Assembly (NCBI RefSeq): GCF_025950085.1
Contig: NZ_JAPDDS010000004.1
Span: forward strand, 124,001-188,000
Reading direction: 5' to 3'
Length of the DNA stretch: 64,000 bases
From: Luteolibacter flavescens
GTDB taxonomy: Bacteria; Verrucomicrobiota; Verrucomicrobiia; Verrucomicrobiales; Akkermansiaceae
Part shown: positions 1-64,000 of the stretch, piece by piece
Position numbering within the stretch: position 1 is the stretch's first letter
Layout of the letters: each line of letters opens with the position of its first letter
Program-made: the position numbers and the translations under genes
The notes under the pieces: model-generated
The model's database searches: none
What the model saw: the letters and a program-made list of their open reading frames with translations, nothing else
Told to the model about the DNA's origin: nothing

Positions 1-2
1 TG

Positions 3-2030
3 TCCCAGTCGGACGGATTGGTCGCGGGCGGGGTGAATCACTCGCTGCAGGCAAAGGCGGGCTTCAACTTCGGCAACGGCCTGCGCTACCCGCTGAAGGA
101 CGAGAACGGCAACAAGGTCAACGTGCCCGCGAACAGCACGGTGATCTACCAGGCTCGGCCGAACAACTACACGGCGGGATCCGCCGGCACCGGTCTGGTG
201 CCTCCGGGCTACGGCACGCACACGCGCCACTTCTCCACGACGCACCATGAGGTGTACGTGGGATGGGATCGCAAGGGGAAGAGCGAGGGCAGCCTCGGCT
301 ACGGCGGGATGTATGTGGACTTCGACTTCGGCTACCGCCGGGTGAAGACGACCGAGCTGCGCGCGGAGAACACGGGTGGCAACAAGCCTGCCGCCGCACG
401 CATGAATGCGAAGCAGCACCCGCAGGTCTTCCGCGCGATCACGGAGGCGATGGGCCGTCCGCTGTCCTCAGGCCAGCTCGCGGGAAGCAAGTCACCGATC
501 GCGATCCTTTCCTACAATGCGAAAACGGAGGGCAGCACGGACGCCTCCGCGCGCACGCGCTACCTGGGCCGCTTCAATCCGCGCGCGCATCACGTGGACT
601 TCTACGACCTGAGCCAGAGGGAGCGCGACCTGCTGCCGTACGAATACACGGTGGATCCGCTGGATAGCTGGAAGAACCGCGCGCTGGAGATCAGCCCCTC
701 GGGGAATGCCTACTTCGGCGGCGGGATGAATGCGCAGCTCGGCAGCAGCTTCGTGACGACGCACTCGGTGCCGCGGGAGCCCATCGTCTCGCTCGCGGCA
801 CTCCAGCACTCGTGCGCGAATGGCTTCGAGATCCTCCAGCCGAAGGACGGATACGCCTGCCTGAATGCACGCGAGCCGATGCTGCCGCAGGTGTCGCACG
901 CGATCGGGAATTCGGTCGCTCCGCCTATCCTCGCGCCGAACCAGGTGGAGAGCACGCTGAGCGGTGGCCGCGCGGTGGCGGATCACTCTTACCTCGCGAA
1001 TCTCAACCTGTGGGATGACTGGTACTTCTCCGGCATCGCGCCGCAGGAGCGCCCAAGCTTCGGGCCGAAGACGCGCGCGCTCCGCCAGGTGGCGCAGGAA
1101 TTCCTGGATGGCACCGCGAAGCTCCCGACCGTGCGCTACCTGCCGGAGACGGGGAACGAGGACATCAACCAGCTCATGATGAAGCTCTTCGCGGGTGTGA
1201 ATCCGACGGAGGCCGCGACGCAGCTCACCGCCTCGCTGATCCGGGTGGATGGCATGTTCAATGTGAACTCGACTTCCGTGGAGGCATGGAAGGCCGTGCT
1301 GGGCAGCCTGAAGGGCCGCGAGATCGTGACCCGCACGAATGAAGGCCGCGAGAGCGTCGCCGCGCCGGGCGATGGCGAGGTGCCGGTGGCGGGCCTGATG
1401 TCGCCGGTGGACATGGTCGCGGATGGGAAGACCTCGCAGATCAAGGACGAGCGGCAGTGGATCGGCCGCCGCGTGATCACCGAGGACGAGATCGACCAGC
1501 TCGCCCGCGCGATCGTGAAGGAAGTCCGCAAGCGCGGGCCCTTCCTCTCGCTCGGTGATTTCGTGAACCGCCGCCTCGGCAGCGACCGGGATCTCGCGCG
1601 TGCCGGGGCGATCCAGAATGCGCTGGATTCCGACGAGGTGGACATCAATGCCGCCTGGAGGCAGGGCGACCGCGCCGTCGCGGAGACGGTGACGAAGCGC
1701 TTCGCCTTCCCCGAGGCGGAGGAGGGCCCGGCGGGCTATGGCATGCCGGGCGTGGTGAAGCAGGGCGATATCCTGACGCCGATCGCGCCGATCCTTTCCG
1801 CCCGCTCGGACAGCTTCGTGGTCCGTGCCTACGGCGAGAGCGTGGACAAGGACGGCAAGGTGCTCGCGCGTGCCTGGTGCGAGGCGACGGTCGAGCGCAG
1901 CCGGAACTTCGTCGATCCGGAGGACAAGCCGGAGACGGCCATCATCAGTCTCTCGCGCGATGCGAACCGTGCCTTCGGCCGCCGCTACGAGATGACCTCC
2001 TTCCGCTGGCTGCACCCTGATGAAGTGTGA
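3..2030 (+). CDS. Verru_Chthon cassette protein A-like, C-terminal part (5' cut by window)
   Basis: The frame is open to the left edge, so only the last 675 or so residues are seen and the start lies outside the window. The final ~270 residues resemble the complete paralogue at 44174..47791: both have an FNVNS(T/S) block, RGPFLS(L/M)xDFVNRR, a QGDIL block, an RSD(S/T)FV(V/I)R block and the ending FGRR(Y/L)EM(T/I)SFRWL. This C-terminus is typical of the large Verru_Chthon cassette A proteins of Verrucomicrobia, which have a pseudopilin-like N-terminus and an unknown role. A small secreted-protein gene follows after 26 bp, the same layout as at the second copy. The family call is recognition by eye; the function is unknown. 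Confidence 0.75.
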   Translation, partial: SQSDGLVAGGVNHSLQAKAGFNFGNGLRYPLKDENGNKVNVPANSTVIYQARPNNYTAGSAGTGLVPPGYGTHTRHFSTTHHEVYVGWDRKGKSEGSLGYGGMYVDFDFGYRRVKTTELRAENTGGNKPAAARMNAKQHPQVFRAITEAMGRPLSSGQLAGSKSPIAILSYNAKTEGSTDASARTRYLGRFNPRAHHVDFYDLSQRERDLLPYEYTVDPLDSWKNRALEISPSGNAYFGGGMNAQLGSSFVTTHSVPREPIVSLAALQHSCANGFEILQPKDGYACLNAREPMLPQVSHAIGNSVAPPILAPNQVESTLSGGRAVADHSYLANLNLWDDWYFSGIAPQERPSFGPKTRALRQVAQEFLDGTAKLPTVRYLPETGNEDINQLMMKLFAGVNPTEAATQLTASLIRVDGMFNVNSTSVEAWKAVLGSLKGREIVTRTNEGRESVAAPGDGEVPVAGLMSPVDMVADGKTSQIKDERQWIGRRVITEDEIDQLARAIVKEVRKRGPFLSLGDFVNRRLGSDRDLARAGAIQNALDSDEVDINAAWRQGDRAVAETVTKRFAFPEAEEGPAGYGMPGVVKQGDILTPIAPILSARSDSFVVRAYGESVDKDGKVLARAWCEATVERSRNFVDPEDKPETAIISLSRDANRAFGRRYEMTSFRWLHPDEV

Positions 2031-2056
2031 GCGAGCCCACCTTTTACCCAAGACCG

Positions 2057-2728
2057 ATGAACCGCCTAGCCACTCTATTCGCCCTGCTCCTGTCCGCCGT
2101 GGCCACGGCGCAGGACAAGCCCAAGTCCGGCGACCTGAAAGTCCGCTTCCTGGCGGAGCGCATGCCACCGGATCTAGGCCAGGTGCTCATGGCCACGCCG
2201 GAGGAGAAGTCCGCGGCATTCGACATCCGGACGAACAGCCTGTCCGAGCCGCAGGCGGCGCCCGCCCGTGTCTTCGCCGTGAAGCAGGCCACGGGGAAGG
2301 AGACCTCGCTGGCAAACGTGACGCTGCCGGATGCCGGGAAGTCCTTCATCGTGCTGCTGATACCGGGAGCCACGGGCTACAAGCCGGTGGTGATCTCCGC
2401 GGAGGATGCGTCCTTCAAGGCGGGCGACGTGTATTTCTACAACCACGGCGACAAGCCGGTGCTCGGCTACGTGGGCACGGCCACCTTCATCCTCCAGCCG
2501 GGCAAGGGGCAGACCCTCACGCCGAAGGGCGCGAAGGAGGGTAAGTACTACGACGTGGGCTTCGGCGTGCGCGAGAAGGAAGGGGACAAGGCACTGAGCA
2601 CCACCCGCTGGCCGGTGGAGGACAAGCTGCGTTCGTACGTTTTCTTCTTCGTGAATCCGACGACCAAGCTCCTCGACTTCCGCGCGGTGGATGAATTCAT
2701 CGAGCCGGAGAAGAAGCCGGGGACGTGA
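2057..2728 (+). CDS. Secreted protein, partner of Verru_Chthon A gene (unknown function)
   Basis: I chose the ATG at 2057, which starts directly at a signal peptide (MNRLATLFALLLSAVATAQ, cleavage likely after ATA-Q). An earlier in-frame GTG/ATG region at 2027 would overlap the previous gene and bury the signal. The mature part, about 205 residues, is rich in beta-prone segments and has no catalytic motif I recognise. It sits 26 bp behind the Verru_Chthon A gene. A protein of similar size (43451..44149) with a signal peptide sits 24 bp behind the second A copy, and both contain a short beta-rich region followed by a Y/F-rich C-terminal third. The pairing suggests export or envelope work together with the A protein, but this is inference. 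Confidence 0.7.
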   Translation: MNRLATLFALLLSAVATAQDKPKSGDLKVRFLAERMPPDLGQVLMATPEEKSAAFDIRTNSLSEPQAAPARVFAVKQATGKETSLANVTLPDAGKSFIVLLIPGATGYKPVVISAEDASFKAGDVYFYNHGDKPVLGYVGTATFILQPGKGQTLTPKGAKEGKYYDVGFGVREKEGDKALSTTRWPVEDKLRSYVFFFVNPTTKLLDFRAVDEFIEPEKKPGT

Positions 2729-2791
2729 ACGTCCAGGGCGGGTCCGTGGCTAGGGCATCTTGCCGTAAGCCAGTCGTGATTTCCATAGCAG

Positions 2792-2829
2792 GAAGGCCGG
2801 ACGGGAAACCGTTCGGCTTTCTTTTTTTA
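2792..2829 (+). terminator. Rho-independent terminator
   Basis: A stem of about 12 bp (GAAGGCCGGACGG paired with CCGTTCGGCTTTC, one G-U type mismatch) with a GAAA-like loop is followed by CTTTTTTT. It ends the Verru_Chthon A/partner unit. A near copy on the opposite strand ends groEL at 3065..3102. Confidence 0.75.
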
Positions 2830-2896
2830 AGGGGGGAGGGATGGGGGGGTGGTCGGTGGTCGAAATAGGTTATGGCGGGACTTGTGCGCCTACCTG

Positions 2897-2967
2897 CCAA
2901 GCGGGCCAGTGTGGCCGCGCGCTCCCAGCGGGAGTCCCTGGGAGCGCGTGGCCACTGGCCCGCTTGG
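2897..2967. repeat. Large imperfect palindrome, REP-like
   Basis: Left arm 2897..2927 and right arm 2939..2967 are reverse complements except for a 2-nt bulge and one mismatch, with an 11-nt centre. The arms run from CCAAGCGGGCCAGTG to GCGCGCTCCCA. The right arm resembles the module at 31894 and 32150 (GGGAGCGCGTG followed by CGCTTGG), so it belongs to a dispersed repeat family. The rest of 2830..3064 shows no gene. Confidence 0.7.
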
Positions 2968-3064
2968 ATAGCCGTGGGCAGCAGTCCGATAGCACCCGTC
3001 CGACTCTTCACATCAGCCGCTCCCTCCGGGCAAGCATCCCGCCCATCAACCAATTCACTCCCCA

Positions 3065-3102
3065 TGAAAACAAGAAAGCCGGACGGTTTCCCGTCCGGCT
3101 TC
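3065..3102 (-). terminator. Rho-independent terminator of groEL
   Basis: Read on the minus strand, AGAAGCCGGACGG, a GAAA loop and CCGTCCGGCTTTCT form a near-perfect stem of about 12 bp followed by TTGTTTT. It lies about 60 bp beyond the groEL stop. Confidence 0.75.
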
Positions 3103-3163
3103 TGAATGTCTGGCGAATGACCCATGGCGACAGGATTGCCGCCGCGGTCATTCATCTCACGAC

Positions 3164-5123
<1,960 letters not shown>

Positions 5124-5231
5124 GTGTCTTTGGTATGTTTACGGTTGGTTGGGATGCCGCGCCGTTTTGAAGGGCGCGGAAAGGGTTCGGGAAAAGAGAA
5201 TCAAGACTTGAGAAATCCAGCGGTAATGGGC

Positions 5232-5990
5232 TCAGGCTTCTGATCTTGCGTCTTCGAGTCTTGTGTCTTGCGTCTCCGCCAGGGCGGTGAGCCAGAAGTC
5301 GAATTCCTCGTCGAGGCGGGTGGTGAGGAAAGCTTGCCACGCGGGGAAGTCGCCGGAGTCGGCGGCCTCGAGCGCGGCGTAGTAGTCGGTGCGGAGTTGG
5401 GGCGAGATGGATACGGGCGGGTAACCGGCGGCGAGAAGCACGAAATTCATCGCGAGCCGCGCAGCCCGGCCATTCCCATCGGAGAAGGGATGGATGGCGG
5501 CAATGCCATGGTGGAGCCTGGCCGCGCGCTCGACGGGATCGGCGATGGCGGGCAGGTCGGCGAAGAGACGCTCCATCAGGTCCGGCACTTTCACCGGATT
5601 CGGCGGGACGAGCGTGGCTCCCGCGATGCGCACGGCGGACGTGCGGTAGCTCCCGGCGAAGGAATCATCCACGCCGCTGAGCACGATGCGATGGAGATCG
5701 AGCAGGTCGCGCTCGGTGAAGGCCGCATCGGGACGGGCGAATTCCTTCACCCGCTCCCATGCCTTCGCGAGATTGACCGCTTCCAGGTGATCCTTCAGCG
5801 GCTTGCCGGAAACGGTGACGCCCTTGGAAAGGACGACCTCCGTTTCGCGGAGCGTGAGCGTGTTTCCTTCGATGGAATTCGACTCATAGACCATCCGGAC
5901 ATCCCACGCCGCTGCCAAGCTCCGCACCGCGGCGGGAGCCAGCGGGCGGAGTTGGGAAAGGCGTTGGTGCTTGTCCGGGAGAGTGTCCAT
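5232..5990 (-). CDS. Fic family AMP-transferase-like protein, class II
   Basis: Fic enzymes transfer AMP or other phosphate-linked groups from a nucleotide to a target hydroxyl. The full motif HPFSDGNGRAAR is at residues 167..178 with the catalytic His167. An inhibitory-helix motif of the (S/T)xxxE(G/N) type, SNSIEG, is at 37..42, before the Fic core. This makes it class II and probably auto-inhibited. The 252-residue length is usual for a single-domain Fic. It lies between dnaK and groES in the same orientation, so a chaperone target is conceivable, but this is inference. The last ~12 codons are built from 7-bp repeats (about AGACNCA on the minus strand), so the tail may be recent. Confidence 0.9.
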   Translation of the reverse strand: MDTLPDKHQRLSQLRPLAPAAVRSLAAAWDVRMVYESNSIEGNTLTLRETEVVLSKGVTVSGKPLKDHLEAVNLAKAWERVKEFARPDAAFTERDLLDLHRIVLSGVDDSFAGSYRTSAVRIAGATLVPPNPVKVPDLMERLFADLPAIADPVERAARLHHGIAAIHPFSDGNGRAARLAMNFVLLAAGYPPVSISPQLRTDYYAALEAADSGDFPAWQAFLTTRLDEEFDFWLTALAETQDTRLEDARSEA

Positions 5991-6051
5991 TGAGAGCGGG
6001 GCGGGCTTGGTGGCTCGCCCTTTCAGGGCTCCGAGTCTTCCTGTTCCGAGA

Positions 6052-6095
6052 CCCGGGGCTGTGCCCCGGGCTGTAGGGATCGCCCCTTTCGGGGC
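6052..6095. repeat. Two strong hairpins between dnaK and fic
   Basis: A perfect 8-bp stem CCCGGGGC-TGT-GCCCCGGG is at 6052..6070, and GCCCC-TTTC-GGGGC is at 6082..6095. They resemble the GC-rich hairpins in 52533..52793. They lie just after the dnaK stop and could end or attenuate its transcript, but no T-run follows on the minus strand. Confidence 0.5.
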
Positions 6096-6126
6096 TTTCA
6101 GAATTCCGTGTTCGATGGGGGTCAGC

Positions 6127-8412
<2,286 letters not shown>

Positions 8413-8416
8413 TTAA

Positions 8417-8503
8417 GGGCAGGTGTCAGAGTGGTCGAATGAGCACGCTTGGAAAGCGTGTGTGCTAGCAATAGTACCGAGGGTTCGAATCCCTCCCTGT
8501 CCG
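8417..8503 (+). tRNA. tRNA-Ser(GGA)
   Basis: The 87-nt gene has acceptor arms GGGCAGG and CCTGTCC plus discriminator G. The anticodon loop TTGGAAA gives anticodon GGA, and there is a long class II variable arm and a T-arm GAGGG-TTCGAAT-CCCTC. CCA is not encoded. It reads UCC/UCU serine codons. Confidence 0.95.
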
Positions 8504-8794
8504 CTTCCTTGATTTTCAGGGAACAAAGCCGTTGTAGTAACAACGGCGGTGACAACGGTGATTCAGATCAGCCGTTTTGTCGGGTCTTCCGAGATTCTCT
8601 ATATGCTCGGTGGCTGATTCGATTCCGGTTGAATCGGTGGAGCTGGAGATTCCGGCGCGGCGCGACGCACGAATTACGAGATCAGTAGTAGCCCGGAGCA
8701 GATGGCTCCTGTCCTGCGGGTTTGGCTGCCAAGCATGGGCCGCGGGATGCCGCGGCGGTTCTCCGCCAGCAGCCGTCCGATCTCTAACAACCGC
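8504..8794. other. Gene-free stretch after tRNA-Ser
   Basis: No convincing gene is seen. It holds a perfect hairpin GCCGTTGT-AGTA-ACAACGGC at 8528..8547 without a following T-run, so it is only a weak terminator candidate. No direct repeat of the tRNA 3' end was seen, so there is no sign of an attachment site. Confidence 0.5.
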
Positions 8795-9862
8795 TCAATA
8801 GTCCGCCACAGGCGAGTTCGGTAGGGTGGCTCCGATTTCCGGGACGAGGGCGGCGAGATCGGCGATCTCTTGGGAAACCGAGTCCCACTTTTCCCGCGAC
8901 CAGGGGATGGTGGGGTGGAGCTTCTTGCGGAATTTCGCCAGGCGCTTTTCGGCGTCGTCGGTGATGTAGGAGGAGACGGCGGCGAGTCGTTTCGCGGCGT
9001 CTTTCGCGCGCTCGGTGCGGTGGCAGATCATCGCGAGGTCATTGCCCGCCTCGATGGCGGCGACGACGTCGGTATTGTCCGGGTAGCGGTCGGCGATGGC
9101 GCCCATGTCGAGGTCGTCGGTGAGGACCAGATGCTTGTCGAAGCCGAGCTGGCCGCGGAGGAAGTCCGTGACCATGCGGCGGGACAGCGAGGCGGGCTTC
9201 TCCGGGTCGATGGCGGGGAAGAGCACGTGCGCGAGCATGACGGCATCCAGTTCCGGCATGAGCGCGGTGTAGGGGATGATGTCTTCCTTCAGCAGGTCCG
9301 TGATGGTGGCGTCGCTCACGGGCAGGTCGTGGTGCGGGTCGGACTTCGCGCGGCCGCAGGCGGGGAAGTGCTTGGCGCAGGAGCGCACGGAGCGCTTGCG
9401 CAGCCAGCGGTTCCAGTTGCCTGCGAGGTCGATCACCTTTTGCGGATCGCGGCCCCAGCAGCGCCCGCGGAGGGAATTCTGGAGGTCCGGGTGGTGGTCG
9501 AGGTCGAGCACCGGGGCGAAGTCGAGATTGAAGCCGAGCAGGCGGAGCTGGTCGCCGGTATAGACGCCGGCCTTGGCGGCGAGCATCATGTCGCCCTTCG
9601 CGGCGAAGGCATTGGCAGATGGCAGGGAGGGGGCGATGTCCTTCGTGCGGGTGACGCGGCCGCCTTCCTGGTCGATGGCCATGATGGGCTCGTCCTCGCA
9701 GAGCGTGCGCAGGGCGTCCGTGAGCTGGCGGGTCTGCTCGGCGGTGACGATATTCCTGCCAAAGAGGATGAAGCCGGCGGGCTGGAGCCGCCGGAACATC
9801 TCCGCCTCGTCCGGCTCGATCTCCGGTCCGCGCACGCCGAGCAGCAGCAGGTGGCCATTCAT
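8795..9862 (-). CDS. nagZ: Beta-N-acetylhexosaminidase NagZ-like, GH3
   Basis: The 355-residue cytoplasmic GH3 enzyme is expected to release GlcNAc from muropeptides during cell-wall recycling. The N-terminal GFILFGRN and IDQEGGRV(T) blocks and the TDDLDMGAI block, which carries the nucleophile Asp, are typical. The loop that normally reads KHFPGHG...DSH reads KHFPACG...DPHHDLP. It keeps the Asp-x-His pair, but the GHG is changed. I chose the ATG at 9862; the open frame upstream has no family similarity and overlaps the divergent gene. The variant loop lowers certainty about exact specificity. Confidence 0.85.
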   Translation of the reverse strand: MNGHLLLLGVRGPEIEPDEAEMFRRLQPAGFILFGRNIVTAEQTRQLTDALRTLCEDEPIMAIDQEGGRVTRTKDIAPSLPSANAFAAKGDMMLAAKAGVYTGDQLRLLGFNLDFAPVLDLDHHPDLQNSLRGRCWGRDPQKVIDLAGNWNRWLRKRSVRSCAKHFPACGRAKSDPHHDLPVSDATITDLLKEDIIPYTALMPELDAVMLAHVLFPAIDPEKPASLSRRMVTDFLRGQLGFDKHLVLTDDLDMGAIADRYPDNTDVVAAIEAGNDLAMICHRTERAKDAAKRLAAVSSYITDDAEKRLAKFRKKLHPTIPWSREKWDSVSQEIADLAALVPEIGATLPNSPVADY

Positions 9863-9970
9863 GGGCGGCAGGATGAATGAGGGCCCGCGGGAGAAAAGCG
9901 GGATTCTCAAATCCGTCCGGGTTTCCCGTTGGCGAAGCGGGGGCGGGGGCGTATTTTCCAAAGGATAGCA

Positions 9971-10525
9971 ATGAGCGCGACCGACTCCCCCATCCACCTG
10001 CAGGGCCAGATCCTGCTGGCTGACCCGTCGCTGCACGACGGGATCTTCGACCGGTCGGTCATCCTGCTGGCGGACCACTCGGCGGAGGAGGGAGCCTTCG
10101 GGCTGATCCTGAATCATCCGACGGGCCACAGCGTCGGGGACTTCCTGAAGGAGCCTGCCTTCGAGCCGCTGAAGCACATCGCGGTGCACCTCGGCGGGCC
10201 GGTCTCGCGCGAGCATCTTACGTTTTCCGCCTTCTGGTGGACAGAGGACAATCGCCTGAAGTGGCACGTCCGCATCCCCGCCGAGCAGGCGATCAAGCAC
10301 AGCCGCAAGCCGGGGACGCTGGTGCGGGCCTTCGTCGGCTACTCCGGCTGGACGGCCGGGCAGCTCGAGGGGGAAATCCGCCGGAACACATGGATCACCA
10401 CCCGCCCGGGCAGCAACCTGCTGGGGCAGAGCCACGACCGCGAGCTGTGGGCGGAGATCCTGCGCTCGATGTCGCCGTACCACCGGATCCTGGCAGAAGC
10501 GCCGGAGGACCCGCGGTCGAATTGA
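9971..10525 (+). CDS. YqgE/AlgH family protein (UPF0301)
   Basis: The 184-residue protein shows the family pattern: GQILLADPSLHDGIFDRSVILLADH near the N-terminus, GAFGLILNHPTG, the GGPVS block and the WTAGQLEGEI...W block. The ATG at 9971 has a modest AAAGGAT 5-10 bp upstream. Members are small single-domain proteins of uncertain biochemical role; AlgH was linked to alginate regulation in Pseudomonas. It is divergent from nagZ with about 110 bp between the starts. Confidence 0.92.
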   Translation: MSATDSPIHLQGQILLADPSLHDGIFDRSVILLADHSAEEGAFGLILNHPTGHSVGDFLKEPAFEPLKHIAVHLGGPVSREHLTFSAFWWTEDNRLKWHVRIPAEQAIKHSRKPGTLVRAFVGYSGWTAGQLEGEIRRNTWITTRPGSNLLGQSHDRELWAEILRSMSPYHRILAEAPEDPRSN

Positions 10526-10545
10526 TGTGGTGGAGGTAGCTCCTG

Positions 10546-10708
10546 AAAGTGGCCGCGGCTTCCAGCCGCAGGCCGACAGGGGATGGGCTTACGGCAGGAT
10601 GCCGTAGCCACGGTGGGGGAAAGTGGCCGTGGCTTCCAGCCGCAGGTCGGCAGGGGATGGGCTTACGGCAAGATGCCGTAGCCACGGTATGCCGCAGCCG
10701 CGGTGGGG
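10546..10708. repeat. Tandem 74-bp repeat with internal hairpins
   Basis: Two adjacent units of 74 bp (10546..10619 and 10620..10693) differ at only a few positions, and a partial third follows to about 10708. Each unit carries two hairpins: GGCCGCGGCT-TCC-AGCCGC and TTACGGCA with TGCCGTA. Part of the first hairpin recurs in inverted form at about 52959..52978. The array fills the leader of metX. Confidence 0.75.
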
Positions 10709-10753
10709 ATTCCGCTGGCCAATCATCCGGCCCCGACTTAGACCCGGCGCGCC

Positions 10754-11905
10754 GTGGCGGACACCGAGACTAAGTTTTTCACGATCAATGACGGGCCGAT
10801 CCGTCTGCGCGAGGGCGGCGAGCTGCCGTCCGCGACCCTGGCCTATGAGACCTGGGGCACGCTGAATGGGGACGGCACGAATGCCATCCTGCTCTTTCAC
10901 GCGCTGTCGGGCGCACACCATGCCTGCGGCCACAATCCCGCGATCCCGGGCACCGGCACGCTGTGGCAGCCGGAAATGCACGAGGGCTGGTGGGGCGAGA
11001 TGATCGGGCCGGGCAAGGCGCTCGACACGGACAAGTATTTCATCGTCTGCGCGAACTACCTCGGCGGCTGCTACGGCTCCACGGGCCCGGCTTCGGCGAA
11101 TCCGGACACCGGCAAGCCGTGGGGCTCCGCCTTCCCGCACGTGACCACGGCGGACCAGGCGGAGGTGCAGGCGAAGCTGCTGGATCACCTCGGCGTGGGG
11201 AAGCTCCATGCCGCGATCGGGCCGTCGGTCGGTGGCTTGATCGCGCTCGCGTTCGCGACGCGTTTCCCGGAGCGGGTGACGAACGTCATCTCGATTGCGT
11301 CGGGCTACAAGACGACCGTGCTGAACCGCCTGATCCTGTTCGAGCAGATCCTGGCGATCGAGAACGACCCGCATTTCAATGGCGGCGACTATTACGACGG
11401 TGGCAATGGCGGCCCGCTCTACGGGCTGGCGCTGGCGCGCATGATCTCCCACAAGACTTTCGTCCACCTGGATGCGATCGAGCGCCGCGCCCGGCAGGAT
11501 GTGGTGCAGCCGGACGATATCCTCGCGTGGTACCGCGTCCGCGACCAATTCCAGAGCTACATGCTCCACCAGGGGAAGAAATTCGTGAAGCGCTTCGACG
11601 CGAACACGTATCTCCGCATCAATGACATGTGGTCGCGCTTCGACGGCGCGCACGAGGGCGACGCGGAGAGCCCGGAGGCGCTCTTTTCCCGCTGCCGGGA
11701 GGCGGGCCAGCGCTGGCTGGTCTTCTCCATCGACTCCGACTTCTGCTTCTACCCGGAAGAGCAGGCGGAGCTGGTGAAGCATCTGGAGAATGCCCAGGTG
11801 AACTCGATGCATGTGACCGTCCACTCGGACAAGGGCCACGACTCCTTCCTGCTGGAGCCGGACTACTACACGCCGCACATCTCGTGGGTGCTGGGGAAGC
11901 CGTGA
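10754..11905 (+). CDS. metX: Homoserine O-acetyltransferase MetX
   Basis: The 383-residue alpha/beta-hydrolase fold acyltransferase activates homoserine for methionine synthesis. It shows the early LAYETWG strand, NYLGGCYGSTGP (residues ~101..112), the nucleophile elbow GPSVGG with Ser158, a late FSIDSDFCF block carrying the acid, and GHDSFL with the catalytic His. The usual elbow is GxSMGG, so Met to Val is a minor variation. The start is a GTG. Acetyl rather than succinyl donor is assumed from the family and cannot be told from sequence reading alone. Confidence 0.92.
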   Translation: MADTETKFFTINDGPIRLREGGELPSATLAYETWGTLNGDGTNAILLFHALSGAHHACGHNPAIPGTGTLWQPEMHEGWWGEMIGPGKALDTDKYFIVCANYLGGCYGSTGPASANPDTGKPWGSAFPHVTTADQAEVQAKLLDHLGVGKLHAAIGPSVGGLIALAFATRFPERVTNVISIASGYKTTVLNRLILFEQILAIENDPHFNGGDYYDGGNGGPLYGLALARMISHKTFVHLDAIERRARQDVVQPDDILAWYRVRDQFQSYMLHQGKKFVKRFDANTYLRINDMWSRFDGAHEGDAESPEALFSRCREAGQRWLVFSIDSDFCFYPEEQAELVKHLENAQVNSMHVTVHSDKGHDSFLLEPDYYTPHISWVLGKP

Positions 11906-12075
11906 GCTGAAAGGTCGGTCATGTGGCGGAGCCCCGGGAGCGACCCGACTGGCCGGCATCTTCGTGTCCTGAAAGCCTCGTTTTTGGGGAGGGATGGGAA
12001 AATTCCGGTCGCCCGGTCGTTCGACGGGACTCCACCTTGGATTAGGCAGATGGCGGCGGGCCGTGACAAGGAGCG

Positions 12076-12900
12076 TTAGACTCCGGGTGCCTGCCGCGGC
12101 AGGCGCCAGGTGCCGAGCACTTCGCCGAGGCGGTAGTCCGGGCCGCTCTTTTCATCGATGCGGCCGCAGCGGAGCTGGTCGCCATCGAAGTCCGCCCACA
12201 GGGCCGGGCAGGGATTCATGAAGGCGCCCAGATTCATGACCAGCCGCCCCCGCCGCTGCCAGATGCCGGCGCGGTGGAAATGGCCCACGATGATGATTTC
12301 CGCGCGGGGGAAATAGCGCTCGGCGAAGGCCGCGGCGGCGTCGCCCTGGGTCGTCCAGACGCGGAGCATCTGGAGGGCGCGGGTGGGCGGGCTGATGGCG
12401 TCCATCGCACGGTTCCACAGGCGCTTGCCCTTCGGATACTCGCGGGCGCGGAGGAGCAGGGCCATCTCGCGCGCGAGCACGATGCGGGCTGCGGGGTCGT
12501 TTTCCGCGGCCTGGTGGCGTGCCCACAGGGCGGCCACGCCGGGCTGCTGCGTCAGCGCCTCGCGGCTCCACGGCGAGCCATCGGCGAAGAGGGTATCGCC
12601 ATGGATGATGAGGATGCGGCCGCCTGCCAGCTCCTCCCAGCCGGTGCCGGGCCAGCCGGGATCGTGATTCCCGGGGAGGAAGACCGGCTCGGCTCCCTCC
12701 TCGGCGCAGAGGCGCTTCAGGTCCTTCAGCATCGCGGCGGACTTCTCGAAGAAAAGCCGCGCCAGCTCCTGCCAGGTATCGCCATTGAAGATGACGGTGC
12801 GCGCCCCGGCGATGAGCGGGCGCAGGCTCTCCACGGACTCGATGCGCGAGACGCGGTGGCCGAGGTGGAGATCGGACAGGATGCGGACGGGGGGCGTCAT
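12076..12900 (-). CDS. Calcineurin-like metallophosphoesterase
   Basis: The 274-residue protein has the full metal-binding set: SDLHLGH (residues ~9..15), NGDTW, PGNHDPG, IIHGDT and VGHFHRAG. The layout recalls UDP-2,3-diacylglucosamine hydrolase (LpxH-like) enzymes, but the substrate is not established. The ATG at 12900 overlaps the stop of the upstream methylase gene in an ATGA arrangement, so the two are probably translationally coupled. The frame stays open upstream through that gene in another register, which I treat as a shadow. Confidence 0.88.
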
Positions 12901-13493
12901 GCCTTCGCGAGGGTCCTCTGGCGGACGGCTTCGTAGAGGCAGACACCGGCGGAGACGGAGACGTTCAGGCACTCCACCTTTCCGGCCATGGGGATCTTCG
13001 CGAGGAAGTCGCAGTTTTCCTCGGTGAGGCGGCGCATGCCCTTTTCCTCGGCTCCCAGGATGAGGGCCAGCGGGCCCTTCAGGTCGAGGTCGTAGATGTA
13101 TTTGTCCGTGTGGTCGGTGGTGCCCACGAGCCAGAGACCGGCCTTTTTCAGGTGCTCCATGGTCCGCGCGAGATTCGTCACCTGGACGAAGGGCACGTGG
13201 TCCGCAGCACCCACGGAGATGCGGCGCACGGTCTCGGTGATGCCCACGGCCTTGTCCTTTGGCGCGACCACGGCGTGGACGCCAGCCCCATCCGCGGTGC
13301 GGAGGATGGCCCCGAGATTGTGCGGGTCCTGCACGCAATCGAGGATGAGGATGAAGGGGTCCTTCTTCTCCGCGATGAGCTGCATCAGGTCATCCTCATC
13401 GAGCGACGGCACGGAGGAGGCGGTGGAGCTTTCGTCCGGCTTGCGGGCGTGGCGGTTGTCCCTGGCTTCGTGCTCGCGGCGGCGCGGTTTCAT
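12897..13493 (-). CDS. SpoU/TrmH-type RNA 2'-O-methyltransferase
   Basis: The 198-residue SAM-dependent knotted methylase has all three SpoU motifs: [22 protein letters not shown] and [17 protein letters not shown]. Closest in style to RlmB, the 23S rRNA Gm2251 methylase. It lacks the usual N-terminal substrate-recognition domain and instead has a ~30-residue basic, charged leader. It heads a two-gene unit with the metallophosphoesterase, with a 4-nt overlap. Confidence 0.88.
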
Positions 13494-13529
13494 GGCGGGA
13501 GATTGGAAAAGCCGCGCGCGCCGGGCAAT

Positions 13530-13835
13530 TCACATTTCGAATCTCTCCCGAATCCGGTCTTTGACCATGGCCATCTCTTCGGGCTTCAGCTCGCCCAGTT
13601 TTCTCATCAGCCGAACCATCGGTAATGATTGGATCTGCTGGAAATGGAAGGCCCCAGCCTTGAGGAACGACTTCGGGATCGGTAGCTCCCAGTGGTTTCC
13701 TCGCAAGGCTGTCGTGTGAGGAACGACTGTAACCAGCGCGAGTTCGTCTTCGAAAGGAGCGCCAGTCAGTAGCAGGCATGGCCGGACCTTTCCGGCCATC
13801 CCCAGATCGACCTGCCACACTTCGCCCGGCTTCAT
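13530..13835 (-). CDS. MazF/PemK-like toxin
   Basis: The 101-residue protein begins MKPGEVWQVDLG and has a VRPCLLL strand and a VTVVPHTT strand, the core pattern of PemK/MazF ribonuclease toxins. The C-terminus is helical (KLGELKPEEMAMVKDRIRERF). It overlaps the upstream small gene by 4 nt (ATGA), the usual antitoxin-toxin coupling. The target sequence is unknown. Confidence 0.85.
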   Translation of the reverse strand: MKPGEVWQVDLGMAGKVRPCLLLTGAPFEDELALVTVVPHTTALRGNHWELPIPKSFLKAGAFHFQQIQSLPMVRLMRKLGELKPEEMAMVKDRIRERFEM

Positions 13836-14023
13836 GGAGTTTGCGCCTCTGCTTCCAATTCGTCGAGCATGGCAAATCCCAAGGCTGCCGAGTGTTCGCA
13901 GACCGCCAGATCAGCCGCTTCTTCCGGAGTCGAATCCATTTCCAGCAGGCGCAGGGAAAGCTCCCGCCGCTCTTCGCGGTTCAGCGAAGGAAGCTCTTCG
14001 AGAATCTGTCGGATGGAGATCAC
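13832..14023 (-). CDS. Addiction-module antitoxin-like protein
   Basis: The 63-residue acidic protein is rich in helix (RQILEELPSLNREERRELSLRL) and resembles small antitoxins of the type encoded before MazF/PemK or RelE toxins. Its stop overlaps the toxin start. No DNA-binding motif is clear. The call rests mainly on size and position. Confidence 0.75.
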   Translation of the reverse strand: MISIRQILEELPSLNREERRELSLRLLEMDSTPEEAADLAVCEHSAALGFAMLDELEAEAQTP

Positions 14024-14076
14024 GCGAACAATCTAGGCAGAGCTTCCGGCGCAGTCAATCCAGCGGGTCAAGCCAC

Positions 14077-17345
<3,269 letters not shown>

Positions 17346-17349
<4 letters not shown>

Positions 17350-18485
17350 GGCTCGTCAGTGGAGACTTCCTTCCCGTCGCGCAGCACCACCTTCACCTCC
17401 ATGCCCTCGATGACCGAGGTCAGCGCGGTGATGCAGAGCTGCTCCCCGTCCTCGACGCCCTCGGAGACGAGCACGGTGTCCTTCTCGGTGCGGATGACCT
17501 TCACCTGCCGCGTGGTGACGGTGTGGCCGTCGCCGACGACCATCACGCGGTCCGTCTTGGCAAAGGCGCGGCGCGGGATGCGGACGACGTCGGGAATGGT
17601 GCGTCCCTCGATCTCGGTGTGGACGAATTGCCCCGGCAGCGGCGCGTCCGGCGAATCGCCGTCGATGCGGGCGACCACGATGATCGAGCGGTTCTCCCGC
17701 TGGATCTCGCCCTCGGTGCGGTCCACCACGGCCTTCCACGTGCGCGTGCCGCCGGACTCGCGCAGCAGGATCTCCTGCCCGCGGAGGTCGAAGAAGGCCG
17801 CATCCTGGCGCGGCACCGGCAGGCGGACCTCGTAGAAATCCGTCGCGTAGAATTCCGCCAGCGCCCCGGCCTTCGCGACGCGCGTGCCGAGATCGACGAG
17901 CTTCTTGCGGATGCGCCCGTCGTAGGGCGCGCGCAGCTTCGTGCGCTCCACGTCCTTCATCGCGCGCATCACCGCGGCCTCCGAGGCGGCGACGCGGGCG
18001 CGGCTCGCGGCGAGCTGGGGAATGCGGAGCACCAGGTCATTCGCGGTCTGGCCCGGATTCGCGATGCGTTCCCAATCCCGCTTCGCCTGCTCGGCGCGCA
18101 TTTCCTCCTGCGCGAGCTGCAGCCTGGCCTCGGCCTGCGCTGCTTCCGCCTGGAAGAGGTCGGCCTTGTAGTCGGTGGGGTCGATCTCCAACAGGACGTC
18201 ACCCGCCTTGAAATTCCCGCCTGCCTCGTAGTCCTGGCCCACGGCGATGACGGTGCCCTCCACCTCGGCGGCGGCGCGGGTCAGCGTCACGGGCTCCACG
18301 GTGCCTTGGGCGGGGATCATCACATGGATCTCCGTCTTGCGGGCGGTCACGGTTTCCACTTCCTGCGCCAGCTTCGGCGGCTGTGTGGGGAGGGGCGTCT
18401 TCTTGAGCTTCGCCAGCAGGGCAAACATGGCGAAGCCGCCGAGCAGGATGGCTGCGGCGAGGATGATGCGGAAAATGCGTTTCAT
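17346..18485 (-). CDS. RND efflux periplasmic adaptor (membrane fusion protein)
   Basis: The 379-residue adaptor has an N-terminal signal anchor (IFRIILAAAILLGGFAMFALLA), then a lipoyl-like half, a long coiled-coil hairpin (residues ~105..185, rich in EAAQAEARLQLAQEEMRAEQ-type heptads), the second lipoyl half (KLRAPYDGRIRKK) and beta-barrel domains. It links the inner-membrane pump to the outer-membrane channel. It is 17 bp downstream of the channel gene and overlaps the pump gene by 4 nt. Confidence 0.95.
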
Positions 18486-18502
18486 CTGGGAGAATGAATC
18501 AA

Positions 18503-19897
18503 TCAGGGGCCGCGCAGCACCACATCGCCACCCAGGGCGAGGTGCAGGTTCACGCGGTTGTCGAGCAGCAGGCGGCGCACGGAGACCAGCGCCGAGGCGG
18601 CCTCGATCTGGCGGTTCTGCGCGGCGATGTAGGTGAGCACGCCGCCGGTGCCGGTGCGGAATTCCTCACCCGCGCGCTCCGCGGCATCCTGCGAGAGGGT
18701 CACGGCATGCGTGAGCTCCTGCTCCTGGCGGCGCAGGTAGATCTCGGCGATGAGCGATTGCTCCACCTCGCCAAAGGCATCCAGCACCACACGCTGGAGA
18801 TTTGCCGCGGCCTCGCGCTCGGCCGCCTCGGCCTGCTCGATGCCGCCGCGCAGTCGACCGCCCTGGAAGATCGGCTGCGTCAGGCTGCCACCGAGCGACC
18901 ACACGCCCGCGGAGCTTTTCAGGATGTCTTCCAGTTGGTCGGTCGAGGTCCCGAGGCTGCCTGTCAGGGAGATGCTCGGGAAAAGTGCCTTCACCGCTTG
19001 GTCGCGGCGGCGTCCCGCGGCAGCGAGCTGACGCTCCGCGGCGAGGAGATCCGGGCGGCGCAGCAGCAGCTCGGAAGGCAGGCCCGCAGGCGGGATCGCG
19101 GGTAGCTTCGGCAGCTTCGCGCCGCTCGCGACATTCCCGGATGGATAGCGGCCGAGCAGCAGCTCGAGCTGCCTCAGCGCGCGCTCGCGTTCGCCGCGGC
19201 GGCGCTCGAGATCGGACTTCGCGGTGGAGAGCTCGGTCTGGCTCAGGCGGACCTGCGCGGCGGAGCCACCGTCATCGGCGATGGCCCGCTCGAAGCGCTC
19301 GCGCACCAGCGTGGAGGATTCCTCGCGGGACTTCACTGCTTGGTCCGCCAGCGCGACCTGCTCGTTCGACTCGGCGACGGCCAGCCAGGCCTTGGAAACC
19401 TGGGCGGCGAGCGACGAGCGCAGCGCGCGGTCATTCTGCTGCTGCGCCTCGGCATCGGCCATGGCCGCCTCGGCCCCGGACCTCACCTTGCCCCACAGGT
19501 CCACCTCCCACGCCGCCTGCAGGGAGACGCCGAAGGTATTCGCCGTGGAGGCCTGGCCGAGGAAGTTCTGCTTCTGGCGCGATGCCTGGGTGCCCGCGCC
19601 GAGCGTGGGAAAGCGCTCTGCTCCGGCGATCTTCGCGACCGCGGCGGCCTGGTCCACCCGAGCGGCGGAGGCTTGCAGGCTGGGATTCGCACGCTGTGCC
19701 TCATCCACCAGCGAGACCAGTGGGGAACCGCCTATGGTCTTCACCCAGCGATGGTCCACGCCGCTGCGTGCCTCGCGGGTGGCGGACCATGATTCCGGCG
19801 CGGTGCCTGCGGCATCCATCCGCGACGATGGCGAGTGCAGGGTGCAGCCACCAAGAAGTGCCGCCATGAAAATGGCGCTCGCGCGGGAGGGGATCAT
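18503..19897 (-). CDS. NodT/OprM-type outer-membrane efflux lipoprotein
   Basis: The 464-residue channel subunit carries a lipoprotein signal with lipobox LLGGC (Cys18). Two OEP repeats have long helices, AWEVDLWGKVR in the first and PIFQGGRLRGGIEQAEA in the second, as usual for TolC-like trimers of the NodT family. The start is 12 bp after the tetR stop, which ties it to the efflux operon. Confidence 0.95.
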   Translation of the reverse strand: MIPSRASAIFMAALLGGCTLHSPSSRMDAAGTAPESWSATREARSGVDHRWVKTIGGSPLVSLVDEAQRANPSLQASAARVDQAAAVAKIAGAERFPTLGAGTQASRQKQNFLGQASTANTFGVSLQAAWEVDLWGKVRSGAEAAMADAEAQQQNDRALRSSLAAQVSKAWLAVAESNEQVALADQAVKSREESSTLVRERFERAIADDGGSAAQVRLSQTELSTAKSDLERRRGERERALRQLELLLGRYPSGNVASGAKLPKLPAIPPAGLPSELLLRRPDLLAAERQLAAAGRRRDQAVKALFPSISLTGSLGTSTDQLEDILKSSAGVWSLGGSLTQPIFQGGRLRGGIEQAEAAEREAAANLQRVVLDAFGEVEQSLIAEIYLRRQEQELTHAVTLSQDAAERAGEEFRTGTGGVLTYIAAQNRQIEAASALVSVRRLLLDNRVNLHLALGGDVVLRGP

Positions 19898-19909
19898 GTA
19901 GGGACGAGA

Positions 19910-20611
19910 CTAGAACGGGAACTCGACCTGAGGTCCACGGGTCTTTTGTTCCTCTTGACCGTCTTCGCTGCCCTGCCGCATCCCGGCGGCGGCGAAGCGG
20001 ATGAAGCGGGAAAGCGTCTGCTCCAGCGTCGGGGTCCCGGCTTCGCCACCCGACATGCGCAGCAGCTTCTCGCCGTGCGCCATGGTGTGGATCATCGAGC
20101 CGCCCATGAGGTGCATGCGCCACCAGATGTCATCCGGGGCCAGACCGGGCAGCGCCTTCGCGAAGGCCTTGTAGAAGCGCGAGGACATGTTGATGAAAAG
20201 CTGCTCCACCACCGGCGGCATATCGCAGCCGTGGCCGAACATGCGGCCCATCAGCTTGAAGAAAATCTTCTCGGTCAGCTCCGAGCGGCGCACCTGCGTG
20301 GCGAAGGGGCGGATGTAGGCGTCGAGGATTTCCTCGATCGGCAGCGGCTTGCCAGCGGCGCGGCGCTCCAGCGTGTCGAGGCGGGCGAGGCGCTCCTCGT
20401 TCACCGGATTGATCGAGCGGGTGAGGACGACGGCGATGAGGCCCTCGCGGCTGCCGAAGTGGTAGTTCACCGCGGCCACGTTCGCACCGGCCTTCGTGGT
20501 GATGTCGCGCACCGACACGCGGTCGAATCCGTCGTCGGCGAAAAGCTCTTCTGCTGCTTCGATCAAACGCTGCTTGGTGGCCACCTTCGAATCTCCTGCA
20601 ACTGCGCTCAT
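19910..20611 (-). CDS. TetR-family regulator of the efflux operon
   Basis: The regulator has an N-terminal TetR helix-turn-helix (ATKQRLIEAAEELFADDGFDRVSVRDITTKAGAN...YHFGSREGL) and a C-terminal ligand domain like CerR/DUF1956 regulators. I take the ATG at 20611 (MSAVAGDSK); another ATG at 20626 adds five residues. It is the first gene of the operon with the channel, adaptor and pump. It probably represses its own operon; no clear operator palindrome was found upstream. Confidence 0.93.
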   Translation of the reverse strand: MSAVAGDSKVATKQRLIEAAEELFADDGFDRVSVRDITTKAGANVAAVNYHFGSREGLIAVVLTRSINPVNEERLARLDTLERRAAGKPLPIEEILDAYIRPFATQVRRSELTEKIFFKLMGRMFGHGCDMPPVVEQLFINMSSRFYKAFAKALPGLAPDDIWWRMHLMGGSMIHTMAHGEKLLRMSGGEAGTPTLEQTLSRFIRFAAAGMRQGSEDGQEEQKTRGPQVEFPF

Positions 20612-20707
20612 GGCCCGAAGCTCCATGCACCTCCCCCGGGTGTCAAACGATTGATTAAACTGCGGATTCGTCGATTTACGTAAGGTGTTTCAATCCATTG
20701 GATTGTG

Positions 20708-20731
20708 AGCTTGTGAAACAATTCACAAGCG
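20708..20731. promoter_or_regulatory. CRP/FNR-like palindromic site 1
   Basis: The core TGTGA-N6-TCACA lies within a perfect 9-bp inverted repeat GCTTGTGAA-ACAA-TTCACAAGC. It matches the site at 28923..28946 at about 20 of 24 positions. It is between the divergent tetR gene and the DUF5690 gene, ~130 bp before the latter's ATG. Confidence 0.6.
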
Positions 20732-20863
20732 TTTCGGAAGACTGAAATATCCAGCTCCTTCCCAAATCAAAGTGGGAAATCCGGTCTTCGCAGTGTGCTT
20801 GGGGCTGAATCGTCTCAATTGGAAGATTGGCGAGGGCGGATCGATCTATCAGTGTTTTGGGGA

Positions 20864-22156
20864 ATGGGCTTTGGAACGCTGCGATCTTCCCTTGAGCGGA
20901 ATCAATTGCTCTTCACGGTCTTCGCGTCCCTGGCGGCATTCTCGTGTTATTATTGCATGTATGCCTTCCGGCGGCCCTTCGCCGCGGCGGGATATGTGGA
21001 TGCGCCGCTGCAGGTGGCGATCGCGGGCCGCATCATCGAGGCGAAGACGCTTTTCCTCATCGCGCAGGTCTTCGGCTACTGCGTGTCGAAGTTCGCGGGG
21101 GTGAAGGTCTGCTCGGAGCTGCCGCGCGCGCGGCTGGGTCTGGCACTGGTGGCCTGCATCGTGACCTCTTGGCTGGCCCTGCTCGCTTTCGCAGTGCTAC
21201 CCGCGGGCTGGAAGCCGGTGGCGCTCTTCCTGAATGGCATGCCGCTCGGCGTGGTGTGGGGTCTGGTGGTGCGATATCTGGAAGGGCGGAAGGTCTCCGA
21301 GTTGCTGCTCGCGGCGCTCTCCTGCTCCTACATCCTGGCCAGCGGCGAGGTGAAGCGCGTGGGAGCGTGGCTGCTGGAAAAGGGCGTGGACGAGTACTGG
21401 ATGCCCTTTGCCACCGGGGCGATGTTCGTGCTGCCCTTCGTGATATCGGTCGGCCTGCTTTCGCTGCTGCCGCCGCCGTCCGCGGAGGACGAGATGCTAC
21501 GGGCGAAGCGCCAGGTGATGGGGCGGGGCGAGCGGCTGGCCTTTGCGCGGCGCTTCCTGCCCGGGCTGGTCATCCTCTGTGTCTTCTACCTTTTCCTCAC
21601 CGCCTACCGCGACTTCCGCGACAGCTACCAGGCGGACCTCTTCGTCGAAATGGGCATCATGGACGCGGCGGCATTTTCCCGCACGGAGCGGCCCGTGGCC
21701 TTCGGCGTGATGATCCTGCTGGCCCTCGCCTTCCTGGTGAAGGGCGCACGCCGCGGCCTGGCCACGGTGTATCTGCTGATGATGGCCGGCATGGTGGTGC
21801 TCGGCGGGTCCACCATGCTTTTCAGCGCCGGACTGATCGGCGGCGAGACGTGGATGATGGTGAGCGGCTTCGGAGCCTATCTCACCTACGTCCCCTTTGG
21901 CAGCGTGCTCTTCGACCGCATCATCGCCGCCACCCGGTTCACGGGGACGGCGGTGTTTGCGATCTATCTGGCGGACGCGCTCGGCTACTCCGGATCGGTC
22001 GGCATGATGATCTACCGCGATATCTTCGCGGGAGAGATCAGCCGGCTGGAGTTCTTCCGTGACTTCAGCCTGTGGCTGGCCATGGGCGGCCTGCCCCTGC
22101 TTTTCACGGCCTCGGTGTATTTCCTCGGCCGTGCGAAGCAGGCACCCGGCATGTGA
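20864..22156 (+). CDS. DUF5690/MFS-like membrane transporter
   Basis: The roughly 430-residue membrane protein has about 11-12 hydrophobic segments. An early CYYCMYAFRRPF block after the first membrane helix is characteristic of DUF5690, an MFS-related group with a glycerol-3-phosphate-permease-like start. I chose the ATG at 20864; a GTG at 20795 is possible but adds 23 polar residues. A CRP-like palindrome lies upstream. The substrate is unknown. Confidence 0.75.
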   Translation: MGFGTLRSSLERNQLLFTVFASLAAFSCYYCMYAFRRPFAAAGYVDAPLQVAIAGRIIEAKTLFLIAQVFGYCVSKFAGVKVCSELPRARLGLALVACIVTSWLALLAFAVLPAGWKPVALFLNGMPLGVVWGLVVRYLEGRKVSELLLAALSCSYILASGEVKRVGAWLLEKGVDEYWMPFATGAMFVLPFVISVGLLSLLPPPSAEDEMLRAKRQVMGRGERLAFARRFLPGLVILCVFYLFLTAYRDFRDSYQADLFVEMGIMDAAAFSRTERPVAFGVMILLALAFLVKGARRGLATVYLLMMAGMVVLGGSTMLFSAGLIGGETWMMVSGFGAYLTYVPFGSVLFDRIIAATRFTGTAVFAIYLADALGYSGSVGMMIYRDIFAGEISRLEFFRDFSLWLAMGGLPLLFTASVYFLGRAKQAPGM

Positions 22157-22162
22157 CGGGGG

Positions 22163-24925
22163 TCAGTCCCCGGTCACGCGGAAGAAGCACTTGGGATCCG
22201 CGATGCGGTCCACCGGCACCAGCTCCTCATGGCTGGCACCGCTGGCGGTCACGCTGCGCACGTCCTCCCATCCGTCGAGGCGGGTGCTCTTCTGGATCTT
22301 GTAGGTCTTCCCGGACTCGGACTTCCAGCGCAGGCGCATCTGGTTTCCCTCAAGCTCGGCCTGCTCGAACTCAAGGGGAGCTTTTCCCTGCACCGTGAAG
22401 GTGACGCGGTTGGAAACCTCGGTGTAGGAGTCGTTCGTGAACATCGCCACGAAGTATTTTCCCGGGGCCAGGTCCGGCAGTTGGAAGGTCACGCTGCCGC
22501 TGGTGGCACCGTTGAAGTAGAGATACGAGGTGAGCACGTTCACGCCGGGGATCTCCCCGTCCTTGAAGATGCCGATCCAGTCCTTCGGGATGCCCGGGCC
22601 ATTGCTGAAGTGGACGGTGAAGTCGCTGCCCTGCTGGACCTGTGCGGCCTCCATGCTGACCGTGGAAATCTGCGAGCCAACGGAGAAAGGCACGCGCGTG
22701 GCGATCTCCTGATACTGGTCATTCACCATGAAGGCGGCGTAGTAGTAGCCCTTCGCGAGTCCGGGGAAGTCACGGAACCCGGACGCCTCCGCGGCATACT
22801 TCCAGCTCACGGACGGCGTCGGGCCGGGATTGATGCCGACGCGGTAGATGCCGATCCAGTCCTTCTCTCCCGTGGGTGCGCCGGAGAAATTGATGCGCAC
22901 CGTCTCGCCCTCGTCGTAGGCTTCGCTGCCCGGCGTCATCGTCACCATGTTCCCCACGTAGATGGGCACGCGCGGGGCGATCTCCGTGTAGCTGTCCGCG
23001 GAGAAGAAGGCGGCGAACCACTCGCCGACGGGCAGGTTGTAGGTGAAGTTCAGCGTGCCGTTCCGGATCGCCGCGGCGGGTGCGGTGCGGGTGCCATTCA
23101 GGTAGAACCACGACGGGGATGCCCCCGCGCGCGGCGTGGTGCCCTTCGGGAAGAATCCGATCCAGTCGCGGGTGCTGCCGGTGCCGTTTTCAAAGGCGAC
23201 CGGGATGTCCTCGTTCGGCGGATAGACGGACTTCTGAAGTGCGATCTTCGGGTCGGACGGAACGCTGCCCGTGACAGTGAAGGTGATGGCGGACGACCAC
23301 GCGGACCACAGGGTATTCGCATCCCGGTGGCGGACGCGCGCGTGGTAGGTGCCGTCCGGCAGGCCCGAGGCGGGGATGGTGTAGCGCAGGATATCCAGGC
23401 CCGCGTGGGTGTCCACCGGCTCATAGAGCGGCGAGCCGGAGTCGCCGTAGAAGTTCTCCACGTCGCGGATGCGGTCGATCTTGAGATTCGAGAATCCGGC
23501 GTCGGCGGCGACCTGGAACCAGGTGCTGTTCATCGCCTCGCCGCTCGTCGTCTGGTAGGCCGTGCTGGCCAGTTCCACCGGCAGCGTGACGGGGGCGGCG
23601 AAGGTATTCGTCAGCGATGGCTTCGCGGGCGTGGCGGTGATGCCACGCTTGCGCGTGAAGTGGTCCACCAGTCGGCTGTTGTAGGACCAGCGCGTCGCGG
23701 TGGGGAAGCGGATGTTCGCCTCGGAGAAACAGCGCACGTCCATGGTGCGCGCATCCAGGTCGAACTCGACGAGCTGCCACGTCCAGTGGGCGACGGTCTT
23801 CTGCACGTCGTCGTAGTCCGCCTCGTTCGACTGGCCCCAGTACTGGTCCCACGCGCTGCCGCCGGAGATGATGTGGTAAACGGGCCACTGCCTCGTCTGG
23901 CCGCGGGCGTAGAGGTGGTGGTGCGCGCCGATGTTCAGCACGTGCTTCTGCGTCTGCGCGAGGATGGGCATCGCGGTGTTCCGCATCCAGGTGGAGATGT
24001 CGCCGATGTACTGCTCCGCCTGGTAGGGCTTGTGGCAGAGGCTGATCATCCAGTCGACATTCGCCGCCGAGTCCGACGCGGTCACGATGTCCTGCACCCA
24101 CGTCGTCTGCGCGGTGGTGATGTGCTCGCTGGACGTGTGGACGAAGGCGATATTCGCAAGCTGGTAGGCGTAGTAGACTTCGGGATCCGGGCTGCTGACG
24201 CCGGCGCAGGTCAGGTCGTCGTAGCGGAAGATCGCCTTGTAGTTTGCGAGGCCGGGATCGCTGTAGGTCTCGTGGTTCCCGATCGTGGTCATGATCGGGA
24301 TGTTCGGCGAGATCCAGCCGCAGAACTTGAAGTGAAGGTGACGGTAGTGCTCCAGCGTGCCGACGTCGACCTGGTCGCCGGGCATCAGCACCAGGTCGAT
24401 GGCTTCCTCGATCGGGACCGAGTAGAGGTCCTCGATCTTCTTCTTCGCGCGCTCCACCAGTCGCTCGTAGCGGCGTTGTGCCGGGTCGATGACCTGGTTG
24501 TCGCCGATGATCAGCACGCGGAATTTCCCGGTGCCGGTGCCGATGGCCTTCGGCGTGCGGAAGCGGAAGACCTCCGAGGTGACATTCTCGGTACGAGCCT
24601 TGTAGTAGTAGTAGGTGTCCGGCTGGAGTCCCGTGAGCCGCACGCAGTGGTAGGTGTAGTTCGTCCCCATCCGCGTCGGCGCCGAGGTGGCGGTCCGCGT
24701 CAGCGCGTCGGCGGCGGTGCCGAAGTCCACATGCGTCTGGGCGTCGGCATTCGTCCACCACGATACCCAAATGGAGTCCGGGCGCGGGGTCTGGAGGTAG
24801 GGCCGGAGCCCGGCGGGGGTGCCTTGGAAATCATAGTCGATCGCACCAAGGGCCCAGCTCGGGCGGAAGACAAAGGCGCCGGTGGCACCGAATCCAATCA
24901 GGCGCAGGAACTGCGAGCGGTTCAT
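22163..24925 (-). CDS. Secreted purple-acid-phosphatase-like metallophosphoesterase with repeated Ig-like modules
   Basis: The ~920-residue protein begins with an export signal (RSQFLRLIGFGATGAFVF...), Tat-like but with one Arg. Next come an N-terminal fibronectin-like PAP domain (~35..140) and a metallophosphatase core with IIGDNQ, MPGDQVD, GNHETYSD, SLCHKPY and GAHHHLYARG. A fibronectin-like part follows, then three tandem ~100-residue modules each with a DWIG(I/F) strand and a Y(Y/F)xAxF strand. The C-terminal domain ends FFRVTGD. The downstream modules recur once in the neighbour 24961..26796. It is likely an outer-surface phosphatase; the substrate is unknown. Confidence 0.85.
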   Translation of the reverse strand: MNRSQFLRLIGFGATGAFVFRPSWALGAIDYDFQGTPAGLRPYLQTPRPDSIWVSWWTNADAQTHVDFGTAADALTRTATSAPTRMGTNYTYHCVRLTGLQPDTYYYYKARTENVTSEVFRFRTPKAIGTGTGKFRVLIIGDNQVIDPAQRRYERLVERAKKKIEDLYSVPIEEAIDLVLMPGDQVDVGTLEHYRHLHFKFCGWISPNIPIMTTIGNHETYSDPGLANYKAIFRYDDLTCAGVSSPDPEVYYAYQLANIAFVHTSSEHITTAQTTWVQDIVTASDSAANVDWMISLCHKPYQAEQYIGDISTWMRNTAMPILAQTQKHVLNIGAHHHLYARGQTRQWPVYHIISGGSAWDQYWGQSNEADYDDVQKTVAHWTWQLVEFDLDARTMDVRCFSEANIRFPTATRWSYNSRLVDHFTRKRGITATPAKPSLTNTFAAPVTLPVELASTAYQTTSGEAMNSTWFQVAADAGFSNLKIDRIRDVENFYGDSGSPLYEPVDTHAGLDILRYTIPASGLPDGTYHARVRHRDANTLWSAWSSAITFTVTGSVPSDPKIALQKSVYPPNEDIPVAFENGTGSTRDWIGFFPKGTTPRAGASPSWFYLNGTRTAPAAAIRNGTLNFTYNLPVGEWFAAFFSADSYTEIAPRVPIYVGNMVTMTPGSEAYDEGETVRINFSGAPTGEKDWIGIYRVGINPGPTPSVSWKYAAEASGFRDFPGLAKGYYYAAFMVNDQYQEIATRVPFSVGSQISTVSMEAAQVQQGSDFTVHFSNGPGIPKDWIGIFKDGEIPGVNVLTSYLYFNGATSGSVTFQLPDLAPGKYFVAMFTNDSYTEVSNRVTFTVQGKAPLEFEQAELEGNQMRLRWKSESGKTYKIQKSTRLDGWEDVRSVTASGASHEELVPVDRIADPKCFFRVTGD

Positions 24926-24960
24926 CACGGAATAGTCAGGAGTAGGGTAAGGGGGCGATC

Positions 24961-26796
24961 TCAGGGTTGGGGGACGACTTCGTAGATCTTGTAGAAGCGG
25001 CGTGCGGGGACGGGTGTGGGGAGGTCCTCGGAGAAGGTCGTGGTGTCATCGCCTTCCGATGGGACGGCATTGCCGACCTTTTCCCAGGCGACGAGCGGAT
25101 CGCCCGCGAGGGTGGCCGAGGCGTAGACGTCGTATTGGACGTCCGCCTTGGAATCCCACGTGATGGTGAACCGCTCGCCATTCACGGGGTCGGTGGTGCG
25201 GGCCACGGAGCGCACGGCGATGGGGCCGTCCGGCACCACCGGTGCTGTCACGGTGAAGGGGATGGGGCCTTGCTCGACGACGTAGTTCCCATCGACGAAG
25301 AGCACCGCGTAGTAGTTCCCCGCGGGCATGGTGAAGCTCAGCGTGCCGGAGGTGTGGTTGCCGCCGGTATTCTGCGTGCCATTGAGATAGTTCCACTGCA
25401 CGGAGTACTCGTTCGGTGCGCCGGGTGTGTTGTTCTGGGCGTAGATGCCGACCCACGATGCGGCATTTCCGCCGGTGCCGCTCCAGGTCGCGATGGTAGG
25501 CTCGCCGGCCACGTAGGCCTGCTTGTCGATGGAGAAGGCGGCGCTGTTTCCGGTGGCGCGGAGCACGCGGCGGGTCGTCGCGGTGGCGCTGCCGTTGTTC
25601 ACGTTGATCGTGTAAACGGTCGAGGCCGAGGGCACCGTGAAGGTGCGCGAGCCGATGCCCGAGTCAGGATCGGTGTCCGCGGTGACATCCGTGGTGGTGG
25701 TGCCGTCGGAGATGGTGACCGTCGCGCCGACGGGCAGGACATTCCAATCCAGCGTGACCTCATGGGCCGGGGCGAGGGCGATGCGCCGGTCCGCGGTGAA
25801 GGAGAAGACGCGGCCGTTCAGGATGGTGACCTGCCGCGTGGCACCGCCGTCCAGCGTGAGCGTGTAGGTGGTGTTTGCCGTGGGATTCACGGTCGTCGAG
25901 CCATAGCCCGTCTGCGTGTCGGTCAGCGGCAGCACGTTCACCGCGCCCGTGCCGTCATTCAGCGTGAGCGTCTCCACCGCTCCGGCATTGAGGATGTCCC
26001 AGGAGAGCGTGATGGGGTGGCCGTCCACCACGTCCACGTCGGAGTAGAAGCCATTCAGCGACGCGCTCGGCCGGTCGCTGGAGAAGGTGATGGTGTCCAT
26101 CATCCCGTAGTACTGCGAGCCGGTGGTGTCCGGGCCGGTGACGATGCCGGTGACGGGGGAGTACTTCGTCTGGTCGGTGCCGCCGAGGCGGATGCCGATC
26201 TTCTTGCCCGCTTCCGCCGCGGTGGCGGTGAAGGTCACGGACACATCGGTCAGGCCGTTGTTTCCGGTGACCACCTGGATGATGTGGTTGTTCGGAATGG
26301 GGCCGCCGTTTGCCACGGACTGCGCGGCGAATTCATCGGAGAACCAGTGGTCCATCGCGACCGGGGTGCCATCGGCGGTGAGGCCGAGCGACCACATGAT
26401 CCGGGCATTCCGGCAGTTCGCATAGCCTGCTGCGGAGAAGATCTGCGCGCTGACGGTGTAGGTCGCGCCCGCGACGAAGGTGCTGCCGCTGCCGGTGAGG
26501 TCCTGGCGCACCGGCGTGGAATTGAAGGTGGAAGCGAAGGTGCGGTTCGTCGGAAAGGCGCCCCCGGCGAAGTAGGTGGTGTTCCAGCCGAAGCCTCCGT
26601 CATTGCCGCCGCGGACGGTGCCGCCGATGCCTGGCGGGGTCGCGTTGCTCGCCCAGTAGGCGGCGTTGTTGTCGGTGCCGTTGGCCGTGTCGAAGCCGCC
26701 GTTTTGCAACTCGGCGGCAGGGAGCAGGGCGGTGGCGAGCAGACCGGCGACCGCCATTGAAGCATGGCGGAGCAGGGAGAGATTCCGGGTTTTCAT
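24961..26796 (-). CDS. Secreted multidomain protein with DWIG-like module
   Basis: The 611-residue protein has a signal peptide (SLLRHASMAVAGLLATALLPAAE) from the ATG at 26796; the upstream open frame is unlike a leader. The N-terminal ~190 residues resemble a carbohydrate-binding jelly-roll (LQNGGFD..., TYTVSAQIFSA). Two PKD/Ig-like repeats follow (TLTLDGGATRQVT and VYTINVNNGSAT). Then comes one ASWVGIY...YYAVLF module like those in the phosphatase, and a C-terminal domain ending RRFYKIYEV. It is 32 bp upstream of the phosphatase gene, so the two form one operon. Function unknown; possibly substrate binding for the phosphatase. Confidence 0.78.
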   Translation of the reverse strand: MKTRNLSLLRHASMAVAGLLATALLPAAELQNGGFDTANGTDNNAAYWASNATPPGIGGTVRGGNDGGFGWNTTYFAGGAFPTNRTFASTFNSTPVRQDLTGSGSTFVAGATYTVSAQIFSAAGYANCRNARIMWSLGLTADGTPVAMDHWFSDEFAAQSVANGGPIPNNHIIQVVTGNNGLTDVSVTFTATAAEAGKKIGIRLGGTDQTKYSPVTGIVTGPDTTGSQYYGMMDTITFSSDRPSASLNGFYSDVDVVDGHPITLSWDILNAGAVETLTLNDGTGAVNVLPLTDTQTGYGSTTVNPTANTTYTLTLDGGATRQVTILNGRVFSFTADRRIALAPAHEVTLDWNVLPVGATVTISDGTTTTDVTADTDPDSGIGSRTFTVPSASTVYTINVNNGSATATTRRVLRATGNSAAFSIDKQAYVAGEPTIATWSGTGGNAASWVGIYAQNNTPGAPNEYSVQWNYLNGTQNTGGNHTSGTLSFTMPAGNYYAVLFVDGNYVVEQGPIPFTVTAPVVPDGPIAVRSVARTTDPVNGERFTITWDSKADVQYDVYASATLAGDPLVAWEKVGNAVPSEGDDTTTFSEDLPTPVPARRFYKIYEVVPQP

Positions 26797-26962
26797 TGGT
26801 GAGGTCTTGGGAGTTCGCATGCCGGCTGCAGACGCGGTGAAAGGGACCGGTAGCCGACGCTGATCACATCGCGGGAAGCGCCGCCTTGGCGAAAGTGGCA
26901 TTATCGACGGCAGCGGGAGCAAATCCGCCGAGCCACGTGGCGGGCCGTGCGGGGAGGCCACG

Positions 26963-26983
26963 GGAATCGGAGCTTGCGATTCC
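26963..26983. promoter_or_regulatory. Short inverted repeat upstream of XylR-HAD gene
   Basis: GGAATCG and CGATTCC flank a 7-nt centre, 35 bp before the ATG of the regulator and in the divergent gap with the secreted-protein operon. It could be an operator; the evidence is only symmetry and place. Confidence 0.25.
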
Positions 26984-27017
26984 GGGCGGAGGCGTGTTTT
27001 GCCTCATCTGCCCGCAG

Positions 27018-28898
27018 ATGAATCGTAACTTCCGCAAGCTCGTGGGGATCCGCTTTCCGCAATGGTCCTCCTATGGTCCGCGCACGATGGAGGGCGTGGT
27101 GGAGTCGATGCGGCAGCACGAGACGTGGCGGATCGCGACGGAAAACGACTCCTACGGCGAGATGGAGGCGGTGAAGATCGACGAGCACTGGCATGGCGAC
27201 GGGCTGGTGCTCTTCCGCGCCACGGAGCGCGAGCTGGCCAGCTACCGCGAGCGCGGCACGGCGGTGGTGCTGACCAGCACGGAGGGCCCGGACCTGGGCT
27301 ACCCGCGCGTGGTGCCGGACAATCACGAGATCGGCCGGCTCGCAGCGCACCACCTCATCGAGTGCCAGCTCCCGCACTTCGCCTTCCTCGCGCGCGGCGA
27401 GACCTTCTACCGCGAGGAGCAATACGCTCCCGGCCTGCGGGTCTATGCGCGGCAGCGGCTGAAGGGCTTCCGCGCGGGCCTGCAGGAATACCGGCACGAG
27501 CCGGTGGTGCACTATCTGCGCGGCAGGCCGCTGTGGGAGTCCCACGGCTGGCGCGAGGTGCAGACGGAGGTGATGGCCTTTCTGGAAAGCCTGCCGGAGC
27601 CCTGCGGGCTCTTTGTCGCGGACGATTCACTGGCCGCGGTGGTGCTGCGTGCGGCGGACATGCTGGGCCGCCAGGTGCCGGAGCAGCTTGCGGTGATCGG
27701 CTATGGCGATGATGCGGCGTATTGCTTCGCCACCTTCCCCGCGCTGAGCAGCATCGAGCACCCGGCGCGCGAGATCGGCCGGCAGGCGGCGGAACTGCTG
27801 CGGCGGCAGATGGCGGGCGAGGCGGTGGAGCCCGGCTCGCTCATCGTCCCGGTCAGCCGGGTAATCACGCGCGAGTCCAGCGACATGCTGGCCATCACCG
27901 ACCCGGACATCCGCGAGCTGGTGCGCTACATCCGCCTGCGGGCCCCGCACGAGGCCGTGCGCGTGGCCGAGCTGACGGACCTGACCCCGCTTTCCATGAC
28001 CACGATCAAGGAGCGCTTCGCCGCGGCCCTGGGCCACGGGCCGAAGGAGGAGATCCAGCGCGTGCGGGCACGGCACCTGAAGCACCTGCTGGGAGACCTG
28101 TCGCTCACCCTGGCGGAAATCGCGCGCCGCATGCAATTCGGCTCCGCGCACGAGCTGAGCCGCTTCTTCCTCGCGGAGACCGGCCAGCGCCCGAGCGACT
28201 TCCGCGCCAGCCTGAGCGCCTCTGCCGCCCATGTGGCAGAGCGGGCGGTGGTCTTCGACATGGATGGCACGCTCTTCGATACGGAGCCGGTTTACTGCGA
28301 GGCCTACCGCACGGCCTTTGCCCGGCAGGGTGGCGAGCTGACGAAGGACGAGTATTTCCGCGAGTTGGTCGGCCGGTCGAATGAAGACATCGAGGAATAC
28401 CTCGCGGCGAAGGCCCCGCGGGGATTCGACCTCGCGGGCTTCCGCAGCGGCTGGCGTGAGGACTGGCGGGTGCTGGTGAATGAGGAGCCGCCGGTGCCGA
28501 TGCCCGGCGTGGCGGCGCTGCTGGAGGAAATCCTGGAAGCCGGGGTGCCGCTGGCGCTGGCCAGCTCCAGCGACCGCGAGGACATCGATCTCTGCCTCCA
28601 GGCGTCCGGGCTCGACCGCTACTTTCCGATCCGGGCGTCCGGGGACGAGGTGGCGGCAGGGAAGCCCGCGCCGGATCTCTACCTGCTGGCCTGCCGACGG
28701 CTGGGCATCGGCCCCACGCGTTGTCTGGCCATCGAGGACAGCCGTCACGGGGTGGCCGCCGCGCTCTCCGCCGGGCTGGCGGTGGCGCAGGTGCTGCCAA
28801 ACGGGGGCACCGCCCGCGAGGGCGTGCGGGGAGTCGCCAGCCTGACCGAACTCCTCGGCGGCGAGTGGCAGACAATGGTGCCGAGAGATAAGTCGTAA
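27018..28898 (+). CDS. XylR/LacI-AraC type regulator fused to HAD phosphatase
   Basis: The 626-residue protein starts at the ATG at 27018, since MNRNFRKLVGIRFPQWSSYG is the usual XylR-type start. Residues 1..~275 form a periplasmic-binding-like sensor (DNHEIGRLAAHHL, VIGYGDDAAYCF). Residues ~290..400 hold a double AraC helix-turn-helix (SLTLAEIARRMQFGSAHELSRFF). From ~408 a complete HAD hydrolase of the beta-phosphoglucomutase/CbbY type follows: FDMDGTLFDTE, LASSSD, GKPAPD and IEDSRHG. All HAD catalytic residues are present. The frame is continuous with no repeat at the junction. The fusion suggests sugar-phosphate sensing or removal linked to transcription; the target genes are unknown. Confidence 0.88.
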   Translation: MNRNFRKLVGIRFPQWSSYGPRTMEGVVESMRQHETWRIATENDSYGEMEAVKIDEHWHGDGLVLFRATERELASYRERGTAVVLTSTEGPDLGYPRVVPDNHEIGRLAAHHLIECQLPHFAFLARGETFYREEQYAPGLRVYARQRLKGFRAGLQEYRHEPVVHYLRGRPLWESHGWREVQTEVMAFLESLPEPCGLFVADDSLAAVVLRAADMLGRQVPEQLAVIGYGDDAAYCFATFPALSSIEHPAREIGRQAAELLRRQMAGEAVEPGSLIVPVSRVITRESSDMLAITDPDIRELVRYIRLRAPHEAVRVAELTDLTPLSMTTIKERFAAALGHGPKEEIQRVRARHLKHLLGDLSLTLAEIARRMQFGSAHELSRFFLAETGQRPSDFRASLSASAAHVAERAVVFDMDGTLFDTEPVYCEAYRTAFARQGGELTKDEYFRELVGRSNEDIEEYLAAKAPRGFDLAGFRSGWREDWRVLVNEEPPVPMPGVAALLEEILEAGVPLALASSSDREDIDLCLQASGLDRYFPIRASGDEVAAGKPAPDLYLLACRRLGIGPTRCLAIEDSRHGVAAALSAGLAVAQVLPNGGTAREGVRGVASLTELLGGEWQTMVPRDKS

Positions 28899-28922
28899 GG
28901 ATCTAAAGATAAGCGGAATGCG

Positions 28923-28946
28923 AGCTTGTGAAAGTTTTCACAAGCT
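28923..28946. promoter_or_regulatory. CRP/FNR-like palindromic site 2
   Basis: A perfect 11-bp inverted repeat AGCTTGTGAAA-GT-TTTCACAAGCT contains TGTGA-N6-TCACA. It ends 39 bp before the ndh ATG. No CRP/FNR regulator is in the window. Confidence 0.65.
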
Positions 28947-28985
28947 CCGATTGCATTTGGCGCGGGACCTGCAAGCTTTCGCGGC

Positions 28986-30272
28986 ATGTCAGCCGCAGAC
29001 CGGGGAGCTAGCCGGGTATTGATCATTGGTGGAGGCTTCGCAGGCCTGGAGTGTGCAATGAAGCTGGCGGGAGACTCCCGCTTCGCCGTGACGCTGGTGG
29101 ATCGGACGAACCATCACCTTTTCCAACCGCTTCTGTATCAAGTGGCGACCGCCTCGCTGGCCGCGCCGGATATCGCCCGCTCGATCCGCCAGATCCTCGC
29201 CGACGCTCCGAATGTCACGGTGCTGATGGACGAGATCAAGACGCTCGACCCGGTGGCAAAGACTGCCGACGGAGCCTCGGGCACGCACTACGAATACGAC
29301 TACCTGCTGCTCGCGGCAGGAGCGCGGACGTCGTTCTTCGGGAAATCCGAGTGGGCGCAGCACACGCTGGGGCTGAAATCGCTGGCCGATGCGCAGGGCG
29401 TCCGCCGCTCGGTCCTCGCCAATCTGGAGATGGCGGAGCTGACCACCGATGAGGAATACCGCAAGCGCCTGATGACCGTGGCGATCGTGGGTGGCGGGCC
29501 TACCGGCGTCGAGCTGGCCGGGGCCTTCGCGGACCTGATCCACCGCACCCTGAAGTCGAATTTCCGCCGCATCGATACCTCGAAGCTCCGCGTGGTGCTC
29601 ATCGAGGGCTCCACCCGCGTGCTCGAGGTCTTCGACGAGGACCAGAGCGAATACACCCGCCGCCGGCTGACGAAGCTGGGCGTGGAGGTGTGGACCAGCA
29701 TGCGCGTGGACGACGTGCAGCATGGCTGCCTGCACTTCGCGGACGGCACGAAGCTGGAGTCCGAGGCGATCATCTGGGCTGCGGGCGTGGAGGCAAATCC
29801 GCTGACCGCGATGCTGGGCGTGCCGATGGCCGACCGCGCCGGGCGCGTGACGCCGAATCTGGATCTCTCCCTCCCGGGCCTGCCGCACGTCTTCGTGGCG
29901 GGCGATCTGGTCCGGATGAAGGACGGGGACGACAAGCCGGTGCCCGGGCTCGCCCCCGCCGCCAGCCAGATGGGCCGCCACGTGGCGAACCTGCTGAAGG
30001 GTCAGGCCGAGGGACGCCCGCGGGACCATTTCTACTACTACGACAAGGGCTTCATGGCCATCATCGGCAAGAACCACGCCGTGGTGAAGGCCGGGAAGAT
30101 GAAGATGAAGGGCTTCATCGCGTGGTGCGCGTGGCTTTTCATCCACATCGCCTTCCTCATCGGCTTCCGCAACCGCCTGTCGGTGCTGCTGGGATGGGCC
30201 TTCGCCTACCTGCGGGACAATCCGCAGGCGCGCATCATCGTCCACCCGCCGGGGATCACCCCGAAGGGCTGA
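28986..30272 (+). CDS. ndh: Type II NADH dehydrogenase (NDH-2)
   Basis: The 428-residue FAD enzyme passes electrons from NADH to quinone without pumping protons. The FAD site GGGFAGLE is at residues ~15..22, and the NHHLFQPLLYQVA block is typical. The second nucleotide site reads VAIVGGGPTGVELAG, and the second FAD block VFVAGDL is followed by a QMGRHVA block. A hydrophobic C-terminal stretch (AWCAWLFIHIAFLIGF) probably anchors it to the membrane. The CRP-like site just upstream suggests control by redox or energy state. Confidence 0.93.
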   Translation: MSAADRGASRVLIIGGGFAGLECAMKLAGDSRFAVTLVDRTNHHLFQPLLYQVATASLAAPDIARSIRQILADAPNVTVLMDEIKTLDPVAKTADGASGTHYEYDYLLLAAGARTSFFGKSEWAQHTLGLKSLADAQGVRRSVLANLEMAELTTDEEYRKRLMTVAIVGGGPTGVELAGAFADLIHRTLKSNFRRIDTSKLRVVLIEGSTRVLEVFDEDQSEYTRRRLTKLGVEVWTSMRVDDVQHGCLHFADGTKLESEAIIWAAGVEANPLTAMLGVPMADRAGRVTPNLDLSLPGLPHVFVAGDLVRMKDGDDKPVPGLAPAASQMGRHVANLLKGQAEGRPRDHFYYYDKGFMAIIGKNHAVVKAGKMKMKGFIAWCAWLFIHIAFLIGFRNRLSVLLGWAFAYLRDNPQARIIVHPPGITPKG

Positions 30273-30393
30273 GCGGCGGCGTTGATGGCCTCCCGATTGC
30301 GGATCTCGCTGGAGTAGTTCGGGTTCCGATGCTTTTTTGTGTCTGCGAACAAACGAATCCGGTGACCGGCGGCGTTTACACCCATACTTCTCC

Positions 30394-31701
30394 ATGAGCT
30401 CGAAAAACAGCAACCTGACCCTTGTCGGAGCCATCGTCGTGGCCAGTGCCGGTGCCTTCGTGGCCGGTCGCATGACCGCCCCGGACGCCGCCGAAATCGC
30501 CGCGGCTGAGAACGGCAGCGGCAGCCTGTCGAGCAAGACCTCGTCGCGCGGCGGGCTGGGAGGGGAGTCGGATGCAGGCTCTCCGCGTCGCAGCCTGGCG
30601 GAGCGTGCGGCCTCGGCGAAGGGCGGATCCAACCTCTCCGGAGAGGAAGCCCGCGCGAAGATGGAGGCGCTGATGCGCACCACCGACCCGATCGAGCGCA
30701 GCAAGGCATGGCTGGAATTCGTCAATTCCGTGACCCCGGGCGAATTTGAGTCCGTGGTCGCTTCCTTCCGCTCGCTCGGCATGACGGAGAGCCGCATGAC
30801 GGAGTATTCCATGCTGCTCAGCGCGTGGGCGAAGTCGGACCCGCTGCAGGCGCTGGAGTATGCGAAGGCGAATACCGGCAACCGCTTCGCCCGCAATACC
30901 ATCCTCACCACCTGGGCTGCCTCCGATCCGGAAGCCGCGATCCGCTGGGCCGAGCAGAACCACACCGCCCAGGAAGGCGAGGGGAATCCGTGGATGATCG
31001 GCGTGATCCAGGGTCTCGCCGCGAATGACCCGGTGCGGGCCTCGCAGCTCCTCGCGGGCATGAATCTCTCCGAAGAGCGCGGCGAAGCGCTCGGCATCAT
31101 GATCCCGACCATCCTTTCCCAAGGGCCCGACGCCGCGAAGGCCTGGGCTACCGCGATGACCGATGAGTCGCTGAGGGAAGGTGCTATCTCCCGCATTGCC
31201 GACGCCCTCGCGGCGAAGGACCCGGCAGGCACCGCCGCCTGGCTGATGCAAAATCCGGGCGAAGCCGCCGACCGCACGATGGATGACGTGATCACCACGT
31301 GGATGGAGCAGGACAAGGACTCCGCCGTGGCCTACTACAAGGGCCTGCCCGCCGGTGACATGCGCAGCAATGCCCTGCGCGGCGTGGCGAACAGCATGGC
31401 GATGCAAGACCCGCGCGCCGCCGCCGACTTCCTCGACGCGAATGCCGGAGACGCGAACGACCGCGTTTACGAACAATTCGTCTGGCACTCCTTTGGCAAT
31501 GCGCCGGAGATCGCCGTGAACTACATCGGCAAGGTTTCCAACGCGAACCAGCAGGAGCGGATGTACGGCCGCATGCTCGATGGCTGGCTCCGCCGCGACT
31601 ACAATGCCGCCTCGCAGTGGATCAGCCAGAATTCCCTGCCGCAGAACGTCTCCGACCGCGTCCAGCGCCGCATGCAGGAAATGCAGCAGCGCCAGCAGTG
31701 A
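30394..31701 (+). CDS. Anchored helical-repeat protein of unknown function
   Basis: The 435-residue protein starts at the ATG at 30394. It has an N-terminal hydrophobic anchor (TLVGAIVVASAGAFVAG) and a low-complexity Ser/Gly-rich linker to ~70. Repeated helical pairs follow in which DPxxAxxWA-type blocks recur (for example DPLQALEYA, DPEAAIRWA, DPVRASQLL, DPAGTAAWL, DPRAAADFL). The pattern is HEAT/TPR-like and suits a protein-protein scaffold at the membrane. The C-terminal tail is Gln/Met-rich. Such proteins are common in Verrucomicrobia and no function is known to me. Confidence 0.7.
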   Translation: MSSKNSNLTLVGAIVVASAGAFVAGRMTAPDAAEIAAAENGSGSLSSKTSSRGGLGGESDAGSPRRSLAERAASAKGGSNLSGEEARAKMEALMRTTDPIERSKAWLEFVNSVTPGEFESVVASFRSLGMTESRMTEYSMLLSAWAKSDPLQALEYAKANTGNRFARNTILTTWAASDPEAAIRWAEQNHTAQEGEGNPWMIGVIQGLAANDPVRASQLLAGMNLSEERGEALGIMIPTILSQGPDAAKAWATAMTDESLREGAISRIADALAAKDPAGTAAWLMQNPGEAADRTMDDVITTWMEQDKDSAVAYYKGLPAGDMRSNALRGVANSMAMQDPRAAADFLDANAGDANDRVYEQFVWHSFGNAPEIAVNYIGKVSNANQQERMYGRMLDGWLRRDYNAASQWISQNSLPQNVSDRVQRRMQEMQQRQQ

Positions 31702-31704
31702 CCC

Positions 31705-31774
31705 GGAGGTCGGAGGTCGGAAGTCAGAGATCAGAGGTCGGTGATCTGAGATCTGAGATCTGAGATCTGAGATC
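31705..31774. repeat. Heptamer array, 10 units (NGARRTC)
   Basis: Ten contiguous 7-bp units without indels start 3 bp after the preceding stop codon. They run GGAGGTC, GGAGGTC, GGAAGTC, AGAGATC, AGAGGTC, GGTGATC and then TGAGATC four times. The array lies 46 bp before the inverted repeat 31821..32003. Confidence 0.9.
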
Positions 31775-31820
31775 GGCTCAAGCACCCGCTCACCCTTTCT
31801 CTAACAGCTCGCCCCACCCC

Positions 31821-32003
31821 GTGCCATCGTGGTCCGCATCGCTCCGCGTGCGGTTCGCCGGTCGGGTGAAGCTAGGAGATGGCTCCCGCCTCCGCTGGGA
31901 GCGCGTGCCACCGGCTCGCTTGGACAGCCCGGCGAAGTGACCCTCAAAGCCCGCCGCCATAACTGCTTCGCCGCACGCGGAGCGATGCGGACCACAATGG
32001 CAC
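31821..32003. repeat. Inverted repeat, 33-bp arms (module M3)
   Basis: Arms 31821..31853 and 31971..32003 are reverse complements with one mismatch by eye. They start GTGCCATCGTGG and end CTCCGCGTGCGG. The same pair of arms lies in the nested element at 35434..35466 and 35601..35633. The first unit of the 167-bp repeat overlaps the right half. Confidence 0.85.
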
Positions 32004-32316
32004 AGGGCCTCCGTCGGCATGGAGGATTGCTTCGGGCCGGTCTAATGACCGGCGCTCCCAAGAGGCTGCCGCAGGCGGAGTGCTGGCTTCAGCCGGCTTG
32101 GACAGACCTGCGAAGTGACCCTCAAAGTCACCCCTCACCTGGTGCCCCCGCTGGGAGCGCGTGCCACCGGCTCGCTTGGACAGGCCGGCGAAGCGACCCT
32201 CAAAGCCCGCCGCCAGAATTGCTTCGCCGCACGCGGAGCGATGCGGACCACGATGGCCTAGGGCCTCCGTCGGCATGGAGGGTTGCTTCAGGCCGGTCTA
32301 ATGACGGGCGATCCCA
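31894..32316. repeat. Two 167-bp direct repeats
   Basis: Units 31894..32060 and 32150..32316 have equal length, no gaps and about 11 differences by eye. Both run from GCTGGGAGCGCGTGCC to a TCCCA end. Each contains module M3 (inverted) and an M1-like GGTCTAATGACCGG hairpin. The 89-bp gap holds a GCCGCAGGCGGAGTGC... module seen again at 43323. No gene is seen in 31702..32459. Confidence 0.85.
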
Positions 32317-32459
32317 GGAAGCGCTGGCTTTAGCCTGCTTGGACAGCCCTCTGGACCTGAAGTATTGGCTTACAGGTCGTCCGCCCTGTCAGGAGTGGGA
32401 CGTTTGACTGCTCGTGGCGAGGGATTGCCCTCTCCTGACCTCTTTGATTGGTTGGATAC

Positions 32460-32876
32460 ATGAGATCCCGATGGTTTTCCCCGTTCTTGGTCGTCATGGT
32501 GCTGCAAGTTTCGTTGTTTCCCATGGGTGCTGCCTGCGGATTTGACCCGGCGGGGACTCCGCCCGACAGAACCCTCGAATGGACGTTCCTTGATGTCTCG
32601 AAGCGAACGGTCCCGGTCATCGATTTCGACAAATCCTCGCTGGAAGACGCGTTGGATTTCCTGAACACCCCGGAGATCCCGAAGAGCTATCGCGTGGAGA
32701 TCGATGCCAAAGGTTTCGAAGAGAAATCGAACCGGACGATCACCCTGAAATGCAAAGGGAAGACCATGCTCGATGTGCTAATCGAAGTGGCTGACCAAGT
32801 GGATGCCAATCTGGTCTTCAGCCCCGGACGAATCTCGCTGGTTCCTCGTGGGGAGGCTGATAAGGCCCAGCGCTGA
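32460..32876 (+). CDS. Secreted small protein with STN/secretin-N-like domain
   Basis: The 138-residue protein starts at the ATG at 32460 with a signal peptide (WFSPFLVVMVLQVSLFPMGAA). The remainder has the beta-alpha-beta pattern of STN or secretin N domains: SSLEDALDFLN, TITLKCKGKTMLDVLIEVADQ and an FSPGRISLVP end. Such domains occur at the start of secretins and TonB receptors, but here the domain stands alone. Its base composition is a little less GC-rich than its neighbours. It is convergent with ptsI, 9 bp apart. Confidence 0.6.
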   Translation: MRSRWFSPFLVVMVLQVSLFPMGAACGFDPAGTPPDRTLEWTFLDVSKRTVPVIDFDKSSLEDALDFLNTPEIPKSYRVEIDAKGFEEKSNRTITLKCKGKTMLDVLIEVADQVDANLVFSPGRISLVPRGEADKAQR

Positions 32877-32885
32877 AAGCCTCGA

Positions 32886-34661
32886 TCAATCCAGCAGCTC
32901 CGGATAATACTTCCGGGCGAGTTCCACCGTGGCGCTCATGATCTCCGGGCTCAGGGAGGTCTTCAGGGCCTGGTTTGCCATTTCCTGGCACTCGGCGTGG
33001 CTCAGGGCGCGGATGGCGCGGCGGACGCGCGGGACCTGATGCGGGCCCACGGAGAGTTCTTCCACGCCTAGGCCCATGAGCAGCGGCGTGAGGCGGATAT
33101 CGCCGGCCATCTCACCGCAGACACCGGTCCAGATGCCCGCATCGACGGCGGCATCCACGGTCCGCTTGATGAGGCGCACGACCGCGGGGTGGGTCGGCCG
33201 GTAGAGATCGGCCACGTGGTGATTCACCCGGTCCACCGCCACGGTGTACTGGATGAGGTCATTCGTGCCGATGGAGAAGAAATCGACCTCCGGAGCGATG
33301 AGGTCGGCGATGACGGCGGCGCTGGGCACCTCGATCATCACGCCGGTCTCCAGCTTTTCGTCAAAGGGAACGCCTTGGGCGGCCAGTTCGTCCATGCACT
33401 CCTTCAGGTGGTCCTTTGCCCGGCGCACCTCGCCGAGGCCGGAGACCAGGGGGAACATGACGGCCAGCTTGCCGTGCGCGCTGGCCCGCAGGATGGCGCG
33501 GAGCTGTTCCTTGAACATGCCCGGGCGATCCAGCGAGACGCGGATGCCGCGCCAGCCGAGGAAGGGATTTGGCTCCGGCTCGGTCAGCGGCTCCACCGGC
33601 AGCTTGTCACCGCCCGCATCCAGCGTGCGGATGATCACGGGGTGGGGTGCCAGCGCCTTCGCGAGACGGGCGTAGGCCTCGGACTGCTCCAGCTCGCCCG
33701 GCATTTCCTCGCCATCGAGCAGCAGGAATTCCGTGCGATACAGCCCCACGCCCTTTGCCCCGCTCTTCTGGACGAAGGCGACCTCGTCGATGAACTCGAT
33801 ATTCGAGGAAAGCGTGATCTTCCGCCCGTCGGTGGTGGTCGTGTCCTCGTCGCGCTGGGCTTCCAGGTCCTGGCGGACCTTTTCCTTGCGGTCCTGCAGC
33901 TCGCGGTAGCGCTGCAGCGTCTCCGGAGAGGGGTGGAGAATGAGGCGGCCGGAGTAGCCATCGAGGATGGCCGGGGTGAGCGTGCGGACATCGAGCACGG
34001 CATCCTCCACGCCGACGATGGCCGGCAAGCCGAGCGAGCGGGCGAGGATGGCGGTGTGGGAATTCACGCTGCCGAGCTCCGTGGCGAAGCCGAGCACGTG
34101 GCGGCGGTTGATCGCGGCGGTGTCCGAGGGCGTGAGATCGTAGGCGACGAGGAGGTGCTGTCCGTCCGGCTCGGTGTGGCGCGGCATTTCTTCCTCGCGG
34201 AAATTCCGCAGCACGCGCTGGCAGACATCCTCCAGGTCCGCGGTGCGCTCGCGCAGGTAGGGATCCGGCACGCGGCGCATGGCCTCCAGGAAATGCTGCA
34301 TCACCGCGTAGAAGGCGAACTCGGCATTCTGGCGGCGGGAAGCGATGGCCTCCGCCACGCGGTCCAGCATCGCGCGGTCCTCCAGCACCATCAGGTGGGC
34401 CTCGAAGATGCGGCTCTCTTCCTCGCCGGAGATGGCCTTGATGCGCTCCTGGAGCTCGTCGAGCTGGACTTTCGTCTCCTCCAGGGCGACGCGGAAGCGT
34501 TCCTTTTCCGCCGGGATCTCTCCCTCGGTGATCTCGTAGACCTCCGGGGCGGAGAAGCCACGGGCCACGACGTGTACGGGGCCGATGCCGATCCCCGGGG
34601 ATACGGGGATGCCTTGAAGCACGGTTTCCAGTTTGTCAGCCATCGGCGTTTCTGTGGCCAT
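32886..34661 (-). CDS. ptsI: PTS enzyme I (phosphoenolpyruvate-protein phosphotransferase)
   Basis: The 591-residue enzyme transfers phosphate from PEP to HPr. The active-site His is near 202 in SVNSHTAILAR. The PEP site shows RTEFLLL, FLGWRGIRVSLDRP and GTNDLIQYTVAVDR, and the GVCGEMAGD Cys loop is present. I chose the ATG at 34661; an ATG at 34643 is also possible. ptsH is divergent 134 bp away instead of co-transcribed, and no EII gene is nearby. Confidence 0.95.
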   Translation of the reverse strand: MATETPMADKLETVLQGIPVSPGIGIGPVHVVARGFSAPEVYEITEGEIPAEKERFRVALEETKVQLDELQERIKAISGEEESRIFEAHLMVLEDRAMLDRVAEAIASRRQNAEFAFYAVMQHFLEAMRRVPDPYLRERTADLEDVCQRVLRNFREEEMPRHTEPDGQHLLVAYDLTPSDTAAINRRHVLGFATELGSVNSHTAILARSLGLPAIVGVEDAVLDVRTLTPAILDGYSGRLILHPSPETLQRYRELQDRKEKVRQDLEAQRDEDTTTTDGRKITLSSNIEFIDEVAFVQKSGAKGVGLYRTEFLLLDGEEMPGELEQSEAYARLAKALAPHPVIIRTLDAGGDKLPVEPLTEPEPNPFLGWRGIRVSLDRPGMFKEQLRAILRASAHGKLAVMFPLVSGLGEVRRAKDHLKECMDELAAQGVPFDEKLETGVMIEVPSAAVIADLIAPEVDFFSIGTNDLIQYTVAVDRVNHHVADLYRPTHPAVVRLIKRTVDAAVDAGIWTGVCGEMAGDIRLTPLLMGLGVEELSVGPHQVPRVRRAIRALSHAECQEMANQALKTSLSPEIMSATVELARKYYPELLD

Positions 34662-34795
34662 GCTGTGAGGGCGGGACCGCCGTTCAAAGAACAAAAATCG
34701 GGGCCGGTGACAGCATCGTCTCCCGGGCGGAAAAAAACCCTTGGAAGGACGGGGGGCAACCTCCTACGCTCCGCCCGTCCCCGAACGATCCTTCC

Positions 34796-35062
34796 ATGCC
34801 GCAGCGCGAATTCACCATCCAGAACAAACTCGGCATCCACGCCCGTCCCGCAGCCCAATTCGTGAAGACGGCCAGCCGTTTCTCGTCGGAAGTGCGCGTC
34901 GAGAAAGATGGCGAGGAAGTCGATGGCAAGAGCATCATGGGCCTCATGATGCTGGCCGCCGGCCACGGATCCGTCATCAGCGTGGCCGCCGATGGCAGCG
35001 ATGCCGATGCCGCCCTCGATGCTCTGGCCGACCTCATCGGCCGGAAGTTTGAGGAAGAGTAA
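34796..35062 (+). CDS. ptsH: Phosphocarrier protein HPr
   Basis: The 88-residue carrier has the phospho-accepting His15 in GIHARPAA and the regulatory Ser46 in GKSIMG. Ser46 is the site for the HPr kinase encoded at 35833..36786. Both sites are intact, so it can act in phosphate relay and in kinase-based regulation. Its last residues are FEEE. It is divergent from ptsI. Confidence 0.95.
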   Translation: MPQREFTIQNKLGIHARPAAQFVKTASRFSSEVRVEKDGEEVDGKSIMGLMMLAAGHGSVISVAADGSDADAALDALADLIGRKFEEE

Positions 35063-35206
35063 GGCTTTTCCGGTGAGGCGACCCCGACCGCACGGCTGGG
35101 TGTTGGCTGCATTGCCGGTATGCATTGCTTTCCTAGGCAGCGTCCCATTGTCGGGACGCATTTCTTCTTTTCTGCGAGAGTGCCGGCTTTTGTGGGAGCC
35201 GTCCTT

Positions 35207-35769
35207 CCTGGGAGCGCCGGTCATTAGACCGGCCCGAGTGGGCCCTGACTGCCCGCCATCACCACAAAAGCCCGCATCGCCCCCCACTGGGAACGCGGAA
35301 TTCATTCCGCCCGAGTCGTCTCTCAGTCCTGCATTCATCAACCACTGATGAACACGGATGGACACAGATGAAGAGGGGGATGGGATGGAGGCTTTCGTGG
35401 AATGGAGGCCGCCAATGGGCCGACCGCGACCGTGTGCCATCGTGGTCCGCGTCGCTCCGCGTGCGGTGTGCCGGTAGGGAAGCCGATGATGAAGACCGCC
35501 ATCATCCCCCGTCTGCAAACAAGCCACCGGTAAAAGCCCTTCCCGGCAAAATCCGCCACCCCGAAGCTGCAAGATAAAGCCCGCCTCCAGAACTACTTCG
35601 CCGCACGCGGAGCGATGCGGACCACGATGGCACCTGGTGATGGCGAGCTGTTAGAGGGGACTCGGGCGGAATGAATTCCGCGTTCCCAGTGGGGGGCGAT
35701 CCGAGGCCGTTAGATGTTGGCAGGCAGCGAGGAACCACTCGGGCCGGTCTAATGACCGGCGCTCCCAGG
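35207..35769. repeat. 563-bp nested palindromic element (three mirrored modules)
   Basis: Three modules occur in mirror order. M1 is 35207..35241 against 35735..35769 (35 bp, exact by eye). M2 is 35276..35317 against 35659..35700 (42 bp, exact). M3 is 35434..35466 against 35601..35633 (33 bp, one mismatch). The M1-M2 gaps are 34 bp on both sides but differ in sequence. A decamer triplet starting GATGAACACG lies at 35347..35376. No gene is seen in 35063..35832. Confidence 0.92.
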
Positions 35770-35784
35770 AAAGGCTGCTCCTCC

Positions 35785-35819
35785 GACTTCCGATCTCTGA
35801 TTTCTGATCTCTGATCTCC
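35785..35819. repeat. Heptamer array, 5 units (minus-strand NGARRTC)
   Basis: Plus-strand units are GACTTCC, GATCTCT, GATTTCT, GATCTCT and GATCTCC. Their complements are the same consensus as at 31705 and 52399. The array lies 15 bp from the nested palindrome and 13 bp beyond the hprK stop. Confidence 0.88.
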
Positions 35820-35832
35820 GCCTCCCCCCCCC

Positions 35833-36786
35833 TCACACTTCCCCGGCCATGTGGCGGAGGAGGCGTTGGTTGAATTCATCGGCCATGTTGTAGCCGAGGC
35901 GGCGGAGCTGTTGGTCGAGCGCGGCGATGGCGACCATGCGGGCGGTGTCGCGGCCGGGGGCGACGGGGACTTCCACGTGGGGAACGGGCTGGCCGAGGAT
36001 CTCGTAGGACTTCGGCTGCAGGCCGAGGCGGTCGATTTCGTTCTGGTCGGCGTGGGCGATGAGCGTGACGACGAGGTCGAGGCGCTTTTCCGGGCGGATG
36101 GAGGCGAGGCCGTAGAGGTTCGCGACGTTGACGATGCCGATGCCGCGGATCTCCAGATAGCCGCGGGACAGGGCGGGGGCGGAGGCATTCAGCTCACCGC
36201 CGACGAGCTTGATGCGCACCATGTCATCGGCGACGAGGGCACCGCCGCGCTCGATGAGGCCGATGGCGGTCTCGCTCTTGCCCGCGCCGCTCTTGCCGAT
36301 GATGAGCACGCCGATGCCGCGCAGGTCGACCATGCAGCCGTGCATGGTGACGTTTGGCGCGAATTCATGCTCCAGCCGCAGCGTCGCGGCATTCAGGAAC
36401 TTCATGGTCACCAGCGTGGTGCCAAAGACCGGGATGCGGTGCTCGGCGGCGATCTGCATGTGCTCCTCGGCCAGCGAGGCCCCGCGGGAGACGACGATGC
36501 CGGGGATGTCCCGCTCGCACATGCGGCGGAAGCGCTCCGAGCTCATCTGCGGGGTGAGCTTTTTCAGGTAGGAGATCTCGGAGTTTCCCAGCACCTGGAT
36601 GCGCTTCTTCGCGAAGTAGCTGAAGAATCCGGCGAGGGCCAGGCCCGGGCGGTTGGGCGCGGGCTCGCTGATCGGGCGCTCGAAGCCGTGCTTCTCCCCC
36701 AGCAGGGTCAAGGACAGCGCCGTCGCATGGCGCTCGAAAAACTCTCCGATGGTGATCGAGGCCGTTTGCTTGACGCGGGGTGTCAT
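35833..36786 (-). CDS. hprK: HPr kinase/phosphorylase
   Basis: The 317-residue enzyme phosphorylates HPr at Ser46 or reverses this, linking metabolic state to gene control. The N-terminal domain (~1..130) is followed by MHGCMVDLRGIGVLI, the Walker A GKSGAGKS at 164..171 and the signature SRGYLEIRGIGIVNV near 207..221. Length is normal. It is encoded close to ptsI and ptsH, separated from ptsH by the nested palindrome. Confidence 0.95.
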   Translation of the reverse strand: MTPRVKQTASITIGEFFERHATALSLTLLGEKHGFERPISEPAPNRPGLALAGFFSYFAKKRIQVLGNSEISYLKKLTPQMSSERFRRMCERDIPGIVVSRGASLAEEHMQIAAEHRIPVFGTTLVTMKFLNAATLRLEHEFAPNVTMHGCMVDLRGIGVLIIGKSGAGKSETAIGLIERGGALVADDMVRIKLVGGELNASAPALSRGYLEIRGIGIVNVANLYGLASIRPEKRLDLVVTLIAHADQNEIDRLGLQPKSYEILGQPVPHVEVPVAPGRDTARMVAIAALDQQLRRLGYNMADEFNQRLLRHMAGEV

Positions 36787-37020
36787 TCGCCCCCGAGCCT
36801 AGCGGGCCGGAGGGCGGCATGGCGATGGGAAAAGCGGTCAGAAGCCACGCGGGTGCGCGAAGGCGTGGTGGGCGCTTGCTCTTCTTCGTAGCGGATGCGC
36901 TGCGCTTCCGGCTGGGCGGAGTTTGTCTGGAGATCGCCGCGTTGATTGAGCAGGCGGCCCGCACCCCGCCGGAACGACGAAGTCGTCCAGCTACATTTTG
37001 GGAAGCCGCCGAGCAATCGC

Positions 37021-38244
37021 TCAGAAGCCCGCGGAGAGGCCGATGGAGACGATGTCCCCGCTTCCAGCCGCCTTGCCCTGGAAGACTCCGGTGGCCGCGC
37101 TGCCGTCGGTGATGAATACATCGTCGGCAAAGATGTGCGTGTAGCCCACGTCGAGCGTCCAGCAGGGGGTGAATTCCCACGAGAAGCCCGCGCTGAGCCA
37201 GAAGCGGTCCGCATCCGGGATGCGCAGGGTGATGTCCGCCTCATTCGCCGGGGCGCGGTCGTACGCCACGCCAGCGCGGAAGGTCCACGTCTCGCTGGCC
37301 CGCCAGGTGGTGCCCACCGCGAAGCGCCAGGTGTCCTTCCAGTTTTCCCGGGTGACGGGCGGCTGGGCGGGTGCGCCGATGATGTGCGGGGCGAGTTGCT
37401 GGAAGGTGCTCCAGTCCGTCCACAGCACGTCGCCGTGGATGGACCAGTCCTCGAAGTCGTGCACGGCGCTGAATTCCACGCTGGCAGGGAGCTCGACGGC
37501 TAGGGTGGCGCGGCCATTGAAGGCCGGGATCACGGAGACGGCGCGGCCTTCCAGCTCCAGGTCGATCTTCGACCGGTAATGCAGTCCGAAGCGGGTGCTC
37601 TCCGTCGCCTGATATAGTAACCCGAGATTGTAGCCATGTCCCCAGTCGTCGCCCGCCAGGTCCAGCGTCGGCAGGCCATTCGGCAGCGTCGCGGTCAGCG
37701 AGCCGTCGCCATGCAGGGCATTGTAGCCCGCGCCGATGGACCACTGGTCGGTGATGCGCCAGGCGAGCGAGGGATTCAGATTGAAGGAAACGAGCTCGCT
37801 GAAGTCGGCCACGGTGCGGCCGGGAAAGGAGAGCGGGTAGTCCGACTTCAGGCCAAAGGTGGTGTAGGCGCCGAAGCCGATGCTGAAGTCGTCATTCAGC
37901 CGCTTCGCTAGGTAGAGATAGGGGATGTAGGCTTCGTCCGTCACATTTCCGGCATGAGCGGGGACCACGGTGCCCGGCGGGGCGGGGGCGGGTGGGGCGT
38001 AGGTGCCGCTCACCTCGATCTCCGGAAAGATGGCGCTGGTCCCGATGGCGAAGGACCATTCGTCCTCCAGCAGGATCATCCCCGCCGGATTCGACGCGAT
38101 CACGCTGGCATCGTCCGCGATGGCGGCCTCGCCGGAGAACGCCCGCCCGAGGCCGGATGCGGAGCGTTCGTGGAGCTGGAATCCCGCGCCGTGGCAGAGC
38201 GGGGAAACGAGGCCGAGTGAGCAGAGGACGAGTCGGGTGTTCAT
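37021..38244 (-). CDS. FadL/OmpP1-type outer-membrane transport protein
   Basis: The 407-residue beta-barrel starts at the ATG at 38244 with a signal peptide, cleaved likely at CHGA-GFQLHE. The mature N-terminus (GFQLHERSASGLGRAFSGEAAIADDASVIASNPAGM) is the FadL hatch signature and contains the NPAG block. The C-terminus ends in alternating strands and Phe (VSIGLSAGF). FadL proteins pass hydrophobic compounds such as fatty acids; the actual substrate is unknown. Confidence 0.92.
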   Translation of the reverse strand: MNTRLVLCSLGLVSPLCHGAGFQLHERSASGLGRAFSGEAAIADDASVIASNPAGMILLEDEWSFAIGTSAIFPEIEVSGTYAPPAPAPPGTVVPAHAGNVTDEAYIPYLYLAKRLNDDFSIGFGAYTTFGLKSDYPLSFPGRTVADFSELVSFNLNPSLAWRITDQWSIGAGYNALHGDGSLTATLPNGLPTLDLAGDDWGHGYNLGLLYQATESTRFGLHYRSKIDLELEGRAVSVIPAFNGRATLAVELPASVEFSAVHDFEDWSIHGDVLWTDWSTFQQLAPHIIGAPAQPPVTRENWKDTWRFAVGTTWRASETWTFRAGVAYDRAPANEADITLRIPDADRFWLSAGFSWEFTPCWTLDVGYTHIFADDVFITDGSAATGVFQGKAAGSGDIVSIGLSAGF

Positions 38245-38438
38245 GAAGCGCGGAGCGATGGGTTGGACAGGCACGAGTCTCGCGATTCTGGGCATGCAAT
38301 GCGGGATCACACAAGGAACGCGGCTCCCTTTTTGTCTATCGGCCCATTAACGGCGGGGGCTGCAGGGCGTGCCGTGGCGATCTTTCCGGCCTCCGGATGA
38401 TTGACATCGTCCCCCGTGCTGCTCCCTTCAGCGCCGTC

Positions 38439-38762
38439 ATGAGCGCACCTGATCTCCGCGACCCCGTAGGCCGTGTCCGCATTGTCGGCATGGTGGAAGG
38501 ACTTTCGTTCCTGGTTCTTCTCGCTTGTTCGGTGATCAAGCGCGTGGCGGACAAGCCGGAGATCGTCTTCATCCCCGGCGTGATCCATGCGGTGCTGTTT
38601 TTCCTCTTCCTCTTCGTGCTTTTCCAAGCATGGGGGAGCAAGGCACTCACGACCAAGCAGTCGGGTCTGGCATTCCTCGCCTCGGTTCTTCCCTTCGGCC
38701 CCTTCTTCATCGACCGCAAGCTGGCGGTGAGTGAGACACAATCGGCGGATTCGGCGGATTGA
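38439..38762 (+). CDS. DUF3817 integral membrane protein
   Basis: The 107-residue protein has three membrane segments and the DUF3817 start GRVRIVGMVEGLSFLVLL followed by PGVIHAVLFFLFLFVL. I chose the ATG at 38439, just before the conserved part; an upstream start at 38397 adds 14 residues. The function of the family is unknown. It is followed closely by the FKBP gene. Confidence 0.85.
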   Translation: MSAPDLRDPVGRVRIVGMVEGLSFLVLLACSVIKRVADKPEIVFIPGVIHAVLFFLFLFVLFQAWGSKALTTKQSGLAFLASVLPFGPFFIDRKLAVSETQSADSAD

Positions 38763-38795
38763 CAGGCTGGCACTCCGGGCCAAACCTCCCGGCCC

Positions 38796-39548
38796 ATGCC
38801 CGCCGCACCTGCCGACGTAGCCGCCCCGCCCGCCGATGCCATCACGAGCCCCACGGGCTTGGCGTCGAAACTCATCGAAGCTGGCACCGGCACGGAAAAT
38901 CCGGGCCCGGCCGACACCGTCACGGTCCACTACTCGGGCTGGACGACGGACGGGAAGCTCTTCGACAGCTCCGTGGAGCGCGGCAAGACGATCTCCTTCC
39001 CGCTGAATGGCGTCATCGCCGGCTGGACCGAGGGCCTGCAGCTCATGGTCACCGGGGAGAAGCGCCGCTTCTGGATCCCGGCGAACCTCGCGTATGGCGA
39101 AAACCCGCGCCGCGGAGCACCTGCGGGCATGCTGGTCTTCGACGTCGAGCTCTTCGAAATCAAGAAGGCCCCCGAGCCGCCGCCGGTGCCGGAAGACGTG
39201 GCCGCCCCGCCGGCCGATGCGATCACCACCGCCAGCGGCCTCGCCTCGAAGGTGCTCTCGCCGGGCAATGGCAGCCGCCACCCGAAGGCCACCGACCAGG
39301 TGGAAGTCCACTACACCGGCTGGACGACCGCCGGTGAGCTTTTTGACAGCTCCGTGCTCCGCGACGAGCCGGTAGTCTTCCCGCTGAACCGCGTGATCGC
39401 GGGCTGGACCGAGGGCGTGCAGCTCATGGTGGGTGGGGAGAAGCGCCGCTTCTGGATCCCGGCGAATCTCGCCTATGGCACGAATCCGCCTCCGGGCGCG
39501 CCTGCTGGCATGCTGGTCTTCGACGTGGAACTCCTCGATATCCTCTGA
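38796..39548 (+). CDS. Tandem two-domain FKBP-type peptidyl-prolyl isomerase
   Basis: The 250-residue protein is built from two FKBP domains of similar sequence (about 1..122 and 133..250), joined by a Pro/Glu-rich linker. Each domain has VHY(S/T)GWTT, (K/E)LFDSSV, FPLN(G/R)VI(A)GWTEG, a GEKRRFWIP block and an AGMLVFDVEL end, so catalytic pockets look intact in both. No signal peptide is seen, suggesting a cytoplasmic location. The high similarity of the halves points to a recent internal duplication. Confidence 0.93.
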   Translation: MPAAPADVAAPPADAITSPTGLASKLIEAGTGTENPGPADTVTVHYSGWTTDGKLFDSSVERGKTISFPLNGVIAGWTEGLQLMVTGEKRRFWIPANLAYGENPRRGAPAGMLVFDVELFEIKKAPEPPPVPEDVAAPPADAITTASGLASKVLSPGNGSRHPKATDQVEVHYTGWTTAGELFDSSVLRDEPVVFPLNRVIAGWTEGVQLMVGGEKRRFWIPANLAYGTNPPPGAPAGMLVFDVELLDIL

Positions 39549-39669
39549 TCCCGTCCGGGTGGGGGCTGCCCGCCTGTTCCCGTGGTCGCGGTGGTGACAC
39601 CGCGGCAGCCACGGGGAAAGCCGCCCTCGCCATCGTTTCACACTGCCCACTGAAATCCATCTTCCGAAC

Positions 39670-40002
39670 ATGAGCTCGTTTCCCACCTCCTTTGACGGCG
39701 TGTCCGTCGCGACGAAGGCCAATGTCTATTTCGACGGCAAGGTCATCTCCCACTCGCTGATCCTCGCGGACGGCCGGAAGAAGTCGCTCGGCGTCATCTT
39801 CCCGGGTGAGTTCCACTTCGGCACGGCTGCTCCGGAAGTGATGGAGATCACGGCCGGCTCCTGCGAAGTCGTGCTGGATGGCACCACGGAGACGCTCGCG
39901 GTGTCCGCCGGCAGCTCCTTTGACGTGCCCGGCGACAGTGGCTTCACCATCCGCGTGACGGGTGAGCACTGCGAATACATCTGCTCCTTCGGCACGCCTT
40001 GA
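39670..40002 (+). CDS. ppnP: Pyrimidine/purine nucleoside phosphorylase PpnP-like
   Basis: The 110-residue cupin-like protein of the YaiE (DUF1255) family cleaves nucleosides with phosphate. It has KANVYFDGKVISHS, KSLGVIFPGEF(H)FGT, EVMEITAGSCEV and the SFDVPGDSGFTIRV strand. Length is normal. The next gene's apparent frame overlaps its end, but I start that gene further on. Confidence 0.9.
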   Translation: MSSFPTSFDGVSVATKANVYFDGKVISHSLILADGRKKSLGVIFPGEFHFGTAAPEVMEITAGSCEVVLDGTTETLAVSAGSSFDVPGDSGFTIRVTGEHCEYICSFGTP

Positions 40003-40037
40003 TCCGGCTGTCCGGGGAAGTTATTTCCGCCCGCACC

Positions 40038-40775
40038 ATGTCGCTGCTCCGCCGCCTCCTGCTGCTGCCCGCGCTCCTGCTGGCGTCCTGCACCCTGCAT
40101 CTGCCGGTGCCGGATGCCGCTGCGGGGCATCGGGTGGAGACGCGCACGATGCCCGTGGCGGCGTCGGCGGATACGGTGCCGATCTACCTGCTCTCGGACA
40201 ATCTGCACACCGCGCTCGTCTTCGACCTGAAGTGGCTGGAGCAGAGCGGCTACGTGAAGCCACGCGAGATCGGCGAGCACAAGTGGGTCACCATGAGCTG
40301 GGGCGAGCGCACCGCGTATGTGCAGGAGCGTTGGCTCACCCCGTATCAGGTCTTCCGCGCGCTCTGCACGCCCTCGCCGTCGGTGATGGAGATCATCCCC
40401 ATCGACTGGACGGTGGAGCAGGTCTGCCATCACCAGAAAGTCTTCATCGCGGACGTGCCGCGCTCGTCGGGGCCTGCGCTCGCGGCATTCCTGAATGGCT
40501 GCGCGGCGAAGAAGCCCGATGGCACGCCGGACACCGTGGGCCCCTCGAGCTGGGGCGACGGCCGCCTGATCCGCTGCCCGGAGAACTACTCCTACTACTT
40601 CCCTCGTATCTGCAACGTCTGGACCGCCCAGTCACTGCAGGCATGCGGCTACTCGATCCGCACCGGCTCCGCCCTCTCCGCCAGCGGCCTCGTCCGCCAG
40701 GCGACCTCGGAGAAGAACGGCTTCGTGAAGATCTGGGACCCGGAGGAGAAGAAGGCGGCTGCTGCGGCGAGGTGA
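40038..40775 (+). CDS. DUF2459 family lipoprotein
   Basis: The 245-residue protein starts at the ATG at 40038 with a lipoprotein signal (LLRRLLLLPALLLASC), so it is anchored to a membrane. It shows the DUF2459 features SDNLHTALVFDL, MSWGERTAYVQE and CNVWTAQSLQACGY. The conserved His, Trp-Gly and Asn-Trp-Thr positions hint at an enzyme, possibly a peptidase-like fold, but no function is established. It follows ppnP with no clear terminator between. Confidence 0.8.
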   Translation: MSLLRRLLLLPALLLASCTLHLPVPDAAAGHRVETRTMPVAASADTVPIYLLSDNLHTALVFDLKWLEQSGYVKPREIGEHKWVTMSWGERTAYVQERWLTPYQVFRALCTPSPSVMEIIPIDWTVEQVCHHQKVFIADVPRSSGPALAAFLNGCAAKKPDGTPDTVGPSSWGDGRLIRCPENYSYYFPRICNVWTAQSLQACGYSIRTGSALSASGLVRQATSEKNGFVKIWDPEEKKAAAAAR

Positions 40776-40785
40776 TTCTTTCGGT

Positions 40786-41148
40786 TCAGGCCAGAGGGGG
40801 AAAAGTAACCCACGTCCGATCACGGAGCTGAAAGCAACGATTCTCAAATGCGCTCTCGTCCACGCGTTCGAGCAACCACTGAAGCCGGGACAAGATTGCG
40901 TTTCGGTTTGGCTGCCGAAGGGCGATGACCACGACCCCGGCATGGGAGCTGAACAAATGAGGGACCGTATGAAAAAAGTCCCGATCAGTGGTTAATAAAA
41001 CCGCGCCATGCGATTGGGCTTTGGAAAACAACGAGGGGTCTTCAATGCCTTCATCAGCGGTTCCCCTGACGTCGAGAACCTGATGGCCAGCCTCTTCAAG
41101 AAGGCCCGCAGCGGCCTTCGGGAAGTTTTCGTCGAGCAGGAACGTCAT
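40786..41148 (-). CDS. DUF5615 PIN-like toxin
   Basis: The 120-residue protein begins MTFLLDENFP and has the LLTTDRDF block, the acidic residues expected for a PIN-like ribonuclease of the Mut7-C/DUF5615 type. It overlaps the upstream DUF433 gene by 4 nt. DUF433-DUF5615 pairs are known as toxin-antitoxin-like modules. Base composition is lower in GC than the flanking genes, in line with a mobile module. Confidence 0.88.
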   Translation of the reverse strand: MTFLLDENFPKAAAGLLEEAGHQVLDVRGTADEGIEDPSLFSKAQSHGAVLLTTDRDFFHTVPHLFSSHAGVVVIALRQPNRNAILSRLQWLLERVDESAFENRCFQLRDRTWVTFPPLA

Positions 41149-41372
41149 GCGACGGCCTCGTATTCGGAGATCTGATAATCAGAAAGCCGACTGGCAAACT
41201 CCAGCGCCGCTGCCACGTCTTCTGCCGTGATCGATGGATAGTCCTCCAGGATGGTCTCAAGCGAGTCGCCCCCGCTCATGGCTCCGAGGATGGTGGAGAC
41301 CAGCACCCGGGTACCCCGGATCACCGGCTTGCCGTGACACACCGCGGGGCTGATCTGGAGGCGGGGATTCAT
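41145..41372 (-). CDS. DUF433 antitoxin
   Basis: The 75-residue protein has the DUF433 pattern VCHGKPVIRGTRVLVSTIL and YPSITAEDVAAALEFA, a small winged-helix DNA-binding fold. It lies directly before the PIN-like toxin with an ATGA overlap. It probably represses the pair and neutralises the toxin. Confidence 0.88.
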   Translation of the reverse strand: MNPRLQISPAVCHGKPVIRGTRVLVSTILGAMSGGDSLETILEDYPSITAEDVAAALEFASRLSDYQISEYEAVA

Positions 41373-41402
41373 GAGGGGAGGTTGCCACGAAGTTCGCCGA
41401 CT

Positions 41403-42095
41403 TCAAGCCGTCGATTCCTCGCCCGGCGTGACCACGGGGGCGCGAGTGCTCCCATCTTCTCCGGCGATCGGGCCGATGGCGCTGCTGTCCTTCATGCACG
41501 GGATCAGCGGGCCTTTGAAGATGACACCCCGCGAGCGCAGGATATCGAGGACGAAGTCCCGGCGGAAGCCGCCCAGATGGAGGTTCGCGATGGGGTGTTG
41601 CTGTCCATGTTCGTCTCCCCATTCGGAGCAGATGCTGAAGCCGAGCCGACGGTAAAAGGTCCGGGGTTTCGCCAACGTGTAAATGAAGACGTTGAATTCG
41701 TCGGACGGCAGCGAGCACAGGCGGAGCAGCGCGAGCGTGGTGCCGATGCCCTTGCCCTGATGCTCCGGCAGGACGAGGCCATACCAGAGCATGGCGACAT
41801 TCTCGCTCTCCATCGATATGCCACCCATCCCGATGACGCTGCCCTGTCGCTCCGCAACGACGATGCACCGGTCCGACTGTCGCAATCTCTCCAGAAATTC
41901 CGGCTCTCCCCCGCTGGGAAATCCCGACTCCAGGGCGCGGTAGATCCCCACGCATGCGGCCTCATCTTCCTGCCGGTAGATCCGGTAGCGCACGTCCTGC
42001 GCGAACCTGCGGATGGCCCGGCTCTCGGCGGTGGTCCGGGTGGACCATCGCAAGCGCCAGTCAGCGAAGCATTCGCGGAGAAAAGATACGCACAT
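41403..42095 (-). CDS. GNAT family N-acetyltransferase
   Basis: The 230-residue protein has a GNAT core from about residue 35 to 155, with the acetyl-CoA loop LPEHQGKGIGTTLALL and an IYTLAKPRTFYRRLGF motif late in the fold. The N-terminal ~30 residues are basic and could be over-called. The substrate is unknown. It lies just upstream of the DUF433/DUF5615 pair on the same strand. Confidence 0.88.
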   Translation of the reverse strand: MCVSFLRECFADWRLRWSTRTTAESRAIRRFAQDVRYRIYRQEDEAACVGIYRALESGFPSGGEPEFLERLRQSDRCIVVAERQGSVIGMGGISMESENVAMLWYGLVLPEHQGKGIGTTLALLRLCSLPSDEFNVFIYTLAKPRTFYRRLGFSICSEWGDEHGQQHPIANLHLGGFRRDFVLDILRSRGVIFKGPLIPCMKDSSAIGPIAGEDGSTRAPVVTPGEESTA

Positions 42096-42116
42096 GAGGG
42101 AGGGCGGGGCGGCAGA

Positions 42117-42515
42117 TCAGTGATCCGCCGATTTGTATCTTCGCCACTCGCCTCCTACCGAGTCGCGTTCCGCGATCCAACCGGGTGGCAGGTCGGCGAT
42201 CGATTCCAAGGTGGTGTCGAGTGTCAGGGCAGATCCCATGCTGATCACCCGGCCATCCGCGTGGTCCCCGGTGGTATTGCAAAGGAATGCCCACGAATGG
42301 TCGTCGGAGTAGTGGATGGCCATCAGCACGGGTAGCTTTTCGTCGATGACCTGACGCGTGGTGATTGCCGAGACATTTTCCCCTTGGTCAAAGGGCCATT
42401 CCGAAGGGGTCATCTGGGTAGGGTGGGGAGCAGGGTTCGTGGCTTGGGGTGGCTGATCGTCACACCCACATAACATGCAAAAAGAAAGAGGCAGCATGAC
42501 GAGTCCGCGGATCAT
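42117..42515 (-). CDS. Hypothetical lipoprotein
   Basis: The 132-residue protein starts at the ATG at 42515. It has a lipoprotein signal (IRGLVMLPLSFCMLCGC) and a Pro-rich linker. A globular part contains MAIHYSDDHSWAFLC and DLPPGWIAERDS...WRRY. The latter resembles small stand-alone or immunity-type domains in which an LPxGW block precedes a Trp, but I cannot name the family. The open frame upstream is not protein-like. Confidence 0.6.
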   Translation of the reverse strand: MIRGLVMLPLSFCMLCGCDDQPPQATNPAPHPTQMTPSEWPFDQGENVSAITTRQVIDEKLPVLMAIHYSDDHSWAFLCNTTGDHADGRVISMGSALTLDTTLESIADLPPGWIAERDSVGGEWRRYKSADH

Positions 42516-42634
42516 GATGCTGCCTTTCTGAATGGTACGCGCTTTCCGGGGCAAGCCGATTAGTCCGTCACTCTCATCCGGCTCAAGCGCGGGCGGATGG
42601 ATGGCCCGCGCTTGAGTGGAGGATGATGGAGGAA

Positions 42635-43039
42635 TCACGCTCCCGCGGCGACGAGCTTCACCACGGAGGTGATGCTCATCTCTCGCGTGCCGACGGGAGT
42701 TTCCCACGCGATCATTTCACCGGTGCGGCGACCCAGCAGGGCGATGCCCACGGGGGTGAAAAGCGGGATGCGGTCGGCATCGACATCGGCGTCCGCAGGG
42801 AGCACGAGCTCAAGTTCATACCAGTCGTCCGCATCATGTGGGGACGTCAGTTTCACGCGGTCGCCGAGTGCCACGCACCGGGCGAGTTCACGGGCGTCGG
42901 TGATGGTGGTGCCTTCCTTCAGCAGGGCGGCGAGGCCCTGACGTTGGGCCGGTGTCAGGCGGGGATGGGTGTCGGATGACTTCGAGAGATGGTCGAGACG
43001 GGCGTACTCAGCCGCGTCGAAAAAACGGAACGGTTTCAT
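42635..43039 (-). CDS. GreA/GreB C-terminal-domain protein (Rnk-like)
   Basis: The 134-residue protein has a short helical N-terminus and the FKBP-like domain of GreA/GreB: VALGDRVKL, the YELELVLP strand, a DADRIPLFTPVGIALLGRRTGE loop and an end strand. The coiled coil of real Gre factors is missing, so it is more like Rnk, which binds RNA polymerase without cleavage activity. The exact role is unknown. Confidence 0.82.
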   Translation of the reverse strand: MKPFRFFDAAEYARLDHLSKSSDTHPRLTPAQRQGLAALLKEGTTITDARELARCVALGDRVKLTSPHDADDWYELELVLPADADVDADRIPLFTPVGIALLGRRTGEMIAWETPVGTREMSITSVVKLVAAGA

Positions 43040-43103
43040 CGGATTGAAAAAGATATGATGAGCCTCCCCGGCGACAGATGCCGGAGGGCGGGGTTCAACG
43101 GGA

Positions 43104-43215
43104 ACGCAGGGCAGGGCAAGCTCGGGAAGTATCCCGCATCAAAGAGCTTGCCCGCTCAGGCCCGGAAGGCCGCAAGCCGGTGCGAGCACCAACCGTCACA
43201 ACACCACGCCCGAAG
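43104..43215 (+). ncRNA. ffs: Candidate SRP-like (4.5S) RNA
   Basis: The 14-mer TCAGGCCCGGAAGG at 43156..43169 equals the conserved apical core of bacterial SRP RNA (5'-side CAGG, GGAA loop). Outside the core, TCCCGCA at 43132..43138 resembles the E. coli spacing. On the 3' side the core is followed by CCGCAAGCC where AGCAGCC is usual, so the symmetric loop is altered. A perfect 10-bp inverted repeat (43114..43123 with 43144..43153) offers an alternative fold. Ends and strand are estimates. The region has no gene. SRP RNA is the best reading but not secure. Confidence 0.35.
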
Positions 43216-43322
43216 GCGCGATGCAGGGTGAACGTGATTGGGCGCAGGAGCGTGCATGAACGCCTCATCCTAGCCGAGGATGGTCCCGGGACAAGTTGGA
43301 AAGCATCGGGCAGATTCATCCG

Positions 43323-43360
43323 GGCTGCCGCAGGCGGAGCGCCGACTTTAGTCGGCCCGG
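43323..43360. repeat. Dispersed REP-like hairpin module M5
   Basis: The module runs from GGCTGCCGCAGGCGGAGCG into a GCCGACT-TT-AGTCGGC hairpin. A near copy is at 32064..32101 with GCTGGCTTCAGCCGGC. It stands alone here, without a heptamer array. Confidence 0.6.
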
Positions 43361-43388
43361 TTGACCACCATCACGCTCCGTACACAAC

Positions 43389-43421
43389 AAGCGCGCAGCC
43401 AAGCGATGGCCGCGCGCTTTT
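43389..43421. terminator. Hairpin downstream of 43451..44149
   Basis: AAGCGCGC and GCGCGCTTTT form a stem of about 8 bp around a partly paired centre. On the minus strand it is followed by TTGTTGTGT, so it can end the Verru_Chthon A/partner unit; the T-run is imperfect. Confidence 0.5.
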
Positions 43422-43450
43422 GGAGAGAAGATTCGTCGTCTCCTATGAGA

Positions 43451-44149
43451 TCAAGGTGTCACCGGCTTCGGCGTATCGTCGAGGAGTGTGACGAGCGTGG
43501 GGACCTTGGTGCCGGGGCGGACGGCGCAGATGAAGACCTGCCGGTACTCCTTGAGATACTTCATCTTCGTCTCGCTGAAGGGCACCCAGGATTCGCCCGC
43601 CTTGTAGAGGAAATTGGTCTGCGCCATGTTGTAGGGATCGACCTTCGCGACAGGAGGGACGGTGGTGATCTTGCCGGGTGCGACGGCGATCTTGTGCTCA
43701 CCGGCCTGTAGCGCGATGGGCAGTGCGGTGAAGGAAATGGCGCGCGATTCGCCGGGCGGGAAGGCCGCGATGCTATCGTCCAGGAAGACGATGCTGCAGG
43801 GCGGCTTCTTCGTATCGCCGCGCGGCTGGATGATCGCGATCGCTTGCTTCAGGTTCGGCGGGACGGTGGCGGAGGCGAGCAGGTTGGCGGCGTCGGCCGT
43901 GCCGGTGCGGTAGATGTTCAGCTTCCCGTCGATGAGGGCGACGGCCTGTCCTGCGGGCAGCTCGCCGGGCGCGAGCACCAGCGGGATGAGGTGGTCCGGC
44001 GAGTCCGGCGCGAAAAGCTCCGTCGCGGGATTCGCCGGGTCGTTCAGGAAGGCGCGGACGGTGAGCTTGCTGGCGGAGTCTTCCTGGGCGGACGCAGAGA
44101 GCGGGATGAGGCAGGCCGCGGCGAGTGAAAGGATGCGGGTCGGGTTCAT
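43451..44149 (-). CDS. Secreted protein, partner of Verru_Chthon A (copy 2)
   Basis: The 232-residue protein has a signal peptide (RILSLAAACLIPLSASA-QE). The mature region has beta-rich segments (SIVFLDDSIAAFPPGESRAI, EHKIAVAPGKITTV) and no enzyme motif I recognise. It is 24 bp downstream of the complete Verru_Chthon A gene, in the same relation as 2057..2728 to the first copy. The two partners are similar in size, signal and place; clear sequence similarity by eye is weak. Confidence 0.7.
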   Translation of the reverse strand: MNPTRILSLAAACLIPLSASAQEDSASKLTVRAFLNDPANPATELFAPDSPDHLIPLVLAPGELPAGQAVALIDGKLNIYRTGTADAANLLASATVPPNLKQAIAIIQPRGDTKKPPCSIVFLDDSIAAFPPGESRAISFTALPIALQAGEHKIAVAPGKITTVPPVAKVDPYNMAQTNFLYKAGESWVPFSETKMKYLKEYRQVFICAVRPGTKVPTLVTLLDDTPKPVTP

Positions 44150-44173
44150 GGCTTGGGTTAGCAGTCGAGGATT

Positions 44174-47100
44174 TCAGATTTCCGCGGTCGAAAGCCAGCG
44201 GAATGAAATCATCTCCAGGCGGCGGCCGAAGGTCTTGTTCGCGTCGTTCGATGAGGTGGTGGCGTTCACGTGCGGCTCGTCGGCCGGGTCGATGTATTCC
44301 GGCATGCGCTGGACGACTGCCTCCGCGTAGGCGCGGGTGACGTGGCCATCGCGCACGGCCTCGCCGCAGACGCGGATGACGAAGGTGTCCGAGCGCACGG
44401 TGGCGGCGGGCTCCAGCAGCTTGAGGATGTCGCCTTGGGTGATCCACCCGGGAGCGCCCGCGGCGGGATTTCCCGTGACGACTTCCGGCGTGGCAAATCC
44501 GTAGTCCGAGGTGCCGATGTCCGCGGTGGTGATGGGGATCTGCGAGGCGTAGGCATTCTCATTCAGCTTCGCCTGCTCGATGGCCGCTTCCAGCGCGCCG
44601 CGGCGGGTCTTCTCGGAATTCGAGCCGATTCGGCGGTTCACGAAGTCGGACATGGAGAGGAAGGGGCCGCGCTCCTTCACCTGCTCCACGATGCGGACGG
44701 CGAGCTCGTCGAGCTGGGCATCGCTGAGCTGGCGGAATCCGCTCCACATCGTCTCCTTCGCCGTGTCCGTCATGGCGGGCTCGGCGGGATTGCTGAGGCC
44801 GGCATTCGGCATCGTCATGGAGAGCAGGGGCGTGTTCTCCGTGCCCACCGTGGTGAGTCCGGTGCCAGCGAGATCGAAGACGGGGACGCTGCTCTCGCGC
44901 AGGGCGGCGAGGCGTGCCTTCCAGGCCTTCACGTTCGTGGAGTTCACATTGAATGCCCCGCGCACCATCTGGTAGGCGGCGGCCTTCTGATAGGTATCCT
45001 GCGCGGGCATGCCGCCGGAGAAGAGGTCGGACTTCACCTCGTCCAGCGATTTGCCCACGGCGAGGTGCGGGGTGAAGGACTGCGAGAGCAGCGGACGCGA
45101 CTCATCCATGAAGTCGGTGAAGCACTTCTCCGGATTGCGGTCGCCATCGGTGGCGAAGGTGGAGAAGTAGAAGCTGTCGTAGAGCGCGTGATTCGCGAGG
45201 AAGGAGTGATCGAGCAGGCGATAGCCCGTGCCCGCCTGCCATGCGGATGACGTGGTCATCACCGGCGGCACGGTGGAATTCCCGATCGGCTGGGTGAGAT
45301 ACGGCGCGTAGCCGCTGGCGAGCACGTTCGTGCGGCGGAAGTCCGAGATGGCCAGCATGGGGCCGCCGGGCACCTCCAGCATGCTGCCGGACTTGATGCC
45401 CTGGTCCGGGGTATTCCCGGTGATGAAGCGCGTGCGGTTCCGCGCGTCGCTCTGCAGCAGCTTCGAGACGGTGCTGCGGGTCACGCCCTCGAGGCTCAGC
45501 TCGTAGGACTGCGCGCCGGCCTTCTCGTTCTTCAGGTTGGTGAAGTTGAGCGGGATGGCGGCGTTGTTGAAGAGGAAGGGCTTGCCCGCGTGGATGCCAT
45601 TCACCAGCAGGTTCCCCGGGGCGCTGGTCTGCGAGCGCACGCCGGCTTCATTCACGCCGCCGCTGGTGGTGCGTGCCGAGGCGGTGAAGAGGGCGAAGGG
45701 CTTCGCATTCGCATGGCGGCTGATCATGGCATCGCCGCCGCCTTCGTTTGCCACGAAGGAATCGAGCGCCGTGGTGCTGAAGCGCGTCTGCTTCATCAGC
45801 TTCTCCAGGTCGCTCAGCGTCGGGTAGATCATCTGGATGCCACCGTAGTTCCGGGTGGTGCCGTTCACGGTGATCTTCGCGGCCACCTCGAAGGAGGCGT
45901 TTCCTCCCAGCGTGGGATTCGCGACGCCGCACGTCACACCGATGGCGGTGTTCTTCGGACGGCGCGGGTAGGTGACCACGGCGCGGTTCAGCCAGTCGAT
46001 GTCGTAGCCCACCGTGTTCCCGAAGAAGCCAGGCTTCGTCTTGATCGAGCGCGTGAGCTGGTTGCCGAAGTCGAAGAAGGCATTCGGCGAGCCGGTGCGG
46101 CCGAATTGCGAGGTGGGATCGATGAAGGGCGAGCAGAGCAGCGTCTGTCCCGGCTCCATCACCACGGGATTCTTCGGATCGGAGCTTTCGCGGTCCGCCT
46201 CGCGCTCGATCTGTGCCTCGGCCTTGCCGCCGTTGCTTTCGGTGACGGTGGTGTCGAAGCTGCGCCAGTTCGAGATCTTCAGCACGATCGACTTCGCGAT
46301 GCCGCCTTGGGTGCGGCCCTGGTCATAGAGTTCGTTGAAGGGGATGAGATTCCCGCCATTGAGCGCCACGCCATCGAGCTGGAAATTGAAGCCGAGCGGC
46401 AGGCTTTGGAAGGAGACCTCCAGCATGTCGAAGGAGATCCTCACGTTGTAGGGATTGTACAGCGTGACGATGGGCGTGTAGATCATGTGGAGCTGCCCGT
46501 CCTGGCCATTGTCAGCACTGTGGTGCGGCGGGCGGGTCAGCAGGCTGAAGAGCACCTGCACCTTTGCGATCACGGGACCGGGGGTGAAGTACTTCGGCTG
46601 CACGGGCTTCGAGCCCACGCTCGGGATCATCACGTTCTCCAGCGGCGCCTGATTGAAGGTCGGGCGGGTGTCCGGGGTGGTGAGCTTCTTGAAGGTATTG
46701 TAGCAGGAGGAGAGGCGCGTCCACTGCGGGTCCGACTCGCCGCCCACGGCATGGGTGCTGGCGTAGAGGCCCTTGTTGTTGAATGCCGTGGGGATCGGAG
46801 CGCCGCCCGCGGGCTGGGGCAGCTCGAACATCGAGGAAAGGTCCTTCTTCAAGCCGCCGAGCCGCACGTCCGCGAGCACGCCGAGCGAGTAGGGCGTCAC
46901 ATCATCGCGGATCTGCTTCAGCTGGTCGATGCCGCCGGGGCCGGTCAGCTCGCCTTGGTTGAGGCCGGTGACCTTCCGGCCCGTGAGGTCCGCGGTGGCA
47001 AAGGCATTCGCGTCCGAGTCACTCCCGAGGAAGCCGAGGTCGCCGCCGAGCATGGCGGTGTAGGGGCGATGCCCGGCGAGCAACGAGCGCTGGCGGGCGA

Positions 47101-47791
47101 GGGTGTCCGACTGCGAGGGATCTCGGAAGAGCAGGATGCGCGACTTCTGCGACTCATCCGAGACATGCCATGCATAGCCGCCGGACTCCTTGCTACCCTC
47201 CGCGAGGGAGACCCGGCCGGCACGCAGCGCACCGGCGGCGGGCAGGGTGCCGCCGTAGGAAGTGGTGTCCGCCAGCGTGATGGCGTCCTGCTCCCAGGTG
47301 GAGTCCGCAAAGCCAAGCGAGGTGGCATCGCGCGGGGTGGCGGTGGAGACCATCCATCCCTTGAAGCGGTTTTCCTTCTCGCCATCGTAGTCGGGCGAGC
47401 CGCCGGGGGCCTGGATGGAAGACGTGAGGTCCCAGGATTTCCACACGCCCATCAGCCGGGGCTTGCCGGGAGTATCGCTGTGGATCTCCGCATTCGCCGT
47501 GATCGCCTGGTCCGGGCCGAGGGATTTCTGGAGCTCGCCGATTGCCAGCATCAGGGCGAGGCGGGCATTTGCCTGTGCCTCGCTCCGCGCGTCGCCCTGG
47601 GTATTTGACCGCAGGGAGATGCTGGAAAGCGAGAGCAGCCCGATCGCGAGGATCGTCATCAGCACCATCAGCGACAGCGTGATCACCAGCGCGAAGCCTG
47701 CCGGCCTCTGCCCTCGCCCGTGGCATCGCCGCGAGACGCGAGTACGTTGAAAGATTCTTGGGTTTAACTGCGGGTTCACCCCGTAAGTCAT
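44174..47791 (-). CDS. Verru_Chthon cassette protein A-like, complete (copy 2)
   Basis: The 1205-residue protein has a basic N-terminal segment and a pseudopilin-like hydrophobic helix (GFALVITLSLMVLMTILAIG, residues ~32..51), then a Q/A-rich coil (SEAQANARLALMLAIGELQK). The long middle part has no known domain. The C-terminal ~250 residues match copy 1 (FNVNSTNVKAWKA, RGPFLSMSDFVNRR, QGDIL, FGRRLEMISFRWL). The family is known only as a Verrucomicrobia cassette; a role in a type II secretion/pilus-like assembly is inferred from the helix. The usual cassette partners B, C and D are not adjacent. Confidence 0.85.
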   Translation of the reverse strand: MTYGVNPQLNPRIFQRTRVSRRCHGRGQRPAGFALVITLSLMVLMTILAIGLLSLSSISLRSNTQGDARSEAQANARLALMLAIGELQKSLGPDQAITANAEIHSDTPGKPRLMGVWKSWDLTSSIQAPGGSPDYDGEKENRFKGWMVSTATPRDATSLGFADSTWEQDAITLADTTSYGGTLPAAGALRAGRVSLAEGSKESGGYAWHVSDESQKSRILLFRDPSQSDTLARQRSLLAGHRPYTAMLGGDLGFLGSDSDANAFATADLTGRKVTGLNQGELTGPGGIDQLKQIRDDVTPYSLGVLADVRLGGLKKDLSSMFELPQPAGGAPIPTAFNNKGLYASTHAVGGESDPQWTRLSSCYNTFKKLTTPDTRPTFNQAPLENVMIPSVGSKPVQPKYFTPGPVIAKVQVLFSLLTRPPHHSADNGQDGQLHMIYTPIVTLYNPYNVRISFDMLEVSFQSLPLGFNFQLDGVALNGGNLIPFNELYDQGRTQGGIAKSIVLKISNWRSFDTTVTESNGGKAEAQIEREADRESSDPKNPVVMEPGQTLLCSPFIDPTSQFGRTGSPNAFFDFGNQLTRSIKTKPGFFGNTVGYDIDWLNRAVVTYPRRPKNTAIGVTCGVANPTLGGNASFEVAAKITVNGTTRNYGGIQMIYPTLSDLEKLMKQTRFSTTALDSFVANEGGGDAMISRHANAKPFALFTASARTTSGGVNEAGVRSQTSAPGNLLVNGIHAGKPFLFNNAAIPLNFTNLKNEKAGAQSYELSLEGVTRSTVSKLLQSDARNRTRFITGNTPDQGIKSGSMLEVPGGPMLAISDFRRTNVLASGYAPYLTQPIGNSTVPPVMTTSSAWQAGTGYRLLDHSFLANHALYDSFYFSTFATDGDRNPEKCFTDFMDESRPLLSQSFTPHLAVGKSLDEVKSDLFSGGMPAQDTYQKAAAYQMVRGAFNVNSTNVKAWKARLAALRESSVPVFDLAGTGLTTVGTENTPLLSMTMPNAGLSNPAEPAMTDTAKETMWSGFRQLSDAQLDELAVRIVEQVKERGPFLSMSDFVNRRIGSNSEKTRRGALEAAIEQAKLNENAYASQIPITTADIGTSDYGFATPEVVTGNPAAGAPGWITQGDILKLLEPAATVRSDTFVIRVCGEAVRDGHVTRAYAEAVVQRMPEYIDPADEPHVNATTSSNDANKTFGRRLEMISFRWLSTAEI

Positions 47792-47995
47792 CCGCCCCGG
47801 TCTCTCATTTGTAAATACGCCCGGTTTTTCGATATGGAATAGCTGTCATTACCACATGGTGAGGTTGTCATGTGCGCTGGGGCGGTTGGCAGGGTGCCTG
47901 GTCTGCCTGTCCCAAGCTTGGGACGGAGGTTGAAATGCAGGAATGTCGCGATTGTTCGTGATGGGTGATCAGGCTATCTTGTAGATTCCAAGTGC

Positions 47996-48835
47996 ATGAG
48001 GTTGCAGTTGAAGGCGAAGGCGGAGGAGGTTCTCCAGATTGTGGAAAACGGTGGCTACAGGAATCGGGCCGGCGAGTGGGTGGATATCCGTGAGGCGGTG
48101 GACCATGCTGTCGCCGGGACGCGCCTGTACAGGCCGGTGGATTCCGTAGGATTGATGGAAAGATCGGGCGATGCCCAGCCAGGAAGTGGCCCCGTGGTCA
48201 CGGTCACCCCGGAGACCACGCAGATCGCAGCGTCCCGCATGGTGAAGGAGGGAGCCGGTGATCTGGTGCTGCTGAATTTCGCTTCGGCGAGGCACCCGGG
48301 AGGGGGCTTCATCAACGGGGCGAAGGCGCAGGAAGAGGACCTGGCTCGCTGCTCCGCGCTCTACCACTGCTTGCTGCCGCAGAAGGAATACTACGATAGG
48401 AATAGTAGCCAGCCTTCCATGCTCTACACGGATCACCTGATCTACAGTCCTCAGGTCCCTTGGTTCAGGACCCGGAGCAGGGATGAGCCGGATGAGGTAT
48501 TCCTCGCCTCGGTCATCACGGCTCCCGCACCGAATGCAAGGCAGGCGCTGCTCCGCGGGGATACCCAGGATCAGATCCGGGTGGCCTTGGAAAGACGCTG
48601 CGGCCAGGTGCTTGGCGTAGCCCGGGCTCATGGTCATCGCAACCTGTTGCTCGGGGCGTGGGGTTGTGGAGTCTTTGGCAATGATCCCCGGATGGTGGCG
48701 GGAGCATTCAAGGAGTGGATCGATGGGCCGACTTTCGCAGGTGCTTTCGACCAGGTGGTTTTCGCCGTGTTTGACGGCACGGAAGATCAGGGGACGCTCA
48801 GGGCGTTCGAGGAGACATTTCGAGATCGGACGTAA
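47996..48835 (+). CDS. Bacterial-type poly(ADP-ribose) glycohydrolase (DUF2263/TIGR02452)
   Basis: The 279-residue macrodomain protein has the PARG signature GGG-X7-QEE at residues 102..114 (GGGFINGAKAQEE). This is followed by an ALYHCLLPQ helix and a later LLGAWGCGVFGNDP block that closes the ADP-ribose site. Such enzymes remove ADP-ribose from proteins or nucleic acids. The next gene starts inside its stop codon (TAATG), so the two are translationally coupled. The stretch is less GC-rich than its neighbours. Confidence 0.9.
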   Translation: MRLQLKAKAEEVLQIVENGGYRNRAGEWVDIREAVDHAVAGTRLYRPVDSVGLMERSGDAQPGSGPVVTVTPETTQIAASRMVKEGAGDLVLLNFASARHPGGGFINGAKAQEEDLARCSALYHCLLPQKEYYDRNSSQPSMLYTDHLIYSPQVPWFRTRSRDEPDEVFLASVITAPAPNARQALLRGDTQDQIRVALERRCGQVLGVARAHGHRNLLLGAWGCGVFGNDPRMVAGAFKEWIDGPTFAGAFDQVVFAVFDGTEDQGTLRAFEETFRDRT

Positions 48836-49320
48836 TGACGCGACTGATGGATCTTTGGTCCTCATACACCGTCCATGATTGGCCGCGCACCTGGCGAGAT
48901 GCGGAAGGAATGGAGTTCGACTGGTTTGCTCTCGATCAAACCGGTCAGCTCGGGATCTTTTCCTCGGCCGGATCGGGCCCTGTTCCCGCGGCGGTTTTCG
49001 GCGCGGGGGTGGTTCCCTACAATGCCCTTCAGGAATGGCTGTCCATGAGCCGTCCGGGAGGTGCGAAACTGGTCTTCAAGGGCGATGGAAACTACCGCGA
49101 CTGGCAGGCTTTTGCGAGCCGGGGCCTGTATGCCTTCGATTTCCACGATGTTCATCGTAGTTCGACGGACAAGCGGCAGGGATACGATCTGATCTATCGC
49201 CCGGAGCAGCCGATCATGGCGGGGGACTTGCCCGAGAATGTGAGGACCGCACTGATGGTTTTGCCGGTCGTCTTTGGCGAAGGAAATCTGGTTTCCGCAT
49301 CGCTGCTCGGTCCGGAATGA
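48835..49320 (+). CDS. Unknown protein coupled to PARG
   Basis: The 161-residue soluble protein has no signal peptide. A prominent FDWFALDQTGQLGIFSSAGSG block near residue 28 resembles small proteins often seen as immunity or stand-alone domains in toxin loci. Later segments are a WLSMSRPGG loop and LIYRPEQPIM. The TAATG coupling to PARG suggests a shared task, perhaps in ADP-ribosylation defence or repair. I do not recognise the family. Confidence 0.65.
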   Translation: MTRLMDLWSSYTVHDWPRTWRDAEGMEFDWFALDQTGQLGIFSSAGSGPVPAAVFGAGVVPYNALQEWLSMSRPGGAKLVFKGDGNYRDWQAFASRGLYAFDFHDVHRSSTDKRQGYDLIYRPEQPIMAGDLPENVRTALMVLPVVFGEGNLVSASLLGPE

Positions 49321-49354
49321 AACAGCGTCGTGCGAGCAAGTGCCGCCACCACGC

Positions 49355-49383
49355 AAAAAGAGGGACCGTGAAGTCCCCCTTTC
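49355..49383. terminator. Bidirectional hairpin between convergent genes
   Basis: AAAGAGGGAC and GTCCCCCTTTC form a stem of about 9 bp with one mismatch, A-rich on the left and T-rich on the right. It lies between the stops of the PARG-linked gene and the TonB-receptor gene and can end both transcripts. Confidence 0.55.
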
Positions 49384-49410
49384 GCGAATGGTTGTTAGAA
49401 TGACGGGGCC

Positions 49411-51462
49411 TTACCAATAGTAGGTCACCGAGGCTCGGATGGTGCGGGGTTCGGCGGGGTGGAGGTGGACGTCGTCGATGCCCGCGGCGGGTTCGCCGGG
49501 GAGGCGGGAGGTGTAGAAGTACTCGATGTCGTTGTCCTCGCGATCGAGCAGGTTCAGCACGTCGATGGCGAAGTCCCAGTTCTCCAAGCGATAGCCCGCG
49601 CGGAGATTCACCTGCAGGGAGTCCTCGGACTCTACGCCCTTGTTCGCGGTCAGCGGGCGCTCCGAGAAGTAGCGCAGGCGCAGCGCCCCGTAGGGACCGA
49701 GTGCCTCGCCGAGAGTCATCCCGCTGGAGATGACGAAGGGTACCTGATTCTCCACCCACGGACCGGCGGAGGTATCGGTGTAGCGGCCCTGGGAAAGCGC
49801 GACCTCCGCATCGAGCGTGAACCAGTCATTCGGACGCCAGTAGCCGGCGAGCTCGATGCCGTAGCGGTCCGTCGAGGGGCCGGCCTCCACATTCCCCGCG
49901 TCGCCGACGTAGAGCAGCTCGGACTCGCTGTAGAGATACCAGAGCGCGGCGGTGGTGGTGAAGCAGTCGCCCCACTGGTGGCGCACGCCCAGCTCCGTGC
50001 CCCAGGTGCGGACGAGCGGATCGACGGGCGCGACCGGGGTGACGCCGTCATTCGGATCGATGCGGGTGAAAAGCCCGCGCGCGTCATTGCTGTGGAAGCC
50101 GCCGCCGAGATTCAGGTAGTACTCGGTATTGTCCCACGGGCCGAAGATGAGGTTCAGCTTTGGCACGGCAATGGCGTCCCACTCGTTGCCGCTGTTTGCC
50201 GCGGTGTCGCTGTCCACGTCGAAGTGGAAGGCATCCGCACGCACGCCGGCCTCGGTGCGGAACCAGTCGTTCCACTTCGTCTTCGTCGCGGCGAAGACGG
50301 AGTAGCTGCCGGTGAAGACATCGTCCGTGCGGATCGGATTCACGTCCGCACGGGCGCGGGTGCGGGCAAGCTCCAGGTCCCAGATCACGTCATTCCGCGT
50401 CTGGAAGCCGAGGGTGTAATCCGTCTCCGCGCCGAAGAGGCTGCGCTTCTCCAAGGTCGCCGAGACTTCGCCGCCGAAGAAGACGCGCTGGTCGGATTGG
50501 CGGAATTGGTCGCCATTCACCGCATCGTCGAGGAAGTAGGTGAAGTTCGAGTAGAGATCGAGATCGTAGTAGCCGACGTAGGCATTGCCACGCCAGCGGG
50601 TGTCGCCGTCGAGGCGGCCCCAGTTCATGGAAAGCGAGTAGCGCTGGGACTGCCCGCCATTCGTGGGATCGATGAAGCCGTAGCGGTCGAGCTGACCTGT
50701 TAGGATGGCGCGCTCCGGGATCTGGTCGCTGGACGTCCACTCGGCTTGGTAGCCGAGCAGCGTGAAGTCGAGGAAGTTGTCCTCGTCGCCGGTGTGCCAG
50801 CGCAGCATGCCATTGAAGCGGTGCGCGTCTTCCTCCAGCACCCACGGGCCATTGTAGTAAGTGGCCTCGCCGCCATAGGTGAGCGTGCCGATGCCTGCCT
50901 TCACCGAGTCGCCGATGACGAAGCGGAAGTAGTCGTCCTCCCCGTAGGCGACGCTCGCGAAGCCGCGCTCGAGCGACTTCACCAGCGAGAACTCCGCCGC
51001 GCCCGCCGTGGTCAGGTCGCCCATGCGGGCATCGAAGGGGCCCTTTTCGTAATCGAGCCGGCCGACGAGCTCGGGGATGAGGAAATTCATGTCCGCGTAG
51101 CCCTGGCCGTGGCCGTGCGCGCGGTAGTTCGCCGGCATGCCATCGACGAAGATGCCGAAGTCCGTGCCGTGGTCTAGATTGTAGCCGCGGACGAAATACT
51201 GGTTCGCCTTCCCGCCGCCCGCGTGCTGGGTGACGATCATGCCGGGTACCACCTCCAGCAGCTCGCCGCGGCGGAGGTACGGGCGTTCCAGTAGTTCCTC
51301 GCGGTCCGACTGGCCCTTCGAGGCGGAGTCGGCCTCGCCGAGCAGGTTTTCCGCCTCGCCGGTCACGACCAGCGGCTCCAGGGCATCCTGGGCGGACGAG
51401 GTGGCGGTGAGCAGCGCGAGGGCCGCCAGCGAGTGGCGGAGTGGGGTACGGGAGAGGATCAC
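49411..51462 (-). CDS. TonB-dependent outer-membrane receptor
   Basis: The ~683-residue receptor starts at a GTG at 51462 with a signal peptide (ILSRTPLRHSLAALALLTATSSAQ); a GTG at 51495 adds 11 residues. A plug domain has LEVVPGMIVTQHAGGGKANQYFVRGYNLDHG and a beta-barrel ends in RASVTYYW, with a terminal aromatic. It takes up a substrate with TonB energy. It lies 63 bp downstream of the NrtD-like ATPase gene (30 bp if the upstream GTG is used) as the last gene of the nrt-type operon, which is unusual for a small-anion system. Substrate unknown. Confidence 0.92.
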   Translation of the reverse strand: MILSRTPLRHSLAALALLTATSSAQDALEPLVVTGEAENLLGEADSASKGQSDREELLERPYLRRGELLEVVPGMIVTQHAGGGKANQYFVRGYNLDHGTDFGIFVDGMPANYRAHGHGQGYADMNFLIPELVGRLDYEKGPFDARMGDLTTAGAAEFSLVKSLERGFASVAYGEDDYFRFVIGDSVKAGIGTLTYGGEATYYNGPWVLEEDAHRFNGMLRWHTGDEDNFLDFTLLGYQAEWTSSDQIPERAILTGQLDRYGFIDPTNGGQSQRYSLSMNWGRLDGDTRWRGNAYVGYYDLDLYSNFTYFLDDAVNGDQFRQSDQRVFFGGEVSATLEKRSLFGAETDYTLGFQTRNDVIWDLELARTRARADVNPIRTDDVFTGSYSVFAATKTKWNDWFRTEAGVRADAFHFDVDSDTAANSGNEWDAIAVPKLNLIFGPWDNTEYYLNLGGGFHSNDARGLFTRIDPNDGVTPVAPVDPLVRTWGTELGVRHQWGDCFTTTAALWYLYSESELLYVGDAGNVEAGPSTDRYGIELAGYWRPNDWFTLDAEVALSQGRYTDTSAGPWVENQVPFVISSGMTLGEALGPYGALRLRYFSERPLTANKGVESEDSLQVNLRAGYRLENWDFAIDVLNLLDREDNDIEYFYTSRLPGEPAAGIDDVHLHPAEPRTIRASVTYYW

Positions 51463-51525
51463 GCCGCTGAAACGAGATCCGTGCGGAAATCCCACGGAAT
51501 TTTTTCCGGGGAGAATCCCGCCGTC

Positions 51526-52383
51526 TCAGGCGGTCGGTGCGGTCGCCCCGGCGGGGATCTTGTGCTCGGGCGCGGCGATCATTTCCGGCTCCGGGGAGAC
51601 GATGCGGCTGGGGCGGATGTGGGAGCGCTCGTTGAGGAAGGTCAGCAGATGATTGCGGATCTCCGGGTAGCGGGGATCGGCGAGGACGGCGGCGCGGTCG
51701 CGCGGACGCTCGAAGGGGATGGTGAGGATGTCGCCGACCTCCGCCTCGGGGCCATCGGTCATCATCACCACGCGGTCGGAGAGGAAGATCGCCTCGTCCA
51801 CGTCGTGGGTCACCATCAGGGTGGTGAGCTTGTTGCGTCGCCACAGTTCCAGCAGCACTTCCTGGAGTTCCATCTTGGTCAGGGCGTCGAGCATGCCGAA
51901 GGGCTCGTCTAAAAGGAGCATCTTCGGCTGGAGGGCGAAGGCGCGGGCGATGCCGACGCGCTGGCGCATGCCCTGGGACAGCTCGCCAGGATACTTGTGC
52001 ATCGAGCCGCCGAGGCCGACGACGGTGAGGTAGTACTCCGCGAGTTCCCGGCGCTCGGCCTTCGGCGCGGTGAAGTATACCTGATCCACGCCGAGCATCA
52101 CGTTCTCAAAGGCGGTCATCCACGGCAGCAGGCAGGGGGACTGGAAGACCACACCGCGATCCGGCCCGGCCTCGGTGGTCTCGCGCCCGGAGAGGATCAT
52201 CGCGCCATCCGTCACCGGGGTGAGACCCGCGACCATGGAGAGCACGGTGGATTTCCCGCAGCCGGAGTGGCCGATGAGCGTGACGAATTCCCCGGGCGCG
52301 ATGTTGAGGTTGAACTCCTTGACGATGGTGGACTTCCCGTAGGCTTTCGAGAGCTTGAAGAGTTCGAGGACAGGGGCGGACAT
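51526..52383 (-). CDS. nrtD: Nitrate-type ABC transporter ATPase, NrtD-like
   Basis: The 285-residue ATPase has Walker [10 protein letters not shown], the Q-loop [21 protein letters not shown], signature [15 protein letters not shown], Walker [15 protein letters not shown] and the H-loop MVTHDVDEA. The [10 protein letters not shown] block is typical of the nitrate/sulfonate/taurine group. It is separated from the first ATPase gene by ~600 bp of repeats, within the otherwise tight operon. Confidence 0.9.
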
Positions 52384-52398
52384 GGGAAAGAAGATGGT

Positions 52399-52489
52399 GG
52401 AGGTCGGAGGTCGGAGGTCGGAGGTCGGAGGACGGAGGTCAGAGGTCAGAGGTCAGAGGTCAGAAATCGGAAATCGGAAATCGGAAATC
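52399..52489. repeat. Heptamer array, 13 units (NGARRTC)
   Basis: Thirteen contiguous 7-bp units without indels run GGAGGTC four times, GGAGGAC, GGAGGTC, AGAGGTC three times, AGAAATC and GGAAATC three times. They lie 44 bp before the nested palindrome at 52533..52793, in the same relative polarity as the other two loci. Confidence 0.92.
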
Positions 52490-52532
52490 GGGCACGGTCA
52501 GATGGGGCGGCGGGGCTTGGTGATCGGGTTCT

Positions 52533-52793
52533 TCAGGGCCAACGGCCCGACCATTCCTCAGCCCGGGCCAACGGCCCGGGTATGGATACGGAGATGATGG
52601 CGGCCTGAAGGGCCGCGATATGGGTTGGGAGGTTCATCGGTGACGAAGTGCGATGGGGTCGGTGGATTGTTTGGGGGCGTGTTAGGTGAGGTGGTAGTTT
52701 CCCCTATCGCTGCCCTTCAGGCCGCGGATCGTGCGGGGCTGTTTACCCGGGCCGGTGGCCCGGGCTGAGGGATGGCCGGGCCTTTGGCCCTGA
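52533..52793. repeat. Nested palindromic element (two mirrored modules)
   Basis: Outer 50-bp arms 52533..52582 and 52744..52793 are reverse complements with about four mismatches by eye. Inner 14-bp arms 52600..52613 and 52712..52725 (GCGGCCTGAAGGGC) are exact. Spacers between outer and inner arms are 17 and 18 bp. Each outer arm also contains its own hairpin (CCCGGGCC/GGCCCGGG). The element fills the gap between the two ATPase genes together with the arrays on each side. Confidence 0.9.
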
Positions 52794-52809
52794 GAGGTCG
52801 GATGGGGAT

Positions 52810-52914
52810 AGCAGATAGCAGATAGCAGATGGCAGATAGCAGATGGCAGATGGCAGATGGCAGATGGCAGATGGCAGATGGCAGATGGCAGATGGCAGAT
52901 GGCAGATGGCAGAT
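52810..52914. repeat. Heptamer array, 15 units (RGCAGAT)
   Basis: Fifteen contiguous 7-bp units without indels are AGCAGAT or GGCAGAT, 16 bp beyond the nested palindrome. The unit differs from the NGARRTC arrays but keeps the 7-bp period and an AGAT core. Next to it, 52959..52978 holds a fragment of the 10546-type repeat. Confidence 0.92.
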
Positions 52915-52980
52915 TTGAGATTGGCGGCTTGTGGCTGGCCCCTGACGGCTGACGGCTGGAAGCCGCGGCCACTTTTGCGA

Positions 52981-53907
52981 TCATGCTTCGACCTGGAGTT
53001 CCTCGCGCTGGAGCTGGGAACGACGGCGGGGTGCAGGCTTGTTGAAGAAGGAGAAGTTGCGCGGTTTGCCCAGGTCCTCCGGGAGGATGTCCGGGGCGGC
53101 CAGCTTCCGGGTGACGTGCGGGGTGCTGTCCTTCTTCGCGCCGAGCAGCGTGTCCACCAGGCGCAGCTTCAGGTCCTTGAACTCCGGTGTTCCTAGTAGT
53201 TGCTTGCGGTCGCGCGGGCGGGCGAGGTCCACGGTGATTTCCCTGCCCAGCGTGGCACCCTCGCGCCCGGGCAGCAGGGGGATGACTCGGTCGGCCACGA
53301 GCAGCGCCTCGTCCGGGTCATTGGTGATCCAGATCACGGTCGTGCGGTTCTTCTGCCAGATGTCCGCGATCTCGTCCTGCAGGGTGGCGCGGGTGAGGGC
53401 ATCGAGCGCGGAGAGCGGTTCATCCAGCAGCAGGATGCGCGGGTTCGCCGCCAGCGTGCGGGCGACGGAGACCCGCTGGCGCATGCCGCCGGAGAGCTCG
53501 CGCGGCAGCTTCCCCGCTGCGTGCGAGAGCTTCACCATGTCGATGTATTCCGCGGCCCGCTCGGCGCGTTCCTTCTCCGTCATCTGCGGGAAGATCTGGT
53601 CGATGGCGAGGCGGACGTTTCCGGTCACGGTCAGCCACGGCAGGAGCGAGTAGTTCTGGAAGACGATGCCGCGTTCCGGTCCCGGGCCCCGGATGTCGGC
53701 ACCGTCCATCTTCACGGACCCGCTGTCCGGCTTCAGTAGTCCGGCCACCAGATTGATGAGCGTGCTCTTGCCGGTGCCGGAGTAGCCGATGATGGAGACG
53801 AAGTCGCCCTCCTCCACGGTGAGGTCCAGGTCGCGCAAGACGGTGGCCCGCTCGTGACCGCGGCCGAAGCCCTTCGATGCGCCGCTGATTTCCAGGATGG
53901 GTGGCAT
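52981..53907 (-). CDS. nrtC: Nitrate-type ABC transporter ATPase, NrtC-like
   Basis: The 308-residue ATPase has Walker [42 protein letters not shown], Walker [15 protein letters not shown], and ITNDPDEA where a His-loop THDxxEA is normal. This D-loop/His-loop variant may affect activity. It carries a ~60-residue C-terminal extension without the solute domain of cyanobacterial NrtC. I start at the ATG at 53907; the frame runs open much further upstream inside nrtB in another register. The order nrtA, B, C with 84 and 38 bp gaps marks one operon. Confidence 0.9.
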
Positions 53908-53945
53908 GGTTGTGGGGTGCTTGGGGGATGCTCGTGGTGGTCTCC

Positions 53946-54830
53946 TCAGGCGGTGCGGAAGCGGCCCTCGACGAGGCTCATCAGGCGGTCCAGCACGTAG
54001 CCGATCACGCCGATGGTCAGGATAGAGAGGATGATGTGGGCGAAGCTGTTCGCATTGTACTGCTGCCACAGGAAGCCACCGACGCCGGGCTTTCCGATCA
54101 GCATCTCCACCGCGACAATGACCAGCCACGCGATGCCGAGCGACAGGCGGAAGCCGGTGAACATGTAGGGCAGCGCCGAGGGGATCAGCACCTTGAAGAG
54201 CGTCTTGGTCCGCGAGAGCTTCAGCACCTTCGCCACATTCAGGTAGTCCTGTGGCACGGCGCGCACGCCCACGGCGGTATTCAGCACCGTGGGCCACATG
54301 GCGCAGATGGCGATGGTAAAAAGCGCCGCCGCATCCGAGGTTCCGAAGCTCACGCGGCCATCCGCATCCAGCACCTTCAGCCCGCTGAAGAGCACCATGC
54401 CGAGCGGCAGCCAGGCGAGCGGCGAGACCGGGCGGAGGATCTGGATGATGGGGTCGAAGGCCTTCGTGAAATTCTTCGACAGGCCGAGCAGGAAGCCGAT
54501 GGGCGTGCCGACGAGCAGCGCGATGAAATAGCCCTGCGCCACCAGTTTCAGCGACAGCCAGGCAAAGCGGAGGATGCCCTGGTCCAGTTCGCCGCGCTTC
54601 GCCAGCGGCTCGACGATGTAGGGTTTGCTGGCGCTCCATGTCTCGGCAGGCGAGGGGAGATTCTTCGAGATGCCGTGGCGCTCGACCTTTGTCACCGGGT
54701 CGCCCCAATCGTCCACGGTGGTCGTGGTGGTGGCCTTGCCGGAGATGATGGCCCAGCCACCGACGCAGAGCAGGATGCCGACGAGCGGTAGCAGGAAGAC
54801 ATCGAGCTTGAGGGATTGGAAAAATTTCAT
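53946..54830 (-). CDS. nrtB: Nitrate-type ABC transporter permease, NrtB-like
   Basis: The 294-residue permease has an N-terminal membrane helix, a polar ~60-residue insert and a binding-protein-dependent transport domain with about five further helices. The EAA-type loop ([20 protein letters not shown]...[21 protein letters not shown]) contacts the ATPases. It imports the substrate delivered by the NrtA-type protein. Confidence 0.92.
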
Positions 54831-54914
54831 GGTAACGTGGAAGTGGGAAAGAATGCCCGCGGGCGTCCGGGAAGGTCCGCCCGCGGGGAACCGAATCTCT
54901 ATCCAGTAAAGTGA

Positions 54915-56201
54915 TCAGCCCTTCAGGGTCTTCACGGCGAAGGAGGCGACGTAGGCTTCCATGTCGCCCTTCGGGTCGAATTTCGATCCATCGAAGAAGC
55001 TCTCCGCCGCGTCCGAGAGGCCGTCGTGGGTGTAGCCGATTTCCTTCATCGCGGACTCATAGAGGTCCGTGCGCATCACCTGCTTCGCGATGCCCTCGTA
55101 GTCCGGCGCGCCATTCGTGAAGCCCCAGCGGCGGAGCTGGGTGAGCCACCACTTCGCATACTTCGGCTGCGGGAAGTTGCAGTTGCGGCTGCTGAAGATC
55201 ATGTAGTCCGGGTCGCGGAATTTCCGGCCGTCGCCCATGTCGTACTTGCCCTGCAGGCGCTGGAGGATGGCCTCGGGCGGACAGTTGATGTAGGTGGGAG
55301 CGCTGACGATCTTCGCCTGCTCGGGGCGGTTTTCCATCACGTCGAGCCACACGCTCGCCTCGTGCAGCGCCTTGAGGACGGCCTTCACCGTCTTCGGGTT
55401 CTTCTCCGCGAATTCCTCGGTGAAGGCGCAGACCTTCTCGGGGTGGTCCTTCCAGATCGCCTGGGTATTGATGGCGGTGAAGCCGATGCCCTCGGCGACA
55501 GCCCGGCCATTCCACGGCTCGCCGACACAGAAGCCATCCATCTTTCCCACCTGCATGTTTGCCACCATCTGCGGCGGCGGGATGGTGATGAGCGAGATGT
55601 CCGCACCGGCGCCGCCCGCGTCACCGGGATTGATGCCGCCCGCGGCGAGCCAGTAGCGCAGCCACATGGCGTGGGTGCCGGGCGGGAAGGTCATGGCGAA
55701 GCTCATGGGATGGCCGTCGGCCTTCGCTGCATCCACCAGCTGCTTCAGCGCCTTCGGGGCCGCGCCCACCTTGCCCTTCAGCGAGGTGGCGAGGCTGATC
55801 GACTGGCCGTTGCGGTTGAGGATCCACGGCACCACCATCGGCACCTTTGGCGCGCCGCCGAGACCCATGGTGGAGGCGATGGGCATGCCGAGCAGCATGT
55901 GCGTGGCCTGGATGTCGCCATTGGCCAGCGAGTCGCGGATGGCGGCCCAGCTCGCGCCCTTGGTGACGGTGGAGTTGATGCCGTACTTTTTGAAGAGCCC
56001 CTTCTCGTGGGCGATCACGATGGGCGAGCAGTCGGTCAGCGCGATGATGCCGAAATTGACGTTCGCGGTCTCCGGAGCATCGGAGGCGGCCTGCGCCCCC
56101 ACCCATCCGGCGGGCAGTCCGGAAGCGAGCAAGCCGAGGGCGGTGGTCTTGGCGGAGCGACCGAGGAAGTCGCGGCGGGAGAGGGTTTGGCGGTCGTTCA
56201 T
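54915..56201 (-). CDS. nrtA: Nitrate-type ABC transporter solute-binding protein, NrtA-like
   Basis: The 428-residue protein starts at the ATG at 56201 with a Tat signal (SRRDFLGRS). The CmpA/NrtA family pattern is present: [23 protein letters not shown], an [11 protein letters not shown] motif near the ligand site, and the C-terminal [28 protein letters not shown] part. Typical ligands are nitrate, nitrite, bicarbonate or cyanate; exact specificity is open. It is the first gene of the operon, transcribed away from a TetR gene. A TTGGCAC-type half-site lies ~45 bp upstream. Confidence 0.92.
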
Positions 56202-56430
56202 GGTGGCGAGGATCAACCCATGGAAAAGCTACCGCCGCGCCATCGTGCCAACGTGAGGAGAAGTTCCATGCGGGGAAATCACATGGGGCGCTTGAAGCTC
56301 CTTCATAGTCGGGCTGTCGAAATTCGTGAAATTCATCACGTTCATTGAATTGAATGCGGAGTGCGAATGATTGCGACAGGATGGCCCGATTTCGGCCGGA
56401 TCGCGGATCAGGCCTTGACGGGTTGGTTGT

Positions 56431-56450
56431 TTAGGAACACTTGTTCCTAA
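56431..56450. promoter_or_regulatory. Palindromic operator at the TetR start
   Basis: TTAGGAACA-CT-TGTTCCTAA is a perfect 9-bp inverted repeat that ends 2 bp before the tetR ATG at 56453. Its size and place suit an autoregulatory TetR site that would control the tetR-MFS pair. Confidence 0.7.
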
Positions 56451-56452
56451 CG

Positions 56453-57016
56453 ATGAGCCCAGCGAACGAGCGACAGCGCCGGCACGATCCCGGGAGGCGG
56501 GACCGGATCGTCGAGACGGCGATGGCAGTCATCGTTCGCGATGGCCTGTCCGGGCTGAGTCACCGGAAAGTGGCCGCGGCGGCGGACGTGCCACTGGGCT
56601 CGATCACGTATCAATTCGCGAGCCTCGACGAACTGGCGGAGGAGGCGTTCGCGCGCTACGTGGCGCGGTGCTCGGATCACTTCGAGCAGGCGCTGGCAGC
56701 ATCCCGGTCCGCCGACGAGCTGCCGCGAATCCTGGCCGCGGAGGTAGGCGTCTATCTCGCATCCGGCGACCAGCTCATCCTGGCCTACGAGCTCTATCTC
56801 GGCTCCGTGCGGAATCCCGCGCTGCGAAAGCTGATGAACCGCTGGCTGCGGAATACCCGCGGCTCGCTGTCCCGTTATCTGGACGAGGCCACGGCGCGGA
56901 TCGTGGACGGCCTGATCGAGGGCCTGCTGCTGCACACGCTGCTGGAGGACGAGCCGATGCAGCCCGCCGAACTGGAGTCCGCCTTCCGCAGGCTTCTTGG
57001 AAAGTCACCCGCATGA
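56453..57016 (+). CDS. TetR-family regulator
   Basis: The 187-residue regulator has a TetR helix-turn-helix (RRDRIVETAMAVIVRDGLSGLSHRKVAAAADVPLGSITYQFASLDEL) and an all-helical ligand domain. I chose the ATG at 56453; a TTG at 56441 would put the operator inside the gene. It overlaps the MFS gene by 4 nt (ATGA). Probably represses the pair until the pump's ligand appears. Confidence 0.92.
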   Translation: MSPANERQRRHDPGRRDRIVETAMAVIVRDGLSGLSHRKVAAAADVPLGSITYQFASLDELAEEAFARYVARCSDHFEQALAASRSADELPRILAAEVGVYLASGDQLILAYELYLGSVRNPALRKLMNRWLRNTRGSLSRYLDEATARIVDGLIEGLLLHTLLEDEPMQPAELESAFRRLLGKSPA

Positions 57017-58179
57017 ACCACGCCGCACCTGCTCCCGGGGACGGGGCACCCCTGCTGAAATCCACGACCAAGCTGGCGACCCGGCTGTCCTTCCTCATCC
57101 CCGGCATCGGCATCGCCTGCTGGGCGCCGCTGGTGCCATTCGCGAAGAAGCAGATCGGGCTTGATGAGGCGTCGCTGGGCTTCCTGCTGCTCTTCCTGGG
57201 GATGGGCTCGGTGATGGCCATGCCAATGGCCGGCGGGCTCGCGGCGAAGGTGGGCAGCCGCCGCGTGATCGCGGTCGGATCGGTGGGCGTCGCGCTGGTG
57301 CTGCCCATGCTCGCTCTCGCGTCTGCACAGTGGGAATTGGCGACTGCGTTGTTCTTCTTCGGCGCCTCGCTGGGCGCGGTGGATGTCGCGGCGAATATCC
57401 ACGGGATCGAGGTCGAGCAGCGCGAGGGCCGGCCGATGATGTCGAATTTCCACGGCTTCTATAGCTTCGGTGGCCTGGCGGGATCGGCGCTGATGACGGC
57501 GCTGCTCACCGCGGGCGTGCGTCCTTTCGCTGCCACCATCGGAGTGTCGGTGCTGCTGATGGTGGCGCTGGGTGTGGCGGTGCCGTCGCTGCTGCGCACC
57601 AGGTCTTCGAATGATGCGCCGTTCTTCGTGCGGCCGCGCGGGATCGTCCTGCTGATCGGCGTGCTGATCTTCATCGTCTTCCTCATCGAGGGCGCGCTGC
57701 TGGATTGGAGCGCGGTCATCCTGGAGGAAAGCCGCGGCGTGGAGGAGGCGCGCGCCGGCATCGGCTTCGTGCTCTTCTCGCTGGCGATGGCCGTCACGCG
57801 CTTCGCCGGTGACGGGGTCATCGCGCGCTTCGGCGGGAGGAAGGTGCTGCTCGGTGGATCGCTGCTCGCCTCCGCGGGACTCGCGCTGGTGGTGGCTGCG
57901 CCGTGGACATGGTTGGCCATCGGGGGCTTCCTCGTCATCGGCTTCGGCGCGGCCACGCTGGTGCCGGTGCTCTTCAGCGCGGCAGGCCGGCAGAAGGTCA
58001 TGCCGGTGGACCTCGCGATCTCCGCGATCAGCATCATGGGCTACACCGGCATCCTCGCTGGACCGGCAGCCATCGGCTTCATCGCGAAGCAGGTCAGCCT
58101 GCCCGGTGCCTTCTCTCTGCTGGCCGCGATGGTGCTGGTGGTCGCGTTCTTCTCGCGGATCGGCGAGCGCCCGGCATGA
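57013..58179 (+). CDS. MFS transporter, YbjJ-like
   Basis: The 388-residue transporter has 12 predicted membrane segments and a start like the YbjJ group (FLIPGIGIACWAPLVPFAKKQIGLDEASLGFLLL). A G(S/G)R(R/K)V loop lies between helices 2 and 3, and an ANIHGIEVE...FHGFYSFGGLAGS block in the first half is typical. Translationally coupled to the TetR gene, which suggests it exports or imports the inducer. Substrate unknown. Confidence 0.92.
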   Translation: MNHAAPAPGDGAPLLKSTTKLATRLSFLIPGIGIACWAPLVPFAKKQIGLDEASLGFLLLFLGMGSVMAMPMAGGLAAKVGSRRVIAVGSVGVALVLPMLALASAQWELATALFFFGASLGAVDVAANIHGIEVEQREGRPMMSNFHGFYSFGGLAGSALMTALLTAGVRPFAATIGVSVLLMVALGVAVPSLLRTRSSNDAPFFVRPRGIVLLIGVLIFIVFLIEGALLDWSAVILEESRGVEEARAGIGFVLFSLAMAVTRFAGDGVIARFGGRKVLLGGSLLASAGLALVVAAPWTWLAIGGFLVIGFGAATLVPVLFSAAGRQKVMPVDLAISAISIMGYTGILAGPAAIGFIAKQVSLPGAFSLLAAMVLVVAFFSRIGERPA

Positions 58180-58195
58180 GCGGGAGAAGGGTGGA

Positions 58196-59236
58196 TCACG
58201 CCGGGAGCAGGATCTTCTCCGACGCGCGGAAAAGGTCCTGCCGGTAGAGGCGGGTGAGCGGGGCTGCGGTGGTCTCCGGGAGGAGGCCCGCGCCGCGCAT
58301 GCCGGAGAGGAACCACGAGGCCTTGTCGGCCGTGGGGCAATTCAGGTCGCCGCCGTAGAAGAGGTGGAAATCCGAGGCGTCCACATTCCCGCGGCCGGAG
58401 TCGAAGACCGGGCCGAGGCTGTTCCGCAGCGTGGCGGGCGAGCACCCGGTATAGGCGGGCTTGGCGAGGATGGTGATGAGCTCGTTCCGGAAGCCGGGAT
58501 CCTGGCACATGCGGCAAGCGTGGAGCAGCGCGGCCCCGAGGGCGACGCATTCCTCGCGGCTGTCCCCGGCGAATTCCCCGGTGACCAGCAGCACCTTCTC
58601 CGGGTGGCCGGTCGCGAGTTCCGCGGAGGTGGCGGGGCACCAGCCCTGGCCGCCGAGGATGCTCTCGGAATTCCACGGCTCGCCGACGCAGTAGCCATCG
58701 ATGTGACCGGCAGCGAGATTCCGCGGCATCAGCGGCGGCGGCAGGAAGACGATCTCCGCATCCCGGCCCGGCTGCACGCCGTGGCGACGCAGCCAGGCGT
58801 GGAGGAGCAGGTGATGCGAGGAAAAGCGATGCGCCGCGGCGAGCGTGAAGGGGCGATTCTTTTTCCAGCGGTGGGAAAGATGCGCGGCGAGGCCTTCGCC
58901 CCGGCGGATGGACTCCGGCGGCAGCTCGCGGGAGAGCGTGATGGCATTGCCATGGGCGCTGAGGACGAGCGGCACGGCGATCTCCCGGCGCATCTTGTTC
59001 AGTCCGAGCGCGAGGTAGAAGGCGAGCCCGGCGATCGACTGCGCGGCATCCAGCTCGCCATAGGAAAGCATGTCCCTCACGGTGGCCCAGCCCGGTTGTC
59101 GGGAGAGCTTCACATTCAGCCCGTAGCTTTTGAAAAGCCCCAGCTCGTGCGCGACCGCGACCGGGGCGCAATCATTCAGCGGCACGAAGCCGAGGCGGAT
59201 GGGAGAACGGGACTCGACGACGATTGGACTCACCAT
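58196..59236 (-). CDS. Cytoplasmic NrtA/NasS-like solute-binding protein
   Basis: The 346-residue protein has the NrtA-family pattern: IRLGFVPLNDCAPVAVAHELGLFKSYGLNV, a DGYCVGEPWN ligand-site motif, and a C-terminal FYGGDLNC...WFL part. It starts at the ATG at 59236 directly at the domain, with no signal peptide, so it should be cytoplasmic. The NasS nitrate sensor is of this kind. Here it is divergent from a LysR regulator instead of next to a NasT antiterminator. The frame continues upstream for ~67 residues without similarity. Confidence 0.8.
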   Translation of the reverse strand: MVSPIVVESRSPIRLGFVPLNDCAPVAVAHELGLFKSYGLNVKLSRQPGWATVRDMLSYGELDAAQSIAGLAFYLALGLNKMRREIAVPLVLSAHGNAITLSRELPPESIRRGEGLAAHLSHRWKKNRPFTLAAAHRFSSHHLLLHAWLRRHGVQPGRDAEIVFLPPPLMPRNLAAGHIDGYCVGEPWNSESILGGQGWCPATSAELATGHPEKVLLVTGEFAGDSREECVALGAALLHACRMCQDPGFRNELITILAKPAYTGCSPATLRNSLGPVFDSGRGNVDASDFHLFYGGDLNCPTADKASWFLSGMRGAGLLPETTAAPLTRLYRQDLFRASEKILLPA

Positions 59237-59261
59237 GAGGAAATGTGCGTAGCGGAAAGGG

Positions 59262-59293
59262 TGCCAACCCTTCGGCCTTGGCATGTCCCCTGC
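59262..59293. promoter_or_regulatory. LysR-type operator and possible sigma-54 promoter
   Basis: TGCCAA-N10-TTGGCA is a perfect inverted repeat (59262..59283) in the 91-bp divergent gap. The right half continues as TTGGCATGTCCCCTGCT with GG and GC exactly 10 bp apart, as in -24/-12 sigma-54 promoters. That places it ~35 bp before the LysR ATG. Both readings can be true; neither is tested. Confidence 0.4.
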
Positions 59294-59327
59294 TTTCTTG
59301 GCGCGGAATTTTTGATGAGACTGGCTC

Positions 59328-60251
59328 ATGACTGAACTCCTTCCTGATCTGCGGCAGCTGCGCGCCTTCGTGTCCGTGGCGGATGAGGGGAGCTTCACGC
59401 TCGCCGCGAAGAAGCTGTTCCTCACGCAGTCGGCCATCAGCCACTCGATGAAGGCACTGGAGGACAGCCTCGGCTGCCGCCTGCTGGAGCGTCTGGGAAA
59501 GAAGACCGTGCTGACCGAGGAGGGCGAGGTCTTCCTGCGCCGCTGCCGCCGCGTGCTCGGTGAACTCGAGGACGCGGGCCGCGAGCTGGACGGGCTGAAG
59601 CGCTGGGGTCAGGGCCGCATCCGCATCGGCGCGCCGCATTCGCTCTGCCAATTCCTGCTGCCGACCGTGCTGCGCGAGTTCCGCGATTGCTTCCCGCGCT
59701 GCGAGCCGACCATCGAGGCGGACGATACCGTGAAGCTGCTGGAGAAGATGGCCGAGCACGATCTGGACATCGTCATCGGCATGCGGCCGCGCATCGGCAC
59801 CACGGAATCCTTCCGTCCGCTTTTCCGCGATCATCTCACCTTCGTCGTGCCGCCCGTGCATCCGTGGGCAGAGACGGGCCGCGCGGATCCGGAGGATCTG
59901 GGCAAGGTCCAGTTCATCACCTACGCCCGTGGCACCGAAACCCACCGGCTGGTGGAGGAGCATTTCGACAAGCTCGGCGTGCGCCTGCGCCCTCCTCTGG
60001 TGCTCGGCGACATGGAGGCCATCAAGGGCATGGCAAAGATCGGCCTTGGCGTCGGACTCGTCGCGCCATGGGTGGCGAAGCGCGAATTCGACGATGGATC
60101 GCTGGTGCGCATCCCGGTGTCCGGCGAGCCGATCGAGCGCGAGTGGGGGATCTTCCACAAGTCGGACCGCTCGCTGAGCCTGATCGAGGAAACCTTCGCG
60201 GGCATCGCGGAGATCGTCGGCGGGGAATTGAGCGAGCCGACGATTGTCTGA
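59328..60251 (+). CDS. LysR-family transcriptional regulator
   Basis: The 307-residue regulator has an N-terminal winged HTH (LRQLRAFVSVADEGSFTLAAKKLFLTQSAISHSMKALEDSLG) and a C-terminal co-inducer domain (HDLDIVIGMRP, GDMEAIKGMAKIGLGVGLVAPW). It is divergent from the NrtA-like cytoplasmic gene. Together they may form a nitrogen-related sensor unit that controls the nrt operon 3 kb away; this is inference. Confidence 0.93.
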   Translation: MTELLPDLRQLRAFVSVADEGSFTLAAKKLFLTQSAISHSMKALEDSLGCRLLERLGKKTVLTEEGEVFLRRCRRVLGELEDAGRELDGLKRWGQGRIRIGAPHSLCQFLLPTVLREFRDCFPRCEPTIEADDTVKLLEKMAEHDLDIVIGMRPRIGTTESFRPLFRDHLTFVVPPVHPWAETGRADPEDLGKVQFITYARGTETHRLVEEHFDKLGVRLRPPLVLGDMEAIKGMAKIGLGVGLVAPWVAKREFDDGSLVRIPVSGEPIEREWGIFHKSDRSLSLIEETFAGIAEIVGGELSEPTIV

Positions 60252-60327
60252 CCCGCCGGCGTCCATCGGCGCGGGCGATGAACTACGTCGGAATATCGAT
60301 GCCCCCCGGTGACACGCGGCGGGCATC

Positions 60328-62073
60328 ATGCGCTGCATGCCGGACCATCGATTCGTCATTGCCGAGGCCGACGGGAAGACCCGCGGGCAGATTCATCGGG
60401 CGAGGCACCGCGTGTATGCCCTCGAGCTGGGCCAGCACCCGCCGAATGCGGAGGAGCGGCTGACCGATGCGCTCGATGCGGTGAACCGCTACTTCGCCGC
60501 GACCTGCGGGGATGAGCTGGCGGGCTTCGTCAGCGTGACGCCGCCGGGCGAGGCGGGCTATTCCATCGACAAGTATTTCCGCCGGGATGAGCTGCCCTTC
60601 GAGGTGGGGGATGATGTCTTCGAGATCCGCCTGCTGACGGTGATGCCCGGTCACCGCCGGTCGGATCTCGCCGGGGCGCTGATGGTTGCGGCATTCCGCT
60701 GGATCGAGGCTCGCGGTGGCAGGCGCGTCGTGGCCATCGGCCGTCGTGAGGTGAAGGGTATGTATCTGAAATCTGGCCTGAGCGATACCGGTCTGACCGT
60801 GCAGGCGGGGGCGGTCACCTACGACCTGCTGCATGCCGGGGTGGGGGAGATCCGCGCGGCACTCAATGGGATGGCAGGCCTCGTCAGCCGGATCGAGACC
60901 GGCATGGACTGGCGCATGCAGGTGCCGCTGCGGAAGCCGGCGACGTGCTTTCATGGCGGGGCGTTCTTCGGAGCGATCGGCGCGGGCTTCACATCGTTGG
61001 AAAGGCGGCACGATATCATCAATGCGGACGTGCTCGACGCTTGGTTCTCTCCGGCACCGGCGGTGACGGATGCGCTGCGCGATCACCTGCCGTGGCTGAT
61101 GCGGACCTCGCCTCCCACGGACTGCGAGGGGCTGGTGGTTGCGATTTCCACCGCGCGCGGTATTCCCGCAAGCTGCGTGCTGCCTGGGGCGGGTTCGTCG
61201 GATCTGATCTTCCGTGCCTTCCCTCGGTGGCTGGATTCGTGGTCGCATGTGCTGTTGCTCGATCCCACCTATGGCGAATAGGCGCACGTGCTGGAGAAGG
61301 TCATCGGCTGCGAGGTCGAGCGCTTTCCTTTGCACAGGAAAGACGGCTACACGATCGATCTCGAGCGCATGATGGAGCGCATCGCGACCGGCCCCGATCT
61401 CGTCGTGCTGGTGAATCCGAACAGTCGCACCGGACGCGGGCTGATGGCGCGGGAGGTTTGCATGCTGCTGGAGGCTGCTTCATCGCGGACACGCTTCTGG
61501 ATCGATGAAACGTACATCGACTACACCGGAGAAAGCGTGGAGCAGATGGTGTCCCGCCACGAAAATCTCATCGTCTGCAAGTCCATGTCGAAGGCTTATG
61601 CGCTCAGCGGCATGCGGGTCGCATATCTCTGCGCCGCGCCTCATCATCTGGAGGAGTTGCGGGCCTTCACCCCGCCGTGGGTGGTGGGCCTGCCCTCGCA
61701 GGTCGCGGCGGTGAAGGCGCTGGAGCATGCGAACTACTATGAACGTCGTTGGAAGGAGACCGTGCTACTGAGGTCGGCGCTGGCGATTGACTTGGGCGGC
61801 ATGGGGTGGGAGGTCATCCCGGGCTCCGCGAATTTCCTGCTCGCGCATCTACCCGAGGAAGGACCTTCCGCAGGAGAGGTGGTCGCTGCATGCCGGGGGC
61901 GCGGGCTTTTCCTCCGCGATGCCGCGGCGATGGGCGCGAGCCTCGATGACGGGGCGATCCGCGTGGCGGTGAAGGACGCCGCGACGAACCGGAAGATGAT
62001 CGGGATCCTTTCGGACATCGCGGGATCGACGGCGCGTGCAGCACGCGCTTCACTGGCCCGGTGCGCGAGCTGA
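60328..62073 (+). pseudogene. GNAT-aminotransferase fusion interrupted by an in-frame amber codon
   Basis: One frame of about 580 codons is split by TAG at 61279..61281. Residues 1..~175 are a GNAT/acyltransferase-like domain (EIRLLTVMPGHRRSDLAGALM). From ~225 a class I PLP-dependent aminotransferase of the HisC type begins (VLPGAGSSDLIFRAF, LLLDPTYGE). After the stop the same frame continues with AHVLEKVIG, VLVNPNSRTG, WIDETYIDY and the PLP-lysine block SMSKAYALSGMRVAYL. The stop replaces an expected Tyr in DPTYGEY. A single-base change (or sequence error) explains it. The PLP lysine lies beyond the stop, so the aminotransferase part is inactive unless read through. Confidence 0.88.
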
Positions 62074-62603
62074 TCCTGAACGAGGAAATCCACACCCGGG
62101 TGATCCGGGAGCTGGTGCCGCAGGCGCGGCGCTTCCTGTGGATCGTGACGGCGGATATCAAGGACATGCACGTCGCGCGCGGCAGGCGGTCCGTGCCCTT
62201 CCTCCAGGTGCTCGCGGAGCTGGTGGAGGAGGGCGTGGCGGTGCGGCTGATCCATGCAAAGGAGCCCGGCCCGCGCTTCCGCGAGGACTTCGACCGCTAC
62301 CCCGTGCTGGTGGAGAGCGATCTCTTCGAGCGGGTGCTCTGCCCGCGCGTCCACACGAAGGCGGTGATCGCGGACGGCAAGCGCGCCTTCATCGGCTCGC
62401 CGAACCTGACCGGCGCGGGCATGGGCGCGAAGCACGCGGACAAGCGGAACTTCGAGGCGGGCTTCCTGACCGACGAGCGCGAGGATCTCGAAAAGCTGGT
62501 CGGCTGGGTGGACGAGCTTTTCCTCGGCGACTTCTGCGCGAAGTGCCGCCTCCGCGACAAGTGCCCGGACCCGCTCGACGGCGATCAGGAGCAAGCCGGG
62601 TGA
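62061..62603 (+). CDS. Single-HKD phospholipase D-like protein
   Basis: The 180-residue protein starts at a GTG, overlapping the previous frame by 13 nt. One HKD motif is present: VHTKAVIADGKRAFIGSPN, with His98, Lys100, Asp105 and the GSPN at 112..115. One-motif members act as dimers on phosphodiesters. A C-terminal Cys cluster (FCAKCRLRDKC) could bind metal or a cluster, which is unusual. Substrate, lipid or nucleic acid, is unknown. Confidence 0.82.
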   Translation: MRELILNEEIHTRVIRELVPQARRFLWIVTADIKDMHVARGRRSVPFLQVLAELVEEGVAVRLIHAKEPGPRFREDFDRYPVLVESDLFERVLCPRVHTKAVIADGKRAFIGSPNLTGAGMGAKHADKRNFEAGFLTDEREDLEKLVGWVDELFLGDFCAKCRLRDKCPDPLDGDQEQAG

Positions 62604-62607
62604 TCCT

Positions 62608-63999
62608 TCAGTGGTTGTTTTCCTCCGCCCGCATCCGGTAGAATCCCCGCTCGTCACCGGTGGTGAGCATTACCCGTTGTCTCCCAGTCGTGGCGTGATG
62701 AAGCTGGAGCTCCGGCCCGACGGAACTCGTCCAGTCGCCCAGCCCGTCGCGGACGGCCACGGTCGTCCAGGATCCCGGGGTGAGGTTGGTTGAGCGCTCG
62801 ATGATGAGCCGTACGGAGGCGTTGTATTCGGTGCCGACCTCGAACCAGAGTTCACCCCCATGGTGACCCCACCACGTGCTGTGCGCATCCGGATCGTTCC
62901 CCGTGGCCCATTCCATTTGGAGGTCCAGTCCATCCCCGTCCTGATCCTGCGGGGTGCCCTCCGCGTCCATGCCCATTCGTGAGGACCAGGCGGCGAAGGA
63001 TTCGGTGCCGGTCAGGTCGATGGAGTAAATCGCCTGACCTGATCCTACGGGCTGCTGTTCCAATGCGGGAGCGAGCAGGATGCCCTTGCAGAGCATCAGC
63101 GATCCTCCGAGTGCCGAGGTCCGCTCAAGGTTGGTCAGCGGCGTGAAGGCATGGATGGACTTCACGAACGTATATCCGTCCTCGCTGGCGCGGTAGAGAT
63201 GGATGGACCCGGAGTGACTGGAGAAAGGTTCGCCGATCGCCAGCCAGTCACGCTCCGCCACGATGTGGTAGCCGAAGGAACCGATGAAGACCGGATCCGG
63301 AGAAAAGATGATCTGGCGGGTCTCCCACCCCGCGGCGGTTTCTTCCATGATGTACACCGCTCCCGATGAGAGGCCGTCCACCTCCGCCGCAAAGTCGCCT
63401 GCGATCACGAAATTCCCCGAGCACTGGATCGAAGTTCCGAAGGTATTCGTCCAGGTGATGCGCGGGTCCCGTCTGGGGTTCACCGTGCCGAGAGGAATGA
63501 TTCCAGTGGAGGAAAGCTGTGCGACCGAGAGGCAGGCTCCTTGCTCCTTGAAGTCGCGGTAGTAGAGGCGGTCCCTCTGGTCGATGGCGATCAGGGAAGA
63601 TCCGACCATGATCACGGGAGTTGATACCGAGCCGATCATGACGGGTCTCTGACCTGAAATGTCGAAGACATGGAAGAGTGTGTTCCGACCGATGGGCTCC
63701 AGGTTGCTGTCCTTGTTTTGAGCGATCGCGACGAAGCGTCCGTTGCTGGCGGTCTGGTCTCCCAGACTGGAAGCGAAGAAGGGAGCCGGTCCAGGGATGA
63801 CCTCATTCAGAAGCCATTGTCCCGGGCCTGTCTTTCTGCCGAATTGGATCGCATCTTCACGGGCTTGCCCGGGCAGGCCCGGATTGCCGAGCACCACCAG
63901 GTCTCCATGGAGGGCGAGTCCATGCGCATTGCGATCCGTGCGAGGAAAGAGCCCGGGCTCGCTGAAAGCCGGACCATCGTTCACGGAGAAAAGGCCTCC
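62608..63999 (-). CDS. Secreted FG-GAP/PQQ-like repeat protein, C-terminal part (5' cut by window)
   Basis: The frame is open to the right edge, so the start lies outside. About 460 residues are seen. Repeated beta-propeller-like segments (LALHGDLVVLGNPG, GRFVAIAQN, GNFVIAGDF, DWLAIGEPF, GGSLMLCKG) are followed by a linker with DQDGDGLDLQMEWATGNDP, a calcium-binding-type region. The C-terminal domain has LIIERSTNL...W and GFYRMRAE, shared in style with 22163..24925 and 24961..26796. Function unknown; probably extracellular or surface. Confidence 0.75.
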   Translation of the reverse strand, partial: GGLFSVNDGPAFSEPGLFPRTDRNAHGLALHGDLVVLGNPGLPGQAREDAIQFGRKTGPGQWLLNEVIPGPAPFFASSLGDQTASNGRFVAIAQNKDSNLEPIGRNTLFHVFDISGQRPVMIGSVSTPVIMVGSSLIAIDQRDRLYYRDFKEQGACLSVAQLSSTGIIPLGTVNPRRDPRITWTNTFGTSIQCSGNFVIAGDFAAEVDGLSSGAVYIMEETAAGWETRQIIFSPDPVFIGSFGYHIVAERDWLAIGEPFSSHSGSIHLYRASEDGYTFVKSIHAFTPLTNLERTSALGGSLMLCKGILLAPALEQQPVGSGQAIYSIDLTGTESFAAWSSRMGMDAEGTPQDQDGDGLDLQMEWATGNDPDAHSTWWGHHGGELWFEVGTEYNASVRLIIERSTNLTPGSWTTVAVRDGLGDWTSSVGPELQLHHATTGRQRVMLTTGDERGFYRMRAEENNH

Positions 64000-64000
64000 C

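Follow-up and report, generated by a model that had tools for sequence, protein, structure and literature searches.

A Fused Regulator and Phosphatase in One Open Frame

The window, i.e., the whole 64,000-nucleotide stretch of Luteolibacter flavescens DNA that was analyzed, contains a single unbroken frame from ATG to TAA that encodes a 626-aa protein combining a LacI/XylR-like ligand-binding part, an AraC-type HTH, and a HAD phosphatase domain (Table 1). Pfam matches were over cut-off for all three: Peripla_BP_3 (PF13377, residues 111–288, 1.3e-26), HTH_18 (PF12833, residues 324–397, 8.4e-13), which lies C-terminal to the sensor, and Hydrolase/HAD (PF00702, residues 409–586, 1.9e-33). A periplasmic-binding-protein-like sensor placed N-terminal to an AraC-type HTH is the XylR-type layout, and E. 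coli XylR was both the best PDB sequence match of residues 11–396 (phmmer, 2.1e-27) and the top PDB fold match of an AlphaFold2 model of the fusion (4fe4; Foldseek, 1.5e-19, 26% identity). An earlier note, made from the letters of this DNA without database searches, had described a sensor, an AraC-type HTH, and a HAD domain in one frame and had assigned the regulator to the XylR type. The domain search that it proposed agrees with this build, and E. coli XylR is indeed the closest solved relative over sensor and HTH together. The fusion is confirmed as one real, continuous frame.

Table 1. Positions in the window of the genes, protein parts, and candidate regulatory site described in the text.
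Feature	Positions	Strand	Basis
DUF5690 MFS transporter, OPA-like by fold	20795..22156	+	PF18943 1.5e-119; AF2 model
Purple acid phosphatase (PAP), SKICH-like part	22163..24928	−	PF16656, PF00149, PF17751 over cut-off
Divergent gene, secreted-looking protein	24961..26820	−	Start 26820 or 26796 by eye; relatives beside fusion
Candidate operator, two 17-bp boxes as direct repeat, period 21 bp	26895..26932	+	EM motif; divergent promoter
Regulator–phosphatase fusion gene	27018..28898	+	Single open frame; Pfam domains; fused orthologs in G007, G009
LacI/XylR-like ligand-binding part, residues 6–288	27033..27881	+	Peripla_BP_3; E. coli XylR match; AF2 model
AraC-type HTH, residues 324–397	27987..28208	+	HTH_18 8.4e-13
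Short variable linker, residues 398–408	28209..28241	+	Alignment; pLDDT
HAD phosphatase domain, class IA, beta-PGM-like, residues 409–592	28242..28793	+	PF00702 1.9e-33; TIGR02009 below cut-off

The linker between HTH and HAD domain is gapped and unconserved among the aligned fused proteins, and its residues 401–406 had pLDDT values <50 in the AlphaFold2 model. Given this low-confidence segment and a pTM of 0.61 (mean pLDDT 88.3), the placement of the HAD domain in the model is of low confidence. The frame could alternatively begin at an earlier TTG (26886); the ATG is the likelier start, because the candidate operator occupies the sequence in between (26895–26932).

On the same strand, 87 bp past the fusion stop, lies an NDH-2-type NADH dehydrogenase gene (28986–30272), which among the loci compared adjoins the fusion elsewhere only in genomes G007 and G009. 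A 454-aa frame at 30337–31701 (+) appeared repetitive by eye and had no Pfam match at 0.01.

Distribution and History of the Fusion

Fused orthologs, defined by a match across both HTH and HAD, were found in 11 of 260 family genomes, eight of them from the genus of the window and three (G170, G213, and G238) from a second genus. Those of G007 and G009 are 88% and 86% identical to the protein of the window over nearly the full length, and within the genus identity falls to 57% (G014). The genus was represented by 18 genomes: eight carry the full fusion, including that of the window itself, G005 (61% complete) encodes a regulator that lacks the HAD tail, and in the other nine no match exceeds 35% identity. 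One further fusion, from another family (G677), was recovered in a sample of 386 genomes of the order; in a sample of 387 genomes of the phylum, five fusions matched at 1e-35, all of them already known. Both samples overlap the family set. The family search scored the best 8 candidates per genome and the order and phylum searches the best 5, and divergent fusions may thus have been missed.

This survey, which the earlier note had suggested together with a check of the junction for a frameshift or stop, found the junction near 28240 open in 12 separate genomes of two families, three of them single-contig assemblies (G010, G170, and G213). Unfused relatives of the regulator do exist, as would be expected if an assembly error or frameshift had joined two genes in the window, but this explanation is refuted by fused orthologs in one frame in 12 genomes, and we give it practically no weight.

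In the regulator trees, the unfused G005 protein paired with the fused protein of G238, and a second G213 copy lacking the HAD tail fell beside the fused group. Of the standalone HADs, those of G025 and G673 branched outside the fused group in the HAD trees, and the G177 HAD branched within it. A single fused clade was rejected, trees with unfused members inside being better (p-AU 0.044 for the regulator and 0.029 for the HAD part). The second regulator tree left out two long-branch regulators (G051 and G073), and the second HAD tree left out 23 of 34 standalone HAD rows and included a new G673 row. The simplest reading of these trees would be an old fusion followed by loss of the tail in G005 and possibly others and by one separation (G177); several independent fusions could be the alternative history. 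Because the tail is absent from G005 and from the second G213 copy, it is dispensable.

Spread on plasmids was also considered and rejected: 990 plasmid records matched parts of the protein and none covered 80% of it in one place. A scan of genome contigs gave a single weak locus (34% identity), and with respect to a defense role there was no PADLOC match at 0.001. A candidate for the split ancestor of the fusion, found in the phylum sample in G575 (L112:3912–8005), was rejected as well. The match there spans two separate genes, a HAD gene lying 3 bp behind an AraC regulator of the cupin type, with a GH3 glycosidase gene next, and this AraC/HAD pairing is taken as unrelated. In G673 (L220:629–3282), a HAD closely related to the fused one stands alone, next to a frame that looked MFS-like by eye and gave no DUF5690 match.

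Catalytic Motifs and Family Placement of the HAD Domain

All four motifs of class IA HAD phosphatases (DxD, S/T, K, and ED) are present as D414 and D416, S516, K549, and E573 and D574, and these residues together with D421 are invariant in all 11 aligned fused proteins. The D-x-D pair is also retained, as judged by eye, in the distant G677 protein. The complete set of catalytic motifs described by the earlier note therefore stands, and the absence of HAD residues from most relatives, which it said would refute its reading, was not observed: they are present in all 11 aligned proteins. Values of dN/dS for the HAD part were 0.06–0.16 in five of six pairs, dS being infinite in the sixth, and are close to those of the sensor (0.05–0.12); although rough, with synonymous sites close to saturation, they are signs of purifying selection on the HAD domain. 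The domain thus looks intact as a phosphatase and is predicted to be catalytically active.

The closest PDB sequence match of the HAD part was 3kbb (Thermotoga TM1254), with CbbY and beta-phosphoglucomutases also near. The fused domain lies near the beta-PGM-like group but scored 114 bits against TIGR02009 (beta-PGM subfamily) and 77.9 bits against TIGR01990 (beta-phosphoglucomutase), under the curated cut-offs of 153.35 and 189.4, respectively. The standalone HAD of G177 reached 138 bits against TIGR02009. Among the 25 NCBIfam families shown, no named enzyme, beta-PGM included, reached its cut-off with the fused domain.

Phosphoesterase Genes Beside the Fusion

The protein encoded divergently from the fusion partly resembles SKICH-bearing phosphoesterases, and its relatives adjoin the fusion in G007, G009, G014, and G015 at 44–49%; its sole Pfam match was sub-cut-off in a scan that began a few codons inside the likely start. 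The PAP contains short motifs that we take to be metal-binding. PAP genes were found within the fetched stretches of 10 of the 11 fused genes (absent at G238) and near four of nine unfused regulators of the same clade. Other neighbors in the clade include Exo_endo_phos enzymes with SKICH-like or Ig-like domains and TPR sulfotransferases. LamG (lectin-fold) proteins are encoded divergently from the fusion in G003, G015, and G010, a BNR-repeat gene follows it in G014, and a sulfatase follows the standalone HAD of G177. The neighbors called PEP-CTERM-like were just under cut-off or were judged by eye, as were signal peptides and start codons.

Secreted-looking phosphoesterases with SKICH matches occur at L107:4503–6836, L108:4336–6669, and 22163–24928 of the window, and two of these also have an Exo_endo_phos domain. 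The pairing of SKICH with Exo_endo_phos parallels that of eukaryotic inositol 5-phosphatases; inositol phosphates are a candidate substrate of the SKICH-bearing phosphoesterases.

A DUF5690 Transporter Linked to Phosphonate Genes

Convergent with the PAP gene of the window is a gene for a DUF5690 protein, a family with 29 matches in 25 of 97 genomes, our own included. These 29 loci include two G006 fragments and the loci that supplied reference proteins. Of the 29, 19 contain one or more relatives of phosphonate-catabolism proteins, L150 by a weak aldehyde dehydrogenase match only, and two (L150 and L162) contain a phosphocholine-specific phospholipase C. The reference proteins were over the NCBIfam cut-off for TIGR01422, TIGR03351, TIGR02335, and TIGR03364, and under it for TIGR03250, TIGR03366, and TIGR03276. 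XylR-type regulators scoring >150 bits are found in 10 of the 29 loci, four of which are fusion loci (an estimate of 2.5e-7 for this co-occurrence rests on an assumed rate), and in G027 and G038 unfused XylR-type regulators stand divergently beside DUF5690 and phosphonate genes. Within the genus, four of the eight genomes with the fusion have DUF5690, and in G213 it adjoins the fusion; it was not found in the fused genomes G003, G007, G010, and G015 and is thus not an obligatory partner of the fusion. In two genomes, DUF5690 adjoins a standalone ortholog of the fused HAD: in G177 the two genes share a strand and are separated by 71 bp, and in G025 they are convergent. Of all observations, this pairing hints most strongly that the HAD works in a phosphoester or phosphonate pathway and not in plain sugar use.

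The structural model of DUF5690 was nearest to human G6PT/SLC37A4 (Z 33.9, 17% identity), which came first in both comparisons, with other MFS families following within 2 Z units from 32.3 down. An alignment of 27 DUF5690 proteins shows no variation at R59, K84, R272, and R275, and members of the OPA family bind phosphate with such Arg and Lys residues. Searched against PDB sequences, alone or as a profile, DUF5690 had no significant match, and the family is not named in the literature searched. Overall, DUF5690 resembles an OPA-type carrier of organophosphates or phosphonates.

The sugar sensing envisaged by the earlier note could fit these neighborhoods in part. Conserved glycosidase neighbors, which it had proposed to look for, did not appear: among the part of the neighbors that was scanned, no glycosidase or sugar kinase family was found at the fused loci, and secreted phosphoesterases recur instead. 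The phosphoesterase and phosphonate genes point away from a sugar, whereas the LamG, BNR-repeat, TPR sulfotransferase, and sulfatase neighbors could reflect a glycan setting. Since the recurring neighbors are secreted phosphoesterases, joined by DUF5690 in five fused genomes, a plain sugar is a less likely signal than a phosphoester or phosphonate, or the product of one.

A Candidate Operator With a 21-bp Period

Several fused genes are preceded by a recognizable direct repeat. An EM search of 20 promoters for two tied 17-bp boxes with a 21-bp period gave a summed score of 402, vs. 242–279 for 12 shuffled promoter sets, the real run being started from a chosen seed and the shuffles from six random seeds each. 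In a PWM scan, the site of the window, itself in the training set, scored 33.7, and the next matches in the window scored 13.7 and 13.1. The PWM, built from nine promoters, had no match of ≥13 bits in 384 kb of random DNA. Outside the training set, PWM sites were located upstream of PAP (G007, G009, G003, G005, and G213), the secreted protein (G007 and G009), Exo_endo_phos genes (G170 and G213), and PEP-CTERM-like genes (G015 and G010), with weaker sites at L050, L113, L150, L153, L155, and L165. Fourteen of 17 untrained sites, compared with one another, end 28–42 bp before start codons that were picked among in-frame starts; behind them are PAP, Exo_endo_phos, and PEP-CTERM-like genes and one unnamed secreted-looking gene. 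The nearest starts to the other three (the secreted-protein promoters of G007 and G009 and a G003 pair) are at 25–106 bp. The curve of operator spacing is circular, as the sites had been chosen at spacing 21.

A consensus search of 12 genomes returned 45 matches, vs. 2 for the reversed pattern, and none in G005. One pattern match that is near letter-identical in five genomes (GTCGATTTCGGCGG...) is probably coding sequence, so that the 45 include some false ones. A second strong operator-like site in our own genome (L213:5072–5109; C4:385073–385106) lies upstream of a short secreted-looking gene without a Pfam match, which is followed by a TPR sulfotransferase, and the same gene pair with an operator-like site is also found in G003. 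A second Exo_endo_phos gene in G009, G015, G003, and G007 is a further candidate target. No convincing operator precedes the fusion in G003, G015, or G238 (scores of 5.5, 12.3, and 14.0, respectively), and no site of ≥15 was found at the fetched loci of fused G238 or of unfused G041, G025, G239, G264, G265, and G185. We consider the repeat a candidate operator to which the HTH of the fusion may bind.

Proposed Function and Alternative Explanations

We propose, with a probability of about one half, that the fusion is a one-component XylR-type regulator that controls phosphoester scavenging and carries its own cytosolic HAD phosphatase. The computed observations behind this proposal are that the fusion exists and is conserved, that its motif residues are intact and its HAD domain shows signs of purifying selection, that phosphoesterase genes are linked to it, and that an operator-like site recurs. 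The sensor would bind a small signal from the phosphoester-scavenging pathway, and the AraC-type HTH would bind the direct repeat before the target genes, which would be those for PAP, an Exo_endo_phos enzyme, and accompanying secreted proteins; in many genomes the regulator's own gene would be among them. The HAD domain would dephosphorylate a small cytosolic phosphate ester, most simply one entering by the scavenging route; this step would finish the pathway and might lower the regulator's own inducer. DNA binding, ligand, substrate, catalytic activity, import by DUF5690, and feedback are inferred.

A more speculative form of this proposal, which we regard as rather doubtful, is that the regulator times itself. 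The HAD domain would destroy the imported phosphoester that induces the same chain, and DUF5690 would represent a novel family of organophosphate/organophosphonate transporters that works for systems of this kind. The inducer would switch on the secreted phosphoesterases through the direct-repeat operator, and induction would last only as long as import outran the regulator's own enzyme. If both halves do act on one compound, the protein would be a minimal single-chain feedback circuit in which the enzyme dose equals the regulator dose. The loci also yield an operator that can be tested, a set of phosphoesterase genes that may form a regulon, and a probable class of substrates for DUF5690.

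The two halves may instead have been joined for co-expression only, pairing a phosphoesterase regulator with a general cytosolic phosphatase that is required simultaneously and involving no inducer feedback. This possibility, tentative but worth keeping in mind, is consistent with the short and unconserved linker, with the loss of the tail in G005 and the second G213 copy, and with the standalone HADs beside DUF5690 in G177 and G025; the retention of both parts in one chain by 12 genomes of two families argues against it. A sensor that binds a free sugar, as in E. coli XylR, with a HAD domain that acts on the phosphate of that sugar, seems unlikely to us. The regulator part is closest to the solved E. 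coli XylR, the HAD part lies near the beta-PGM-like group, whose members often act on sugar phosphates, and the LamG and BNR-repeat genes beside the fusion would suit such a role. However, the most regular neighbors are phosphoesterases, phosphonate genes stand beside several sister regulators, and the neighbors scanned at fused loci lack glycosidase and sugar kinase families. A C-terminal module next to the HTH could conceivably tune DNA binding, and the HAD domain might have become a non-enzymatic sensing or dimerizing part of the regulator; the motif residues, unchanged in 11 of 11 aligned proteins and, for the D-x-D pair, by eye even in G677, make this very improbable.

Comparison With Known Systems

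E. coli XylR (4fe4 and 4fe7), which controls xylose genes, resembles the fusion in having a LacI-like sensor followed by an AraC-type HTH, but lacks a HAD domain, and the fusion differs further in adjoining phosphoesterase genes. The OPA transporters human G6PT/SLC37A4 (9w1r and 9ugx) and GlpT (1pw4) are the closest known systems to the DUF5690 model by fold, with other MFS families close behind and no significant sequence match in the PDB.

In trigger enzymes such as NadR, PutA, BirA, and Ada, a single chain both regulates genes and catalyzes a reaction. By its architecture, the fusion would be a candidate member of this group. To our knowledge, no member couples a LacI/AraC-type regulator with a HAD phosphatase, and the literature matches listed included nothing relevant to a XylR–HAD fusion, to HAD trigger enzymes, or to regulators that carry a HAD phosphatase domain; we claim novelty relative to that literature, the family models, and the PDB. 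TM1254 (3kbb), CbbY (4uar), and the beta-phosphoglucomutases (1lvh and 4g9b) have the HAD class IA fold and motifs in common with the fused domain but, unlike it, are stand-alone enzymes. In the mannitol-1-phosphate dehydrogenase/phosphatase MtlD (7oct), a related HAD domain is also fused to another function, the partner being a dehydrogenase in MtlD and a transcription factor here.
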